Source: Bifidobacterium bifidum ATCC 29521 = JCM 1255 = DSM 20456
GTDB taxonomy: Bacteria > Actinomycetota > Actinomycetes > Actinomycetales > Bifidobacteriaceae
Reading direction: 5' to 3'
Length of the DNA: 64,000 nt
Assembly: GCF_001025135.1 (NCBI RefSeq)
Contig: NZ_AP012323.1
Coordinates: 1-64,000 of the forward strand
In this document: one piece after another, positions 1 through 64,000 of the stretch
How the letters are laid out: each line of letters begins with the position of its first letter
Numbering within the stretch: position 1 is the stretch's first letter
Translations under genes and position numbers: made by a program
Notes under the pieces: model-generated
Told to the model about the DNA's origin: nothing
The model's input: only the letters and a program-made list of their open reading frames with translations
The model's database searches: none

Positions 1-1590
1 ATGTCGGATGACCTTCTCGGTCCAGCCGGGCAAGCCACGCGGATATGGTCGGACACGCTGCGTCTGCTCAAGCAGAATCCCACGCTGTCGCCGCGCGACA
101 AGAGCTGGCTTGAAGGAGTCGTACCGGAAGCGGTATATGGCACGACCATCGTATTGTGCGTAAGCAACATGGCCACGCAGCAAGCGTTGCAGAATGAACT
201 CAATGCGCCGCTGCTCAACGCTTTGAAAATCATATCCGGAAACGACATGTTCCCGGCGTTCAAAATCGTGGCTCCTCAGGTGTCCCAACCGGAACCGCAG
301 CCGCCGGAATACCGGCATCCCGATACTGCGGCGAAACCGAGCGAACCATTCCCTGCGAATCCGTCGCCGACCGTCGCCGATCTGGCTCAGGAATCCTACA
401 TGCCCAACAGCATGCAGTCAATCTCCTCCATCGATTCGATTTCCGCGGAAATGACGGAGGCGAATCAGCAACCAGGCGCCACGGCTCCTCGAATACCCGG
501 CGAGCCGAGTTTTCCGGTACGGCAGCAGAAGGTGATGCGCGATCCGGAAACCCATCTGAACAAAAACTCGACGTTCGACACGTTCGTTCCCGGTGATTCC
601 AACCGTTTCGCACGCACTGTCGCGCTTGCGGTCGCCGAGGGAACCGGGCAGGAATTCAACCCGTTGTGTATCTACGGCGGATCGGGACTGGGCAAGACCC
701 ACCTGCTCAACGCCATCGGCAACTATGCATTGGTCAAGGATCCCACGCTCAAGGTCCGATACGTCAACAGCGAGGAATTCACCAACGAATTCATCGAGGC
801 ACTGCAGACCCCGGCCCAGAGCCAGAACCGTATCGCCGAATTCAACCGCCGATACCGCGAGGTCGACGTGTTGCTCATCGACGACATCCAGTTCCTCGGC
901 GGCAAGGAAGCGACCCTCGAACAGTTCTTCCACACGTTCAACGCGCTGCATCAGGCCAACAAGCGTATCGTCATCGCGTCCGATGTCGCGCCCAAGAACC
1001 TCAAGGGCTTCGAGGCACGACTCATCTCGCGTTTCGACTCCGGACTCACCGTCGATGTCAAGCCGCCTGATCTTGAGACCCGCATCGCTATTTTGCGCAT
1101 GATGGCTTCGATGAACGGCACTTCGACACCGAATGACGTGCTGAATCTGATCGCGGAGCGCTTCACCGAGAACATCCGCGAGCTGGAAGGCGCCCTGATT
1201 CGCGTGAGCGCGGTGGCATCGTTGAGCAGTCAGCCGGTGACCCGTGCGCTTGCCGAGCAGACGCTGCAGGACTTCTTCACCACCGACGTGGAAATCAAGC
1301 CGACCGACATCATCGGGCAGACGGCGAAGTACTTCCATCTGACATTCGACGACATCGTCGGGCGCGCGCGAACGAAAAACATCGCGCTGGCCCGTCAGGT
1401 CGCCATGTATCTTGCCCGTGAGATGACCAGCATGAGCCTGGTCGATATCGGCGAAGTGTTCGGCGGCCGCGATCACACCACGGTCATGCACGCGTATACC
1501 CGCGTCAGCGATGATATGCAGGAAAAGCCTGAAATTTACAACTACGTGACCGAGCTGACCGCGCGCCTCAAGCAGCGCGGCAATGAGTGA
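1..1590 (+). CDS. dnaA: Chromosomal replication initiator protein DnaA
   Basis: This protein binds DnaA boxes at oriC, melts the origin and loads the replicative helicase. The 529-residue sequence has the standard four-domain order: an N-terminal interaction domain, a long disordered linker (about residues 90-190, rich in Pro, Gln and Ser), the AAA+ domain, and a C-terminal DNA-binding domain. Walker A (GGSGLGKTH) lies near residue 225, Walker B ([11 protein letters not shown]) near 291, and the DnaA-box recognition signature [12 protein letters not shown] near 488. The window starts exactly at the ATG, so no upstream signal can be judged. The oriC region follows directly, as expected. I see no defect. 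Confidence 0.98.
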
Positions 1591-2191
1591 CGACAGTCGT
1601 TTTCTCTCGGCTGTGCAATGGTCCCGTCTGGCACGATCGCGCTGAGACACCAAAAAACGCCTTTTTTTCGTCGCTGTGCGTGATTCTGCTGGATGAAGGC
1701 CTGATTCGTCACCGTCGACAGGGCCTATCAGACTCAGATAATATAGACATACATATTTAATCTGTACAATAAAACAGGCGCAACACGCCGAACGATCTGC
1801 TGATTGAAGGAAAAGTTATCCACATGCTTATTCACAAATGTGGGTAGAGCCTGCGGATAACTTGTGGACTACTGCACATTTTTTGTGGATGAACAGTGGA
1901 TTAATCCACAGGAAATGTGGACAATCAAAATAGTTCGCCGAAAATGTGGATAACTCGGTACTTATGCACATTTTGTCCGGAAAGTTATCCACATAATCTG
2001 TGGGTTACTCAGCCCATATAAACACAAGGATTCGCGCAGTTATCCACACTATCCACAGGGCTTATTACTACGACTATCTTATTTCTCTCTCGATAACCGT
2101 CGTGATGATAACTCACTTCGCGCATGAGAAAAAACAATCCGAACATGACCCGCTAGAATGTTGCCAAGCACATCGTGAAATGAGGGAACCC
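1591..2191. other. oriC: Chromosomal replication origin (oriC), dnaA-dnaN intergenic region
   Basis: This AT-rich gap holds a dense cluster of DnaA boxes. Perfect TTATCCACA copies lie at 1816-1824, 1985-1993 and 2040-2048, and a perfect inverted copy (TGTGGATAA) at 1945-1953. Near matches are at 1828-1836 (TTATTCACA), 1852-1860 inverted, 1884-1892 inverted, 1902-1910, 1916-1924 inverted, 1962-1970 (TTATGCACA) and 2049-2057 (CTATCCACA). The stretch 1725-1775 is AT-rich and may be the melting region (inference). The dnaN promoter must also lie near 2060-2190. Confidence 0.95.
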
Positions 2192-3316
2192 ATGAAAGTA
2201 GAAATCGATTCCGCGGCTCTCGCCGACGCCGTAGCCTGGACGACCCGCGTCATCGACGCCCGACCGGCAAGCCCCATCCTTGCAGGTATCCAGCTCGAAG
2301 CCATCGACGGCACCCTTCAACTGTCCGCGTTCAATTACGAGATTTCCGCACGTCACCACATCGAAGCCGGTATCGACGAACCCGGAACCGCACTGGTACT
2401 CGGCAAACTCCTCGCCGACATCACCAAGTCACTGCCTGCCGAAAAGACCTACCTGTCGACCGACGGCTCCACCATGACCATCAACTCGGGCAAGTCCACG
2501 TTCACCATGCAGCTCATGCCCGATGCCGAATACCCGGATCTGCCGGTCGTGCCGGCAAAGCTCGGCCAGGTCGACGCACCCACGTTCATCCAGGCCGTAA
2601 CCCAGGCCAGCGTCGCGGTCTCCCGCGAGGAGAACCGCCCGGTGCTGACCGGCGTGCGCATGCAGTTCGACGGCGACAAAGTCACCATGACCTCGACCGA
2701 CCGTTTCCGCCTGTCCCGCGCCACGTTCACCTGGACGCCGCAGAACATCGACACCTCTACGACCACACTGGTGCGCGGATCCCTGCTGCGCGACGTCGCC
2801 CGCGCACTTGACGATCACCAGAACGTCGTCATCGATTTCGACGCCGACAACCCCACGCTGCTCGGTTTCGAGAACGCCGGACGCGTCTCGACATCCCAGC
2901 TGATCGACGGCGAATTCCCTGCGGTCGACCGCCTGTTCGCCGACGAATACCCGATTCAGGCCGTCATCGACAAGCAGCTGCTGATCGCCGCCATCAAGCG
3001 CGTCGCGCTGGTCGCCGAACGCAACGCCCCGATCCGCATGGTGTTCTCCGGCCAGGAAGTCACCCTGTCCGCCGGCGCCGTGGACGAAGCCCAGGCGCAG
3101 GAAATGCTGGACATCGACATGGACGGCGAGGACATCACCGTCGCGTTCAACCCGTCCTACCTGATCGAAGGCCTGAGCGCCATCACTGAGCCGTTCGTGC
3201 GCATGAAGATGACCACGGCCGTCAAGCCCGTCGAATTCAACGGCCAGCAGGAGGCGGACAGCGACGAATCGATGGATTACCGCTATCTGCTCGTCCCGAT
3301 GCGTTTCAACAGCTGA
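2192..3316 (+). CDS. dnaN: DNA polymerase III beta subunit (sliding clamp)
   Basis: DnaN forms the ring-shaped dimer that tethers DNA polymerase to DNA. The protein is 374 residues, the usual clamp length, and shows three consecutive clamp-fold domains ending in the typical YRYLLVPMRF tail. The frame is open back to 2000, but the family start is the ATG at 2192, with a purine-rich GAGGGA about 6 bases before it; the upstream part would run through DnaA boxes. It sits between oriC and recF as in most bacteria. Confidence 0.97.
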   Translation: MKVEIDSAALADAVAWTTRVIDARPASPILAGIQLEAIDGTLQLSAFNYEISARHHIEAGIDEPGTALVLGKLLADITKSLPAEKTYLSTDGSTMTINSGKSTFTMQLMPDAEYPDLPVVPAKLGQVDAPTFIQAVTQASVAVSREENRPVLTGVRMQFDGDKVTMTSTDRFRLSRATFTWTPQNIDTSTTTLVRGSLLRDVARALDDHQNVVIDFDADNPTLLGFENAGRVSTSQLIDGEFPAVDRLFADEYPIQAVIDKQLLIAAIKRVALVAERNAPIRMVFSGQEVTLSAGAVDEAQAQEMLDIDMDGEDITVAFNPSYLIEGLSAITEPFVRMKMTTAVKPVEFNGQQEADSDESMDYRYLLVPMRFNS

Positions 3317-3403
3317 GCCCGACGGCTGAACACTGGAATCCGAATCGAATCGCCGGCACCGACGAAACACACGGTGCCGGCGATGACATGACAGGAGCCC
3401 ATC

Positions 3404-4717
3404 TTGTACATTTCGCGTCTTGCGCTTGACCATTACCGGTCATGGAACCATTGCGTGCTCGACCTCACGCCGGGCATCAACATCCTGCAGGGGGCGAACG
3501 GGCTTGGGAAAACCAACATCGTCGAAGCGATAGAAGTGCTGTCCACGGGCCTGAGCCATCGCACATCCAGCTCGGTTCCGCTGGTGCAGCGCGGCGAACA
3601 TGCAGCGACGATCCGGGCCAATATCGAATCCGTGACGGATCCGGAGCCCGCTGATGATGGCGTCAATACCAGCGCTGATGCCGTGGATATCTCGGACATG
3701 AAACCGGTCCGGCAGACACAGACCACCACCCTTGAGGCCACGATTGCGGCACGCGGCGCCAACCGCGCCCGCATCAACGGCGGGCAGTCGCGGTATCTGC
3801 GGGAGATTCTCGGCACGCTGCCGACCGTGAGCTTCACTCCGGAGGATCAGCAGCTTGTGGCGGGCGACCCCGCCGTGCGCCGCTCGTTCATCAATCAGGT
3901 CGCCTCGCTGCTGATTCCCGGATATGCGAACCGGTTGCAATCATTCACGCACGTCGCCAAGCAACGGGCGGCACTGCTCAAACAGCTCGGTCAATGGCAG
4001 CGTGCAGGATCCCCGATTGACGCCGCGCTCAGCGGGCTGGAGATCTGGACCGGACAGTTCATCGAGGCGGGAGTCGCGCTCAGCCGCGACAGGCAGCGCA
4101 TCATCGCGGAACTGAACAAGTCGTTCGGCCCGCTGTATGCCAGATTGGCCGGTGTGGCGGGCGACTTGCCTTCCAATGCGGAAATTCAGGATACCGCGCA
4201 GAATGGTGGTGAGCAGGCAGCGGTCGAATACGTGCCGTCATTCGACGAGATCCTTGGAACACAGGCGCCCGAACCGTTGATAAGCCAGCATTTCCAGCGC
4301 ATCTATCCCGGCGAGGTGTCTCGCGGCGTCAATCTGATCGGCCCGCAACGAGATGACCTGTTGGTGACGCTCAATGGCATGCCGGCCAGGGAATTCGCCT
4401 CCAACGGCGAGATGTGGACGTTGGCCCTGGCATTGAAGATGGCACAATACCGGGCCCTCTGCGAGTATTTCGACACCAGGCCGGTGGTGATTCTCGACGA
4501 TGTGTTCGCTCAGCTCGACGAATCGCGCCGCACCGAGATCCTGCATTTTGCCGCGGCTCAGGATCAGGTACTGATCACCGCGGCCGCGGAAAGCGATATT
4601 CCGATACTGCCGGCGAACGAGTCGGCAGAATCCGGCGAGATACCGGTGAACCGCATCGCAGTGGCCGATCTCAAACGGCGCGACGAAGCGGATGCCGAGA
4701 GGGCCGGCGAACAATGA
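3404..4717 (+). CDS. recF: DNA replication and repair protein RecF
   Basis: RecF is an SMC-like ATPase that helps load RecA at single-strand gaps. The 437-residue protein begins with the family hallmark YISRLALDHYRSW, has Walker A (GANGLGKTN) near residue 31, and near residue 361 the ABC-type Walker B run VVILDDVFAQLDESRR. Translation starts at TTG 3404, seven bases after AGGAG at 3392-3396. The stop overlaps the next gene by four bases, which implies translational coupling. It is somewhat long because of an Asp/Thr-rich insert near residues 85-110. Confidence 0.96.
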   Translation: MYISRLALDHYRSWNHCVLDLTPGINILQGANGLGKTNIVEAIEVLSTGLSHRTSSSVPLVQRGEHAATIRANIESVTDPEPADDGVNTSADAVDISDMKPVRQTQTTTLEATIAARGANRARINGGQSRYLREILGTLPTVSFTPEDQQLVAGDPAVRRSFINQVASLLIPGYANRLQSFTHVAKQRAALLKQLGQWQRAGSPIDAALSGLEIWTGQFIEAGVALSRDRQRIIAELNKSFGPLYARLAGVAGDLPSNAEIQDTAQNGGEQAAVEYVPSFDEILGTQAPEPLISQHFQRIYPGEVSRGVNLIGPQRDDLLVTLNGMPAREFASNGEMWTLALALKMAQYRALCEYFDTRPVVILDDVFAQLDESRRTEILHFAAAQDQVLITAAAESDIPILPANESAESGEIPVNRIAVADLKRRDEADAERAGEQ

Positions 4718-5286
4718 CCGAACCCCGCAAGCCGAATACGCCGAGTGGGCCGGGGGCACCGAGCAGGCCCGACAAGCCGGGCAGCGCGGTCAAGCCGGGC
4801 AATGTACACGATTCGCACGAGCCGATTTGCGCGACCCTGCATCTCGACCAGCGCAAACTGCCCGCCACGGTGTTCGAGCACATCGCCAAGATGGCGGGAA
4901 GAAGGCGTCAGCGGATGATTGACGCCGAGGCCGCATGGGAGAACTTCGGCAAGCCGGGCCGTGACCCGAGCACCTTGGGCAGCGTAACGGCGCTGATTGC
5001 GAATAACGGTCATTGGATACCGTATCTGAAAATCGCGCAGCTGCGCAATCACTGGGATCAGGTGGTCGGACCGGTCATCGCCCAGCATTCGCAGGTCATC
5101 GGGCTGCGCGACGGAGTCATGACCATCCGTGCCGATTCCGCGGCTTGGGCCACCCAGCTCACCTACCTGATTCCGCAGCTGGAACGTACCATCAAGGAGC
5201 GCCTGCAGGGGTTGGACGTCCACAAGATCCAGGTAACAGGCCCCCGTGCCGCGACATTTCGCGGCTCAAGGATGAAGAGGCGCTAA
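4714..5286 (+). CDS. DUF721 (DciA-like) domain protein
   Basis: This is the 190-residue DUF721 protein that commonly sits between recF and gyrB in Actinobacteria. DUF721 includes DciA, a loader or partner of the replicative helicase; that role is inferred from the family. The first 45 residues are a Pro/Gly-rich tail. The conserved core runs from about residue 100, with WDQVVGPVIAQHSQ, WATQLTYLIPQL and a basic C-terminus. The ATG at 4714 overlaps the recF stop (ATGA). The frame is open upstream to 4414, but that part lies inside recF. Confidence 0.9.
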   Translation: MTEPRKPNTPSGPGAPSRPDKPGSAVKPGNVHDSHEPICATLHLDQRKLPATVFEHIAKMAGRRRQRMIDAEAAWENFGKPGRDPSTLGSVTALIANNGHWIPYLKIAQLRNHWDQVVGPVIAQHSQVIGLRDGVMTIRADSAAWATQLTYLIPQLERTIKERLQGLDVHKIQVTGPRAATFRGSRMKRR

Positions 5287-5436
5287 ATTCGCTCAGAGAG
5301 CCAAAGTCCCCGTAGACGGGTAGGATTGGCGGATAATAGGTTCAGCGCTTAGAAACCCCCGTTATTCGCGTTTTAGAGCGTATCGCCCGCAGAACAACCT
5401 TTCATGACGAAAGAATATGCAGGAAGGAAACCGTTA

Positions 5437-7599
5437 GTGGCAGTTCTTGAATCGGATTCCGAACATGAATCCCGTGACGAGTCCGGCATGCCTGAGCAGG
5501 CTCCGGGCAGCGGTCTGACGGCGAGCAGCGCCGAGCAGCATGACCGCGAGGTCGATGAAGCCATCGCCCAGGACGAGCTCGATGATGCCCAGCTTGACGA
5601 CACCTTATCGCCCGACCATTATGACGCCAGCGACCTGAAGGTGCTGGAAGGCCTTGAGGCGGTGCGCATCCGCCCGGGCATGTACATCGGCTCCACCGGC
5701 CCGCGCGGTCTGCACCACCTGGTCTACGAGATCGTCGACAACTCCGTCGACGAGGCACTGGCCGGCTACGCCACGCATATCGAAGTGACGATCCTGCCGG
5801 ACAACGGCATCCGCGTCGTTGACGACGGTCGAGGCATCCCGGTCGACGAAGTTCCCGGCGAAGGCGTCTCCGGCGTCGAGACCGTGATGACCAAGCTGCA
5901 CGCCGGCGGTAAATTCGGCGGCGGCGGATACGCGGTGTCCGGTGGCCTTCACGGTGTCGGCATCTCCGTGGTCAACGCGCTGTCGACGCGAGTCGATATC
6001 GAAGTGCGGCGCCAGGGATTCCACTGGACCCAGACATACGTCAACCAGCATCCGACGGCCCGCCTCGCCAAGGGCGCCCCGATGGCCGAGGATGAGTCGA
6101 CCGGCACTTCCGTGACGTTCTGGCCCGATGCGGCGATCTTCGAAAGCACGGTATACGACTTCGAGACGCTGCGCTCCCGCTTCCAGCAGATGGCGTTCCT
6201 GAACAAGGGACTGAAGATTTCACTCACCGACCTGCGCGAGCCGGATCTGGCCGGCGACGAAGTGGCCGGCGATGACGATTCCACCGAGCCGAAGCACCAG
6301 AGCGTGACTTACCAGTACATGAACGGCATCAAGGATTATGTCTCGTACCTGGTCAAGTCCCGCAAGGCCACTCCCGTCGAGGAGGATGTCATCGATTTCG
6401 AGGCCGAAGACCTCAAGATCGGCATCTCGGCCGAGGTCGCGATGCAGTGGACCACCGCGTATTCCGAGGCTGTGCACACGTTCGCGAACACGATCTCCAC
6501 CACAGAAGGCGGCACGCACGAAGAAGGCTTCCGTGCAGCGCTGACCTCGCTGGTGAACCGGTATGCGCGAGACAAGAACATCCTCAAGGAGAAGGATGAC
6601 AACCTCTCCGGCGACGATGTGCGCGAAGGCCTGACCGCCGTCGTGTCCGTCAAGCTGACCACTCCTCAGTTCGAAGGGCAGACGAAGACCAAGCTCGGCA
6701 ACTCCGAGGCGAAGACCTTCGTGCAACGCGTGATGACCGACAAGCTCGGCGACTGGTTCGACGCGCACCCCGCAGAGGCCAAGAACATCATCCAGAAGGC
6801 CATCGAAGCCTCCCGCGCCCGCATCGCGGCGAAGAAAGCCCGCGAGAACACCCGGCGCAAGTCGATTTTCGAGTCGGCCGGCATGCCCGACAAGCTCAAG
6901 GACTGCCAGTCCAGCAACCCCGAAGAGTGCGAGCTGTTCATCGTCGAGGGTGATTCGGCAGGCGGCTCCGCCATTCAAGGGCGAAACCCGGAAACGCAGG
7001 CCATCCTGCCGCTTCGAGGCAAGATTCTCAACACCGAACGCGCCTCCATCGACCGCATGATGAAGTCCGACACCATCGAGTCGCTGATCACCGCGGTCGG
7101 CGGCGGCTATGGCGAGGAATTCGACGTGAGCAAGGTGCGCTACCACAAGGTCATCATCATGGCCGATGCAGATGTGGACGGTGCCCATATCGCCACGCTG
7201 AACCTGACGCTGTTCTTCCGTTACATGCGACCGATGATCACCGCAGGATACGTGTATGTGGCCATGCCTCCGCTGTACCGTCTCAAGTGGACGCGCGGCG
7301 ATCATGATTACGTGTACACCGACCGCGAACGCGACGAGAAACTCGCCCAAGGCAAGGCCGCAGGCCGGCAGCTGCCCAAGGGCGAAGGCATCCAGCGCTA
7401 CAAGGGTCTGGGCGAGATGACCTACCAGGAGCTGTGGGAGACCACCATGGATCCTGAGCACCGCATCCTGAAGCAGATTCACATCGAGGATGCCGCGGCA
7501 GCGGACGAGACCTTCTCGATGCTGATGGGCGACGACGTGGAACCGCGCCGTCTTTTCATCCAACGCAATGCCAAGGATGTGCGCTTCATCGACGCTTAA
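5437..7599 (+). CDS. gyrB: DNA gyrase subunit B
   Basis: GyrB provides the ATPase of the enzyme that introduces negative supercoils. The GHKL ATPase domain comes first (EIVDNSVDEALAGY; DDGRGIPVD), followed by the transducer and the TOPRIM domain with EGDSAGGSA near residue 504 and ADADVDGAH near 575. I choose the GTG at 5437 because AGGAAGG at 5421-5427 stands nine bases before it. An in-frame ATG at 5404 has no ribosome-binding site and would add eleven residues. The acidic first 55 residues are poorly conserved. Confidence 0.95.
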   Translation: MAVLESDSEHESRDESGMPEQAPGSGLTASSAEQHDREVDEAIAQDELDDAQLDDTLSPDHYDASDLKVLEGLEAVRIRPGMYIGSTGPRGLHHLVYEIVDNSVDEALAGYATHIEVTILPDNGIRVVDDGRGIPVDEVPGEGVSGVETVMTKLHAGGKFGGGGYAVSGGLHGVGISVVNALSTRVDIEVRRQGFHWTQTYVNQHPTARLAKGAPMAEDESTGTSVTFWPDAAIFESTVYDFETLRSRFQQMAFLNKGLKISLTDLREPDLAGDEVAGDDDSTEPKHQSVTYQYMNGIKDYVSYLVKSRKATPVEEDVIDFEAEDLKIGISAEVAMQWTTAYSEAVHTFANTISTTEGGTHEEGFRAALTSLVNRYARDKNILKEKDDNLSGDDVREGLTAVVSVKLTTPQFEGQTKTKLGNSEAKTFVQRVMTDKLGDWFDAHPAEAKNIIQKAIEASRARIAAKKARENTRRKSIFESAGMPDKLKDCQSSNPEECELFIVEGDSAGGSAIQGRNPETQAILPLRGKILNTERASIDRMMKSDTIESLITAVGGGYGEEFDVSKVRYHKVIIMADADVDGAHIATLNLTLFFRYMRPMITAGYVYVAMPPLYRLKWTRGDHDYVYTDRERDEKLAQGKAAGRQLPKGEGIQRYKGLGEMTYQELWETTMDPEHRILKQIHIEDAAAADETFSMLMGDDVEPRRLFIQRNAKDVRFIDA

Positions 7600-7613
7600 G
7601 GTTCTAATCCAAG

Positions 7614-7659
7614 CCCGCCGGCGGGGGGGGGCTGTCAGCGCAGCTGGCTGGGGGTGGTT
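7614..7659. repeat. Palindromic GC-rich repeat (CCCCGCTGGCGGGG family), copy 1
   Basis: This element in the gyrB-gyrA gap reads as GCCCGCCGGCGGG, then a G-run and GCTGTCAGCGCAGCTGG, ending in TGGGGGTGG. The same pattern recurs near 17792, 20692, 32046 and 39098. The half-element folds on itself at CCCGCCGGCGGG. The function is unknown; it resembles REP-type intergenic palindromes. Confidence 0.7.
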
Positions 7660-7736
7660 CCGATCCCCCCCCGATGACAGCGACAGAAACGACATCCAAC
7701 ATACGGTCGAACAGAATTTAACCAAAGGACAACCAA

Positions 7737-10469
7737 GTGGCAGACGAAAACAGCAACGGCACCGACCTGCCGGAGCAGAACGACGAGCGTGCCGAACACT
7801 CGATGGAGCCCATCAGCCCTCAGGCCAACGAACAGTTGGTCCTCGACGACAATCGCGTGGCCCACACCGACATCCAGAAGGAGATGCGTCAGTCGTACCT
7901 CGACTATGCCATCTCCGTCATCGTCGAACGAGCCCTTCCGGATGTGCGCGACGGCATGAAGCCGGTGCACCGCCGCATCGTGTACGCGATGTATGACGGC
8001 GGCTACCGTCCTGATCGCGGCTATTCCAAGTGCGCCCGACCCGTCGCCGACGTGATGGGCAACTACCACCCACACGGCGACGCCGCGATCTACGATTCGC
8101 TGGTGCGCATGGCCCAGCCGTGGTCGATGCGATACACGCTGGTCGACGGGCAGGGCAACTTCGGCTCGGCCGGTGACGACCCGCCCGCAGCCATGCGTTA
8201 CACCGAGTGCCGCATGATGCCGCTTGCGATGGAAATGGTGCGAGACATCGACAAGGACACCGTCGACTTCGTGCCCAACTACGATGGCCGTACGCAGGAA
8301 CCCACCGTGTTGCCCGCGCGCTTCCCGAACCTGCTGGCCAACGGCTCGTCCGGCATCGCCGTCGGCATGGCGACCAACATTCCGCCGCACAACATGCGCG
8401 AGCTGGCGGAAGGCGTGCATTGGACGCTCGATCATCCCGAAGCGAGCCGTGAAGAGCTGCTGAACGCACTCATCGGCATCATCAAGGGACCGGACTTCCC
8501 GACCGGTGCCACGATCCTCGGCCACAAGGGCATCGAGCAGGCGTACCGCACCGGCCGCGGCCTGATTACGATGCGCGCGGTGGTCAACACCGAGGAGATC
8601 AAGGGCCGTATGTGCCTGGTGGTCACCGAGCTGCCGTATCAGGTGAATCCCGACCGTCTGGCCGCTTCCATCCGAGAAGGCGTGCGCGACGGCAAGATCC
8701 AGGGCATCGCCGACATGCGCGACGAGACGTCGGGCCGTACCGGCCAGCGACTCGTGCTCGTGCTCAAGCGCGACGCCGTGCCGAAGGTCGTGCTCAACAA
8801 CCTGTACAAGCACTCCCAGCTGCAGCAGACGTTCGGCGCGAACATGCTCGCGCTGGTCGACGGCGTGCCGCGCACGCTGAGCCTCGACGCCTTCATCCGC
8901 CATTGGGTGAACCACCAGCTCGAAGTCATCGAACGCCGTACCCGTTACCTCAAGCGCGAGGCCGAGGAACGCGACCACATCCTGCAGGGCCTGCTCAAGG
9001 CCATGGACGCCATCGACGAGGTCATCCGCCTCATCCGCTCCAGCCAGGGCCGCGAGGACGCCCGGCCGAAGCTGATGGAGTTCCTTGACATCGATCAGGT
9101 GCAGGCCGACGCCATCCTTTCCATGCAGCTGGTTCGACTGGCCAACATGGAACGCCAGAAGATCATCGACGAGCATGAGGAACTCATGCGCAAGATTGCC
9201 GACTACAACGACATCCTCGCCAAGCCGGAACGCCAGCGTACGATCGTCGGCGACGAGCTCGACGAGATCGTCGCGAAATACGGTGACGAACGTCGCACGA
9301 AGATCCTCCCCTACTCGGGCGAGATGAACGTCGAAGACCTGATCGCCGAGGAGAACGTGGTGGTCACCGTCACGCACTCCGGCTTCATCAAGCGCACCAA
9401 GGCCAACGAATACCGCGCACAGCATCGCGGCGGCAAGGGCATCAAGGGCGCCAAGCTGCGTGAGGATGACGTGGTGGATCACTTCTTCCTCACGTCCACG
9501 CATAACTGGCTGCTGTTCTTCACCAACAAGGGCCGCGTCTACCGCATCAAGGCGTACGAGCTGCCCGAAGGCTCGCGCGATTCCAAGGGCCAGCACGTGG
9601 CGAACCTGCTGCAGTTCGGTCCCGACGAGACGATTCAGACCGTGCTGTCGATTCCGAACTACGAGGTCGCCAAGTATCTGGTGCTTGCCACCCGCACCGG
9701 CAAGGTCAAGAAGACCGCGCTGGCCGAGTACGATTCGCCGCGTCAGGGCGGACTCATCGCGGTTCGTCTCGCGGCCGACGAGGAGACCGGCGAGCCCACG
9801 GACGAGCTGATCGGCGCCGCGCTGTGCAACGCCGCAGACGACATCATCCTCGTCTCCAAGCAGGGCATGAGCCTCAAGTTCGCGGCGGACAACGACCAGC
9901 TGCGTCCGATGGGACGCCAGACCGCCGGCGTGCAGGGCATGAAGTTCCGCGGGGATGACGAACTGCTCGCCATGGACGTGGTTCCGGAGGACTCCAAGCA
10001 GGACCTGCTCGTGGTCACCAATGAGGGCTTCGCCAAGCGCACCGCGATCAGCGAATACCGACTGCAGGGGCGTAACGGTTTCGGCGTCAAGGCGGTACAG
10101 CTCGCCGAAGGTCGCGGATCGCTGGTCGGTGCCCTGATCGTAAGCGAAGACGATCAGGTCATGGCGATCATGAAGTCCGGCAAAGTGATCCGTTCCAACG
10201 TCACCGAAGTCAAGCGCACCGGCCGCACCACGCAGGGCGTGACGCTCGCTAAGCCCGACAAGGGCGACGAGATTATCTCCATCGCCCGCAACGAGGAAAC
10301 CGGCGAAGACGAAGTCGAGACGACGGATGATACGGCTGCGGCCGCATCCGCGACCACGTCTCCCGATACGGCCGAAAACACTCCGGATACCGCGGATAGC
10401 GTCGCATCCGGCAGTGATTCGGGCGCGGCATCTGACGAGAATGTGAACAACACTGATGACGAGGCATAA
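7737..10469 (+). CDS. gyrA: DNA gyrase subunit A
   Basis: GyrA carries the DNA breakage-reunion activity and the DNA-wrapping domain. The 910-residue protein shows the catalytic tyrosine in MRYTEC near residue 154, the quinolone-determining region around [16 protein letters not shown], and a GyrA-box-like QHRGGKG near residue 562 that opens the C-terminal beta-pinwheel. The last 60 residues are a low-complexity acidic Thr/Ala/Asp tail. It starts at GTG 7737, with AAAGGA at 7724-7729. It is separated from gyrB by about 137 bases that include a repeat, so it may have its own promoter. Confidence 0.97.
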
Positions 10470-10528
10470 TCGTCTCAGAAAACTGGTAGCCTCGGCTAAG
10501 AGTCATCGGGGAACGACAAGGAGCAACG

Positions 10529-11086
10529 ATGAGTGACAACCTCGAACCCGGACGGACCGACATGTTCGTGCCCGGTCCGCATGACAATGCAGAACCGCAC
10601 GAAGGTGTCCGCGAAAGCGCCCCTCGGGTCGCGCGCTCTATTTCCAACCAGCCGCAGTCGGAGAGCGAGCCGCGCGCCAACAAAACGCGTGCGTCCCTGC
10701 GTTCACCGCGCCGTTCGACGCCGCGCGCCCGCCGCATGAACCTGTCGCTGACCCATGTGAACGCATGGTCCGTGGCGAAGGTGACGTTCATGCTGTCAAT
10801 CGCCGGCGCGATCATCGAAGTGCTTGCCGCCGCCCTGGTCTGGCTGCTGCTTGACGCGGTCGGCGTGTTCGACCAGCTGAACAATATCGTCTCGTCCACC
10901 GGTCTGGCCGCCGACAGCCTGAACCTGTCCAGCGTGTTCAGCCTGTCCACGGTACTGTCGGTGGTCACCATTCTGGCGATCGTCGGCGTCGTGCTGGTGA
11001 CGCTCCTTGCCACCATCATCGCGCTGCTGTACAACGTGATCAGCGCGCTTGTCGGCGGCGTACATATCACTCTGGGCGACGACTGA
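10529..11086 (+). CDS. DUF3566 membrane protein
   Basis: This 185-residue protein follows gyrA, the standard place for DUF3566 proteins in Actinobacteria. The first 70 residues are polar and basic. Two membrane helices follow, about residues 88-110 and 145-175, separated by GVFDQLNNIVSSTGL. The family function is unknown. AAGGAG at 10518-10523 precedes the ATG. It lies 59 bases after gyrA and ends just before a clear terminator, so it probably closes the gyrA transcript. Confidence 0.88.
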   Translation: MSDNLEPGRTDMFVPGPHDNAEPHEGVRESAPRVARSISNQPQSESEPRANKTRASLRSPRRSTPRARRMNLSLTHVNAWSVAKVTFMLSIAGAIIEVLAAALVWLLLDAVGVFDQLNNIVSSTGLAADSLNLSSVFSLSTVLSVVTILAIVGVVLVTLLATIIALLYNVISALVGGVHITLGDD

Positions 11087-11117
11087 TCCAATCGAATCCC
11101 TGATACATCCCGTTACG

Positions 11118-11147
11118 AACCCCGCGGAGGCAACGCCCGCGGGGTTT
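11118..11147 (+). terminator. Rho-independent terminator after the DUF3566 gene
   Basis: A 10-bp perfect stem, AACCCCGCGG with CCGCGGGGTT, closes a 9-base loop and is followed by a short T-rich stretch. It lies 31 bases after the DUF3566 stop and likely ends the gyrA-DUF3566 transcript. Confidence 0.8.
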
Positions 11148-11308
11148 GTATATCTCATCATCGCCGGCGCAGGAAAAGACTACACCGCCGCTTCGTGGAA
11201 GCCGTCCGCTCAGGCCTTCAGGAGGCCAAGGTTCGTGGCGTTGCCGCTGATTGGCGACAGCGCCACATGACCGCGTTGCCGGCGCGGGTTGTCAGCACAT
11301 GACGACGA

Positions 11309-11345
11309 ATAATGGGAGTTCCCGATGATCGGGAGCCCCCATTAT
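11309..11345. terminator. Two-tier hairpin, possibly a terminator
   Basis: The outer stem ATAATGGG pairs with CCCATTAT, and an inner stem CCCGATGATCGGG sits between them. No gene ends directly at it on the plus strand. It could end transcription from either side or be a relic of a lost gene. Confidence 0.5.
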
Positions 11346-11363
11346 GTTGTTGATAGGAAAATC

Positions 11364-11435
11364 ACGCTCTCAAAACTCGCAGATACAGACCATTTCTGTT
11401 GAATTCGGCCCTGTATCTGCGAGTTTTGAGAGCGT
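11364..11435. repeat. Inverted-repeat element family A, copy 1
   Basis: Two perfect 25-bp arms (11364-11388 and 11411-11435), built on CTCTCAAAACTCGCAGATAC and its complement, flank a 22-base loop. Near-identical elements occur at about 13775 and 17603. All three lie beside gene remnants or in gene-free DNA. The size, loop similarity and arm conservation suggest a small mobile palindrome or a structured RNA. Confidence 0.85.
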
Positions 11436-11448
11436 GAGCTCGCGATAA

Positions 11449-11750
11449 TCAGGCCGTGAACCTCACCGAAGCCCATGTGACCGGTGGCAACGAAACAGTC
11501 ATCCGACCCTCATCAAGCGCGGCGGATAGCGGCTGCAAGGTGACGCCGTCCGGCTCGTCGGCCGTATTGGTGCGGTAGATATCGTCGCTGTGCAGCATCT
11601 GCGAGCTGGTGACGGACGGCCACTCCCCCAGCCTAGGCAACGATGTCAGGCCGATTGTCACATCATGGGCGTTGTGCTCGTCACGGTTGACGAGCAGAAT
11701 CATGCCTTCGCGAGTCTTTTGATCCCAAGTGGCCACCGCGACCGTGAAGA
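11449..11750 (-). pseudogene. GH51 alpha-L-arabinofuranosidase, C-terminal remnant
   Basis: The minus strand encodes about 100 residues typical of the end of a GH51 arabinofuranosidase: VAVATWDQKTREGMILLVNR, then a beta-sandwich ending in MTVSLPPVTWASVRF and a stop. The similarity stops near 11750, where the opposite strand abruptly becomes a surface-protein tail. The catalytic domain is absent, so this is a fragment. The open frame continues to 11946 only because it runs antisense to the neighbouring remnant. Confidence 0.7.
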
Positions 11751-11754
11751 GCCG

Positions 11755-12410
11755 TAAGGCCGGCAGCGGCACCGGTTCCGCATGGGCACAGTACACGGAC
11801 GAGCTCGCCACCGCATCGACCACCGCCGACATGAAGGCTGGTGAGCCGCAGTACGTGACCACCACGTTCACCGTGCCCGCCGACGCCGCGCCTGAAGGCG
11901 CTCTGTGGCTGAGCTTCTCCGACATGGGTCTCGCCGATGACGCCAACGGCTACATCGACGATGTGGTGCTCGTCCGCTCCGACTCCAAGCCGACGCTGAA
12001 GACCACCGCGTTCACGCCGACCGTCGCCGAGGGTGAAACCGCCTCCGCATACGTGGAGCTCGACGGTCAGCCCGCCGCCAAGGAGGTCTCCGCCAACAAG
12101 AACGCAACCGTCGACGAAGTGGCCACCGCACTGAAAACCTCACCGCCGCACAGAACGCCCTGGCCGAGAAGCCGAAGCCGGCGACCGTCGAATCGATCAA
12201 GGTGGCCGCGAAGCCCGCCAAGACCGAGTACACGGTCGGCGACACGTTCTCCGCCGATGGTCTGAAGGTCGTCAAGGTCATGTCCGACAAGACCGAACCG
12301 GGCAAGAAGCCTGGCGCGCAGAAGCCTGCCGGTCAGCAGAACGTCTGTCCAAGACCGGTGCCTCGGTGGCTGGCGTGGCCGGTTTGCGTGCCTAAGTGCG
12401 CGCCGAAACG
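11755..12410 (+). pseudogene. Cell-wall-anchored surface protein, C-terminal remnant (frameshifted)
   Basis: A beta-sandwich-like stretch (TTTFTVPADAAPEGALWLSF ... GYIDDVVLV) is followed by Ig-like linker sequence. The frame shifts near 12137 (NLTAAQNALAEKPKPATVES continues in another frame) and again near 12340, after which a sorting motif LSKTGASVAGVAGL appears. The membrane helix is cut short by the palindromic element starting at 12379. The 5' part is missing at the junction with the arabinofuranosidase tail. It was probably a sortase-anchored glycosidase; the catalytic part is gone, so its substrate cannot be told. Confidence 0.7.
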
Positions 12411-12504
12411 ACGATCGTGCGCACTTAAGAACGCAAACAGAGCCATCTGCGTTCTTATGTTCGCGCACTTGTCGTTTCGACGCGCACTTAGGAACGCAAA
12501 CCGG
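12379..12504. repeat. Large palindrome, family D (ACGCAAAC / AAGTGCGCG)
   Basis: Two arms of about 57 bases (12379-12435 and 12448-12504) are near-complete reverse complements, built from CCGGTTTGCG, CTAAGTGCGCG, CGAAACGAC and TAAGAACGC. A 12-base centre separates them. The element begins inside the sorting-signal helix of the adjacent remnant, which looks like an insertion. A half-size relative (GTGCACTTAGGGACGCAAC) lies near 20968. Confidence 0.8.
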
Positions 12505-12681
12505 CCGTACCTGCTGCTGTTGCGTTGCTGCGCCGTCACGCCGTTGTGCCGTCACGATGTCGCTGCCGTCCGGGGAATGTCGAAGGACGCGAAACGGGCC
12601 TGCGGCAAATCATGCCACAGGCCCGTTTCTCAATGCCGGACCACGTCGGCTAAATCCGTGATCCGCGAAAACCCGCGAAAA

Positions 12682-13596
12682 TCAGCGGTGGGTGGTGCCC
12701 TCGTAGGTGTCGCTCCACGTCAGCGACGCCACGCCGTCGGCGATGGAAATCGGCATCTGTACGATCGGCGAGTTGCCGAGGTCATGCTCCTGCCAGCGGT
12801 CGCCGATGAACAGGAAGTGCTCGCTGTTGTACGGGTCGTCGTCCAGCGGCACCACGATATCGACCTGCGAATCGTAGGTCTTTGCACCCTTCGGCGCGAA
12901 CAGCTTCCACTCGCTCCACGGGCCGTGCAGGTCGGTGGCGGTGGAGTACTTGTTGTCGTTGGTGTCCCAGCTGGTCAGTTGCGAGCCGAACCAGTAGTAC
13001 AGGCCGTCCTTCTTGATGATGGTCGGCGATTCCAGGCCGTATGGGTAGTCGGTGGCACGCTCGCAGGCGACGTCCTCGACGATGGTGAGGTAGTCGTCGG
13101 CGAGACGGTAAATGTGCGTGCCATGGTCGCGGTCCTCGCTCATGATGTAGCCGCTGCCGTCCTCGTCCTGGAAGACGCCGATGTCACGGCTCAGGTAGCC
13201 GCGCCACGTGATGGTGGTCTGGAATGCGAACGGGCCGGTCGGGGCGTCGGCCACGGCGACGCCGATGTGCGCGTATCCGTAGTCGGGCGTTTCGGCATGA
13301 ATATACATGACATATTTGCCGGTGGCGGGGCAATGCAGCACCTTCGGCCGCTCGCCGATACGGTCGGAGGCGAGGGCGGAGCCGTCTTCTTGCACATCAA
13401 GTACGATGCCGTGGCTGCGCCATGCGATGAAATCGGTGGTTGTATAACAGCACACGCCCTGGAACAAATTGCCGTTTACCTTGTTCTCGCCATATGCATA
13501 CCAGGTGTCGCCGAATTTTTGCAGACCGATGCCGTGCAGCTGGGCAACGTCGCCCGAGGTGTCGTGAGGCAGAAAAGCTCCGAATCTATCAGCCAT
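12682..13596 (-). CDS. Glycoside hydrolase family 43 protein
   Basis: This is a 304-residue single-domain protein with a five-bladed-propeller GH43-like pattern. It has HGIGLQKFGDTWYAYGENK near the N-terminus, GERPKVLHCPATGKYVMYIH, a DEDGSGYIMSEDRD blade, GLESPTIIKKDGLYYWFGS containing the likely acid Glu, and SQVDIVVPL. It has no signal peptide, so it acts in the cytoplasm on imported oligosaccharides. The related subfamily members I recall act on galactan or arabinan side chains; the substrate here is open. AGAGGA precedes the ATG at 13596. An operator-like palindrome 56 bases upstream matches one before the divergent-side LacI gene. Confidence 0.85.
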   Translation of the reverse strand: MADRFGAFLPHDTSGDVAQLHGIGLQKFGDTWYAYGENKVNGNLFQGVCCYTTTDFIAWRSHGIVLDVQEDGSALASDRIGERPKVLHCPATGKYVMYIHAETPDYGYAHIGVAVADAPTGPFAFQTTITWRGYLSRDIGVFQDEDGSGYIMSEDRDHGTHIYRLADDYLTIVEDVACERATDYPYGLESPTIIKKDGLYYWFGSQLTSWDTNDNKYSTATDLHGPWSEWKLFAPKGAKTYDSQVDIVVPLDDDPYNSEHFLFIGDRWQEHDLGNSPIVQMPISIADGVASLTWSDTYEGTTHR

Positions 13597-13651
13597 GATT
13601 TCCTCTTTCGTGATGATCTGCTGTTGATTATCTGTCGTGTCCGCAACTGCT

Positions 13652-13665
13652 TGTGACCGGTTACA
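13652..13665. promoter_or_regulatory. LacI-type operator upstream of the GH43 gene
   Basis: TGTGACCGGTTACA is a near-perfect palindrome (12 of 14) with the central CG typical of LacI-family operators. On the opposite strand it reads TGTAACCGGTCACA and differs at only one base from the site at 15130-15143, before the LacI gene. This suggests that one regulator controls both genes. Confidence 0.7.
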
Positions 13666-13774
13666 GACTGAACCATTGTATCGTGAAAACCTTGCCGACA
13701 TACGGAAGAATCGGAGTGCGCCCGGCGGTGGCGCTCCGGCAACGGCCGCGTGGGGTCGTGCGTTGCAATATGAG

Positions 13775-13844
13775 GCTCTCAAAATTCGCAGGTACAAGGG
13801 ACTATTCGTTATTTTCGCCCTGTATCTGCGAGTTTTGAGAGCGT
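13775..13844. repeat. Inverted-repeat element family A, copy 2
   Basis: The right arm (TGTATCTGCGAGTTTTGAGA and onward) is identical to copy 1. The left arm has a few changes (GGCTCTCAAAATTCGCAGGT). The loop is about 24 bases. It lies between the GH43 gene and the 3' end of the LacI gene. Confidence 0.8.
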
Positions 13845-13857
13845 GGTTCTTCCTAGA

Positions 13858-15063
13858 TCACGCCGATTGGCGTTCCGCGATGGTCGTCGGCAGCAGCTGC
13901 ACGTAATGCGGCTCCACGATGTCGCCTTGCAGCATGGACAGCAACAGCCTCGACATCGTCTCGCCGTGCAGCTGCGAATCCTGCCGCACGGTGGTCAGCT
14001 TCGGGTTCGCCAGCAGGGCGATTGGCGAATCGTCGAATCCCGTGACCGCGATGTCGTCCGGCACCCGATACCCGAACCGGTTCAACTGGTTGATGACGCC
14101 CAGCGCGATGCTGTCGTTGGCGCACACGAATCCGTCCAGCTCGTCAAGCATGGGTTGGAACTCGACCACGGCCATTTCGCCGCTGGTGCCCTCCCAGTCG
14201 TCCGCGTAGTAGACGTGGCGCTCGTTGAACCGGTCACCCATCGCCGCCTTGAAGCCGTCGAAGCGGTTGTTCGACGATGGTGAGTATCCGGGGCCGCACA
14301 CGTACACCAGCTTGGTCCTCCCCTGGTCGAGCAGGTAGCGCGTGATGTCGCGCTGCCCCTCGGTGTTGGTGAAGTCCACGGCCGGGAACGGCAGGTTCTC
14401 GCGTTCTCTGACTTCCGAGAGGACCACCGGCCGCTTGACCGATGCGAACGTGTTGGCGAGCATGCTGTCCTCGCTCAGTGAGAACAGCAGGTACCCGTCC
14501 GAAAAGTCGCTTTGCACCAGCTGCGCGATGCGGCGCGTGGAGTCCTCGCTGTTGGCGATCAGCGTGACCATCTGGTAGCCCGCGTCGCCGAGGACCTGGT
14601 TGGCGCCGGCCATCGCCCTTGACATACTGGCCTGCGCGATGGTCTCGTTCGATTCGACCTGGATGATCAGCGCGACGGTGAGTGTGCGGCGTTGCGCGAG
14701 TGAGCGTGCGGCGTTGTTCGGCGTGTACTGTGATTTGGTGATGGCTGCTGCGATGCGTTCGGCTGCGTCCTGCGAGACGTGGGTGTTGCCGTTCAGATAC
14801 CGGGAGACCGTTCCGTACGATACTCCCGCGAGACGGGCGACGTCGCGGATGGTCGGCTTTTTCTGTGCATCGTCCATGGAATCCATGGCATCGGTGTTTG
14901 CTTCGTGTTGCTGGATATTCGCCGGTTGCTTATCGCTGTTCTGGTCTACCGGTGTTTCGTTGGAACGTGCAGACGACTTCGTCCGAGTGCGGTTCGCCAG
15001 ACGCCGGGTCGGTTTGCCGCTCGTTGATGCTACCTTGTTCGGCGCGTGAATAGTTGTTGACAT
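13858..15063 (-). CDS. LacI-family transcriptional regulator
   Basis: This is a DNA-binding repressor with a sugar-binding periplasmic-protein-like domain. After an unusual polar N-terminal extension of about 70 residues (Lys/Arg/Asn/Gln rich) comes the helix-turn-helix TIRDVARLAGVSYGTVSRYL with the hinge YTPNNAARSLAQRRT, then the effector-binding domain ending in LLPTTIAERQSA. Two adjacent ATGs (15066 and 15063) follow AAAGGA; the second has better spacing. A starting point nearer the helix-turn-helix is possible. The gene reads towards the GH43 gene, and matching operators sit before both genes, so autoregulation and control of the GH43 gene are likely. Confidence 0.93.
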   Translation of the reverse strand: MSTTIHAPNKVASTSGKPTRRLANRTRTKSSARSNETPVDQNSDKQPANIQQHEANTDAMDSMDDAQKKPTIRDVARLAGVSYGTVSRYLNGNTHVSQDAAERIAAAITKSQYTPNNAARSLAQRRTLTVALIIQVESNETIAQASMSRAMAGANQVLGDAGYQMVTLIANSEDSTRRIAQLVQSDFSDGYLLFSLSEDSMLANTFASVKRPVVLSEVRERENLPFPAVDFTNTEGQRDITRYLLDQGRTKLVYVCGPGYSPSSNNRFDGFKAAMGDRFNERHVYYADDWEGTSGEMAVVEFQPMLDELDGFVCANDSIALGVINQLNRFGYRVPDDIAVTGFDDSPIALLANPKLTTVRQDSQLHGETMSRLLLSMLQGDIVEPHYVQLLPTTIAERQSA

Positions 15064-15129
15064 CATTGTTCCTTTACGCGTGCGGCCGTCGTCGGACGAC
15101 CGCGTACAGGTTCGAGTATACGCAGATGA

Positions 15130-15143
15130 TGTAAACGGTCACA
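15130..15143. promoter_or_regulatory. LacI-type operator upstream of the LacI gene
   Basis: TGTAAACGGTCACA lies 67 bases before the LacI start. It matches the complement of the site before the GH43 gene in 13 of 14 positions, which points to a shared regulator and autoregulation. Confidence 0.68.
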
Positions 15144-15354
15144 AGGGGTGTCTGTCGTTGTGCCGGCCGTGGCATGCGGAGCCTTTCCTCAGTCGCGGTC
15201 CGCCGCCCGACCGCCGTGTGGCTCGCCATCCGTGGCTCGCCTGTGTCGACGCATTCCGACATGGCTGCGCAATCTGTTGTATTTCGCGTTCGCGTTCAGA
15301 TAATGCGGGGCATAGTCGTCCTGTCGGTTCCCGCGACGCGAGTACATTGAAATC

Positions 15355-16506
15355 ATGACCGATCCGCTGCATATCCAACTCACCGCGCGCCCCACCGTGG
15401 ACGACTGGCAGCCCGACTGCGTAATGGACGGCTACCAGCAGGCGACGATCCATCTCGGCCATGATGACGAAGGCGATATCGTCGCCACATTCGTGCGCCG
15501 GGACCCCTCGAAGCTGCCCATGAGAGCGCGATGGAGGCGTCAGCGGTTCGCGCTGCGCGGGCACCGGCTCGCGGTGATGTACGTGCACGGGTGGAACGAC
15601 TATTTCTACCGCCGTCACGAATCCGAGTTCTGGGAATCGCTTGGCATTCCCTTCTACGCCGTCGACCTGCGCAAGTTCGGGCGGTCGTTGCGGGATGGAC
15701 AGACCCCTGGATATATCGAGGATCTGCACGATTATGCGGCGGAATTCAACGCCCTACGCGACCTGGTCGTCGCCGAGCAGGGCGAGCAGGTGCGCATCCT
15801 GCTGGTCGCCCATTCGCAGGGCGGGCTGAGCTCGGTGTTGTGGCTGAATTCGCAGCGGCCGCATCACGTCGAGGCGGTCGCGCTGGACTCGCCTTGGCTG
15901 GAATTGCAAGGCAACCGCATGTTCCGCATACTGTCGACGCCCGTGGTTCAGGCGTTCCAGCTGGGCGGCGGCAAAACGGTGATGCCGATGCGCGATCCGG
16001 GGTTCTACGGCCGCTGCATCGATTGCGAGACCGGCGGCGACTGGGATTATCTGCGCCATCCGCTGGTGGACCCGCAGCGTTTCTTTCCCCGCGCCGGGTG
16101 GATGCGGGCGATCTACAATGCGCAGGCCGAGGTGTCGCGCCGGCTCGACATCCGCATTCCCGTGCTGGTGTGCACGTCCGACCGGACCATGCTGCAGCCC
16201 ACATGGGATGAGGCGATGCGCGAGGCGGATTCCGTGCTGGACATCACGGCGATTCGCCAGGCGGCGCTCAACCTCGGCGATGTGGTGACGCTGGCGACGA
16301 TTCGCGGCGGCCTGCATGATCTGAGCCTGTCGCGGCCGGCCGCGCGGCGTAGGTATTTCAGGATCGTGGCCGACTGGGCCTCTCTGATGGCGTGGCGGAG
16401 GGTGATTCCGCCTGCGCATCTGCGCACCGCGTTGGACGCAGTCGTGGCGGCCGGCAGCCATGTCGGTGGCGTGAATCCCGATGTCGGCCCCGACGCAAAA
16501 TCCTGA
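15355..16506 (+). CDS. Alpha/beta hydrolase (serine hydrolase, lysophospholipase-like)
   Basis: This 383-residue protein has the alpha/beta-hydrolase fold. HGWNDYFY marks the oxyanion-hole region near residue 80, VAHSQGG near residue 151 holds the nucleophile Ser, PVLVCTSDRT near 265 carries the likely acid, and GGLHDLSLS near 318 the likely histidine. There is no signal peptide, so it should be cytoplasmic. The family includes monoacylglycerol lipases, lysophospholipases and carboxylesterases; the real substrate cannot be read. The start ATG has only a weak purine stretch before it. It is oriented away from the LacI gene. Confidence 0.85.
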   Translation: MTDPLHIQLTARPTVDDWQPDCVMDGYQQATIHLGHDDEGDIVATFVRRDPSKLPMRARWRRQRFALRGHRLAVMYVHGWNDYFYRRHESEFWESLGIPFYAVDLRKFGRSLRDGQTPGYIEDLHDYAAEFNALRDLVVAEQGEQVRILLVAHSQGGLSSVLWLNSQRPHHVEAVALDSPWLELQGNRMFRILSTPVVQAFQLGGGKTVMPMRDPGFYGRCIDCETGGDWDYLRHPLVDPQRFFPRAGWMRAIYNAQAEVSRRLDIRIPVLVCTSDRTMLQPTWDEAMREADSVLDITAIRQAALNLGDVVTLATIRGGLHDLSLSRPAARRRYFRIVADWASLMAWRRVIPPAHLRTALDAVVAAGSHVGGVNPDVGPDAKS

Positions 16507-16554
16507 GGTCCCGCAACGGCTCGCGGCCGGCATCCAGCTGCGAGCCTGCGCAGG

Positions 16555-16752
16555 TCACGCCGACTGCCGCACCACCAGCTCGGTCGGCAACATCACCGTA
16601 CGCGGCGAGTCGATGCCGTGAATCTTTTTGATGACGATGTCGGCCATCACCTTGCCGCGCATCTCCATGTGCTGATCGACAGTGGTGATCTGCGGGTTCG
16701 ACTCCCTCAGCATCCGCGCGCCGTGGCTGGCGGTAAAAGCCATCTTTGCCAT
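16555..16752 (-). pseudogene. LacI-family regulator, C-terminal remnant
   Basis: About 60 residues (GARMLRESNPQITTVDQHME ... SPRTVMLPTELVVRQSA) match the end of a LacI-family effector domain. The DNA-binding domain and most of the ligand domain are absent. The open frame starts at an ATG that has no reason to be a native start. It abuts the small fragment at 16780-16916. Confidence 0.7.
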
Positions 16753-16779
16753 TGGATTTCCTTATGGCGGTTTGGGTTA

Positions 16780-16916
16780 GATGACGGGCAACCCCTTGCT
16801 ACAATGAGAGGGCTTATAAATCCGTTTGTTTTAAGCAAAACCCCGAGCTTACTTCCACCGTAATCGCCACGCTCGGCGGCTTCGCCCCAACGGTCAAACT
16901 CGGCATCACTAATCAC
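16780..16916 (-). pseudogene. Antitoxin-like small gene, N-terminal fragment
   Basis: From a GTG at 16916, preceded by AGGAGA, the minus strand reads ISDAEFDRWGEAAERGDYGG. This opening is like those of small CopG-type antitoxin proteins of Actinobacteria (family recognition is tentative). After about 35 residues the sequence loses resemblance and runs into the LacI remnant. The start region with its ribosome-binding site is therefore preserved while the body is lost. Confidence 0.45.
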
Positions 16917-16979
16917 AGCACATCTCCTACTTTCATTTCACAACGTCGATAATATCGGCTGAACATTGATACTTCGTGG

Positions 16980-17420
16980 ACTAGCCACGCCATAAAGACG
17001 CGCCTAGCCGGTAAGCCTGTTGATCCAGCGAAGCCGTTCGCTGCGGCCGGCAAGGTCACGGTGACGGTGGCGCTCAAGGGCACGGACTTCGCGAAGTCCT
17101 TCGAGATGACTGTCAGGTCCGCCGACAAGACAGCTCTGAACGAGGTGATCGCGGAGGCCGGCTCGGACGAGTTCGAGGCCGCCTTCGACGCTGCGAAGAA
17201 GGTCGCCGCCGACGAGGACGCGACTCCCGCCCAGGTGGCTGACGCGCTTGCCGCGCCGCAGAAGCCGGCGGTCAAGCCGAGCCCGAACGGCAAGGTGGAT
17301 GCCACCGAGCCGAGCGGCCTGAGCAAGACGGGTGCCTCGACGATGGCGTTCGCCGTGGCCGCGGTCCTGCTGCTGGCCGCCGGTGCCGGCGTGGTGCTGC
17401 TGCGCCGCCGCGCCGAGTAA
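16980..17420 (+). pseudogene. Sortase-anchored surface protein, C-terminal remnant
   Basis: The plus strand encodes an Ig-like tail (VTVALKGTDFAKSFEMTVRS), a helical segment, then the sorting signal LSKTGAS, a hydrophobic helix (FAVAAVLLLAAGAGVVLL) and RRRAE. This is a complete cell-wall anchor with no enzyme in front. The readable similarity starts near 17000, in frame but with no start codon or ribosome-binding site, so it is a 5'-truncated gene. The GTG at 17061 is not a credible start. Confidence 0.75.
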
Positions 17421-17456
17421 GGGGCGAGCCGCCATCCCAAGATTCTGGCATGTCGG

Positions 17457-17490
17457 GATGGCCGCCGCTGAGAAATCGGTGGCGGCCATC
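17457..17490 (+). terminator. Hairpin after the surface-protein remnant
   Basis: A perfect 10-bp stem, GATGGCCGCC with GGCGGCCATC, closes a 14-base loop 37 bases after the remnant's stop. It probably was that gene's terminator. Confidence 0.6.
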
Positions 17491-17602
17491 ATTCCCCGAC
17501 GGCATGTCGTGACGACTGATTGCATGGGGGGGGGGCGCTTGATGCGGACGGGATGTTCCCGAGAGCCGCCTTCCCGGCCGCATTTTTCGTTGTTGCGGGA
17601 AT

Positions 17603-17676
17603 CGCGCTCTCAAAACTCGCAGATACGGGCCGTTTTTGTTGGATTTAGCCTTGTATCTGCGAGTTTTGAGAGCGCG
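17603..17676. repeat. Inverted-repeat element family A, copy 3
   Basis: Two perfect 24-bp arms (17603-17626 and 17653-17676) carry the same CTCTCAAAACTCGCAGATAC core. The 26-base loop resembles the loop of copy 1 (GGCC, a T-run, GTTG and a GCC end). Confidence 0.85.
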
Positions 17677-17791
17677 GGGTTGGTGGCAGCCCGTGCCTCA
17701 TCCCGTAAAGGTCCCGTTTCTGGCCTGCGGGATGTGACTTTCTCCGGATGCGGGGGCAATCGACATGATGGCGACCCGGTGATCGCGCGCC

Positions 17792-17833
17792 GCCCCCGTT
17801 GGCGGGGAGCTGTCGCGAAGCGACTGGGGTGGC
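17792..17833. repeat. Palindromic GC-rich repeat (CCCCGCTGGCGGGG family), copy 2
   Basis: It reads CCCCCGTTGGCGGGGAGCTG then TCGCGAAGCGACTGGGGTGG. Each half is a small hairpin. The order of parts matches the copies near 20692, 32046 and 39132. Confidence 0.7.
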
Positions 17834-17854
17834 CAAACCTGCTGCAGGACACGA

Positions 17855-17898
17855 AAGGCCCGACGAAACCAATGCGAATACTGGTTTCGGCGGGCCTT
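17855..17898 (-). terminator. Terminator after gdhA
   Basis: The 17-base arms AAGGCCCGACGAAACCA and TGGTTTCGGCGGGCCTT pair with one mismatch around a 10-base loop. They lie about 45 bases beyond the gdhA stop on the minus strand, followed there by CTTTCGTG. Confidence 0.8.
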
Positions 17899-17942
17899 CG
17901 CGTTATCCGCGAATGCGCGCCAAACGTTACGCGCCTACGCGA

Positions 17943-19328
<1,386 letters not shown>

Positions 19329-19392
19329 TTATTGTAGGTGCGGTGTCAAGGGGCGACAAGAAATTGCTCAGGATGTGGCGCGGATGTGTGCG

Positions 19393-20193
19393 TCAGCTGA
19401 GCTGCAGCGTTTCGGCGACTTCGTCGACGATGCGGTGCATGGCCTGGCGCGCGTTGTCCGGACTGCTCTGCCAGATCGCTTGGGCGACGGCGTCGTGTGC
19501 GTCGAGGGCTTCCGGCTTGGGCTTTTGCGGGTACATGTGCAGTTCGACGCGTCCGGAGAGCACGGTGGCGATGATGGTGGATAGGGAAGCGAACATTTCG
19601 TTGCCGCTGTTGCGCAAGATCAGCGAGTGGAATTCGATGTCGAGCTTGTGGAATTCGTCGAGCCTGCCGTTCTCGCCGGTGTGCCGGAGCTCCGCTGCGA
19701 GCAGGGGGAGCCGCGATTTCACGTCGATCGGCGCGTATCGGGCGGCCGAGGTCGCTGCGGCCGGCTCGATGGCGAGGCGCAGTTCGGTGAGGGTGCGCAG
19801 CTGCTCCTCACGGTGTGTGGAGTGCAGCTTCCAATGGATGACCTGAGTGCTGAGCGCGTCCCACTCCTCGACCGGTTGGGAGACGAGCCCGATGCGTCGA
19901 CGGACGGTGACGACTTTGGCTGTTTCGAGGCTTTTCGCGACTTCGCGTGCCACGGTTCGCGAGACGTCGAACCGGCGCTGGAACTCGGCGTCCCCACGAC
20001 GGCCACCGCGGCGGCGCTTTACTCCCGGCAGGCTTCGCGCGGCGGCGCCGACGACATCCTGCGTGTGGTCTCCACGATGCGCGCCCAATTCGGCGGCCAC
20101 GTGACCCGTGCCTGAAGCGGGGCGGCCGCGGAATGCCACGAGAATGATGCGATAGTCTGGGAGGTGACGATGCGCGGGTTGCAATCCGCGCAT
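19393..20193 (-). CDS. GntR-family (FCD domain) transcriptional regulator
   Basis: The winged helix is recognised by RRFDVSRTVAREVAKSLETA and the RRRIGLVSQPVEEW that follows. A helical FCD ligand domain takes up the rest, with metal-site-like residues in the order ELRLAIEP ... EFHKLDIEFHSLIL ... HDAVAQAI. The N-terminus is uncertain: the family expects roughly 40 residues before the recognition helix, and the open frame gives about 75 with low-quality sequence. A start at the GTG of HVAAELG (about 20101) is possible. It may control metabolic genes responding to an acid ligand; its position next to gdhA is suggestive only. Confidence 0.75.
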   Translation of the reverse strand: MRGLQPAHRHLPDYRIILVAFRGRPASGTGHVAAELGAHRGDHTQDVVGAAARSLPGVKRRRGGRRGDAEFQRRFDVSRTVAREVAKSLETAKVVTVRRRIGLVSQPVEEWDALSTQVIHWKLHSTHREEQLRTLTELRLAIEPAAATSAARYAPIDVKSRLPLLAAELRHTGENGRLDEFHKLDIEFHSLILRNSGNEMFASLSTIIATVLSGRVELHMYPQKPKPEALDAHDAVAQAIWQSSPDNARQAMHRIVDEVAETLQLS

Positions 20194-20246
20194 CCGGGCG
20201 CGGACACGAGCCTGCGCCTGCGAATCCTCTAACCATAGGAGGCGTC

Positions 20247-20681
20247 ATGATTGATGGTTTCAAGAAGTTCATTTCCCGCGGCAATATGATTGACATGGCG
20301 GTCGGCGTCGTCATGGGCGGTGCGGTCACCGCCGTCGTCAATGCGATCGTCAACCATCTCATCAATCCGCTGATCGCCATGATCTTCGGCAAGCCGAACA
20401 TGGACGGTCTGCTTGCGTTCACGTTCAACGGGGCGACCGTGTCGGTCGGTGCGATTCTGGGCGCATTGCTCAATTTCCTCATCATCGCCGTCGCCGTCTA
20501 CTTCTTCATCCTGGTGCCGATCAACAAGTTCCGTGACATGTCCGATGCGCTGCTGGCGAAGGCGAAGCTCAAGGAAAGTGAGGCCGAGGACGCCGACGAA
20601 GGCAAGGAACCCGAGCCCACCGCCGAGCAGCAGACAATCGCGCTGCTCACCGAAATCCGCGACCAACTGGCCAAAGCCTAA
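20247..20681 (+). CDS. mscL: Large-conductance mechanosensitive channel MscL
   Basis: MscL opens under membrane tension and releases solutes during hypo-osmotic shock. The N-terminal signature GFKKFISRGNMIDMAVGVVM is followed by the first pore helix, an extracellular loop, a second membrane helix (LLNFLIIAVAVYFFILVPI) and a charged C-terminal helix. The length of 144 residues is normal. AGGAGG at 20236-20241 is a full-strength ribosome-binding site for the ATG. Confidence 0.97.
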   Translation: MIDGFKKFISRGNMIDMAVGVVMGGAVTAVVNAIVNHLINPLIAMIFGKPNMDGLLAFTFNGATVSVGAILGALLNFLIIAVAVYFFILVPINKFRDMSDALLAKAKLKESEAEDADEGKEPEPTAEQQTIALLTEIRDQLAKA

Positions 20682-20691
20682 CCAGAACTCG

Positions 20692-20728
20692 CACCACCGC
20701 TGGCGGGGCTATCGGCGAGCCGACTGGG
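20692..20728. repeat. Palindromic GC-rich repeat (CCCCGCTGGCGGGG family), copy 3
   Basis: It reads CCACCGCTGGCGGGGCTATC followed by GGCGAGCCGACTGGG, starting 11 bases after the mscL stop. It could serve as the mscL transcript end as well as being a family member. Confidence 0.65.
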
Positions 20729-20779
20729 CGCCGGCAATCGCATGCTCCTATTCGGCGAACTCGCTGTTTTCCGGGGATA

Positions 20780-20925
20780 ATGCGTCACGCTGCGCGGGTA
20801 CCGTCACCGTGTGCGGGGGCGCACAGCGTGACGGCATTCCGGAACCATTGCAATCACTGGGTTCTTGAAGAATGCGTCACGCTGTGCGGGCGCGCACGGT
20901 GACGGTACCCGCACAGCGTGACGCT
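20780..20925. repeat. Pair of palindromic elements, family B (CGTCACGCTGTGCGG)
   Basis: Two elements of about 50 bases (20780-20836 and 20873-20925) lie in opposite orientation. Each starts and ends with CGTCACGCTG / CAGCGTGACG and carries a third internal copy of the motif next to GGTACCGTCACCGTG. The same family appears as a second pair at 37220-37363. A half-copy of family D follows near 20968. Confidence 0.82.
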
Positions 20926-20998
20926 CTGATGTCGCGAATCGCACCTGATTCCGTTCTCATAGGCGGCGTGCACTTAGGGACGCAACAACGGGTTATGC

Positions 20999-21045
20999 GC
21001 CCCGCGGCCAGGGGTGGCCGACCATGCGACCTTCGACCGCGGGGC
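20999..21045 (-). terminator. Hairpin at the 3' end of the anchored glycosidase gene
   Basis: GCCCCGCGG pairs with CCGCGGGGC around a 29-base loop that can form smaller stems. It begins 11 bases beyond the stop of the gene on the minus strand. The T-run is weak, so it is only a candidate terminator. Confidence 0.5.
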
Positions 21046-21055
21046 ACGCGCTCCG

Positions 21056-24000
21056 TCAGCTCCGCTTACGACGGAATGTGGCGATGAGACCGCCTCCGAT
21101 GGCGAGCATTGCGGTACAGGTCAGCGCGACCAGGACGCTGGCACCAGTATGCGACAACTTTGTTTTGCCGTTGTCTGCCTGTTGCCCATTTGTCTTGTCA
21201 TCCGGCTTCTGGTGGGCTGCTTGATCCGTCTTCTCGTCTGGTGCCGGCTTGGGGGCAGGTTCCGGCGTGGGCTCGGGGCCCGGCGAGGGATCAGGCTCAG
21301 GCTCCGGAGTCTCCCCACCTTCCTTCGCCTGCACGACGACCGTAAAGGTCTTGGAGGTAGTGGCTCCCTGACTGTCGGTGATGGTGATAGTGACGTGATA
21401 GGTTCCCGGAGTATCGGGATCCACATCATCGGCGGTCACATTCGCCGCAGCGAGCGGCATGTCGCCATCCTCCGCGTCGTGCGCGGTCACGCCGTCAAGC
21501 GGATCAAAAGCGTCACCGACCGTAATGGTCCGGTCACTGGCGGTGATGACGGGTGCCGCGTTGATCGTTCCGGCAGCACGCGGCCGAATCTTCAGCGTCG
21601 TCAACGAATGCGGCGTGACGGTGACCGTCGGCGTCGCCGCATCGAACGTGACGCTGCTGTCAACGGGAGTCACATTATCTTGGTTTTCCAACGTGTTCTC
21701 TGCGTTGATTGCTGCGTCCATGGTCTGCACATCCGCGACTCGGCCAGACAGATCCTGCCCGAAATTCAACTTCAGCGTGCGGCCGAGCGCGCGATCCAGA
21801 TTGACGATGATCACGCGCAGATTGCCATCATCATCCTTGGAAACCAAAGCAGACAGAGCCGTTGCGCCATTGCCCAACGTGGGCGTCGAGCCGAGCGTCG
21901 AAGTCAGCACGCTGTCGCCGATGCCGTTGCCGAGCATCTGCAGGGCATACGCGCTCGGCGTCAGGAAGAACCCAAACCGCCCCTCGCCTGTCACCGTGCT
22001 TGCGCCGTCTTCCGGCACGGCCTGAATAACCGCCTGCTGGGTCGGGCCGAGCGAGTCGGCGCCGCTGCTGTACCAGTCGATCAGGCAGTGCTTCTGAATA
22101 TAGGGGCTGCCAAGCCGAACATATTCCAGCGCGACCTTGGCGATGTACAGCGCGTGCGATTGCGACCGGACCAGCGCGCTGGTATCGCGGAAAATGCCGT
22201 ATTCGCTGATGACCGGCACCTTGCCTGCCGGCATGAGTCTCACATACTCCTTGACGCGGTTGACGCCCGCCGTCTCGGCCTTCTTCATCGCGTCGTCGTA
22301 CCATGCGCCCGCGGTGGCTCCCGTGGGGGTGCCGGAATAAGGGTGGATGGTCATGCCGTCGTACCACTGGTTCGCGTTCAGGTTCGCCATGCGGGTGATG
22401 AACCCTGTGGACTCGTAGCTGGTGTACACGTTCGCCGTGTGCCGTGTGCCGTCCGTGCGCTGTTCGGCCGTGTTGATCTGGTCGGTGGTGTTCTTGATGG
22501 CCTTCGATATCTTGACGAACCCGTCGCGGTCAACGGTGTAGCTGACATAAACCTGCTGTCCTTTGGCCGGAATCGCACCATGCACGCCGTCTCCGAACCT
22601 CAGCGCGCCCGTGCTGTAATCGACCTGCACGACTTTGTCGCCGGCACCGGCGGTCTCCAAGTCGTCCACGATGCGCCACTGTTCGTTCGACTGGTCGTTG
22701 CCGACCCATACGCTGACGCTGCCCTTGTTGACGGCCACGAACGACGGGTCGTCGACGATCGCGCCATCGTCGCCGTTCATTTTCGGGTTGACGTTGGCGT
22801 AGCGCATGTAACGGGTCAGACCGGCCTTGCCGTCGCTGACCGACGCTGCCTTGTTCCAATCCTCCAGGCTCACGGCGTACTGCTTGGTGAAGCTCGCTGT
22901 GCCGCCCTCCGTGTACGCCTGCTCGCTGCCGCCGCTCACCGCGGTGGTCCAGTAGCCCTGCGAGGCGGTGCCGTCGGAGTTGGCCCATGCTTGGTTCATT
23001 TCGTTGCCGATTTCGAAATAGCGCACGTTGTACGGCTGCGGGTGTCCGTTGTCTGCGCGCACCTTCGCCCAGTCGATGCCGCCGTTGGGATTGGTGCCGA
23101 CCTGCGCGTTCAGATATTCGATCAGATCCGCCGCGTCCTGTGCGTTGCCGCGGCCGAGGCTGTACACATAGACGATTTCTGAATCGACCTCGTCCGCGAA
23201 CGTCGCGATTTCACCGATGCCGAAATTCGGTTCGATGCCGCCCTGACCGGGGTTGTTGTAGAAGCCGTGCACCTGCTTGAGCCGTTGGGCGCGCGGACCG
23301 ATGGTGGTCTTCCAGTTGAACAGGTTGGAAATCGTGCCTCCGGGGTAGCGAATCGAGCCGAATCCGACCTGCTTGTACAGTGCGGTGAAGTCGTCTTTCA
23401 CACGCATCGTATCGGGGTCGAAACTGCCGTACCCGTTGAAGGCGTACCGATGATTGACGCCGAAGATGGAAGCGCTGTCGACCGTGCGCTCCACGGTGCT
23501 GGGGTCGGCCGTGAGCGTGATCGGTACATGCGCCTGATACGCGGTGATGGCCGTCTGGAGCGCCGTGCCCGCGGCATTCATCGCCGTCATCCGCGCGGCG
23601 GCGCTGCCGGAGGTGTTGTCCATGGCGTTGACCGCGTTGCGTTTTGCCGTGGCGAGTGCTTGCGCCTGCGCCGACGCGGCGTCGACCTCTCCCGCGGCCA
23701 GCAGCGCGTCGGCCTGCGAGACCAGTGTGCCGAGTTGTTTTCTGGCAAGGGCCGTGCCCTGCTCGGCGTAAATCGCAGCTGCTTGGTCGTCGGTAAGCGT
23801 GGCATCATATACGCGGATGTCGTCCACGTCGCCCTTCATCGAATGCGGGTCCATGGTGCCGATGTTCTTGTGCGAGCCGACCAGCAGCGCGGTGACGGCG
23901 TTGACGGCCGAGGTTCCCATGTTCTTTTCGCTGTCGAGCGCGCCGTTGACATAGAACTTGACCTTGCGGCTCGTCTGGTCGAAGGAAACGGCGATATGCT

Positions 24001-24553
24001 GCCATCCGCCGCGTGCCACCGTATTGTTGCTGAGAACGTCGGTCGCGTTGACATACGTGTGGTACTGGTTGGACGGGCGCAGCGTAAGCAGGGAGCGGCC
24101 GGCGCCATCCTGCTGCAACAGCACCGCAGGCTTGTCGCCTGTCGGGTCGAGCGTCGTATCGTACCGGTACCACATCGCGAATGACGCGTTGCCGGCTCCG
24201 GTGTTGACGTACTGGTTGATTTTCATGTAGCTGGACGCGCCCGCGCCGAAGTGCAGTACGTTGCCGAATACGCCGGCGGGGTCGGCGATGATGGAGATGT
24301 CGTCGCCGATGAGTTGGGCCGTTGCGCTGCTGGAGCCGCCGTTGTTGGCCGCTTCGCGGTCGCCGGCCGCGGTGTTCTCGAAGTTCCATGCGCCTCGAAG
24401 GTTTGCGGACGCGGTGGTTGCTGGTGCGGTGGCGTCGGCGTCGGCCGCATAGGCTGCGGCTCCCGGCGACAGCGCCATCGCTGCTGTGGCGATGGCCGCC
24501 ATGATTGAGCGCCAGGGCTTGCCGCTCCGACGGTGTGATGTGATATGCGTCAT
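21056..24553 (-). CDS. Cell-wall-anchored GH51-like alpha-L-arabinofuranosidase with LamG domain
   Basis: This is a secreted multidomain glycosidase of 1165 residues. In order it has a signal peptide ending near AAAYAADA (about residue 37), a LamG/concanavalin-like domain (about 50-260), a helical linker (265-345), a clan GH-A TIM barrel with RYPGGT near 401, the acid/base in YFEIGNEMNQ near 517 and the nucleophile in VISEYG near 781. Then follow a beta-sandwich, an Ig-like domain (about 1004-1085), a Pro/Glu-rich wall-spanning region, the sorting motif LSHTG near 1132, a membrane helix and RRKRS. The GH51 assignment rests on motif spacing, so GH30/39-type relatives are not excluded. AGAGAG stands before the ATG; an upstream in-frame extension to 24706 lacks a signal. 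Confidence 0.85.
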   Translation of the reverse strand: MTHITSHRRSGKPWRSIMAAIATAAMALSPGAAAYAADADATAPATTASANLRGAWNFENTAAGDREAANNGGSSSATAQLIGDDISIIADPAGVFGNVLHFGAGASSYMKINQYVNTGAGNASFAMWYRYDTTLDPTGDKPAVLLQQDGAGRSLLTLRPSNQYHTYVNATDVLSNNTVARGGWQHIAVSFDQTSRKVKFYVNGALDSEKNMGTSAVNAVTALLVGSHKNIGTMDPHSMKGDVDDIRVYDATLTDDQAAAIYAEQGTALARKQLGTLVSQADALLAAGEVDAASAQAQALATAKRNAVNAMDNTSGSAAARMTAMNAAGTALQTAITAYQAHVPITLTADPSTVERTVDSASIFGVNHRYAFNGYGSFDPDTMRVKDDFTALYKQVGFGSIRYPGGTISNLFNWKTTIGPRAQRLKQVHGFYNNPGQGGIEPNFGIGEIATFADEVDSEIVYVYSLGRGNAQDAADLIEYLNAQVGTNPNGGIDWAKVRADNGHPQPYNVRYFEIGNEMNQAWANSDGTASQGYWTTAVSGGSEQAYTEGGTASFTKQYAVSLEDWNKAASVSDGKAGLTRYMRYANVNPKMNGDDGAIVDDPSFVAVNKGSVSVWVGNDQSNEQWRIVDDLETAGAGDKVVQVDYSTGALRFGDGVHGAIPAKGQQVYVSYTVDRDGFVKISKAIKNTTDQINTAEQRTDGTRHTANVYTSYESTGFITRMANLNANQWYDGMTIHPYSGTPTGATAGAWYDDAMKKAETAGVNRVKEYVRLMPAGKVPVISEYGIFRDTSALVRSQSHALYIAKVALEYVRLGSPYIQKHCLIDWYSSGADSLGPTQQAVIQAVPEDGASTVTGEGRFGFFLTPSAYALQMLGNGIGDSVLTSTLGSTPTLGNGATALSALVSKDDDGNLRVIIVNLDRALGRTLKLNFGQDLSGRVADVQTMDAAINAENTLENQDNVTPVDSSVTFDAATPTVTVTPHSLTTLKIRPRAAGTINAAPVITASDRTITVGDAFDPLDGVTAHDAEDGDMPLAAANVTADDVDPDTPGTYHVTITITDSQGATTSKTFTVVVQAKEGGETPEPEPDPSPGPEPTPEPAPKPAPDEKTDQAAHQKPDDKTNGQQADNGKTKLSHTGASVLVALTCTAMLAIGGGLIATFRRKRS

Positions 24554-24687
24554 TACATGCTCTCTGCTTCTGTTTCGGGGATCACTGCCATGTGATCGTT
24601 GGGGTGAGCCTTGCCTCTGTGTGAAGGTCTGCTCAATTCTATCATGCGATTCCGTGATGCAAGTAACGGCGGGGCGCTGAACCGGTG

Positions 24688-24699
24688 AGAGCCGGCTCT
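24688..24699. promoter_or_regulatory. Candidate operator upstream of the anchored glycosidase
   Basis: AGAGCCGGCTCT is a perfect 12-bp palindrome with a central CCGG, 135 bases before the glycosidase start. The centre fits LacI-type sites, but the flanks do not match the other two operators in this window. Confidence 0.3.
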
Positions 24700-24775
24700 G
24701 TGCCATCCGCGTGCCATTAGCCCTGACGATTTTGGCTGATTCGAGATGGAAACGAGCAGAAAATGCAAATAGAAA

Positions 24776-24806
24776 AACCCTCAGAATCAGCTTGATTCTA
24801 AGGGTT
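24776..24806 (-). terminator. Terminator of the tRNA-Ile/tRNA-Ala transcript
   Basis: The 14-base arms AACCCTCAGAATCA and TGATTCTAAGGGTT pair with one mismatch around a 3-base loop. On the minus strand the stem is followed by TTTTTCTATTT. It starts eight bases after the tRNA-Ala 3' end. Confidence 0.88.
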
Positions 24807-24813
24807 CTGAGAG

Positions 24814-24886
24814 TGGAGCTAGCCGGGTTCGAACCGGCGACCCTCTGCTTGCAAAGCAGATGCGCTACCAGCTGCGCTATAGCCCC
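24814..24886 (-). tRNA. tRNA-Ala (anticodon UGC)
   Basis: The minus strand folds as a 73-base cloverleaf: acceptor GGGGCTA with TAGCTCC, D-arm GCGCAGCTGGTAGCGC, anticodon loop with TGC in CTGCTTTGCAAGCAG, and T-arm GCCGGTTCGAACCCGGC. The encoded gene ends at the discriminator A, so CCA is not encoded. Confidence 0.97.
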
Positions 24887-24956
24887 GTGATTCCGCCGTT
24901 GCGGCGTTGTCAGTGAGAAAAAAAGAGCGGCTGAAGTAGCCGCTGCAATTTTCCTG

Positions 24957-25030
24957 TGGGCCCGGGAGGACTTGAACCTCCGACCTCATCCTTATCAGGG
25001 ATGCGCTCTAACCACCTGAGCTACGGGCCC
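24957..25030 (-). tRNA. tRNA-Ile (anticodon GAU)
   Basis: The minus strand forms a 74-base cloverleaf with acceptor GGGCCCG/CGGGCCC, D-arm GCTCAGGTGGTTAGAGC, anticodon GAT in CATCCCTGATAAGGATG, and T-arm GGAGGTTCAAGTCCTCC. It is transcribed ahead of tRNA-Ala. The Ile-Ala pair is the one usually seen in rRNA spacers, but no rRNA is present here. Confidence 0.97.
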
Positions 25031-25062
25031 GATCCATACACTTCAAAAGCGCACGATGAACT

Positions 25063-25090
25063 AGAATACCAGAATTGCCGTATGTGTCAA
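25063..25090 (-). promoter_or_regulatory. Promoter of the tRNA pair
   Basis: On the minus strand a consensus -35 TTGACA (25085-25090) and a -10 TATTCT (25063-25068) are separated by 16 bases. The -10 ends 32 bases before the tRNA-Ile 5' end, a fitting distance for a short leader. Confidence 0.75.
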
Positions 25091-25304
25091 ATCCAGTCGG
25101 TTTTTTGTGGCTTTCGGCGTGTCGTTCTCGTCGTTGTGTGTCTTCACATGGCTTCCTGCGCCGACAATCGCGGGTGCGCCGATAAGGGACATGGGTTACT
25201 GTAGGTGATGGCTATGGTGATGTCTGGCGCATCGGCGGCCAGACCGACTTCCTGCGACGAAAGGGTGTACAGTGCAGTATCGATACTGTTGTGGCGATGA
25301 AGAC

Positions 25305-27641
25305 ATGTCATTCGATCTCATTCCGGAACCGCAATCCGTGACATTGAACGGGGAGGCTGCCGATTCGGATGATGCCGGAGCTCCGGTACCCGTCGCGTTG
25401 CCGCTCGTAGGCCGCATCTCGGAAGATCGCGACATCGATGACATCGCCGGCGTTTTCCCGACCCAGCTTGCCGATGATATCGAAGCGGCGACGGGCCTGC
25501 GCTGGGACATCGCCAGCGATGTCATGGTGGCCGGACTGCCCGCGCCAAATGCCGCGACTGCGCACCCGGTTCCGCCCCACGCTTCATGCTGGAAGTCGTT
25601 TATCACATTGAGACTCGACCCCTCATCCCTGGAGCCGCAGGAATACCGCCTGACCATCGCACGCTCCGGCATAGACGTCGTCGGCGGCGATACGGAAGGC
25701 GTGCGCAACGGCGTGCAGACCCTTCGCCAGATCATCCGTCAGTGCGCACCGGCGCTGCCTCGACTCGTCATCGCGGACAAACCGGCGTACAAGGTCCGCG
25801 GCTACTATCTCGACGCCACGCGCGGCCGCGTCCCCACGCTCGACTGGCTGAAAACATGGGCCGACCGGCTGTGCCTGTACAAGTACAACCAGCTTCAGCT
25901 ATACATCGAGCACACGTTCATGTTCGACGATCTGAGCGAGACTTGGCGCGGCACCAGCCCGCTCAAGCCCGCCGACATCATCGCGTTCGACGAATACTGC
26001 GCGCGGCTCGGCATCGAGCTGGTGCCGTCGGTCTCGACTTTCGGACACCAGTACATGGCGATGCGCACGCGCGAGCTGCGCCATCTCGGCGAGTTTCCCG
26101 AGGACGCCGACCGTCAGTACGGTTTCGTGGAGCGGCAGCGTCACCACACGCTCAACATCACCGAACCGGAGTCCCTCGCGTTCTCGTTCAAGCTGATCGA
26201 TGCTTACATGCAGCTGTTCCGCACACGCAAGTTCAACATCTGCGGCGATGAGACGTTCGATTTGGGTCGCGGCCGTTCCAAGCCCGAAGCCGAACGCCGC
26301 GGCGTGGCCGCGATGTACGCCGACTTCGTATCGCAGCTGTGCCGTCACTTGTCTGAGCGTGGCCGCGAGCCGATGTGCTGGGGTGACATCGCTGTGGAGA
26401 TGCCGCAGATCCTCGGCCTGTTGCCGGATAACGTCACGCTGCTCAACTGGTTGTACGCGCCGGGCATCGGCGAAGACAAGGTACGCCTCGTCGCGCAGGC
26501 CGGGGCCCCGCAGTACGTGTGCTCGGCGGTATGGTGCTGGAATGCGCTGCTGCCGCGCCTCGACGACTCGTGGAACAACATCTCCCGACTCGCGCGCTAC
26601 GGCGTGAAGTACGGTGCGGTCGGGTACCTGGTGACCGACTGGGGTGATTACGGGCATGTCAACGATCCGCGCATGGCGGTTTCCGGCATGATATTCGGCG
26701 CGCAGTGCGCGTGGAATCCGATGGCTCATATCCAGGGTGAGGCCGGGTGCGGCGACGGCGAAGAAGGCTCTGCTGCCGGTTATGCCGATGCCGCCGCCGA
26801 TGCCGTCCGTGAGAACAAGGCCGCCGCGGACGGGGATTCCCCGGCACCGCTCCCGTCGAGCTCGGAAAGCGACGATTACACCGGTGGCGCGGCCGACGCG
26901 ATTGCGGGCGCGCCGGCCGGCGGCGATGGGTCGTGTGCCGAGATGTGCCGTCGCGTGGCCGAGGTCGAATACGGCGACCGTTCGGGCGGCATAGTCGAGG
27001 CACTGCGAGATGCCGCCTGTCGTGTGGCGTTCAGCTGGGATGACATGGTCTGGTACTGCGAGCTGGATGAAGGCGACGGACGGATGAATCGCGATGCCGC
27101 ATCGGCGATGCATCTCGGCGTGCATGGGTTCAGCGGGGAATACGGGCGGGAGTGGGAGGCCCGACTGCTGGGCAGTACCGATCTTGATGAGGCTCGGCGC
27201 ACGATGCTGCAAGGGCTGTCGCCGCATATCGTCCGCGCGGCCGAGGCGAACGAGGCGCTGCTGTGCGACGCCATGCGACTCGGCGCCGCCGCCGGTCGCG
27301 CATCGCGTTTGGGTGCGGCTCGGCGTGATGTGCCGGCGATGCTGGCCGCCATCGAGGGGCAGCGCTGGTTCAACTTGGTCGGCTTGTGCCTTGCGCGGCG
27401 GCATGACGTCATCACGGTCGATGCCGGCGATATCGCCCGCGCGTCGGCCGGGTTGATCGAACCGGACGCAGGCTCTTCCGCAGGGCCGGAAGCCGTGCAG
27501 TATGTCTCGATTCGAGTGGCACGTGGTCTGGAGCGCTGGTTCGAGACCTACTGCGACTTGTGGCGTTCTGTCAGCGCGGAATCGGAATTGGCCCGCATCG
27601 CCTCCATCGTGTGGCGCTGTGCCGACGCCCTGCGTTCATAA
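25305..27641 (+). CDS. Cytoplasmic GH20 beta-N-acetylhexosaminidase
   Basis: The enzyme should remove terminal beta-linked GlcNAc or GalNAc by substrate-assisted catalysis. The N-terminal domain opens with LIPEPQSVTLNG. The TIM barrel follows, with VRGYYLDATRGRVPTLDW, YIEHTFMF and the catalytic Asp-Glu pair in NICGDETFDLGRG near residue 320. There is no signal peptide, so it acts on imported substrates. A low-complexity Ala/Gly/Asp insert lies at about residues 480-545. I prefer ATG 25305, where the family sequence starts; an in-frame GTG at 25272 behind GAAAGGG is an alternative. A terminator follows at 27746. Confidence 0.88.
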   Translation: MSFDLIPEPQSVTLNGEAADSDDAGAPVPVALPLVGRISEDRDIDDIAGVFPTQLADDIEAATGLRWDIASDVMVAGLPAPNAATAHPVPPHASCWKSFITLRLDPSSLEPQEYRLTIARSGIDVVGGDTEGVRNGVQTLRQIIRQCAPALPRLVIADKPAYKVRGYYLDATRGRVPTLDWLKTWADRLCLYKYNQLQLYIEHTFMFDDLSETWRGTSPLKPADIIAFDEYCARLGIELVPSVSTFGHQYMAMRTRELRHLGEFPEDADRQYGFVERQRHHTLNITEPESLAFSFKLIDAYMQLFRTRKFNICGDETFDLGRGRSKPEAERRGVAAMYADFVSQLCRHLSERGREPMCWGDIAVEMPQILGLLPDNVTLLNWLYAPGIGEDKVRLVAQAGAPQYVCSAVWCWNALLPRLDDSWNNISRLARYGVKYGAVGYLVTDWGDYGHVNDPRMAVSGMIFGAQCAWNPMAHIQGEAGCGDGEEGSAAGYADAAADAVRENKAAADGDSPAPLPSSSESDDYTGGAADAIAGAPAGGDGSCAEMCRRVAEVEYGDRSGGIVEALRDAACRVAFSWDDMVWYCELDEGDGRMNRDAASAMHLGVHGFSGEYGREWEARLLGSTDLDEARRTMLQGLSPHIVRAAEANEALLCDAMRLGAAAGRASRLGAARRDVPAMLAAIEGQRWFNLVGLCLARRHDVITVDAGDIARASAGLIEPDAGSSAGPEAVQYVSIRVARGLERWFETYCDLWRSVSAESELARIASIVWRCADALRS

Positions 27642-27745
27642 GCTCAAGCGCACATCAGAGGCGGGGCGTCGCGCGGTAGCGGCATGAGCCGGTCGTTGTT
27701 GCCGTGCCGGCGCTCGCTGGCTGAGACGGCGCGAACATGCGATCC

Positions 27746-27775
27746 ATGCCGGGTCTCATATGTGAGATCCGGCAT
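27746..27775 (+). terminator. Terminator after the GH20 gene
   Basis: ATGCCGGGTCTCA pairs with TGAGATCCGGCAT with one mismatch around a four-base loop, followed by TTCGTTGT. It lies 105 bases after the GH20 stop. Confidence 0.75.
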
Positions 27776-27848
27776 TTCGTTGTGCCGCAAGGCGTCGCCG
27801 CCTCGTGCAGTGGCGTTTTTCAGGCTCTGACAGACGAGCTTGCCGGGT

Positions 27849-28052
27849 ATTTGCGCTTCAAGGGGGTGATTTTCGGTCTCCGGAACATCTATCTGCATTC
27901 CAAGGGGTTGCGGCACAGAGGCATCCGAGGTATATGAGCCATTCACTTATTGGAATGACGCGGTTCTAGCAGTGTTCCTACTTGGTCACCAACCCCTTGA
28001 AACGTAGATAGATGTTCGGGAAGTCGAAATCACCCCCTCGAAATGCAGATAG
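27849..28052. repeat. Double-arm palindrome, family C, locus 1
   Basis: Two arms of about 63 bases (27849-27910 and 27989-28052) are inverted copies. Each arm itself contains the motif GAAACGTAGATAG/GAAATGCAGATAG next to AACCCCTTG/ACCCCCTCG twice, spaced about 35 bases. A second locus with the same order and a related centre lies at 53050-53255. The whole would fold into a long stem as RNA. No coding sense is apparent. Confidence 0.85.
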
Positions 28053-28112
28053 CCGTGTAATCCACGCCTTTCGCGCAATATTCGTGCCGCTCAGGGCACC
28101 GACATCGAGTTT

Positions 28113-29165
28113 TCAGCTCTCGTCGTCGGGCAGCGCCATGTCGCTGGAGCCGAATCGCGGCCCGCTGGTCGATTCGCGCTGCACTAGCTGCGGCGGATAC
28201 GCGGTGTGCGCCGGAAGCCAGTGTTTGCTGCTGGCACTGACGCTGATGAGTCGCAGCGCTTCATGGGCGATGAGCCGGCACGGCGGGAGAATCGACGAGA
28301 GCGGCGGGTCGGCGATGGCCGCCGCGGGGGAGTCGCCCGACCCAATGACCTTGACCTCGTCCGGCACACGGATTCCCAGTTGGTTCAGCGCCATCAGCGC
28401 TCCGATCGCCACATCGTCGGTGGCGCAGATGAGCGCGTTCGGGCGGTTGCCCTTGTCCCCGAACAGTCTCATAACGTCGTGATACCCGCGCTTCGCGGAA
28501 TTGTCGCCGAACGTGGTCCAACCCGGTTCGGTCATCAGGTTCATGACCCTCGTTGACGTCTGCAACGTGGCGAACAGCTCGGCGGCGCTGGCGGAGTTGA
28601 CGTTGCCGCTGAGGAATGCGATGGAGTCGGCGTTGTACTCGGCAAGGTGCGAAAGCATCAGCTTCATGGAGGCGCTTTCGTCGACGCCAACCCAGTTCAC
28701 GTGGAAGGACGTGGAGTGGCCGAACGCCTGAACCAGCGAGGTCATGCCGACGTAGTCATCCAGGAACGCTGCGGTGTTGGCGTCTTGCGGCGGCATGACC
28801 ACCAGCCCGTCGACCCGGCGGGCGAGCATGGCTTCGATGCGTTCCGCCTGGGTTCGCTGGTCGTCGCCGAGGCCCAGCAGCAGCTGGCGTCCCGAGCGGT
28901 TGACTTCGGGCTCCAACTCCGCGAGCAGTCGGGCTGCCAGAGGGTCGGTCGGGCCGGGCATGATGAGGCCGATGGTATTGGTCGTGTCGCTGCGCAGTGC
29001 GCTGGCGGCGGAGTTGGCCTGATAGTTGAGCTGTTCCGCCACGTCCCGCACGCGTTTCGCGATGTTGTCGTCTTTGGTGCGGCGCCCTGAAAGAACGCGG
29101 GAGACAGTGGCTTTGGATACGCGCGCCAATGCGGCGACGTCGGTGATGGAACTCGTTGAGCTCAT
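28113..29165 (-). CDS. LacI-family transcriptional regulator, divergent from the PTS genes
   Basis: This is a 350-residue LacI-type regulator. The helix-turn-helix is ITDVAALARVSKATVSRVLS at the very N-terminus, with the hinge LNYQANSAASALRS. The ligand domain contains IGLIMPGPTDPLAARLLAEL, VDGLVVMPPQ and ICATDDVAIGALMALNQLGI. The C-terminal 20 residues (SGPRFGSSDMALPDDES) extend past the usual end. GAGGTGA precedes the ATG. It is divergently placed from the ascorbate-type PTS, with an operator-like site in the gap, so it most likely controls that operon. Confidence 0.93.
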   Translation of the reverse strand: MSSTSSITDVAALARVSKATVSRVLSGRRTKDDNIAKRVRDVAEQLNYQANSAASALRSDTTNTIGLIMPGPTDPLAARLLAELEPEVNRSGRQLLLGLGDDQRTQAERIEAMLARRVDGLVVMPPQDANTAAFLDDYVGMTSLVQAFGHSTSFHVNWVGVDESASMKLMLSHLAEYNADSIAFLSGNVNSASAAELFATLQTSTRVMNLMTEPGWTTFGDNSAKRGYHDVMRLFGDKGNRPNALICATDDVAIGALMALNQLGIRVPDEVKVIGSGDSPAAAIADPPLSSILPPCRLIAHEALRLISVSASSKHWLPAHTAYPPQLVQRESTSGPRFGSSDMALPDDES

Positions 29166-29361
29166 CGTTCATCACCTCGGATTGTCTGCTTCGATTACTT
29201 CTGCCGGGCACCGCGTCGCTGCCCGTTGTATATAGGATACATGAACGCACATTGCGCTTATTGGTCGCCGCGATGCCGTATGGACGTGATTGTTGCCAAT
29301 GTTTCCAGTGGACAGACGTAATGGTTTCTGTATAGATCATACCATTTCATTACAAAATTGA

Positions 29362-29406
29362 GAAATCGGTTTCCGGGTTTACCAAGCGGATTTTAGGGTG
29401 TATAGT
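29362..29406 (+). promoter_or_regulatory. Promoter and LacI-type operator of the PTS operon
   Basis: A palindrome, GAAATCGGTTTC (29362-29373), contains the LacI-type core AATCGGTT. Just downstream are a -35 TTTACC (29378-29383) and a -10 TATAGT (29401-29406) with a 17-base spacer. The operator touches the -35, fitting repression by the divergent LacI gene. This leaves a leader of roughly 80 bases before the EIIA start. No other feature is visible in the 29166-29494 gap. Confidence 0.65.
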
Positions 29407-29494
29407 GACGGATGAAAGAAACGATTTGCTCGCGATGGTGTCAGCAAATCACCAACCCATCCAGCGGTGGATGGCTCAGCACGGAGGAGATGCT

Positions 29495-29944
29495 ATGGTC
29501 GCCGATATTGACGGGTTCCTGCCGGACAGCGCGTTTCTGCTCGACGTTCCCGCCACCGATTGGAAAGATGCCATCCGGCTTGCCGGCAAAGGACTGGTGG
29601 CGGCTGGTTTCACCACCGACGCGTATACGGATCAGATGATCGAGACGGTCGAGAAAATGGGCCCGTACATCGTCATCGCCCCGGGTCTCGCGCTCGCGCA
29701 CTCCCGTCCGTCCGAGGCCGTGCTGAAGACCGGCTTGAGCTGGGTGCGCCTGTCCACGCCGGTGAAGTTCGGCAACAAGGCCAACGACCCGGTATCGCTG
29801 GTCATCGGTCTGGCCGGTCATGACGAGAACGAGCACATCACCGTGATGTCCGCCATCGCCTCGGCCCTGATCAATCCCAAGAAGACCGCGGCGCTCGCCG
29901 CGGCCCCCACGCCGGAAGCCATCCGCGACATCCTGCATCAATAG
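29495..29944 (+). CDS. PTS EIIA component, ascorbate/mannitol-type
   Basis: EIIA receives phosphate from HPr and passes it to EIIB. The 149-residue protein has the EIIA-2 fold with the active-site histidine in GLALAHSRP at residue 69. I place the start at ATG 29495, which has GGAGGAGA (29483-29490) right before it and gives the normal family length. The frame is open to a GTG at 29405, but that lies on the -10 box. It is the first gene of an A-B-C PTS set. Confidence 0.9.
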   Translation: MVADIDGFLPDSAFLLDVPATDWKDAIRLAGKGLVAAGFTTDAYTDQMIETVEKMGPYIVIAPGLALAHSRPSEAVLKTGLSWVRLSTPVKFGNKANDPVSLVIGLAGHDENEHITVMSAIASALINPKKTAALAAAPTPEAIRDILHQ

Positions 29945-30067
29945 CAGGGCGGCGCAACCTGGGCCGGGCCGCCGGCGAGCGGCACACCCACACTTCCATG
30001 ACTGAATCCAATAACTGAAACCCAATGGCTGCGCGGCAGTCATTCCAACGAAAGAAACGAGGGAATC

Positions 30068-30340
30068 ATGAACATCCTCTGCGTATGCGGCAACGGCATC
30101 GGCACATCGGTGCTGTTGAAGGTCAATGTCGAATCGGTCGCGGCCGACCTTGGCGTCGATGTCAATGTCACCACCTCCGATGCGGGCAGCGCCAAGGGCA
30201 TCGCCAACATGAACGATCTGGTGCTCACCTCCGCCGAGCTCGCGCCCGAGCTGGAAGGCACCACCACGCCCGTCGAAGTCATCACGAACTTCATGGACAC
30301 CGACGAGATTAAGTCGGTGCTGGAGAAGTACGCCGACTGA
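30068..30340 (+). CDS. PTS EIIB component, ascorbate-type
   Basis: This 90-residue phosphocarrier begins with ILCVCGNGIGTS, the EIIB loop in which the Cys at residue 7 takes up phosphate. The rest follows the small EIIB fold, ending in IKSVLEKYAD. GAGGG precedes the ATG. It lies 123 bases after EIIA and 65 before EIIC in the same direction. Confidence 0.93.
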   Translation: MNILCVCGNGIGTSVLLKVNVESVAADLGVDVNVTTSDAGSAKGIANMNDLVLTSAELAPELEGTTTPVEVITNFMDTDEIKSVLEKYAD

Positions 30341-30405
30341 GCCGCTCCCCGTTACGGCCTGCGTGAGATGCCGGCCAGAAACCATAACAAGAAAAGAAGG
30401 AATCC

Positions 30406-31923
30406 ATGAACGTTGTCGTTCAAGTGCTGAATTTCATCAGCCAGGAAATACTGAATGTGCCGGCGTATCTGATTGGCATCATCGCGGCCATCGGTCTGAT
30501 CGCACTGAAGCGCAGCGCCGGGCAGGTCGTGTCGGGCGCCCTGAAGGCGGCCATGGGCTACCTGATCTTGGGTGCCGGCGCTACCGTCGTCACCTCGGCT
30601 TTGGCCCCGTTCGGCGACCTGGTGCTCAAGTCCACCGGCGCGCACGGCGTCGTGCCCACCAATGAGGTCATCACCGCGCAGGCGTCCAGCCAGTACGGCG
30701 CCTCCTCGGCGTACATCATCGTGCTCAGCTTCATCGTGATGCTGCTGCTCGCGCGGTTCACCCCGCTGAAATACATCTTCCTGACCGGCCACCACATGGT
30801 GTTCATGTCCACCATGCTGGCCGTGGTGCTGTCCGTGGGATTCGGCACGGACCACCAGCTGCTCATCGTGATCATCGGCGCCATCCTCATGGGCGTGATC
30901 ATGGTGGTCATGCCGGCGTTCGCGCAGCCGTTCATGAACAGGGTGACCGGTAGCGACAAGCTGTCGATCGGCCACTTCAACACCCTCGGCTACATTGTCT
31001 CCGGTGCTGTCGGCGCCGGCGTGGGCAAGAAGTCGAAGTCCACTGAAGACATCAACTTCCCGAAGGGCCTGAGCTTCCTGCGTGACTCCATGGTCTCCAC
31101 CACGCTGCTCATGGTCGTGCTGTACCTGGTCTTCTCCGTGTGGGCCGCCATCGTGCTGCCGGCCAAGGAAGCGTTCAAGATCTTCTCCACCAACCCCGAC
31201 AACTACGGTTCGTTCTTCATGGCCGCGTTCGCGCAGGCTCTGCAGTTCGGTATCGGCGTGAGCATCATCCTCTACGGTGTTCGTATCATCCTCGGTGAAC
31301 TCGTCCCCGCCTTCCAGGGCATTGCGAACAAGGTCGTGCCCGGCGCCCGCCCGGCGCTGGACATCCCGATTGTGTTCCCGTACGGCGCCAATGCTTCGCT
31401 GATCGGCTTCCTCGGCTCCTTCGTCGGTGGCCTGGTGGCTCTGGCGATCATCGCCGTGTGGCTCGGCCCGGTCTGGGGCGTCGCGCTGATCCTGCCCGGC
31501 ATGGTGCCTCACTTCTTCGATGGTGGTGGTGCTGGTGTGTTCGGCAACGCCACGGGTGGTCGTATCGGTGCCATTGTCGGCTCGTTCATCAACGGCCTGC
31601 TGATTACCTTCCTGCCGGCCGCGTTGATGACCGTGATGGGCAGCTTCGGTCTGGCCAACTCCACCTTCGGTGACGCCGACTTCTGCTGGTTCGGTACGAT
31701 TACCGGCAACATGGCTCACCTCGGTCCTGTCGGTGGCGCCATCTGCCTGCTGATCTTTGCCGCGGTGCTCTTCGCCGCCGCGTGGATCTGGCAGGTCAAG
31801 GTCGTCAACACCGGCTGGACTCCGGGTGCCAAGCACGCCGAGTACATCGAGCAGGTGAAGGCCGAGGAGAAGGTCGCCAAGGCCGCTGCTCGCGCCGCCA
31901 AGAAGGCCGCTGCGGAAGCGTGA
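30406..31923 (+). CDS. ulaA: PTS EIIC permease, ascorbate-type (UlaA/SgaT family)
   Basis: This is the membrane channel of the PTS. The 505-residue protein has at least ten hydrophobic segments and the UlaA-family features LTGHHMVFMSTMLAVVL, FNTLGYIVSGAVGAGVGKK, a cytoplasmic loop, and GGGAGVFGNATGGR. The final 30 residues are a Lys/Ala-rich coil (EEKVAKAAARAAKKAAAEA). The substrate of this set is not certain: UlaA-type systems mostly take L-ascorbate, but no ascorbate-catabolic genes (ulaD-F type) lie nearby, so another sugar is possible. AAGGAAT precedes the ATG, and a strong terminator follows. Confidence 0.92.
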   Translation: MNVVVQVLNFISQEILNVPAYLIGIIAAIGLIALKRSAGQVVSGALKAAMGYLILGAGATVVTSALAPFGDLVLKSTGAHGVVPTNEVITAQASSQYGASSAYIIVLSFIVMLLLARFTPLKYIFLTGHHMVFMSTMLAVVLSVGFGTDHQLLIVIIGAILMGVIMVVMPAFAQPFMNRVTGSDKLSIGHFNTLGYIVSGAVGAGVGKKSKSTEDINFPKGLSFLRDSMVSTTLLMVVLYLVFSVWAAIVLPAKEAFKIFSTNPDNYGSFFMAAFAQALQFGIGVSIILYGVRIILGELVPAFQGIANKVVPGARPALDIPIVFPYGANASLIGFLGSFVGGLVALAIIAVWLGPVWGVALILPGMVPHFFDGGGAGVFGNATGGRIGAIVGSFINGLLITFLPAALMTVMGSFGLANSTFGDADFCWFGTITGNMAHLGPVGGAICLLIFAAVLFAAAWIWQVKVVNTGWTPGAKHAEYIEQVKAEEKVAKAAARAAKKAAAEA

Positions 31924-31952
31924 TACTGTTCCGCCGCCGCTGAGCGATTATG

Positions 31953-31993
31953 CGGGAGCGTGAGGGTGCGAGTGCCCTCGCGCTCCCGTTTTT
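31953..31993 (+). terminator. Terminator of the PTS operon
   Basis: CGGGAGCG pairs with CGCTCCCG and an inner GAGGG with CCCTC. Five T residues follow at once. It lies 30 bases after the EIIC stop. Confidence 0.92.
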
Positions 31994-32045
31994 GTGTGTG
32001 GGAAGGCGTGAGATCGCGGGTGGTTTCGCGGAGTGCGCAGTGTTG

Positions 32046-32153
32046 TGCTCCCGCTAGCGGGAGCTGTTGAGCGCAGCGAGACTGAGGGTGGTTCTGTGCA
32101 GTGGCTGGTCAGACCACCCCCAGTCGCTGCGCGGCGGCCCCCGCCAGCGGGGG
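32046..32153. repeat. Palindromic GC-rich repeat (CCCCGCTGGCGGGG family), inverted pair
   Basis: The left half (32046-32095) reads CTCCCGCTAGCGGGAGCTGT ... GACTGAGGGTGGT. The right half (32111-32153) is the reverse complement form, ACCACCCCCAGTCGCTGC ... CCCCGCCAGCGGGGG. Together they make a complete long palindrome with a 15-base centre. Confidence 0.8.
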
Positions 32154-32199
32154 CGTTGTATTCCTTGCCTCATGCTGACTGGGGACAGCGTCTGCGACA

Positions 32200-32949
32200 A
32201 TGGCTCGTATGCCATTGCCCAATCAGCGTCGTCATGCCCGAAAAGCACCCGCGTCCGCCTCAACCGCCGCCGCGTCGACCGTGCTTGAGGTGGACGGCCT
32301 GCAATTGCATGTGACGCGCAAGCGCATCAAGAACCTCTATCTGCGTATCAAGCCGCCTCTGGGAACCGTCGAGGTGTCGGCGCCGATGCGCATGAGCCAG
32401 CGTCAGATCATTGGTTTCGCTCATGAACGGCACTCGTGGATCGTGCAACAGCAGCGGCGTATGGCCGAGGCCCGACGGATGTCATTGCGGCAGGCCGAGA
32501 CGTTGACGCCCCTCCCCAGCGCTCCCGCCGGTGATGGAGGGAATGCCGGTGTCGATGGCCGCCGGGGCGGCGATCAGCCGCAGCTCCCCATGTTCGACCG
32601 TTCGGCCATGTGGACCGATGAGCGCAAACATGCCGCCGCGGCTGCGATCGATGCCGCGCTTCCGGGGCTGTTGCGCAAGTGGGCGCCCATCGTCGGGCGT
32701 TCGCCGAGCCATGTCACCTTGCGGGTCATGACGTCGCGCTGGGGGTCATGCACGCCGAAAACCGGGCGTATCCGGCTGAATCTTCAGCTTGGTCTGATGG
32801 AGCCGCGATTTTTGGAGTACGTTCTCGTCCATGAAATGACCCATCTGTGGGCCAATGGTCACGGGGCTGATTTTCAGCGGCGGATGAGCGCTTATCTGCC
32901 GAGCTGGCGTGAGCTGCGCCGTGAACTCAACAAGCGCGTACTGCTGTGA
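32200..32949 (+). CDS. YgjP-like (DUF45) zinc metallopeptidase-type protein
   Basis: This 249-residue protein matches the YgjP/DUF45 family: an N-terminal domain with RIKNLYLRIKPPLGTVEVSA, a variable Gly-rich insert near residue 105-130, and the C-terminal zincin module with SRWGSCTPKTGRIRLNLQL and HEMTHLWANGHGADF (HExxH plus the third ligand His). The biological substrate is unknown. There is no signal peptide or membrane helix. The start at ATG 32200 has a weak ribosome-binding site; an ATG three codons later is equally possible. Confidence 0.87.
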   Translation: MARMPLPNQRRHARKAPASASTAAASTVLEVDGLQLHVTRKRIKNLYLRIKPPLGTVEVSAPMRMSQRQIIGFAHERHSWIVQQQRRMAEARRMSLRQAETLTPLPSAPAGDGGNAGVDGRRGGDQPQLPMFDRSAMWTDERKHAAAAAIDAALPGLLRKWAPIVGRSPSHVTLRVMTSRWGSCTPKTGRIRLNLQLGLMEPRFLEYVLVHEMTHLWANGHGADFQRRMSAYLPSWRELRRELNKRVLL

Positions 32950-32995
32950 AACATATCGTGAAACATGCTGGCCGACATGTCGCGGCAGCAAAACA

Positions 32996-33041
32996 AATGA
33001 TGGCGGCAGCTCAACATTGCCACTGAACCGTCGCCATCATT
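32996..33041 (+). terminator. Terminator after the YgjP-like gene
   Basis: AATGATGGCG and CGCCATCATT form a perfect 10-bp stem around a 26-base loop, followed by GATGTGCATCTTTT. It lies 46 bases after the stop. Confidence 0.65.
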
Positions 33042-33073
33042 GATGTGCATCTTTTGCGTCAGACCATGCCGGT

Positions 33074-33106
33074 GTGCATGGGAGCGGGCATTCCCCCGCC
33101 ATGCAC
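33074..33106 (-). terminator. Terminator after dps
   Basis: GTGCATGG pairs with CCATGCAC and a CGGG/CCCG inner stem tightens the loop. It lies about 30 bases beyond the dps stop on the minus strand. Confidence 0.65.
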
Positions 33107-33136
33107 GCTGCCTGCTGTCTGCCGCGATCTATCGCG

Positions 33137-33616
33137 TCACGCCAGATGCGAACGCATGAACCACTGGAACTTCTCAAGCTCCTGCACGTGGTCCTGGATG
33201 ATGTTGGAGCTGATCACGTCCAGCTCGTCCAGCTCGGCGATGGCCTTGCGGTCATCGGCGATGAACGCGTCGTAATACTCGATCAGGGCCTCAAGGTACT
33301 TCTCGGTGCCGGCGCGACCGTCGACGTCGAACGGCTTCCAGGTGCGGTTGCGGGTGATGGCATCGGCGCGGCCGTCAGGCGTGCCGCCCAGCGTGGCGAT
33401 GCGTTCGGCGGTCTCATCGGCCTGCGCGAGCACTGCCTCGACCTCAGGGTCGAGCATCTCGTGCACGGCGATGAAGTTCGGCCCGGTCACGTTCCAGTGA
33501 GCGTGCTTCAGGACCAGCGCGGCCTCCTGCTCCTGGCTCAGTCGGTTCTGCAGAATGGCAATGGCCTTCTCGGAGGCGGCTTCGTCCAGTCCCGGCACAA
33601 CGAATGCAAGTGTCAT
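33137..33616 (-). CDS. dps: Dps-family ferritin-like DNA-protecting protein
   Basis: Dps forms a dodecamer that oxidises and stores iron using hydrogen peroxide, protecting DNA. The 159-residue chain shows the ferroxidase-site pattern KHAHWNVTGPNFIAVHEML and, 27 residues after it, DETAERIATLG. The four-helix bundle ends at FQWFMRSHLA without a long basic tail, so DNA binding may be weak. AAAGGAA precedes the ATG. It lies some 5 kb from the ahpC pair, which has a related role in peroxide defence. Confidence 0.94.
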   Translation of the reverse strand: MTLAFVVPGLDEAASEKAIAILQNRLSQEQEAALVLKHAHWNVTGPNFIAVHEMLDPEVEAVLAQADETAERIATLGGTPDGRADAITRNRTWKPFDVDGRAGTEKYLEALIEYYDAFIADDRKAIAELDELDVISSNIIQDHVQELEKFQWFMRSHLA

Positions 33617-34057
33617 ATTCGTTCCTTTCTTCTGGGATATCAGTCACCCTCCAGTTTATCGATGAAGCCTGCGCGATGTGTCAGCCGCCAGCATAGTTAT
33701 CGCTCACAGTGAGCGACGTAACAGAAACGTAGGCTGATGTTCATCAGCGGTACAGGTCGGGTGGAATCAGTGTGCCACACCAGGCTGATTTCGGGCCGTT
33801 TTTACGCTGGTGTGGCACGGACTGGGCTGAGAGATGGGACATGTGGCGGTGCGACTGGGCAAGGCATGTGCAGCGGGGCAACACGAAACACGGCAGACGG
33901 CGTGACTGGACGTAGCTGCACATTCAGCAGGTACAATACGGCAGGTCAATTCGCGTCAGTCAACGCGGTCAGTCGCCACTCGCCGTCATCCGCGTCGGTG
34001 CCGGCGGACACACTGGAGTAAACAGCCGGACCCCGCGGCGAAAAGGAGCGTGCAGAT
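33617..34057. other. Gene-free region between dps and the EamA exporter, with a long hairpin
   Basis: No credible gene is seen. The clearest structure is a perfect 12-bp inverted repeat, GTGCCACACCAG (33772-33783) with CTGGTGTGGCAC (33807-33818), around a 23-base loop containing a T5 run. It may be a terminator or part of a 5' leader of the exporter gene. The divergent promoters of dps and the exporter gene must lie here as well. Confidence 0.5.
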
Positions 34058-35131
34058 ATGGTCGATTCGCGTCGCGATGTGGCTGGCCAGGCCGGCCGGA
34101 GCCCCAGCCCATCCGTGCAGGCTACCATGATTGGTCTGATGGCGATTCTGCTGTGGAGTCTGATGACCGGGCTGGTTCGCGTGGTCGCCGATGCGTTCGG
34201 CGCGACGCTGGGATCGGCGTTGATATACACCTGTGGCGCGGTGCTGCTGCTGGTTTTTCGCCGGCCGGCACCGTTGCGCAAGTATCCGCGAACGTATCTG
34301 ATCGTCGGCGGCCTGCTGTTCGTGTTCTATGAGTCGTCGATTTCCTTGTCGATCGGGCTGGCGTCTTCGGCGGCCTCGTCGGTGGAGGTCAGTCTGGTGA
34401 ACTACCTGTGGCCTACAATGATGGTGTTGCTGGCGGCGGCATTCGTACCGAGCGGCGAGAAGCGTTCGGCGCGGAACGAGGGGATAGGACGGGAACCCGC
34501 AGCGCCCAGCGACGCGCAGGCTCAAGATGACTCGGTCCAGTGCGGCACAAACTGCAGCGCAGGCAAGCCGCCCCGCCATTCTCGTGGCCGCGCGGTGCTC
34601 CGCGTATTGCCTGGCGCTGTCGTCGCCACCGCCGGCGTGATACTGGCGGTCGGCGGCAACAGCGGCTTGGACTGGGCGCTCGCCGCAGGGCATGTCGCGG
34701 CGAATCCACTGCCGTATCTGCTGGCATTTGCGGGCGCGCTCGCATGGTCGGTGTATGCGGTGTTCACGCCCGCGCTGTCCAAGGGATTCGACGGTACGTC
34801 CGTATTCTTCCCCTTTGTGGCCGTGGCGCTGTGGATCATCCACTTCGCTTCCGGCCAAGGTTGGCCGTCTGCCGCGCCGTCGGTTTGGGGCTACTTGGCT
34901 GTAGTGGCGGCCGCGGCGGTCATCGCTGGCGGATACGCCTGCTGGGGCTATGGAATCTTGCACGGCAGCATGAGCACGCTTGCGATGGCCTCTTACGCCA
35001 CGCCCGTGCTGTCCACGGCAGCCAGCGCGGTATTGCTGGGGTTGTCTTTGACGTTGCCGTTCTGGTGCGGCGCTCTGCTGGTCGCAGCCGGTTCGATCAT
35101 CAACTGGTGGATTTCCTCGCAGCGCCGATGA
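34058..35131 (+). CDS. EamA-family (DMT) transporter, YddG-like exporter
   Basis: This 357-residue membrane protein has ten predicted helices in two EamA halves: helices 1-5 about residues 22-135 and helices 6-10 about 190-352. The halves are joined by a polar loop of about 45 residues. The motif SVEVSLVNYLWPTMMVLLAA, with Asn-Tyr-Leu-Trp-Pro, is characteristic of the YddG-type branch that exports aromatic amino acids. The substrate is inferred only. AAAGGAG stands about 11 bases before the ATG. The convergent CorC-like gene begins 35 bases after its stop. Confidence 0.87.
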   Translation: MVDSRRDVAGQAGRSPSPSVQATMIGLMAILLWSLMTGLVRVVADAFGATLGSALIYTCGAVLLLVFRRPAPLRKYPRTYLIVGGLLFVFYESSISLSIGLASSAASSVEVSLVNYLWPTMMVLLAAAFVPSGEKRSARNEGIGREPAAPSDAQAQDDSVQCGTNCSAGKPPRHSRGRAVLRVLPGAVVATAGVILAVGGNSGLDWALAAGHVAANPLPYLLAFAGALAWSVYAVFTPALSKGFDGTSVFFPFVAVALWIIHFASGQGWPSAAPSVWGYLAVVAAAAVIAGGYACWGYGILHGSMSTLAMASYATPVLSTAASAVLLGLSLTLPFWCGALLVAAGSIINWWISSQRR

Positions 35132-35166
35132 TCGGCAATGGCCGGCGACCTCCCGCCCGCGCCGCG

Positions 35167-36489
35167 CTATTCGGCGGAAACCGGCGCGTGGTCAGGGGCG
35201 CCGGCCTTGCGCACCTCGATGGTTTCGATACGGCGGCCGTCGACCTTGGTGACGGTCATGTCGTACCCGTCGTCGGAGTGCAGCACATCGCCCTCGGCAC
35301 CCATCTTGCCGGTGTGTGCGAGGAAATAGCCGGCGACGGTCTCGTACGGGCCGTCCTCCAGTTCGATGCCGGTCAGATCGGCGAAGTCCTCGATGGTCAT
35401 GCTCGCGTCGATGGTGGCGACGCCGCTCACGAATGCGGGCTGCTCCTTGCGCTCGCCGCCCGGTTCGCTGGGCAGGTCGTATTCGTCGCGGATGTCGCCG
35501 ACGAGCTCTTCGGTCATGTCCTCCAGCGTCACGATGCCGTCGGTGCCGCCGTACTCGTCGATGACCACGGCCAAGTGGATGCCGCGCTTGCGCAGCAGTT
35601 CGAGGCTCGGCAGCAGCTTGGACGTGCCGGGCAGCGAAATGCCTTCTCGCGTCACGTCGGCCACGGTCGTTGCGTTGGGGTCGCGCACGTCCAGCAGGTC
35701 GCGCACATGCACGAAGCCGATCACGTCATCGAAATCCCTGCCGGTCACCGGATAGCGGGAGTACGGCATCTCGCGCACGTACGCCGCCGCGTCCTTGATG
35801 CTCTGCGAACCGTCGAGGAACACGACATCGGTGCGCGGACGCATGACCTCAGCGACGATGGTCTCGGACGCGTCGAACACGTCGTCGAGGATCGTGCGCT
35901 CGTCTTTGCTCAGCGACGTGTTCGTGTTGACGAGCACGCGCAGCTCCTCGTCGGAGACCTCGCTTTCGGTCTCGTTCGGGTCGAAGCCGAGCAGACGCAC
36001 GATACCGTTCGTGTTCTTGCCGATGAGCCAGATGATCGGCTTGCAGACCTTGGCGAACACGTCTATCGCGGGCACTACGGCGCGGGCGATCTGTTCGGTG
36101 CGCTGCATGGCGATGCGCTTCGGCACCATTTCGGAGATGACTATCGAGCAGTACGAGATGATCAGCGTCAGCACGATGGTGGTCAGCGGTGCGGCGATGT
36201 TCGCCGGCACGCCCCAGCTTTTCACGACGGGCACGATGAACGGCGAAATCGACGATTCGCCGAACGATGCGGACAGGAAGCCGGAGAGCGTCACGCCGAT
36301 CTGCACGGTGGACAGGAACTTGTTGGGGTCGCGTGCGATTGCCGCCACACGTGCGCCACGGGCGTCCTCCTGTTCCATTTGATCGATCTGGGATCCGCGC
36401 AGGGAGACCAAGGCCAATTCGGTGCCGGAGAAGATGGATCCGAGCACTAGGAATATGAAGATCAGAAGGATGTTTAAACCAAGTGACAT
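35167..36489 (-). CDS. CNNM/CorC-type membrane protein with CBS domains
   Basis: The order is an N-terminal DUF21 (CNNM) membrane domain of three to four helices (LILLIFIFLVLGSIFSGTEL start, VTLSGFLSASFGESS), a CBS pair (RPRTDVVFLDGSQSIKDAAA; GIHLAVVIDEYGGTDGIVTL), and a C-terminal CorC_HlyC domain. Members are linked to magnesium/cobalt efflux; the role in this cell is inferred. ATG 36489 (MSLGLNILL) fits the family; an in-frame TTG at 36519 would add ten polar residues. The ribosome-binding site is poor, and TACAGT stands just before the ATG, so a leaderless message is possible. Confidence 0.9.
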   Translation of the reverse strand: MSLGLNILLIFIFLVLGSIFSGTELALVSLRGSQIDQMEQEDARGARVAAIARDPNKFLSTVQIGVTLSGFLSASFGESSISPFIVPVVKSWGVPANIAAPLTTIVLTLIISYCSIVISEMVPKRIAMQRTEQIARAVVPAIDVFAKVCKPIIWLIGKNTNGIVRLLGFDPNETESEVSDEELRVLVNTNTSLSKDERTILDDVFDASETIVAEVMRPRTDVVFLDGSQSIKDAAAYVREMPYSRYPVTGRDFDDVIGFVHVRDLLDVRDPNATTVADVTREGISLPGTSKLLPSLELLRKRGIHLAVVIDEYGGTDGIVTLEDMTEELVGDIRDEYDLPSEPGGERKEQPAFVSGVATIDASMTIEDFADLTGIELEDGPYETVAGYFLAHTGKMGAEGDVLHSDDGYDMTVTKVDGRRIETIEVRKAGAPDHAPVSAE

Positions 36490-36697
36490 GGACTCTACTG
36501 TAGGGGGGTGGCACGTCAATTGTCGCAGCGAATCATTCTCAGTAAGAAAGGTGCGAGCCTGCCAACGCCCGAAACGAACATCAAAATCGACAAAGTCCCG
36601 AGATGCCGCCCTTTATGGTTTTGTGCGCTTGTGCGCAAATGTGAGAAATCCTCGCACCTTTCTTATTGAGAACCGTTCGCTGCGACTTGCCGGCCGG

Positions 36698-37273
36698 TCA
36701 CTTGCATCCGCAGGACTGCCTGGTGACGAGTTCGGCGGCGATGAGCTGCACGTCGGGCGTGTGCGCGGGGTCGAGCGCCGCGTTGACCGCGCAGCGGGCG
36801 AGCTCGGCATCGGTCTGCGCGGAGGAGACGAACATCGCGTCGACGTTGCGCTCGACGAGTTCGTTGATGCGGCGGCGCTCGCCTTGCGGGTCGCCTCGCG
36901 ACAGGTTGATGATCAGCGCCCGTTCGCGTTTGGATGCAGCGGCTTCGAGCTGGTCGGTGAATTCGGCGAAGTATGGGTTCGAGAAGTCGGGCACGATGAT
37001 GCCGAGCGTGTGCGTGGTGCCGGTCTTGAGGGCTCGGGCGACGGAGTTGGGGTGGTAGTCGAGCCACTGCGCCGCGTCGAACACCCGCTGCGCGGTGTCC
37101 GGTGAGATTTTCTTGGGACTGCCGTTGAGCACGTAGCTGACGACGGCGGTGGAGACGCCTGCGGGACGCGCCACGTCGAAACGGGCGGCGCGTTGCCGTT
37201 GCGGATGCGGCGTCTCGAATGCGTCACGCTGTGCGGGGTGCGTCACTGTGTGCGCCCTTGCAGCGTGACGCAT
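36698..37273 (-). pseudogene. LacI-family regulator with internal deletion
   Basis: The reading frame keeps most of the helix-turn-helix (RPAGVSTAVVSYVLNGSPKK), the hinge YHPNSVARALKTGTTHTLGI and the first third of the ligand domain. It then jumps from DAMFVSSAQTDAE to the last residues PDVQLIAAELVTRQSCGCK, losing about 150 residues. The first 30 codons come from a family B repeat, so the native start is also gone. It is a non-functional gene, although a DNA-binding stub cannot be excluded. Confidence 0.8.
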
Positions 37274-37363
37274 ATTGTATAACCATTGGAAAATAAGGGT
37301 TTTACTGATGCGTCACTGTGTGCGGGGCCGCACAGCGTGACGCTACCCGCACACAGTGACGCG
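37220..37363. repeat. Pair of palindromic elements, family B, second locus
   Basis: Two elements (37220-37271 and 37310-37363) share GCGTCACGCTGTGCGG / CGCACAGCGTGACGC arms with internal GTCACTGTGTGCG copies. They correspond to the pair at 20780-20925. The first overlaps the damaged 5' end of the LacI pseudogene. Confidence 0.82.
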
Positions 37364-37389
37364 AAATGCGGCGATAAGTCACGCTCCCA

Positions 37390-38073
37390 TCAGAAGCTCA
37401 GTACCTCGACCTTGCCGGTGGACAGCTGGTAGCGGGCGCCTACGATCATCAGTCGATCATGCGCCAGCGCGTCCTGAATGATTTCGCTGCGCGTGACCAG
37501 CTCTTCGATGGTACGCGCCACATGTACGCGTTCGAAGTCCTCGCTCGTATCCAACTCGGCCTCCCGCGCCTGCCATACCGACATGCCGACCGAGCGCAGC
37601 ACAATCGAATCCGAGCTGGCGATGCGCTCATCCAATTCGGCCATCGCATCAGCGGACTCCAACGAGCTCTCCGGGTCGCTCGTGCTGTCGGCGATCAGCG
37701 CGTCAAGTTGTTCGGCGCCCAGCGCCACCGCCCCGCAGCCTTCATGACCCATGACCATGAGCAGGCTGACGTGCAGATGATCCACGGCATATTCCAGCGA
37801 TGCCAATACCGCGTCGTCGATGATCTGCCCGGCCGTGCGGATCGTGAACAGGTCACCGAGCCCCGCGTCGAAGATGATTTCCGGCGGAACGCGCGAATCG
37901 GAGCATGACAATACCGCCGCGTCGGGGTTCTGCCGGTCGATCAGTGATTCGCGGGTCTGCATGTCCTGCCACGGGTGCTCGCTGTGCCCTTCGGCGAACC
38001 GCCGGTTTCCCGCCAGCATGCGGCTAAGCGTCGAGTTCGCGGTGGATTCCTGATCCGGGTCTTCCTCTGCCAT
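37390..38073 (-). CDS. Beta-class carbonic anhydrase
   Basis: The enzyme interconverts CO2 and bicarbonate, the substrate of PEP carboxylase encoded further on. The zinc ligands are visible in VLSCSDSRVPPE and VMGHEGCGAV (Cys, Asp-Arg dyad, His, Cys). An acidic insert of about 35 residues (STSDPESSLESADAMAELD) separates the metal site from the C-terminal part. I start at ATG 38073 (MAEEDPDQES), which has GGAG before it; the frame is open further upstream without a signal. It is 227 residues and divergent from ahpC. Confidence 0.9.
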   Translation of the reverse strand: MAEEDPDQESTANSTLSRMLAGNRRFAEGHSEHPWQDMQTRESLIDRQNPDAAVLSCSDSRVPPEIIFDAGLGDLFTIRTAGQIIDDAVLASLEYAVDHLHVSLLMVMGHEGCGAVALGAEQLDALIADSTSDPESSLESADAMAELDERIASSDSIVLRSVGMSVWQAREAELDTSEDFERVHVARTIEELVTRSEIIQDALAHDRLMIVGARYQLSTGKVEVLSF

Positions 38074-38355
38074 GACATCTCCGTTCCGAGTCTCAGGTTC
38101 GCGTCGGGTCGGCGTGTATGTGCCTGTATGTGCGAGCATAGCGGAAACCTGTTTGATAAGTATGAAATATCCAAGGAACGTTCATCACCTCTGCTCATAG
38201 CGAAACCACGGATCGGGCGCGGCTGTTTTTACCGGTTTGTGAGCGCAAACTGTGATGATTGTCATGAAGAAACCCTCGTGCGTCCGTATCGGCGAAAGCC
38301 GCTTGACGTTACGATGGGGAGACGCAATGACCGGATTGCGTGGAAAGGAACGATG

Positions 38356-38919
38356 ATGACACTGCTTCAGCATGAACTCACTGATTTTACGGTGCAGGCT
38401 TTTCAGAACAACGAATTCCATGAGGTGACCAAGGCGGACGTGCTCGGTCACTGGTCGGTGTTCTTCTTCTACCCGGCGGACTTCACGTTCGTGTGCCCGA
38501 CCGAGCTGGAGGATCTCGCTGCCAAGTACGAGGACTTCAAGAAGATCGGCTGCGAGATCTACTCGGTCTCCTGCGACACCCACTTCGTGCACAAGGCTTG
38601 GCACGACGCCAACGAAAAGATCGCGAAGATCCAGTACCCGATGCTTGCCGACCCCACCGCACTGCTCGCGAAGGACCTCGACACCTACAACGAGGCCGAC
38701 GGCGTGGCCGAGCGCGGTGACTTCATCGTGAACCCGGAGGGCAAGGTCGTGGCCTACGAGGTCATCTCCTCCAACGTCGGCCGTAACGCCGACGAGCTGC
38801 TGCGCCGCGTGCAGGCCTCGCAGTTCGTCTACGAGCACGGCGACCAGGTGTGCCCAGCCAAGTGGACCCCCGGCGAGGAGACCATCGAGCCGAGCCTCGA
38901 CCTCGTCGGTCTCCTCTGA
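38356..38919 (+). CDS. ahpC: Alkyl hydroperoxide reductase subunit C (peroxiredoxin)
   Basis: AhpC reduces hydrogen peroxide and organic peroxides through the peroxidatic Cys47 (DFTFVCPTE) and the resolving Cys166 (HGDQVCPAKW), numbered from ATG 38356. An adjacent ATG at 38353 lies only three bases after AAAGGA and is less likely. The 187-residue length and residue numbering fit typical 2-Cys AhpC. The long upstream open frame to 37975 is not coding. It needs a flavoprotein partner, which is the next gene. Confidence 0.95.
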   Translation: MTLLQHELTDFTVQAFQNNEFHEVTKADVLGHWSVFFFYPADFTFVCPTELEDLAAKYEDFKKIGCEIYSVSCDTHFVHKAWHDANEKIAKIQYPMLADPTALLAKDLDTYNEADGVAERGDFIVNPEGKVVAYEVISSNVGRNADELLRRVQASQFVYEHGDQVCPAKWTPGEETIEPSLDLVGLL

Positions 38920-39061
38920 TTTCCCGCCTCACTGACGGGCTGAGTTGTCAAGCAAACAGCAGAGCTGTTTGTAGGCGAAGGCGAGCCGACAGGCAAGCAC
39001 AACAGGCTGCGGCTGGAGGCCGTCCCTGATTGCAGGGGCTGGAGGGCTGTCGGTAGCGGTC

Positions 39062-39234
39062 AGAGTTGGCTGGGGATCGCCAACTCTCTCGCCCCCGCTG
39101 GCGGGTAGCGATGTAAGGCGAGTGGCCTCTCCGCCCCCGCTGGCGGGGGGGCTGGCGGCGACAGCCGACTGGGGGTGGTCGCGGTGATAGGCGAACTACC
39201 CCACCCGCTTCGCGGGAGCCCCGCCGGCAGGGGC
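39062..39234. repeat. Hairpin and GC-rich palindromic repeats between ahpC and trxB
   Basis: AGAGTTGGC pairs with GCCAACTCT (39062-39087) as a likely ahpC terminator. Two CCCCCGCTGGCGGG units follow (from about 39092 and 39133), then GACTGGGGGTGGTC and the inverse-type GAACTACCCCACCCGC ... GCCCCGCCGGCAGGGGC (to 39234). This is the fifth location of the GC-rich palindrome family. Confidence 0.75.
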
Positions 39235-39261
39235 ATATGCATATGTAAGGAGTTCCATATC

Positions 39262-41175
39262 ATGACCCAGATCAACCGAAGCGATCTGTATGACGTTGTT
39301 GTCATCGGTGGCGGCCCTGCGGGACTCACCGCCGGCCTGTATCTCGCTCGCGCCCGCTATCGCGTGCTGATTCTCGAAAAGGATGATTTCGGCGGGCAGA
39401 TCACCATCACCGACGAAGTCGTCAACTACCCGGGCGTCGGCCATACGTCCGGTCGTGCGCTCACGCAGACCATGCGCAACCAGGCCAAGGATTTCGGCGC
39501 GGAATTCCTCTCAGCCGAGGCTACCGGCCTTGACGTGAACGGTGACATCAAGACCGTGCACACGTCGCGCGGTGACCTGAAAACGTTCGGCATCCTGATT
39601 GCCACCGGAGCCAGCCCACGCAAGCTTGGTTTCGCCGGCGAGGGCGAGTACGCTGGCCGCGGCGTGGCCTACTGCGCCACATGCGACGGCGAATTCTTCA
39701 CCGGCAGGGAGGTGCTGGTCGTCGGCGGCGGTTTCGCCGCGGCAGAGGAATCCGTGTTCCTGACCAAATACGCCTCCAAAGTCACGGTGCTCGTCCGCGA
39801 ACCGGACTTCACCTGCGACGCGGCGGTGGCTGCCGAAGCCAAGAACAACCCGAAAATCGACGTGCGCTACAACGTCGAGCTCAAAGGCGTCACCGCCGGC
39901 CAGGGCGGGCTGCGCGAGGCGACGATCCTCGACCGCCGAACTGGTGAGACGGAATCGTGGAAGCCATCCGACGACGGCACGTTTGGTGTCTTCGTGTTCG
40001 CCGGATACGTGCCGGCCACCGAGCTCGTGCGCGGTGTCGTCGAACTGGACGACCACGGCTACGTGGTCACGCGCGGATACCTCGAGACCTCGGTGCCGGG
40101 CGTGTACGCGGCCGGTGACCTGCGCGTCAAGAACCTGCGTCAGGTCGTCACCGCCACCGCCGACGGTGCCATCGCCGCAGTGGAACTGGAGCGGTACGCC
40201 AAGCAGATGAGCGAGAAAACCGGTCTTGTGCCGCCTCGCCCGACCGCATCCGCATATGAGCAGGCCGAAGCGCAGACCGCGGCTGCCGCCAACAGTGCTG
40301 CCGCTGCCGGCACCACGCCCGCCCCGGCTCCTGCCAAGCGCAGCGCCGATACCGCCGCCGCGTCGGCCGCCGCCAAAAAGCCCGGCGAGCTCTTCTCCGC
40401 CGCCATCAAGCAGCAGCTCGGCGTGGTCTTTGGCCGTATGACCCGCCCGGTCACGCTCGTCCTCGAACTGGACGATACGCCATTGTCGACGGAGTTGCAG
40501 GGATTCATCGGCGAGATGGTGGCGCTGTCGAACGGCAAACTGAATTCGGTCGCGGTCGATGCGGCGGGCGTGATCACCGCTGAGGACGGTTCCAGCGCGC
40601 CAACGTCGTTGACGGTCGGCGAGCCGTTGGCCGTCACCTTGCCGGATGGCGCCGAACTGCCGGTATATGGTTCGCTGGATGATTCCGGTCGCGCGCAGTT
40701 CGACGTATCAGGGGTACTGCCGTCTGCGCGGCCGGTCGTGCGCATGTGCGTGCCGGCCGAGAATTCCGACGCCGGTACGTTGCTGTTCACCGGCTTGGCC
40801 TTCCACGGTGTACCGTCCGGTCACGAGTTCAATTCGTTCGTGCTCGGCCTGTACAACGCCGCGGGTCCGGGCCAGCCTCTGGACGATGACCTCAAGGCTC
40901 GCGCCGAGGCCATTGACACGCCGATCGACGTGATGATCCTCGTCTCGCTCACCTGCACGATGTGTCCGGAAACCGTACTGGCCGCGCAGCGCATCGCGTC
41001 GCTGAACCCGAACGTGCGTGCCGAAGCCTACGACGTCGCGCACTTCCCCGAGCTCAAGGACCAGTATGGCGCGATGAGCGTTCCCTGCATCGTCATCAAC
41101 CATCCCGGCGGCGAGCAGAAGGTCGAATTCGGCAAGAAGAGTGTCCCGCAGATGTTGACATTGCTCGGCGCATAG
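39262..41175 (+). CDS. trxB: Thioredoxin reductase with C-terminal AhpF-type dithiol module
   Basis: This is a 637-residue FAD/NAD(P)H disulfide reductase. Residues 1-310 form a thioredoxin reductase: IGGGPAGLTAGLYLARARYR for FAD, the redox pair Cys138/Cys141 in YCATCDGEFF, and GVYAAGDLRVKNLRQVVTA at the end. An Ala-rich linker (about 325-375) joins a second part equal in layout to the N-terminal domain of AhpF (tandem thioredoxin folds), with Cys565/Cys568 in LTCTMCPETV. In AhpF this module precedes the reductase; here it follows. Next to ahpC, it is probably the AhpC reductase. AAGGAG precedes the ATG. Confidence 0.93.
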   Translation: MTQINRSDLYDVVVIGGGPAGLTAGLYLARARYRVLILEKDDFGGQITITDEVVNYPGVGHTSGRALTQTMRNQAKDFGAEFLSAEATGLDVNGDIKTVHTSRGDLKTFGILIATGASPRKLGFAGEGEYAGRGVAYCATCDGEFFTGREVLVVGGGFAAAEESVFLTKYASKVTVLVREPDFTCDAAVAAEAKNNPKIDVRYNVELKGVTAGQGGLREATILDRRTGETESWKPSDDGTFGVFVFAGYVPATELVRGVVELDDHGYVVTRGYLETSVPGVYAAGDLRVKNLRQVVTATADGAIAAVELERYAKQMSEKTGLVPPRPTASAYEQAEAQTAAAANSAAAAGTTPAPAPAKRSADTAAASAAAKKPGELFSAAIKQQLGVVFGRMTRPVTLVLELDDTPLSTELQGFIGEMVALSNGKLNSVAVDAAGVITAEDGSSAPTSLTVGEPLAVTLPDGAELPVYGSLDDSGRAQFDVSGVLPSARPVVRMCVPAENSDAGTLLFTGLAFHGVPSGHEFNSFVLGLYNAAGPGQPLDDDLKARAEAIDTPIDVMILVSLTCTMCPETVLAAQRIASLNPNVRAEAYDVAHFPELKDQYGAMSVPCIVINHPGGEQKVEFGKKSVPQMLTLLGA

Positions 41176-41189
41176 TGGGCGCTGTGCCC

Positions 41190-41235
41190 GGCGCTGTCCT
41201 TTCATCCCCTTTCAATAATTCTTACATGTTAGAAT
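41190..41235. repeat. 46-bp direct repeat, left copy
   Basis: This segment (starting GGCGCTGTCCTTTCATCCCC) is repeated without change at 42959-43004. The two copies bracket the AlbA_2/HATPase gene, giving a 1769-bp unit. Confidence 0.9.
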
Positions 41236-41286
41236 TCTCCGTTAACATGTTAGAATTCTCCGTTAACATGTTAGAATTATTGAAAG
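41209..41286. promoter_or_regulatory. Iteron array before the AlbA_2/HATPase gene
   Basis: Two perfect tandem 21-bp units (41224-41244, 41245-41265) and a partial third (41266-41278) share ACATGTTAGAATTCTCCG. Each junction makes the palindrome TAACATGTTA (41243-41252 and 41264-41273). The array is enclosed by a perfect 14-bp inverted repeat, CTTTCAATAATTCT (41209-41222) with AGAATTATTGAAAG (41273-41286). The ribosome-binding site follows directly. It looks like an operator with sites two helix turns apart. Confidence 0.85.
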
Positions 41287-41304
41287 CCGTGAAAGGAAGA
41301 GCCG

Positions 41305-42951
41305 ATGCTGCCGACCAAGGAAAGCCTGACGGTGGAGTTCAAAAGCGAACGCCAACGCCCGCAAACCGATGACGAAATCGTCGACAATGTGGTGGCGATG
41401 GCCAATACCGAAGGCGGTACGCTGTACCTTGGTGTCGAAGACGATGGCATGGTGACTGGGGTCTGTGACCGGCATCGCAATGTCAATGGTCTGGCGGCAT
41501 TCATTTTCAACAAAACGGTTCCTCAGCTTTCCGTGCGGGTGACGTTGCTGAGCGAGAGCGGCAAACCGGTCGTCGGCATTGAGGTTGACAGCAGTCAGCA
41601 GATCGTGTCCACCAGTCAGGGGAAGACGCTGCAGCGCCGGCTGAAAGCCGATGGCGCGCCAGAAGTCGTTCCGATGTTCCCTGCGCAATTCATCAGTCGT
41701 TTGTCGCAGCAGCGTAGTTACGACTACAGCGCGCAGCCTGCTCCGGGGTCGACGCTGTCCGATCTTGATCCGTCTGCGCGCGACCGTCTCAGGGAGAGCA
41801 TACGCACGGCCAATGCCGGCAGCTCATTGTTGGCGTTTGATGATGAGGACTTCGATCGGGCCCTAGAACTGGTAGTCGACGGCCCTGGCGGCCCGCAGCC
41901 TTCCGTGGCCGGTCTGCTGGTCATCGGTACGGAGCGGGCACTGAAGCGTTCCGTACCGTCGGCCTCCGCCGTATTCCAGGTCATGAAAGGCACGTCTCCC
42001 AAGGTAAACACAGATCCGTTCTTCCTGCCGCTGATCGATATGCTCCCTCGTATCGGCGCACTGATGGAACCATGGAATCCAGATCATGAGGTCATGAGCG
42101 GTCTGGTCCATGTCAATCTGCCGGACTTCGATCATCAGGCGTTCCGCGAGGCGGCAGTCAACGCGTTCTGCCACAGGGATTATGCGAGGATGGGATCGGT
42201 GCGGTTCCTCGTGGACGACGATGGCCTGACCATATCCAACCCGGGAGGTTTCATCGAGGGATTGAGCGAAAACAACCTGTTGACCGCGCAGCCGCGTTCC
42301 CGCAACCCTCAGCTCGCCTCCATCCTCAAGACGGCGGGATATGCGGAACGCACCGGTCGTGGTGTCGATAAGATATATGCCGGCTCCTTGGCTTCCGGCG
42401 GGGCATTTCCCGATTATTCGCAGTCCACGGCGTCGGAGGTGGTGCTGTTCCTGCGTCGCGTGGTGCCGGATGAGGCATTCGTTGTGATGATTGCCAATGA
42501 AGAGGCTCGCCGTGGCGCTCCGTTGTCGGTGTGGTCTCTAATCGTGCTGTCGTTGCTGCGGGAGCATCGCAGACTCAGCGTGGCGCAAATGCGCGAATTC
42601 TCGCGAGTGGAGTCTCGGCGATTGGTCGGCGCGGTCGAAAGCCTAGTGGAGAGCGGGCTGGTGGAAGCCTGCGGCAGCGGTGTCGCACGAGATTATATGC
42701 TGAGCGCGCGTGTATATAAGAGGGATGATAAGTTGCCGGCTTATGCGAGGCAAAAGGGCCTCGACGGTCGGCGGGAGAACCTGGTGACGGAATTCGCGCT
42801 GAACAATGGGGGCGCGGCGACCACGTCTGACGTGATGAAGCTGCTGGATTTGTCTTATATCAGCGCGTACAGGCTCATGAAGAGACTTGAGGGGGAGGGC
42901 GTATTCCGGCATGAGGGGAGTGGTCCCTCATCCCGCTACGCGTTGGTGTAA
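41305..42951 (+). CDS. AlbA_2 (Schlafen-like) / HATPase_c_4 domain transcriptional regulator
   Basis: The 548-residue protein starts with an AlbA_2 domain (about residues 5-125; ESLTVEFKSER, MANTEGGTLYLGVEDDG). It continues with the RecG-C-terminal-like HATPase_c_4 domain (about 240-375; FREAAVNAFCHRDYARMG, ISNPGGFIEG, GYAERTGRGVDKIY) and ends with two winged-helix segments (SVAQMREFSRVESRRLVGA; TSDVMKLLDLSYISAYRLMK). The family is widespread and mostly uncharacterised. AAAGGAAGA precedes the ATG. The tandem operator before it suggests autoregulation (inference), and the flanking 46-bp direct repeats suggest mobility or duplication. Confidence 0.9.
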   Translation: MLPTKESLTVEFKSERQRPQTDDEIVDNVVAMANTEGGTLYLGVEDDGMVTGVCDRHRNVNGLAAFIFNKTVPQLSVRVTLLSESGKPVVGIEVDSSQQIVSTSQGKTLQRRLKADGAPEVVPMFPAQFISRLSQQRSYDYSAQPAPGSTLSDLDPSARDRLRESIRTANAGSSLLAFDDEDFDRALELVVDGPGGPQPSVAGLLVIGTERALKRSVPSASAVFQVMKGTSPKVNTDPFFLPLIDMLPRIGALMEPWNPDHEVMSGLVHVNLPDFDHQAFREAAVNAFCHRDYARMGSVRFLVDDDGLTISNPGGFIEGLSENNLLTAQPRSRNPQLASILKTAGYAERTGRGVDKIYAGSLASGGAFPDYSQSTASEVVLFLRRVVPDEAFVVMIANEEARRGAPLSVWSLIVLSLLREHRRLSVAQMREFSRVESRRLVGAVESLVESGLVEACGSGVARDYMLSARVYKRDDKLPAYARQKGLDGRRENLVTEFALNNGGAATTSDVMKLLDLSYISAYRLMKRLEGEGVFRHEGSGPSSRYALV

Positions 42952-42958
42952 GGTGACT

Positions 42959-43004
42959 GGCGCTGTCCTTTCATCCCCTTTCAATAATTCTTACATGTTA
43001 GAAT
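42959..43004. repeat. 46-bp direct repeat, right copy
   Basis: It is identical to 41190-41235 and is followed by two degenerate iterons (ACATGTTAGAATACCCCG; ACATGTTAGAACTTCG) still about 21 bases apart. No gene follows them in the plus direction, so the regulatory part has been copied without its gene. Confidence 0.9.
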
Positions 43005-43238
43005 ACCCCGTTGACATGTTAGAACTTCGTTGACCGTGGCCGGCGGACATGGTGCTTTCGACGCGCCACACGGCATCAATAAGGGGGCCCGCTAGGCGCA
43101 GGCCCCCGAATCAGTCAACTATGAGAGTCTATTGTCGCGGATGTGGGCAGTTACCTCGTTCTTGGACGAATACTGTCCGGGGCGATTCAGGAAGTGATTT
43201 ACTTTCAGTATCTGAAGCCCTCCGCCTTGCGTTACGGT

Positions 43239-44525
43239 TCAGGCCCCGATGGATCTCTTGCCCTCGCCGTTCCTGCCACCGAGATACTTGACCAGGCTGA
43301 TGCTGATCAGAGCCAGGGCGAACAGGCCGGTGAGCACCGGAATCAGCGCGGCGTAGCGATGGGCCTGATCGGGCGTGTGCGTGACCACGAACGAGGCCAG
43401 CTGGTTGCCGGACAGGCCGGCGAACGCCCAGGCGCTCAGCGCGAGACCGTGCGTGGTGGAGACGGTCTTGGTGCCGAAGTGCTGGTCGAGCAGCACCGGC
43501 AGCGTCGAGAAACCGCCGCCGTAGCCAGCGTTGATGAGGAACAGCATGGCCAGCACGGCCCACAACAGCGCATTGTTGATGCTGTTGGTGAAGATCTGCA
43601 GCAGGCATACCGCGATCGACATGATGAAGATCACCTGATAAACGGTCTCGCGGCGCTTCAGGTGGTCGGAGAGCGTGGAGAAGCCCACGCGGCCGGCCGT
43701 GTTGAACACGGAGTCCACGGCGAGCACCAGGCCGATGATGCCGGCGATGGCGGCGGCGAACTTGGCGGGGCTCAGGCCGGCATACTGCGGGAAGGCCTTG
43801 AGCACATCGTGCAGGATGTCCTTCTCCTGGCTGATAAGCGCCAGGCCGCAGGTGATATTGATGTAGAAGGCGATCCAGATGCCCCAAAACACGGGCTTCC
43901 TGAGAATCTCCGCGCGGCTTACATGCGAGGTCACGGGATCGTAGACCCAGTCGGCCGGACGCTTGATGAGCAGGAAACCGAAGAACATCATCACCGCATA
44001 AATCACGGCGAGGATGAAGAACATGTTGACCAGCCCCACCGTGCCGATCAGGTACTCCATCAACGGGCTGGCGATGGCCTTGGCCAGGCCGAAGCCGGCG
44101 ACGGCGATGCCGGTGGCGAGGCCCTTGTTATCGGAGAACCAGAGCATCAGGTTCTTGACCGGGGTCAGGTAGCCGACGCCCAGGCCGATGCCCATGATCG
44201 CGCCGTAGCAGATGAACACACCCGGCAGGAAGTTCAGAGCGATGCTCACGCCCGTGCCGGCGAAGCCGACCACGAAGCAGACCATGGAGACGAGTGCGGA
44301 TTTCTTGATGTTCTTCTCCACCATGGGGCCGGCGAATGCGGCTGACATGCCGAGGAAGAAGATGGCGAGCGAGAAGCCCCATTCCACGGAGGCCGGGCTG
44401 GCGTTGAGCCTGTCGGCGATGAGCTGCTTGAACACGCTCCAGCAGTAGACGGTACCGATTGGGATATGAATCAGCAATGCGGGGATGATTGCGCTGGTCC
44501 AACGATTCTCGGTAAACCTTGCCAT
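43239..44525 (-). CDS. OFA-family MFS transporter (oxalate/formate antiporter-like)
   Basis: This is a 428-residue protein with twelve predicted membrane helices. Helix 1 carries IPALLIHIPIGTVYCWSVF and helix 4-5 the family-typical GIGLGVGYLTPVKNLMLWF. The second half starts with VFWGIWIAFYINITCGLALI. Proteins of this family exchange or co-transport small carboxylates; the substrate is unknown. The start ATG at 44525 has GAAAGGAT before it; the frame is open to 44597 without a signal. The final residues GGRNGEGKRSIGA are basic. Confidence 0.87.
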   Translation of the reverse strand: MARFTENRWTSAIIPALLIHIPIGTVYCWSVFKQLIADRLNASPASVEWGFSLAIFFLGMSAAFAGPMVEKNIKKSALVSMVCFVVGFAGTGVSIALNFLPGVFICYGAIMGIGLGVGYLTPVKNLMLWFSDNKGLATGIAVAGFGLAKAIASPLMEYLIGTVGLVNMFFILAVIYAVMMFFGFLLIKRPADWVYDPVTSHVSRAEILRKPVFWGIWIAFYINITCGLALISQEKDILHDVLKAFPQYAGLSPAKFAAAIAGIIGLVLAVDSVFNTAGRVGFSTLSDHLKRRETVYQVIFIMSIAVCLLQIFTNSINNALLWAVLAMLFLINAGYGGGFSTLPVLLDQHFGTKTVSTTHGLALSAWAFAGLSGNQLASFVVTHTPDQAHRYAALIPVLTGLFALALISISLVKYLGGRNGEGKRSIGA

Positions 44526-44812
44526 TCGGTAGGATCCTTTCGTAACTGGCTGTACGATGACCTGCCGGCCTGAACAAGAACCGCATCGCTCACTCAAGGC
44601 ACATCATGCAGGACTGTTCGTGAACATGTGAACAATTCACTGAACATCATTGGTGTGCATTCTATCAGCGTTCCAGCTCTTGTCGACGCCGACAGCGCTA
44701 CTATAACGCCACTTCGCTGGTGGGATTGCCGATGATTGCGGTCTTGATCCGTGAACTTATTCACATCGGAAATGATTATGAAATCGTATCAATGTGATTG
44801 ATAGGGGGGGGA
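44526..44812. other. Upstream region of the OFA transporter gene
   Basis: Apart from the AT-rich promoter zone of the transporter (about 44615-44720) and a G7 run at 44804, I see no gene or clear structured element here. Confidence 0.4.
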
Positions 44813-45010
44813 CGCGAAAGCCCCACCCGTGTAGGGCAGGGCTTTCGCGATATGTGCTGATATAAAACGGAGCCTCCGCTCGTCGCGGAGGCGCTGTGCT
44901 GCGGTGAACTTTGCGCGCGCAAAGCCCACCGCTACGTTTTGGCCTTGGAAAGCCCACCGGGCTTTCCAAGCGGTGTTGGCCGCGCATGCGGCCCAACACC
45001 GGCCAAAACG
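44813..45010 (-). repeat. Array of four hairpins at the 3' end of ppc, one a three-way junction
   Basis: From the ppc stop outwards on the minus strand there are four structures. The first (45010-44935) is an outer stem CGTTTTGGCC/GGCCAAAACG enclosing two stems, GGTGTTGGGCCGC with GCGGCCAACACC and GGAAAGCCC with GGGCTTTCC. The second (44932-44901) is GCGGTG...TTTGCGCGCGCAAA...CACCGC. The third (44892-44872) is GCCTCCGC/GCGGAGGC followed by TCCGTTTTAT, the most terminator-like. The fourth (44849-44813) is CGCGAAAGCCC/GGGCTTTCGCG. The first abuts the stop codon directly. Confidence 0.85.
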
Positions 45011-47767
45011 TCAGCCCGTGTTCTGCAGGCCGGCGGCGACACCGGAGACGGTGCACAGGATCAGATAGATGAATCCCGCCTGCTGGCTCTTGCTGAGCTC
45101 TTCCTTGTCCACCTTCTTGCGCAGCGAACGCAACGCAAGCACCTGAGTGACGGACAGCGCGTCCACGTAAGGGGAGCGGATGCGGATGGCCTGACCGAGC
45201 ACGTGACGGTGCTGCAGCGGCCATTCGTCGTTGACGATCTTGAGCACCCACTTGGTGGTGAGCTTCATCTCGTCGAGCACCTTCTTCGACAGGTTCTCGT
45301 CATCGCCGAGCGCCAAGTACATCTTGGCGATGCGCTCATCGGTCTTGGCCAGCGACATCTCGATGTTGTCGATGAACGTGGAGAACAGTGGCCACTCCTC
45401 GTACGCCTCGCGCAGCGTGTCAAGGTCGCCGAACTTCTCGCAGGCCGAACCAAGGCCATACCATGCGGCGAGGTTGATGCGCGCCTGAGCCCAAGAGAAC
45501 ACCCACGGAATCGTGCGCAGGTCGTCGAGCGACTTCGCGCCCAAACCACGCTTGGCCGGGCGGGAGCCGATTGGCAGCAGGCCGACCTCGGTAAGCGGCG
45601 TGACGATCGAGAACCACGGGGCGAAGTCCGGCGTGTTCAGCAGGTCGAGGAAGCGCTCGTGCGAGGCGTTGTCCAGAACCTCGGTCATCTGGGCGTACTT
45701 CTCGGTCATCTCCGTGTTCGTCTTCTCGACGCTCGGAGCGGACTGCAGCAGCGTCGCGGCGGCGACGGATTCCAGATGGCGGATGGCCAGCACCGGGTTG
45801 CCGTAGCGGGCGAAAATGACCTCGCCCTGCTCGGTGAGTTTGAAGCGGCAGTTGACGGAGCCCTTCGGCTGGGCGAGCACCGCGCGGTTGGCGGGGCCAC
45901 CGCCTCGACCGACGGCTCCACCACGGCCGTGGAACAGCGTCAGGTCGATGTCATGCTTCGCGGCCCAAGCGACGATGCGCGATTCGGCGGAATGCAGCGC
46001 CAGCGTAGCGGTGGTCGGGCCGGCGTCCTTGGACGAATCCGAGTAGCCGAGCATGACCTCCATCTTGTTGCCGGTGGCCTTCAGACGAGCCTGCACCTCG
46101 GGGATCTTGACGATCTCTTCCAGCACGTTCACGCAGTTCTGCAAGTCCTCAAGCTGCTCGAACAGCGGGATGACGTCGATGACCGGCACATCCTCCGGGT
46201 GCGAAAACGCCAGACGGTTCAGCTCGTACACGTCGCGCACGTTCTGGGCGCTCTTCGTGAACGAGATGATGTAGCGGCGGGCGGCCTTGATGCCGTTGCG
46301 CTTCTGGATGGCACCGAGGGCGCGGAAGGTGTCGAGCACCTCGTGCGTCATCGGTTGCAGTTCGCCACGCTCGCCGTGCAGGCCGTGCTCGCGGATGTCC
46401 TCCAGCGCGCGGGCGTGCACCACGGAGTGCTGACGGAACTCCATCTCGACCATGTGGAAGCCGAAGGTCTGCGCCTGCCAGATCAGATCCTGCAGCGGGC
46501 CATACGCCGAACGCTTGGCGCCGGCTTCGGCCAGGGAACGCTGCACGACCTGCAGGTCGGCGATGAAATCGTCGCAGCTGTGGTACATGAGGTCGGCGTC
46601 GCGCTCGATGGTGTAGCGCAGGCGATCGGCCATCACCAGCATGACGGCGCGGTGCAGCTCTTTGGTGGAGATCAGTGCGGCCTTGTCGGTCAGGCGCTCG
46701 CTCATCTCCTTCTGGTGGCTCCACAGGCTCTTCAGCTCGGCGCTGGCCGGGGTCGTCTCGGACTCCATGGTCAGGTTGCGGCCGACCGTGCGGGTGGCCT
46801 CCTCAAGGGCGCTGATCACATGGTCGCTGAACTTGCGGGCGACCTGACGGCTGACCTTGGCGGTGACGTTCGGGTTGCCGTCGCGGTCGGAGCCGATCCA
46901 GCTTCCCGGATGGAAGAACGCCGGGCACTGCGGCTGTTCGAGACCGGCCTTGTCGCCCAGCAGCCAGTCGTTGAAACGGTGGTAGACCTTGGGAATCGTG
47001 GTGAACAGCGTGTTGTCGAAGATGTCGAGGATGGTATCGGCCTCCTCGACCGGCGTCGGCTTCTTCAGCGCGATCGGGGACGTGCGGAACAGCGCGTCGA
47101 TCTCGTTGTAGAGGCGGCGGACGTTCTCCTTCTTGTCGGAGCCGCCGAGGCGCTTGTTCTCTTCCAGCAGCTCCGCGATGCGGCGGATCTTGCCTTCGAC
47201 TGCCTTGCGGCGCGCTTCGGTCGGATGCGCCGTGAACACCGGGTGGAATTCGAGCTTCTCCAGCAACGCCTTGGCTTTGGCCGGCCCCATTTCGGTCAGC
47301 AGCTGATGGTAGGCGGTGGTCAGTTCGTTCACCGGGTCAACGGCTTCGTCGTCTTCCACCTGGTTCTCGCGCTGGTGCAGCACGGAAACGCGGTAGTTCT
47401 CCTCACTCAGGTTGGCGAGGTGGAAATATGTGGCGAATGCGCGGGCGAGCAGCTGGGCGTCGTGCAGATTCATCGCATCGATGGTGGCGACGGCCTTTGC
47501 CAGACCATCCTCATCGGGGTGCGGATCCGCCGTCGCTCCGGCGAAATGCTCGGCGCTTGCCTTCACCGCGTAGTTGCGCACGGTGTCGAACGTCGCCAGC
47601 AGCTGCGGGTCATATTCGCCCAGTACGTCGCGCAGAATGCGCAGGCACAGGCTCATGTCGTTGCTGAGCGACTCAGGCAGCTCCCGCTCTTCGGGGCCCT
47701 TGGTCCCGGTGCCGGTCGACACGATGGTCGCGTCGGCGGGCGTGATCTGTTGATCGGTATCGGTCAT
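45011..47767 (-). CDS. ppc: Phosphoenolpyruvate carboxylase
   Basis: The enzyme adds bicarbonate to phosphoenolpyruvate to give oxaloacetate, refilling the truncated citrate pathway and feeding aspartate synthesis. The 918-residue length is typical. The catalytic His region VFTAHPTEARRK, the glycine-rich loop FHGRGGAVGRGGGP, MLGYSDSSKDAGPTTA and the C-terminal YLILCTVSGVAAGLQNTG are all present. AAAGGAGG eight bases before the ATG is a full ribosome-binding site. The carbonic anhydrase at 37.4 kb could supply its bicarbonate. An extraordinary run of hairpins follows its stop. Confidence 0.97.
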   Translation of the reverse strand: MTDTDQQITPADATIVSTGTGTKGPEERELPESLSNDMSLCLRILRDVLGEYDPQLLATFDTVRNYAVKASAEHFAGATADPHPDEDGLAKAVATIDAMNLHDAQLLARAFATYFHLANLSEENYRVSVLHQRENQVEDDEAVDPVNELTTAYHQLLTEMGPAKAKALLEKLEFHPVFTAHPTEARRKAVEGKIRRIAELLEENKRLGGSDKKENVRRLYNEIDALFRTSPIALKKPTPVEEADTILDIFDNTLFTTIPKVYHRFNDWLLGDKAGLEQPQCPAFFHPGSWIGSDRDGNPNVTAKVSRQVARKFSDHVISALEEATRTVGRNLTMESETTPASAELKSLWSHQKEMSERLTDKAALISTKELHRAVMLVMADRLRYTIERDADLMYHSCDDFIADLQVVQRSLAEAGAKRSAYGPLQDLIWQAQTFGFHMVEMEFRQHSVVHARALEDIREHGLHGERGELQPMTHEVLDTFRALGAIQKRNGIKAARRYIISFTKSAQNVRDVYELNRLAFSHPEDVPVIDVIPLFEQLEDLQNCVNVLEEIVKIPEVQARLKATGNKMEVMLGYSDSSKDAGPTTATLALHSAESRIVAWAAKHDIDLTLFHGRGGAVGRGGGPANRAVLAQPKGSVNCRFKLTEQGEVIFARYGNPVLAIRHLESVAAATLLQSAPSVEKTNTEMTEKYAQMTEVLDNASHERFLDLLNTPDFAPWFSIVTPLTEVGLLPIGSRPAKRGLGAKSLDDLRTIPWVFSWAQARINLAAWYGLGSACEKFGDLDTLREAYEEWPLFSTFIDNIEMSLAKTDERIAKMYLALGDDENLSKKVLDEMKLTTKWVLKIVNDEWPLQHRHVLGQAIRIRSPYVDALSVTQVLALRSLRKKVDKEELSKSQQAGFIYLILCTVSGVAAGLQNTG

Positions 47768-48177
47768 TCATAACCTCCTTTGTCTTTTGGGTCCGGTTGC
47801 TCGGTCAGTCGGTCCTCCGCGGCTCCTCCGCGGTTGTGTTGGCCGTCAGTTGCGAGCCCACAGCCGGTTGCGCCAAAAGCTGTGTGCCCATTCTATTGCC
47901 CTGAAATCGCAAGTTGTATTACGAAGTCCAATTTTTCTCTGAAGGATTACTGGTAAATATGTAATCTTCACCATATCTTCACGCTGTCGGATGGCCCGAG
48001 AATGTCGTCCTGAATATCCTCGTCGACGTATCGTCCATAATCTTGTCGAAGGTAGTCCATCATGCGAACGCCGGTTTCGGTCATACCCCATGAGTTCACG
48101 GCGCGGAGTAAGAATGACTACTGTAACCATCTTGAAAACACGCCCGAGCACACCCATAGGGCGGCAAAAACAACGGC
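47768..48177. other. Divergent intergenic region between ppc and the ThrE-like gene
   Basis: No gene is seen. A possible ppc -10 box, TAGAAT on the minus strand (47890-47895), lies about 125 bases before its start. A direct repeat of CTCCGCGG occurs at 47815-47832. I found no convincing riboswitch or terminator. Confidence 0.4.
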
Positions 48178-50181
48178 ATGATACGGATAGAGAAGAACAT
48201 GCAGCAGCACATGAACGGCGACGCGCCCCATCAGGACGCGGCGACGGCGGTGAGTCATTTCCACACCCACTCCGTTCCCCTTGACATGGAAGACATTCGA
48301 CGCGACTGGGACAAGCCGATCTCCGAGGCCGGCCTCGCCGCCAAGACCAGCGTCGTCGTGCGCGTCGGCGCACTGGACCTGGGTGCTGGAACCGGAAGCT
48401 TCCGCGTGCGCGAGATGATGCACCGCATCGCGTACCCCCTGGGCGTGCACGTGCGCGCCGACGTGAACCTGACGGACATCGAGGCCACCTGCACCGATGA
48501 CGCCAACCGCATCACCGAGGTCATCGACCTGCCCACCACCGGCGTCAACACCGAGCGCATCTGGCTGCTGGAGCATTACACCGACTGGTTCAGCGTGAAC
48601 CTCGGGCTCGATTCCATGTACCATCGCGCGGGCGACGTGTCCGAAGGTGTGGTGCAGAACCTTGAGCAAAGCGACATGTCCGAGGTCTCCGCGCAGCTGG
48701 CCAAGAAACTGCGCGCCGAGAAGAAGGCACAGAAGGAGCTCAGCGGCGAGGCCTCCGACGACCCGGTGCTCGACGCCCTGGAGGCGGCCGAGGTCACCGT
48801 GCCCGTCTCCATGGTCCGCGCGGCCGCGGCCGACATCGCCGCGGAAGGTTCGACGGACGACGAGCTGCGCTCCGAATCCGAGGCCGTCCTGGAAGAGGAT
48901 CGCGAGGCCAAGCTGCTGCATGACCGGTTGATGCAGCAGCGCTCCGGAAAGCATGATTTCGTGGAGACGCCGGATCTCGACGCGGCCGCCGCGGCGGCGG
49001 GTGGCACAGGCGCGGACGCAGGCGCAAGCGCCAGCAGTGCGGAAGACCAGAATCTGAACGAATTCGGGACATCGATGTCGGCGGAGGCGCTGCTGGGCGC
49101 GAAACGCCGGAAAACCCGCGCCCACAAGCCGCTGACCGGCGAGTACGCCGAGCATTTCGACCACGTGGGCCGTTGCGCGGGCGAAGGGCGCAAGCCCATC
49201 ACTGTGCGGCAGGCGCATGAGCGGCTCGACCTGATCGAGAGCCGTAAGCCGCTCTATTCCCCGGCGTTCGCCGGCTTCGCCTCCGCAGTCGCCTGCGCAT
49301 CCTTCGTGTTCCTGCTCGGCGGCGGCCCCTACGACATGATCGGCGCGTTCGTCGGCGCCGGACTGGGCCACTGGCTGCGCCGCAAACTGTTCGCCCGCCA
49401 TCTCAACCAGTTCTTCGTGACGTTCGTGTGCGTGGCCCTGGCTGCGCTCGCCTGCACGGGCACTCTGCGCCTGATCGGCCTGCTCGACCCGATCGCGCTG
49501 ACGCATGACACCGCGTACATCGGCGCGATGCTGTTCGTCATCCCTGGCTTCCCGCTGATAACGGGCGGCCTCGATATGGCGAAGATCGACTTCCCGTCCG
49601 GCATCCAACGAGTGGCATACGTGCTGTGCATCATCCTGATGGCCACGCTGGCAGGCTGGGGAGTGGCCATGATCGTGCATCTGAACCCGACCGGGTTCGA
49701 GCCGCTGGGGCTCAATCCGTGGGTGAACACGGGGCTGCGGGCCGTCACTGCCTTCCTCGGCGTGTGGGGCTTCTCGATCATGTTCAATTCGCCGCAGCGC
49801 ATGTGCCTGGTCGCCGCCACCATCGGCATGATCACCGACACGCTGCGACTGACGCTGGTCGATTTCGGGGTGCCGGCCGAGGCCGGGGCGTTCATCGGCG
49901 CGCTGCTGGCCGGTCTGCTCGCTGCCGGATGGCGCACCGCCGTGCACAACGGCCTGCTGCCGCCGCATCTGGGCTATCCGCGCATATGCCTGACTGTGCC
50001 GTCCATCGTCATCATGGTGCCCGGTCTGTATATGTACCGGGCGATGTTCTACCTCGGACAGTTCGATACGCTGCACGCGCTGGACTGGGCGTTCCGAGCG
50101 TTCATGGTGATTATCTGCCTGCCGATAGGTTTGGCGATGGCCCGCGTGATCACCGATAAGTCATGGCGGTATGACGTCTGA
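48178..50181 (+). CDS. ThrE-like threonine/serine exporter with a long insertion
   Basis: The N-terminal ThrE domain (DUF1212-type: KTSVVVRVGALDLGAGTGSF ... REMMHRIAYPLGV) occupies about residues 50-155. A 180-residue charged, low-complexity insert follows (Ala/Glu/Asp rich, about 155-340). From about residue 345 the family sequence resumes with ERLDLIESRKPLYSP and ten membrane helices, the last five forming the DUF3815-type part. Relatives export threonine and serine. The start is uncertain: ATG 48178 and ATG 48199 both have weak signals. Confidence 0.85.
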   Translation: MIRIEKNMQQHMNGDAPHQDAATAVSHFHTHSVPLDMEDIRRDWDKPISEAGLAAKTSVVVRVGALDLGAGTGSFRVREMMHRIAYPLGVHVRADVNLTDIEATCTDDANRITEVIDLPTTGVNTERIWLLEHYTDWFSVNLGLDSMYHRAGDVSEGVVQNLEQSDMSEVSAQLAKKLRAEKKAQKELSGEASDDPVLDALEAAEVTVPVSMVRAAAADIAAEGSTDDELRSESEAVLEEDREAKLLHDRLMQQRSGKHDFVETPDLDAAAAAAGGTGADAGASASSAEDQNLNEFGTSMSAEALLGAKRRKTRAHKPLTGEYAEHFDHVGRCAGEGRKPITVRQAHERLDLIESRKPLYSPAFAGFASAVACASFVFLLGGGPYDMIGAFVGAGLGHWLRRKLFARHLNQFFVTFVCVALAALACTGTLRLIGLLDPIALTHDTAYIGAMLFVIPGFPLITGGLDMAKIDFPSGIQRVAYVLCIILMATLAGWGVAMIVHLNPTGFEPLGLNPWVNTGLRAVTAFLGVWGFSIMFNSPQRMCLVAATIGMITDTLRLTLVDFGVPAEAGAFIGALLAGLLAAGWRTAVHNGLLPPHLGYPRICLTVPSIVIMVPGLYMYRAMFYLGQFDTLHALDWAFRAFMVIICLPIGLAMARVITDKSWRYDV

Positions 50182-50253
50182 CGCCTTGCCTGCGCGGCGG
50201 ACGGTTCCCGATGGGATTCGTGTGAGGAATCCTCATGCGTTCCTTGTCGGGAA

Positions 50254-51508
50254 TCATTCGCCGTGCAAAGAGGAGTACGTCCAACGGCCTGCGAGCATGG
50301 TCGCCGCCACCGGCATCGCCCGCATCTCCTCCGGCGTGGAGACAGCATACGGGTCGCGGTCCAAGAGCACCAGGTCGGCTGGATCTCCGGGCTCAGGGCG
50401 GTCGCGGCCGACGGCTGTGGAAGCCGCCAGCGCGGTGCGCGCATCCAGGCATTGCTCCGGCTGGAACGGTTCGCGGTCTGAGCTTTCCGTGCCGAACACA
50501 GCGGCCGATATCGCCATCCACGGGTCGAGCGGCGCAACCGGCGCATCCGACCCCATGCGCAGCCTGACGCCGGCATCGTGCAGTGCCTTGAATGCGTAAG
50601 GGGTTCCACCCGGATTCGCCCAGAACCGCGTGATGACATCGCGATCGTCCATGGCGTGCTGTGGCTGGATGCTGGCGGTCAGCCCGAGCTTCGCGAATCG
50701 GGGAATATCCGCCGGCTTCAGCATCTGGGCGTGCTCGATGGAACCGTGGGCGTGTGTGCTCGCCGCCGCGTTGAGCACGATGGTGTTCGCCTCATCGCCG
50801 ATGGCATGGCACGCGATGGCGAACCTATGGCATGTCGCCCCGTGGAAATACGTCTCGATCTGGTCGGGTGCGTAACTGAGCGTGCCGTAAAAGTCGGGGA
50901 ATATATCGGAATACGGCATCGAGCAGAACGCCGAACGGGTGTTCAGCGAGCCGTCCGAGATCATCTTCATCGCGCCGACATGGCCCAGTCCATCGCTGCC
51001 GGGCAGCTCGACGCCCGTCTTCCAGCCGGCTTCAATCGCATCCTCCAGCCGTTCGGGATACACGCCCGCCTCCACGCGCAATCCTCGGATGCCGTGGGTG
51101 AATGAGCCATCCCAATCGATGCCTGTCCAAGCGGAATCGTTAGCGTCGCGCGGGCGGGGAGACGCCGCGGAGAACCGGCGGGTCCACGTGTCGACGTTTT
51201 CCGCCATCTCATAGTCGCGGATGCCGACCACGCCTTTGCGGGTGGCATCCGCCTCGGCCTTGCGAATCAGTTCGAGCGTCTCCTCCGCCGCTCCGGGCGC
51301 ATTGTCGAGCTTGCAGTAGGCGTCGAACCATTCGAGCTCGCCCACAAGACTGGACTCCCTCACGGTCAGGCCCAGTCGCCGCGCCGCCGGTTGCCGTCGC
51401 CGAGATCCGGGAGCCGGCGGGCGTGATTGCCGCAATCGCGCCGCCCTTGATCGCGATGTCTACGCGGCGGGCGCTGCCCGGGAACCGCGCGTTGGTGATT
51501 ATCGTCAT
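50254..51508 (-). pseudogene. Amidohydrolase (YtcJ-like), frameshifted and internally deleted
   Basis: The N-terminal piece, MTIITNARFPGSARRVDIAI from 51508, encodes the beta-strand start of an amidohydrolase. About 40 residues later the sequence changes frame and continues with LGLTVRESSLVGELEWFDAY to the end (SLHGE). Roughly 100 residues that should hold the first metal-binding HxH motif are missing. The rest, including IACHAIGDEAN and LRMGSDAPVAPLDPW, is intact but cannot act without the lost ligands. Intact relatives are about 500 residues. Confidence 0.8.
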
Positions 51509-51790
51509 AATTGCCTGTACCTGCCATCCTGCATCAGATCAGAAGGTCATGGGCGCATGTGGCAGAAACATCGTACATATCCGTTCGCGCCTCGGTTGCT
51601 TGGCCAGTTACACCAATCCCCTTCACCGTACCCCCCTAATTGTGTGGTGTCACCTTCGGCGTCACGTTCAAATCGTCTTTCCAGTGTACATGCAAGTCTT
51701 CTGTGAACAGAACCCGCCGGTGTGTACAGTCGTGCGAAAGAAGGCGGCCGGCGATTTCCTCATGCGCGGTCTCCGCCGAGCCGAGGTGAG

Positions 51791-51831
51791 TTATCCACCG
51801 CGTTGCGCACATTTATCCACATTTGTCCACA
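51791..51831. promoter_or_regulatory. Cluster of three DnaA boxes outside oriC
   Basis: TTATCCACC (51791-51799), TTATCCACA (51813-51821, perfect) and TTGTCCACA (51823-51831) lie in the same orientation within 41 bases, 88 bases before the DUF559 gene. The rest of the gap 51509-51918 shows no gene. Confidence 0.75.
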
Positions 51832-51918
51832 TTTTTTGAGGCGCGGTAGACGGGGAACTGCCCGGTTCCCTACACTCGGCTCCACGGCAATATTCGAGTC
51901 ACAAAGGAGCGGCCGACC

Positions 51919-52938
51919 ATGGGCGGATCAATCGCACTGGTGCAATTGACGGAGTTGAAGCACCAGCGTATGAAGCAGTGCGCTGAATTCCAGCAGCGCA
52001 GCAGGTGGCAGCCGCCATACGCCTTGACCACGGCCCTGGAGCTTCAGGCGATTGAAATACCGCGCCTGCCAAAAGGACGCGCCATGTTGAACGGTATTAC
52101 AGTTGTCGTCCCGAGTGCCAATGAAAGGCGCAATCTCGTCGGCATAAACGAAGTGACATGGTCCTTCCCTGTTGATGTCGTCATGGTCGAGCAATGCTTG
52201 TGCGTGTCTCCGGCCTGCACATGGGCGATGTTCGCCGGATGGCTGAATCTTGAAGAGCTGATCGTACTGGCGGAGTCAATGATGCGCCGGGATGGGCGTC
52301 TGCGCAGGACGACCATTGAGGAGTTGACGGCATATCTGGATTCGGCGCGGGAATTCACGGAAGCGGTCTTTGAAGAGACGGGCCGCCGGCCGAATATGTT
52401 TCGCGGATATGCCAATTGCCGGCGTGCGTTGCGTGTGATTCAGGAGGGGACGGATTCGTCGATGGAAACGCGCACCCGACTCGTTCCCCTCAAATACGGG
52501 ATAGACGCGCCCTGCGTCAATTACAAGATTGGAGTGAAGCGTCTGAACCGGGCCGTATATCTTGACCTCGCTTACCCGGAATACAAGATCTGCATTGAGT
52601 TCGACGGAGGGCATCACGCCGGTCAATGGCTGGAAGATGCACGCCGGCGGCAGGCAATCGAAGACGAGAAGTGGCGGTATATCCAAGTCACCAAGCTTGA
52701 CCTCGGTGATGAATGGAGTGAGGAAGCTTTAGCCAGACGGATCGCGGATAAGATCCAGGAGGTCACTGGAATTCCCGTGCCCGTCACTGCGCGGAAGACC
52801 ATCCAACAGGTGTGCGATGCCAGAGCGATGAGACGCAAGCCACTGTACGAGCGGATAGGGTTTGAACCATTGCTGCCGCGAGTCCCGAACGCCAATGCCG
52901 ATTTTCCTGACGCGGATGACCTTGACGGTATCGCGTGA
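51919..52938 (+). CDS. DUF559 / Vsr-like endonuclease-fold protein
   Basis: This 339-residue protein has an N-terminal half without clear motifs, resembling the AbiEi-like domain of many actinobacterial proteins. The C-terminal half has the DUF559 PD-(D/E)xK pattern: SSMETRTRLVPLKYGI, then YLDLAYPEYKICIEFDGGHH and the final strand WRYIQVTKLDLGDEW. Similar proteins are thought to be nucleases or type IV toxin-antitoxin relatives; nothing is proved. AAAGGAG precedes the ATG. It stands alone, after a pseudogene, and follows a DnaA-box cluster. Its composition is less GC-biased at third positions than its neighbours by eye. Confidence 0.75.
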   Translation: MGGSIALVQLTELKHQRMKQCAEFQQRSRWQPPYALTTALELQAIEIPRLPKGRAMLNGITVVVPSANERRNLVGINEVTWSFPVDVVMVEQCLCVSPACTWAMFAGWLNLEELIVLAESMMRRDGRLRRTTIEELTAYLDSAREFTEAVFEETGRRPNMFRGYANCRRALRVIQEGTDSSMETRTRLVPLKYGIDAPCVNYKIGVKRLNRAVYLDLAYPEYKICIEFDGGHHAGQWLEDARRRQAIEDEKWRYIQVTKLDLGDEWSEEALARRIADKIQEVTGIPVPVTARKTIQQVCDARAMRRKPLYERIGFEPLLPRVPNANADFPDADDLDGIA

Positions 52939-53049
52939 TCGAAGGCAGGGGTGCGGAATCGCACGATTGCGCTGATGCGATTGCGTTGGAGAGAGAAGCG
53001 GAGGGCTGTAGCTGGCTGCGCCTTGACCGGATGGCGTCTTCTGTGACGC

Positions 53050-53255
53050 TATCTGTGTCTCAAGGGGTTGATTGGGCGTCCTCTGGGCATCTATCTGCGT
53101 TTCAGGGGGTTGCCGAAACGCGATACCCGGAGTATTGCCGGTGAAATGCCATTGGGGTCATGCGGTTTGAGGTGCGTTTATACTTTGGCACCAACCCCTC
53201 GAAACGTAGATAGATATTCGGCGCGGTCCAAATCAACCCCTCGAAACGCAGATAG
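53050..53255. repeat. Double-arm palindrome, family C, locus 2
   Basis: The left arm (53050-53113) and right arm (53191-53255) are inverted copies carrying ATCTATCTGCGTTTC with AGGGGGTTG and its partner. The centre (about 77 bases) aligns loosely with the centre of locus 1 (both have CCATT(T/G)...TTGGAATGACG or a like order), so centre and arms moved together. It begins in the gap after the DUF559 gene; the gap 52939-53412 holds no gene. Confidence 0.85.
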
Positions 53256-53335
53256 CCTTATCTCGGCGAGTTCGACGGGTCGGGGCAGGGGCGTGCAGAC
53301 GGCTTTCTGTCCCGAAGGGCGACACCGTTATGGGA

Positions 53336-53381
53336 AGGCCCCTTCGTCGCGTGCCTCGGGGCGGAGTGACGAAGGGGGCCT
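53336..53381 (-). terminator. Terminator after trpS
   Basis: GGCCCCTTCGTC pairs with GACGAAGGGGGCC with a one-base bulge around a 19-base loop. It lies 32 bases beyond the trpS stop on the minus strand. Confidence 0.78.
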
Positions 53382-53412
53382 GATGCAATCGTTGCGTTCG
53401 ACTGCCGGAAAA

Positions 53413-54510
53413 TCAGTACTTCATGCCCATGGCCTCGCGCACCTGGTCAAGGGTCTCCTCGGCGATGGCGTTGGCGCGGGCGTTGCCATCGTGCAGGATG
53501 TCGCGGATGGAGTCCATGTCCTTGGCGAGCTCTGCGCGGCGCTCGCGATGCGGGGCGAGGAACTCGTTCACGGACTCAATCACGTACGCCTTGAGCGCGC
53601 CGGCGCCCGCATCGCCGATTTCGGCGGCAATGTCCTTCGGGTCGCGGCCGGTCACCAGTCCGGCGGTGGTCAGCAGCGCGGACACCTGCGGGCGGGCGAT
53701 GGGGTCGAAGGTGATCTTGCGCTCGGAATCGGTCGGGCTCTTCTTGATGAGCTTGGCGGTCTCCGCGGCGGTGGCGCCCAGCATGATGGAGTTGCCGTAC
53801 GACTTGCTCATCTTGCGACCGTCGAGGCCCGGTATCTCCGGTGCGTCGGAAAGGATCGCGGCGGGCTCGGGGAACACCGGGTTCTTCTTGGCGTAGCGCT
53901 CGTTGAAGCGGCGGGCGATGGTGCGGGTGATCTCCACGTGCGGCAGGTTGTCCTTGCCGATCGGCACGACATTGGCCTTGCAGAAGAGGATGTCGCACGC
54001 CTGATGCACGGGGTAGGTGAGCAGCAAGCCGGTCAGCGCGTGGCCGGAGGCCTCCATCTCGGACTTCACGGTGGGGTTGCGGTGCAGCTCGGCCTCGGTG
54101 ACGAGGGAGAGGAACGGCAGCAGCAGCTGGTTCTCGGCCGGCACGGCGGAGTGGGTGAACATCATGGTCTTGGTCGGGTCGATGCCGGCGGCCATGTAGT
54201 CGAGCACGAGGTTCAGCACGTTGTCCTGGATGTGCTCAGTGGTGTCGCGGTCGGTGATGACCTGGTAGTCGGCGATGATGATGTTGGTGTTCACGCCGCG
54301 GTTCTGCATGGCCACGCGCTCCTTGATGGAGCCGAAGTAGTGGCCGAGGTGCAGGCGGCCGGTCGGGCGGTCACCGGTGAGCATCGTGAACTTGCCCGGC
54401 TCGGCCTCAAGTTTGGCGAGCGTGGCGTCCGAACGCTTCTTCGCGGCCAGGAAGCTGGCGCTCATTTCGTTGCCCGCTGCGGTCAGTTGCTGCTGTTCTT
54501 GGTCCGTCAT
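53413..54510 (-). CDS. trpS: Tryptophan-tRNA ligase
   Basis: This class I synthetase charges tRNA-Trp. The 365-residue protein carries the HIGH-type motif in GRLHLGHYFGS near residue 53 and the KMSKS motif in RKMSKSYGNS near residue 225. The N-terminal 35 residues are an extra polar helix. The start ATG at 54510 has AAAGGG about 7 bases upstream. It is divergent from the DUF3073 gene. Confidence 0.96.
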   Translation of the reverse strand: MTDQEQQQLTAAGNEMSASFLAAKKRSDATLAKLEAEPGKFTMLTGDRPTGRLHLGHYFGSIKERVAMQNRGVNTNIIIADYQVITDRDTTEHIQDNVLNLVLDYMAAGIDPTKTMMFTHSAVPAENQLLLPFLSLVTEAELHRNPTVKSEMEASGHALTGLLLTYPVHQACDILFCKANVVPIGKDNLPHVEITRTIARRFNERYAKKNPVFPEPAAILSDAPEIPGLDGRKMSKSYGNSIMLGATAAETAKLIKKSPTDSERKITFDPIARPQVSALLTTAGLVTGRDPKDIAAEIGDAGAGALKAYVIESVNEFLAPHRERRAELAKDMDSIRDILHDGNARANAIAEETLDQVREAMGMKY

Positions 54511-54650
54511 AAGTCGCCCTTTGCTTGCTTCAAAACGCCGAAAATATCGCTTTTATCGTAAAAGTCCAAGCAGACAACCATTTCTCTCATAACAAGTGGT
54601 ACTCTCTTATGTGATGAATTGATAGTTACATTTACATGCCAGGGGGTCAC

Positions 54651-55031
54651 ATGGGCCGCGGACGTCAGAAAGCAAAACAGCAGAAAATAGCCCGGAAGCT
54701 CAAGTACCTGACCACCGATACCGATTACGATGAGCTCGCCAAGGAGCTGAGCACGCAGGAGCCGGGCGAGGGGTCGCCCGATCCGTTTGCCGATATCGAG
54801 GCTTCGTATTCTCATGATGCGAACGCCGCCGTGGACAATACGCAGGGATCCGTCGCTGAGGATGACCTTGACGAGTACGCCAAGTGGGCTGCCGAGGCTG
54901 CGGCGAAGGCGACCAGTGGCGAAATGCCGGCCGTGAAGGCACCTGAATCTCAGGCTCCGAAGCCCAAGCCGATGCCGCGCAAGCCGATTCCCATGCCCAT
55001 GCCGGCCGCGCTCAAGCCCAAGAAGGCATGA
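54651..55031 (+). CDS. DUF3073 protein
   Basis: Members of this actinobacterial family are small and of unknown function. The N-terminus, MGRGRQKAKQQKIARKLKYL then TTDTDYDELAKEL, is the conserved part. The middle is acidic and the C-terminal 35 residues are a Pro/Lys/Met-rich tail (PKPKPMPRKPIPMPMP). Start at ATG 54651 behind AGGGGG; an upstream in-frame ATG at 54636 lacks a site. The protein has 126 residues. Confidence 0.9.
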   Translation: MGRGRQKAKQQKIARKLKYLTTDTDYDELAKELSTQEPGEGSPDPFADIEASYSHDANAAVDNTQGSVAEDDLDEYAKWAAEAAAKATSGEMPAVKAPESQAPKPKPMPRKPIPMPMPAALKPKKA

Positions 55032-55095
55032 TTTTCGGATTTCGTCGCTGCTGGCCCGGTGGTAGGGCCGCATTGACGCGATTTCGTATGTCATG

Positions 55096-55995
55096 ATGAC
55101 GATTCCGTTGCGATATGCGATGACAGCGATGTCGACGCCCAGTACGTGCGCTCGCTGACCGCATCATGGGCGGCCGCTCGGCAGCTGGAGCCAGATAGAC
55201 GTATTCCCGTCGGCAGAGCGGTTTCTGACGCGCTATGAGCGGCGGCGTGACGTCGATATTCTGCTGCTGGACGTCGAAATGGGCTCGATGGACGGCGTGG
55301 CGTTGGCGAAGGCCGTGCGCAAGGCGGGCGGCACGATGCAGATCGTGTTCGTCACTGGGTATTCGGATTACATCGCCGAAGGATACGACGTCGAAGCGCT
55401 CAATTATCTGATGAAACCGGTGGATGCGGCCAAGCTGTTCGACGTGCTCGACAAGGCGGTCGCGCGCATGCGCCGCGATTCCAGGTGCCTTGATCTGCAA
55501 TGCGCGGAAGGGCTGATGCGTATTCCGCTGGCCGACATCCGCTATCTTGACGTGCGCCGTAATTATGTGACGGTGCACGCCGACCGGGATTATACGGTGA
55601 AACGCCCGCTGGGCGAGTTCGAGGCCGAGCTCGGCGACGGATTCTGCCAGGTGGGACGCGCGATGATCGTGAACCTGCGGCGAATCCGCTGCGTGGGCAG
55701 GTCGTCCGTGCAATTGACCGACGGGACGACGCCGCCACTGCCTCGTAGGGCGTACGAGCCGTTGAATCGGACAATCATAGACCAGACAAGACTACGCATG
55801 GCCGGCTCACGGCCGGCAGGGTGCCGGAAAGCCGTCCCCGGCTGGACGGGGCAGAACGCAAAGGAGGGGCACGATGTGGTTCCGTGGGCGAGGCAAGGCC
55901 GACAGGGCCATCGCGGCATATCAGCGCGAGCTGGTCGACACGCATTACCGCGAGGTCGAGAACATGTACCGTCAGATGCGCATGTGGCGGCATGA
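55096..55995 (+). pseudogene. LytTR-family response regulator with two opposing frameshifts
   Basis: The gene should start at ATG 55096 (MTIP), continue in another frame with VAICDDSDVDAQYVRSLTA (from 55107), and return to the first frame near 55190 (VFPSAERFLTRYERRRDVDI). From there the receiver (ILLLDVEMGSMDG with the phospho-acceptor Asp; FVTGYSDY; LMKPVD) and the LytTR DNA-binding domain (YLDVRRNYVTVHADRDYTVK; QVGRAMIVNLRRI) are intact. The two shifts compensate, but a stop lies between them. The stop at 55995 overlaps the kinase start by 122 bases. A sequencing error is possible, as the downstream part looks well kept. Confidence 0.78.
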
Positions 55996-56479
55996 CTACC
56001 GTAATCACCTTCAGACGATGAAGGCGTTGGATACCCCGATCAAGTCCGGCAATGCGATGGCTGACGCGATTCTGAGCAGCAAGATGTCGCTTGCGCAGGC
56101 GCCTGGCATCGACGTGCGCGTGGACGCCCATACCCATATTCCGATCAAGCAGCGCATTTCGGAACTCGATTTGTGCTGCGTCCTCGGCAACCTGTTCGAC
56201 AACGCGATCGAGGCCAACGACGGGTTACCTGAAGCCGATCGCATGATTCGCGTGTATATGGACATGAAGGACACGCAGCTGTACATCTCGTTCACCAACG
56301 CTTCCTCGGGCGGCAAGCAGCGCAAGGTCGGTGGGCGCTTCCGCACCATCAAATCCGACGAGGGGCACGGTTTCGGGTTGGTCCACATCGACCAGATCAT
56401 CGAGGCTGCGGGCGGCTACCTGAGTCGCAACTCCGAGGACGGCGCCTCCACCACGGAGATTCTGCTGCCGCAGTCCTGA
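55874..56479 (+). CDS. GHKL-type sensor histidine kinase, soluble, partner of the LytTR regulator
   Basis: The 201-residue kinase lacks membrane helices. The dimerisation helix has the phosphorylated His in MRMWRHDYRNHLQTMKAL near residue 37. The ATP-binding part shows NLFDNAIEAND and GHGFGLVHI. This is the AgrC/ComD-type kinase core without an input domain, so it may sense a soluble signal or need another protein. AAAGGAGG precedes ATG 55874. Overlap with the regulator gene implies coupled translation. Confidence 0.87.
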   Translation: MWFRGRGKADRAIAAYQRELVDTHYREVENMYRQMRMWRHDYRNHLQTMKALDTPIKSGNAMADAILSSKMSLAQAPGIDVRVDAHTHIPIKQRISELDLCCVLGNLFDNAIEANDGLPEADRMIRVYMDMKDTQLYISFTNASSGGKQRKVGGRFRTIKSDEGHGFGLVHIDQIIEAAGGYLSRNSEDGASTTEILLPQS

Positions 56480-56600
56480 TGACGGCGGTGCGGGCTCATG
56501 AGAGCGGATTGTCGATGTGCGTGCTGCCCGCCGGCGAGGGAGGAAGCTGGGGCCAAAGCCCTCTCCTTGGACTCATTACCGGTGAATCCGTGCAAGATAG

Positions 56601-57692
<1,092 letters not shown>

Positions 57693-57703
57693 AGCGACCG
57701 CCT

Positions 57704-57960
57704 CTACAGGCGGCCTTTCCGCGGCAGGTCAACGTTGCGCAGCAGCCGTTGCAAGGGCTTGAGCACCACGATGTCGGCGACCACCGCGAACGCCAACGCC
57801 GCGAGCAGCGTGGCGGCGAACATCAGCACGCTGATGCCCGCGTACGACCATCCGTCCGTGGGCGCGGGAATCCGCGGGCCGATCAGAACCTTGGACAGCG
57901 GCAATGCACCAGATACATCGTGTAGGAGTATCCCGCCAGCCAGGTGGGTAGCAGGGTGCG
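57704..57960 (-). pseudogene. Acyltransferase family 3 (OafA-like), C-terminal remnant
   Basis: The minus strand encodes TLLPTWLAGYSYTMYLVH, typical of the last helices of acyltransferase-3 proteins, then a one-base frameshift and LPLSKVLIGPRIPAP, a final helix (LMFAATLLAALAFAVVADIV) and KPLQRLLRNVDLPRKGRL. More than 250 residues are missing at the 5' side. It probably acylated a surface sugar before its loss. Confidence 0.75.
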
Positions 57961-58033
57961 GTTAGAGTTGGCGATTAGGGCGTTCGCGCCGAATTATTTG
58001 GGTTTGATGACTTTATTCGAGAGAGGCTGACGA

Positions 58034-60637
58034 ATGGTTTCGCCACATCATCTTTTGAAGATTGCGACTGCGCTGTCTGCGGTTGCGTTGACGGCTTCCG
58101 TTGCGGTTACGCCGGCTTACGCATTGCAGGATATCGCGATTGAGGATGCTGTCGCGCAGAGCGGTCCCGTTACTGCAGATAATGGCGTTGTTGTGCAGTC
58201 TGACGATCAGCCGGATGATCAGACAGGCGACCAGCAGTCGCAAGACGGCATGCCTGACAATCCGAATGCGAAACTTCCGGATACCGTCAGTGACGAGATT
58301 TCCGACGATGCCACCGTGGTTTCGGAAGACCTGGCTGTCACCCCTGAAGGTGAGGTCAAGAATATTGAAACCGGCGAAACCGTGACCGATGCGACACTGG
58401 TCGGTACGCAGGATCAGCAGCCGGATCCGCTCGCCAAAACCAATGGCGAATCCTTCATTCCGGTGAGTGCGGAAGATGTCAAAAATGCTGTAGCCGACGC
58501 GAACGTACAGCTCTCCAAATTCGAAGGCAATGAATACGGCGCGCACTGGGGCACTTACAACAATACGAAAGCCTTCTTCGACTACCAGAACAACCTGTTC
58601 GTGCAGCAAGCCAAAGGCGTGATTGACGTTTCCGAATGGCAAGGCGACATCGACTGGGCCAAAGCGAAAGCCGACGGCGTGGAAGGCGTGATCATCCGCC
58701 TCGGCTACGGTTGGGGCAACAATGCCGACAAGAAAGCACAACGTAACATTTCCGAATGCAAGCGATTTGGCATCCCGTTCGGCATCTACTGGTATTCCTA
58801 CGCGGACACTCCGTCGATTGCCAAAGAAGAAGGTGCCGGCGTGGTCGCCAAACTCAAGCGATTCGGTGTGCGCGCGAGCGACTTGGCGTACCCCGTGTAC
58901 TACGACCTGGAAAAGTGGACGTGGAAGGGGCATCAGCCGCCCACCGATCCGAACGTGTACAACGATATCGTCAACAATTGGTACGGCGCGCTGCAGTCCG
59001 CCGGATACAAGAACCTGGGCGTCTACTCGTACACCAGCTACCTGCAAGGCCCGCTGAAACATGCCGACATTTACGCCAAAACCACGTGGGTGGCGCAGTA
59101 TGGCGCTCGCATGGGATTCGACTCGTTCCCGACCAACAGTCGCGGATGGCAATACACCAGCTCCGGCAAAGTGGGCGGCATCAGGGGCAATGTGGATATG
59201 AATGCGTTTGGGAATAAGGAGTATGTGAATGGCGGGAGTAGTAATGATTTACAAGCGGCCATTGATGTACGCAAAATGACTGCAGTTACCATTCCGAATG
59301 GCAATTATTACATCAATGTTCGTTCCAAAGTCGCGTCCAGTGTTGATGTTCCTGGTGGAAGTGCTGCGGATTCCACCGCCATTCAGTTGTATTCCGGCAA
59401 CAGTTCCAAGGCTCAGCAGTTCACTTTTACTAGGCAGTCTGATGGGAGCTACGAGATCGTCAATGTGAATTCCGGCAAGGCTTTGGACGTGCGTAATGGT
59501 GTTGCTGAGAATAACGCTATAGTGCAACAGTATTCTCGAAATAATTCCCAGGCTCAACGATGGTTTATTCGTGATTCCGGAGCGGGATATTATTTGCAGT
59601 CCGCTCTCGGTAATTGGGTTCTGGATTTGAGCGGCGGAAATACTGCGAATGGTGCTGCGATTCGGCTGTATACGCCAAATGGCACTGCTTCACAGCTATT
59701 TGTTGTTTCGTCAAGCGATGTCAATATAGCTACTGGAGTGTCGATGATTATCACTTCGGTTGCGAATAAAAAACTTGTCACGGATGTGACGGGTGCGTCA
59801 ACGGCGAACGGGGCGCGAGTCCAGCTTGATTCAAGTAATAATACGAACGCCCAGAAATATCGATTTGAATCAATCGGCAACGGAACTTACAAGATTATCA
59901 ATGCTAATTCAGGCAAGGTGCTGGATGTGGCTGGCGGATCCACTGCTGATGGAGCGGCATTGCAGCAATATACGAGTAACAATACTGTTGCTCAGCAGTG
60001 GACGGTGCGGAATTACGGCAGTGGCAGGATTGCGCTGGTGTCGGTGAACGCCAACAAAGCTGTCGATATTCCAGGTGGCAATGCCGTGCAGCAGGCTCAG
60101 TTGCAGCTTTATTCGCCGAATGGCACTGTTGCTCAGCAGTGGTTGGTCGCAAAGGCGCCGTTGACGTTGCGCGAACGTTTGAATGAAACCGCAGCCAAGC
60201 ATAGGCAAGATCTGCCGGATGGCACCTACACGTTCGGATCGAAGCTTAGTACGTCCATGAAGATGGATGTAAGCGGCGCTTCCCGTTCAAATTATGGAAA
60301 CGTGCAGATCTGGGCCAATAATGGAACCAATGCTCAGAAGTGGAAAGTGACGCATGATTCCAACGGATACGCGACCTTGACCAGTGTGAACTCCGGCAAA
60401 GTGTTGGATGTGAATGGCGGCGTATCTGCCAGCGGAACCAACGTGCAACAGTACGATTCCAATGGAACATACGCTCAGAAGTGGATAGCAGTCAAGAATT
60501 CCGATGGCTCATACACGTTCCAATCGGCGCTCGCGGAAAACAAAGTTCTTGATGTTTCGGGTGCTTCTACCTCGAATGGTGCCAATGTGCAGCTGTATAC
60601 CGCAAATGGCACGAATGCCCAAAAGTGGGTGAAATAG
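58034..60637 (+). CDS. Secreted GH25 lysozyme with ricin-type lectin repeats
   Basis: This is a peptidoglycan muramidase of 867 residues. A signal peptide ends near residue 30 (VAVTPAYALQ); an acidic, disordered linker reaches about 190. The GH25 domain (about 196-400) shows VIDVSEWQGDIDWAKAK with the first catalytic Asp and YPVYYDLEKW with the Asp-x-Glu pair. Nine QxW-like repeats follow (AQQFTF, AQRWFI, ASQLFVV, AQKYRF, AQQWTV, AQQWLV, AQKWKV, AQKWIA, AQKWVK), i.e. three beta-trefoils. No cell-wall anchor is present. GAGAGG precedes the ATG. The lectin half is visibly richer in A/T than the catalytic half. Confidence 0.92.
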   Translation: MVSPHHLLKIATALSAVALTASVAVTPAYALQDIAIEDAVAQSGPVTADNGVVVQSDDQPDDQTGDQQSQDGMPDNPNAKLPDTVSDEISDDATVVSEDLAVTPEGEVKNIETGETVTDATLVGTQDQQPDPLAKTNGESFIPVSAEDVKNAVADANVQLSKFEGNEYGAHWGTYNNTKAFFDYQNNLFVQQAKGVIDVSEWQGDIDWAKAKADGVEGVIIRLGYGWGNNADKKAQRNISECKRFGIPFGIYWYSYADTPSIAKEEGAGVVAKLKRFGVRASDLAYPVYYDLEKWTWKGHQPPTDPNVYNDIVNNWYGALQSAGYKNLGVYSYTSYLQGPLKHADIYAKTTWVAQYGARMGFDSFPTNSRGWQYTSSGKVGGIRGNVDMNAFGNKEYVNGGSSNDLQAAIDVRKMTAVTIPNGNYYINVRSKVASSVDVPGGSAADSTAIQLYSGNSSKAQQFTFTRQSDGSYEIVNVNSGKALDVRNGVAENNAIVQQYSRNNSQAQRWFIRDSGAGYYLQSALGNWVLDLSGGNTANGAAIRLYTPNGTASQLFVVSSSDVNIATGVSMIITSVANKKLVTDVTGASTANGARVQLDSSNNTNAQKYRFESIGNGTYKIINANSGKVLDVAGGSTADGAALQQYTSNNTVAQQWTVRNYGSGRIALVSVNANKAVDIPGGNAVQQAQLQLYSPNGTVAQQWLVAKAPLTLRERLNETAAKHRQDLPDGTYTFGSKLSTSMKMDVSGASRSNYGNVQIWANNGTNAQKWKVTHDSNGYATLTSVNSGKVLDVNGGVSASGTNVQQYDSNGTYAQKWIAVKNSDGSYTFQSALAENKVLDVSGASTSNGANVQLYTANGTNAQKWVK

Positions 60638-60655
60638 CAGACAGATTAACCAATA

Positions 60656-60699
60656 AAATATGGCTGAGGACAAGTATCTTTTTGCTCTCAGCCATATTT
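60656..60699. terminator. Bidirectional terminator between the lysozyme and glycosyltransferase genes
   Basis: The perfect 13-bp arms AAATATGGCTGAG and CTCAGCCATATTT surround an 18-base loop. Both sides have A/T ends, and the two convergent genes stop 19 and 11 bases away. Confidence 0.88.
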
Positions 60700-60709
60700 G
60701 GAATCTGTG

Positions 60710-61654
60710 CTATTTCTGGCGCCGCATCATGGCGAATTGATTGGCGTCAATGATGAATGCTTTGCGGTCGTTTTTGGCCATGACATCGAGGATGATGCCG
60801 GTGATGAACAATAGCAGTCCGGCAATGACGAGCATGACAGCGCCGATAAGCGTGGGGAATCGCGCCACCATGCCAGTGTGCCAGAAATCCACGGTCACGC
60901 TGCCGCACAGCACGATGCCGATGATGCCGAGGATGGCGCCAAGTCCGCCGAAAAACGGCAGCGGCTTGTATTCGCGAATCATGCGGAAAATGGTGCCCAT
61001 CACCTTGATGCCGTCACCCACGGTGTCGAGCTTGCTGACCGAACCCTCGGGGCGGTCCCGATACTGAATCGGCATCTCAAACAGGCGCAGATTGTTGTTC
61101 AACGAGTGGATGGTCATCTCGGTCTCAACCTCGAAGCCGCGCGAAAGCACCGGATAGGTTTTGACGAACGTGAACGAGAAGGCGCGGTAGCCGGTCATGA
61201 TATCGGTGACGTTCGCGTGGAACAAGCCATTGATGGAATCACGCACGAGACGGTTGCCGAAGTTGTGGAACGGACGCTTGTTCTCTTGGAAATAGGTGGA
61301 GCTCAAGCGGTCGCCGATCACCATATCGTAGCCTTCGAGCACCTTATCCACCATGGCAGGTGCCGCGTCTGCCGGATAGGTGTCATCGCCATCTGCCATG
61401 ACGTACACGTCGGCGTCGATGTCTTCGAACATGGCGCGAATCACGTTGCCCTTGCCCTGTCGTGGCTCCTTGCGGACGATTGCGCCCTCGCTGGACGCGA
61501 TTTCCGCCGTGCGGTCGGTGGAGTTGTTGTCATACACGTAAATGTCGGCATTCGGCAGTGCTGTTTTGAAATCGCGTACCACCTTGCCGATGGTGACTTC
61601 CTCGTTGTAACAAGGTAAGAGGACGGCGACGGAGGCGTTCAGGTTCTTAGACAT
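60710..61654 (-). CDS. Family 2 glycosyltransferase (polyprenyl-phosphate sugar transferase-like)
   Basis: This 314-residue enzyme has a cytoplasmic GT-A domain with VLLPCYNEEVTIGKVVRDF, the DxD-type VMADGDDTYPADAA, and GNRLVRDSINGLF. Two C-terminal membrane helices (LGAILGIIGIVLCGSVTVDF; LIGAVMLVIAGLLLFITGII) follow. This layout is like dolichyl/undecaprenyl-phosphate mannose or glucose synthases. ATG 61654 starts the conserved part. The frame is open upstream far into the insertion sequences, which is chance. Neighbours rmlB and the acyltransferase remnant suggest a surface glycan role. Confidence 0.9.
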   Translation of the reverse strand: MSKNLNASVAVLLPCYNEEVTIGKVVRDFKTALPNADIYVYDNNSTDRTAEIASSEGAIVRKEPRQGKGNVIRAMFEDIDADVYVMADGDDTYPADAAPAMVDKVLEGYDMVIGDRLSSTYFQENKRPFHNFGNRLVRDSINGLFHANVTDIMTGYRAFSFTFVKTYPVLSRGFEVETEMTIHSLNNNLRLFEMPIQYRDRPEGSVSKLDTVGDGIKVMGTIFRMIREYKPLPFFGGLGAILGIIGIVLCGSVTVDFWHTGMVARFPTLIGAVMLVIAGLLLFITGIILDVMAKNDRKAFIIDANQFAMMRRQK

Positions 61655-61751
61655 GCTATTTACTATGTATGGCTCTTGTGTTGTTTTCGTGGGTGTCGGT
61701 TCGTCGGTGAGCCGTTGAGTTCCAGGGTGTGAAGGGGCGCTTCCTGTAGGT

Positions 61752-62540
61752 TTGTTTTTCGACCAAGAAATACAACCGAAGAAAGCGCCTTGGTTGAAGA
61801 GGATATTCAAGCGATTGCTGAACGTCAATGGCATGGTCGTCGAGGATGTGTCGTTGGACGACTCGCCGCTGCGCCCGGCGCCGGTCCTGGTGGCCCGGGT
61901 GCGGTGCAGGAAGGCGGCGCTCAGGTGCTCGCGCTGCGGACGCAAGGCGCCCGGGTACGACAACGGCGGGGGCGAGCGGCGTTGGCGCCACCAGGACTTC
62001 GGCTGCTTCCGCGTCGAACTGGCCGGACCGGTTCCACGCGTGGCGTGCGCGGAGCACGGGGTGGTGGTGTCGCGCGTGCCGTGGGCGGAGCCGGGCAGCC
62101 GGTTCATGCATGACTTCGAGACGCAGTGCGCGTGGCTGATGACGGTCGCCAACCAGAAGACCGTGTCCGGCTTCCTGCGCGTGGCGTGGCGGACCGCCGG
62201 CGAGATCGCGCGCAGGGTCGCCGACCGGCTGGAGGCGTCGATGCCGTCGATGTTCGACGGACTCACGGCGATCGGCGTGGACGAGACGTCGTACCGCAAG
62301 GGCCACACGTACATCACCGTCGTCGTCGACCACGAGCGCAAGCGGGTCATCTGGGCGCACGACGGACACGGCAAGGAGATCCTCGACCTGTTCTTCCAGC
62401 GGTTGACGCCGGAGCAGCGCGCGTCGATCAGGATCGTCACCGGCGACGGCGCCAGGTGGATCGACTCGTCCGTGGCCGAGCACTGCCCCAACGCCGAGCG
62501 CGTGCTGGACTCGTTCCACATCGTCTCCTGGATGGAGCTT
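61752..62540 (+). pseudogene. ISL3-family transposase, truncated by an IS256-type insertion
   Basis: The N-terminal zinc-finger-type part (RCRKAALRCSRCGRKAPGYD ... CAEHGV) is followed by the helix-turn-helix and the first two catalytic acids (AIGVDETSYRKGH; IVTGDGARWID). After SFHIVSWMELVK the frame runs into the inserted element, so the last third with the catalytic Glu is lost or lies beyond the window. The start is TTG 61752 or a later ATG near 61828. The left end of this element should lie near 61700-61740. Confidence 0.85.
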
Positions 62541-64000
62541 GTCAAGTTGTTTGTGTTTGGGGTGTGTTTTATAAATAAGGTTCCATTCGTTCGGGGTATG
62601 CGGCCGCGAGTTGGGCGAGGGCCTGTTTCCAGTTGGTCGTCATGCGCCCCTCGATGAGCCTTCCCTCGCTTTTGCGCCTGGTTGTGTTGCCGTTTTCGGC
62701 GCGTCTGAGACTGCGTTTGTCCTCGATGTCGCGGATCGCCAGCCAGAACAGCTTGACCACGGCCTGGTCGTTGGGGGAACCGGCCGCGGTCGCGGCTGAC
62801 CTTGCGCAGCCGGTAGTTGAGCGATTCGATGCTGTTGGTGGTGTACACCACCCGGCGGAGCATGGGCGGGAACCGCGGGAACGGGACGAACCGGTCCCAC
62901 GAGCGTTTCCACGTGGCGGCCACCGACGGGTATCTCCGGCCGAGCCCGCTTTCCGCGAACTCGCCGAGCGCCTTTTCCGCGGCCTGCCCGTTGGGCGCGC
63001 AGTACACGCTCCCGAGCGCCGCGCACACCCTCTTCCTGTCGTGGTCGGCGACGAACCTGTTGGCCGCGCGTATCAGGCGCACCACGCAGGTCTGCACGAT
63101 CGCCTTGGGCCACGTGGCCTCCACGGCCTCGGGCAGGCCCTTGAGCCCGTCGCAGCACACGATCAGCGCGTCGGCCATGCCCCGGTTGGCCATCTCGGCG
63201 CACACGTGCGCCCAGAAGGAGGCGCCCCCGTCGTCCTGGACCCATACGCCAGGCACATGCTTGAACCCGTCCATGTCGACGCCGATGGCGATGTGCGCCG
63301 CCTTGGGCGGCACCCTGCCGTTGTCGCGCACCTTGACCCTGACGGCGTCCAGGTACAAGACCGGACAGAACTCGTCCAGCGGCCGCTCCTGCCATTCGAG
63401 CACGGCGTCGCTCACCGCGTCGGTGATGTTGGATATCGTCTCGGGGCTCAGGTCCGCGCCGATCGTCTTCTCAAGGTGGTGCTGGATGCCGCGCACCGTC
63501 ATGCCGCCCGCGTACAGGGATATGATCATCTCGTCCAGTCCGCCCAGCCTCCCGGAACGCCTGGGCACCAACCTCGGGGCGAACGAGCCGTCCCTGCCGT
63601 AGGGAACCTGCACGGCCGCCTCTCCCACCGGCGTGGACAGCGTCTTGGGACACGAACCGTTGCGCGAGTTCGCATGCCCGCCGCCCGCCTTCGACCCCCC
63701 GTCGCCGGGCGCGTAGCCCAGATGCGGCGTCGTCTCGGTCTGCAGGCCGCGTTCCAGGGCGACCCTCGTGAGCTCGCCCGGCAGACCGCCGTCGCCGGTG
63801 AGCTCGATCCGCCCGCCGTCTATCCGTTCGAACAGGGGATCCAGCGCTCCCGACGCGACCAGCGAGTCCACCAGGGGCCGCGAATCCGTCACGGCGCCAT
63901 TGTCATTCCCGGCCACATCGCCGGCCATAGGCTTCACTGCCTCGGTCACCATGATCGTTTCCTTTCCATCAGATGATCCCATACACAAACAATTAGACAC
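62541..64000. mobile_element. IS256-family insertion sequence
   Basis: One end begins GTCAAGTTGTTTGTGTTTGG at 62541. The other, at the end of the window, reads on the minus strand GTCTAATTGTTTGTGTATGG. The two agree in 18 of 21 bases as terminal inverted repeats. It carries one transposase gene on the minus strand and interrupts the ISL3 transposase. The exact outer border and any target duplication fall at or beyond the window edge. Confidence 0.85.
62569..63952 (-). pseudogene. IS256-family transposase with a frameshift near the C-terminus
   Basis: From ATG 63952 (AAAGGAAA before it) the frame gives the DDE acids in LYLDAVRVKVRD, IVCCDGLKGLPEAV and VYTTNSIESLN. A run of five C (plus-strand G5 at 62773-62777) then shifts the frame. 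The expected end continues in another frame, VVKLFWLAIRDIEDKRSLRR ... LAQLAAAYPERMEPYL, stopping at 62569. One extra base in the homopolymer explains it, so this may be a sequencing artefact, a recent mutation or slippage. Confidence 0.87.

Follow-up and report, generated by a model that had tools for sequence, protein, structure and literature searches.

We consider it fairly probable that one gene in the window, the 64,000-nucleotide stretch of a Bifidobacterium bifidum genome analyzed here, forms together with its flanking repeats a single-gene, self-repressed Schlafen effector cassette that can be deleted through its own operators. This reading draws on the domains and conserved residues of the protein, on the arrays and their coupling to the gene, on promoter matches in many relatives, and on a recombinant empty site and solo arrays in other genomes. 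From these observations we infer operator binding, repression, RNase activity, an activating signal and a role in defense. The gene is probably an RNA-cutting growth-arrest or defense gene and, judging from its sequence, seems to switch itself off via the flanking arrays. The features are as follows.

41184..41255, forward strand: 5' copy of a 72-bp direct repeat, which holds the unchanged 46 bp from 41190
41209..41286, no strand assigned: candidate 5' self-operator array (array model R1, E 2.3e-15)
41305..42951, forward strand: gene of a 548-aa protein with Schlafen AlbA_2, GHKL ATPase and tandem winged-helix parts
41320..41640, forward strand: SLFN_AlbA_2 domain with E6-x4-E11-x-K13, the proposed RNase site, conserved in 97/97
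42211..42435, forward strand: HATPase_c_4 (GHKL) stretch, a Pfam match
42466..42948, forward strand: two C-terminal winged helices (aa ~388-480 and 487-548), the proposed operator-binding part
42953..43024, forward strand: 3' copy of the direct repeat (R1, E 8.4e-14), with a partial 3' operator array at 42983-43024

In the 5' array, a 23-bp inverted repeat encloses three 21-bp units, of which two are full and one is partial. The units (TTACATGTTAGAAT at 41222, TAACATGTTAGAAT at 41243 and again at 41264) are spaced by 21 bp, and the three together form two TAACATGTTA palindromes. In the outer inverted repeat, CTTTCAATAATTCT/AGAATTATTGAAAG, 14 bp match perfectly, and the match can be extended to 23 bp at 96% (41209-41231 / 41264-41286). 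The 46 bp at 41190 have an identical copy at 42959, behind the gene; in full, the direct repeat spans 72 bp with 93% identity (41184-41255 / 42953-43024), and its 3' copy contains two more units, at 42991 and 43012. The tandem units, the two palindromes, the perfect 14-bp enclosing repeat and the unchanged copy behind the gene with its two further units had all been described in a previous sequence-only reading of this DNA, and all were confirmed. When one mismatch is allowed, TNACATGTTAGAAT has seven matches in the 2.21-Mb genome, all of them within the two flanks of this gene, and the reversed control has none. This confinement leads to the self-operator reading; at the same threshold, no unit that would indicate a wider regulon occurs in this genome beyond the two flanks.

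The architecture proposed for the protein earlier (AlbA_2, HATPase_c_4 and winged helices) is borne out. Two domains exceed the Pfam cut-offs (SLFN_AlbA_2: E 2.1e-17, 64.1 bits vs 25.3; HATPase_c_4: E 5.5e-14, 52.4 bits vs 26), while the winged helices score below the cut-offs by sequence and are clear in the AlphaFold model of the 548-aa protein (mean pLDDT 88.6). The Schlafen RNase residues E6, E11 and K13 are present in 97 of the 97 aligned relatives, as are E282, N286 and H290 just ahead of the HATPase_c_4 match. In a profile alignment, E6-x4-E11-x-K13 lines up with E..E.K of the Schlafen chain 5yd0 (E 4.1e-5); of the four Schlafen alignments inspected, one spans E-x4-E-x-K, and the three SLFN5 ones start after E6. 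According to the passages of the SLFN11 study that concern these residues, E209, E214 and K216 are essential (PMC9482658), and they match E6, E11 and K13 of the protein studied here. The N-terminal domain is structurally similar to the SAMD9 tRNase domain (Z 10.4, 134 residues, rmsd 3.0) and to SLFN5/14/13/11 (Z 9.1-9.6, ~105 residues, rmsd 2.5-2.6). Given the conserved E6/E11/K13, the 5yd0 alignment and these fold matches, nuclease activity of the N-terminal Schlafen domain is likely. The protein has no match in NCBIfam, and its matches in PADLOC are three weak ones, to Argonaute-associated models.

The top structural match is 3LMM (Z 28.5, 434 residues, rmsd 14.5, 24% identity), the uncharacterized DIP2311 of Corynebacterium diphtheriae. 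It has the same domains in the same order; however, the rmsd of 14.5 indicates that they are set differently, and the profile aligns only positions 20-51 of the N-terminal domain. Human SLFN5/11/13/14 and the SAMD9 tRNase domain are alike in the N-terminal fold, with the E-x4-E-x-K site as in SLFN11, and these human proteins are not known to carry a GHKL ATPase or a winged-helix tail like those found here. Proteins composed of a Schlafen RNase, a minimal histidine kinase and a wHTH domain carry a label that we take to be COG2865. Such prokaryotic proteins have been reported near BREX systems, in passages that give them the same domain order, predicted RNase and defense setting as the gene in the window (PMC12839542). 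The gene studied here differs in being a lone gene with arrays on both sides and with solo-array scars in other genomes; those passages mention neither arrays nor scars. TrlG of Photorhabdus laumondii shares the AlbA_2 plus HATPase_c_4 architecture, and the sections of the paper devoted to it state that the wild-type gene limits growth at 36 C and that mutations are recessive (PMC7554251). Unlike the lone gene in the window, TrlG belongs, by the same sections, to a heat-induced three-gene operon with a separate putative regulator; the words “palindrom” and “operator” are absent from the main text of that paper. Among the matches listed from the literature, preprints and most subscription papers excluded, there is no description of two-sided self-operator arrays or of solo arrays.

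In the reading that we favor, the unit has an operator array at either end and, between the two, one coding sequence in which a Schlafen-type RNase is followed by a GHKL ATPase and by tandem winged helices. These helices would bind the palindromic array of their own gene. The 21-bp spacing corresponds to two helical turns, so that dimers could sit side by side on one face of the DNA, and dimers lying over the promoter would repress the gene. The 3' array might seal the gene against convergent or read-through transcription, or permit looping. An activating signal, perhaps phage infection, would be sensed via the ATPase, and the activated Schlafen domain would cleave tRNA, or some other RNA, and so arrest growth. 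Finally, since two near-identical arrays lie on its sides, the gene should be deletable: recombination between them would remove it cleanly, and a solo array would remain.

A different possibility is that the protein is a plain local transcription factor for a neighbor (ahpC-trxB, ppc) and for itself. Tandem winged helices and the position of the gene in a trxB-ppc block in several species are what such a factor would lead one to expect. We nevertheless regard it as quite improbable: with at most one mismatch the unit occurs only at the flanks of the gene, a family member elsewhere adjoins tgt (product assigned by eye), and the RNase residues are invariant. The label “regulator” given in the sequence-only reading is probably too narrow: the only target found is the gene itself, and Schlafen RNase residues are located at the N-terminus.

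Promoters were sought in the 120 bp upstream of the homologues. Two non-Bifidobacterium classes, composed according to record titles mostly of Lachnospiraceae and other Bacillota with some Treponema and others, have a promoter match of at least 10/12 in 46 of 56 cases, compared with 15/436 for controls, and in loci inspected by eye the promoter hexamers are inside the array. In the three Bifidobacterium classes a match of at least 10/12 is present in none of 17 upstream regions and a 9/12 match in 8 of the 17 (controls 0/136). The in-array match in the window is also 9/12, with two sites found against 0.8 (sd 0.9) in shuffles, so the apparent overlap of array and promoter is weak there. Self-control, suggested earlier from the window alone, is supported at the sequence level by an array that is specific to the gene, absent elsewhere in the genome, follows the clade, and lies on a good promoter in many relatives.

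The family survey covered 80 named loci (the best 80 of 497 confirmed) and 17 Bifidobacterium loci. An upstream inverted-repeat score of at least 16 was obtained for 70 of 96 homologues, compared with 20 of 567 control stretches, and the remaining 26 scored lower. A 9-mer or its complement occurs at least three times upstream of 52/96 homologues (controls 16/2213); the count exceeds that in the homologue's own shuffles at 1% in only 46 of the 96, and six of the 96 have no repeated upstream 9-mer. The array sequences are wholly different between clades (AACGCACGCGTGCGTT, TTTAACTCGA, TGAATTCA, GGACATGTCC and others). Six operator classes were placed on a tree of 97 proteins with 75 rows labelled. 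They require 5 changes, which is the minimum possible, against a shuffled mean of 37.6. We conclude from these comparisons that palindromic arrays are a habit of the family and that the array sequence tracks the protein clade. A large and poorly understood family thereby gains a testable design, an RNase effector with a clade-specific self-operator, and the covarying arrays are ready protein/DNA pairs for specificity studies.

Arrays on both sides are less common. A stretch common to both flanks with a score of at least 14 was found in 31 of 94 homologues (controls 1/459). By eye, 25 of these matches are arrays and six are other sequence (L122, L124, L129, L130, L156, L167); in most of the homologues surveyed by the 94 two-flank comparisons, no 3' array was seen. 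This bears on whether the 3' repeat is a functionless chance segmental duplication added to ordinary autoregulation. The 3' copy in the window is partial. Moreover, arrays of the same locus are 89-96% identical (6 loci), whereas between loci the mean is 82.7 and the maximum 92.7 (68 pairs, with the G043/G014 pairs left out), which is expected from recent duplication or gene conversion. We nevertheless consider this explanation very improbable: in many lineages there are 3' arrays of the gene's own type, with array sequences that are unrelated (25/94, by eye).

The sequence-only reading had also suggested that the unit escapes by recombination and had predicted empty sites that retain one copy of the repeat. 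Homologues with E <=1e-60 are present in 26 of 112 Bifidobacterium genomes. A scan for the core of the array found it in 11 of the 112, two of them without a close homologue, and the array model at E 0.01 found an array in 15, of which 10 have a matching gene and five have none at the E 1e-60 limit (G070, G042, G065, G063, G003). Weaker homologues were sought in G042 and G070 only, where the best have E 1.8e-16 and 2.2e-9, and G003 has a split gene copy of the other array type elsewhere in its genome. Among the five solo arrays, two have weak scores (E 2.6e-4 and 5.2e-4) and look decayed. All five sit in the trxB-ppc block, which is the home of the gene in several relatives.

The clearest empty site is that of G070, a sister species found by cross-genome comparison, which has no gene, keeps one array and is colinear with G043 (96% over 5.9 kb). 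At the positions that distinguish the two arrays of G043, the left part of its array agrees with the 5' array and the right part with the 3' array, with a switch within ~20 bp; of the sites further right, beyond the core, one is again of the 5' type and a few differ from both G043 arrays. According to this pattern, the G070 array is a recombinant of 5' and 3' arrays like those of G043, and the gene was lost between them. In G014 the gene occupies this same site, beside ppc, which makes loss in G070 the simpler history. Together with the solo arrays in four further genomes, this single recombinant array upholds both the predicted empty site and escape by recombination. The outcome resembles a solo LTR, in which recombination between flanking repeats drops the coding part and one repeat stays. 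This is an analogy only: the unit is no retroelement, and its repeats are putative operators. Solo arrays make gene loss and cassette exchange readable straight from genomes.

Other observations concern the same kind of site. G045 has a partial gene copy with a stop, near oxlT, which points to gene decay. In G043 (L060:9387-11317) only the last 76 codons of ppc adjoin the Schlafen unit, and other open frames follow, one of them nucleotide-binding-like by eye, so ppc seems to be interrupted there. A search for empty sites outside Bifidobacterium showed that the 5' flank of L115 is largely repeated in its own genome; at L115:2690-2838, behind a gene that by eye is leucine-rich-repeat-like, it includes sequence of which that genome has several copies. 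The flank of L122 matched 8 of 200 genomes, its own included, and the one examined closely has no clean empty site.

The genome of the window encodes two paralogues, one intact (at 171,691) and one truncated (at 215,345), together with three distant matches. Both paralogues have another array, CTCTGAATTCAGAG, located ahead of the intact gene and behind the truncated one. The core of this second type is present in 9 of 112 genomes, beside a gene copy in seven (the copy of G003 being split) and without a close copy in two; no useful 3' scar word common to the type-2 loci emerged when one was sought. Old arrays of either type are found beside other genes. In G042 a solo type-2 array adjoins a PIN/HTH gene pair, and a type-1 solo array lies ~65 bp upstream of an Hma-like defense operon beside trxB (L067:5323-15831; HmaA E 0, HmaB 3.2e-263, HmaC 2.5e-237), whose HmaB frame is without the first 148 profile positions. 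That array may now be the promoter region of the operon. In G004 a solo type-2 array stands at a site that resembles the type-2 gene of G067 in its 5' flank. The array is followed there by a distant AlbA_2/HATPase gene (27% identity), which has its own tandem array of another sequence type, CCTAGGAA/TTCCTAGG (L211:1638-1726). Because of this distant gene, self-arrays may reach beyond the close family.

In the clade of the window, identity in the gene goes broadly with identity in ppc (10 pairs from five genomes), and the G064 pairs are lowest in both. The agreement is loose, since G000-G039 ranks first in ppc (90.1%) and only fourth in the gene (77.4%). Inheritance there looks vertical, broadly though not cleanly, and the place of the gene inside the trxB-ppc block differs between genomes. 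Elsewhere, 90-94% identical genes occur in unrelated flanks in three groups (L114/L115/L118/L119, L117/L128/L136 and L143/L154/L164). Up to 3 kb per side were compared, with only 239 bp available behind L117 and 269 bp before L164. What members have in common is 95-121 bp on the upstream side, roughly the array (156 bp for L143/L164), and 0-30 bp on the downstream side. By these comparisons, array plus gene is a sharply bounded single-gene unit that has moved between other species, its spread being deduced from the flanks. There are also pairs with comparable identity whose flanks are shared (for example L013/L014, L106/L107, L122/L130, L144/L147 and L166/L179); some copies therefore stay put, and movement is not constant.

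Such borders are also what would be expected of a mobile single-gene element with the arrays as its ends, inserted at existing arrays, or recombined with them, by its own product or by an enzyme of the host. Solo arrays would then be target sites or footprints and not deletion scars. By eye, the first 3' unit starts with the TAA stop codon in L128, L132, L143 and L164, and old arrays now adjoin the Hma-like operon, the PIN/HTH pair and the distant Schlafen gene with its own array, all of which would suit this explanation. We still judge it unlikely. The domain search found no recombinase domain in the product of the gene, the only gene of the unit, and empty sites retain an array. No short target duplication was seen by eye at the borders inspected, and the 3' border shifts by up to 25 bp inside one group. 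The pairs that keep their flanks and the broad gene/ppc agreement in the clade of the window also stand against it. On the same grounds (no recombinase, no general target duplication, apparently broadly vertical inheritance in the clade of the window), the earlier suggestion that the repeat arose by integration is not borne out.

Several other origins were rejected. Direct repeats that lie beyond the arrays were considered as insertion duplications, namely those of L129 (58 bp), L124 (44 bp, imperfect), L122 (17 bp) and L130 (15 bp); they are not general across loci. A plasmid iteron origin was rejected in view of the single 2.21-Mb contig and the lack of a plasmid match to the DNA of the unit. 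An integrative element with a recombinase is rejected because the sole gene has no integrase or transposase domain. The shared unit in the three unrelated-flank groups contains one gene and no antitoxin gene, which speaks against a two-gene toxin-antitoxin system. As for a phage or viral origin, 20 candidate stretches in viral contigs included no confirmed relative, and phage protein matches are distant. The protein matches 27 of 50,697 phage and 47 of 72,556 plasmid records, all at <60% identity, and the relatives among the matches listed (15 each) have at most 28%. Since these records hold distant relatives only, the link of the unit to phage is indirect.

We advance only tentatively, as something we doubt, a broader version of the self-repressed cassette: a widespread one-gene selfish defense cassette in which the same arrays are both self-operator and recombination ends. 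If so, the arrays would silence a Schlafen RNase and mark the borders of the unit, and the unit would be lost or swapped for other defense genes at fixed sites, leaving datable scars.

L129 has its 58-bp direct repeat (2815-2872, 4639-4696), with an intrinsic-terminator-like hairpin, outside the arrays and around the whole unit. Downstream of the gene in L027 and L033 there is a small gene, HipB-type antitoxin-like by eye, with its own palindromic array ATGTTAG/CTAACAT.
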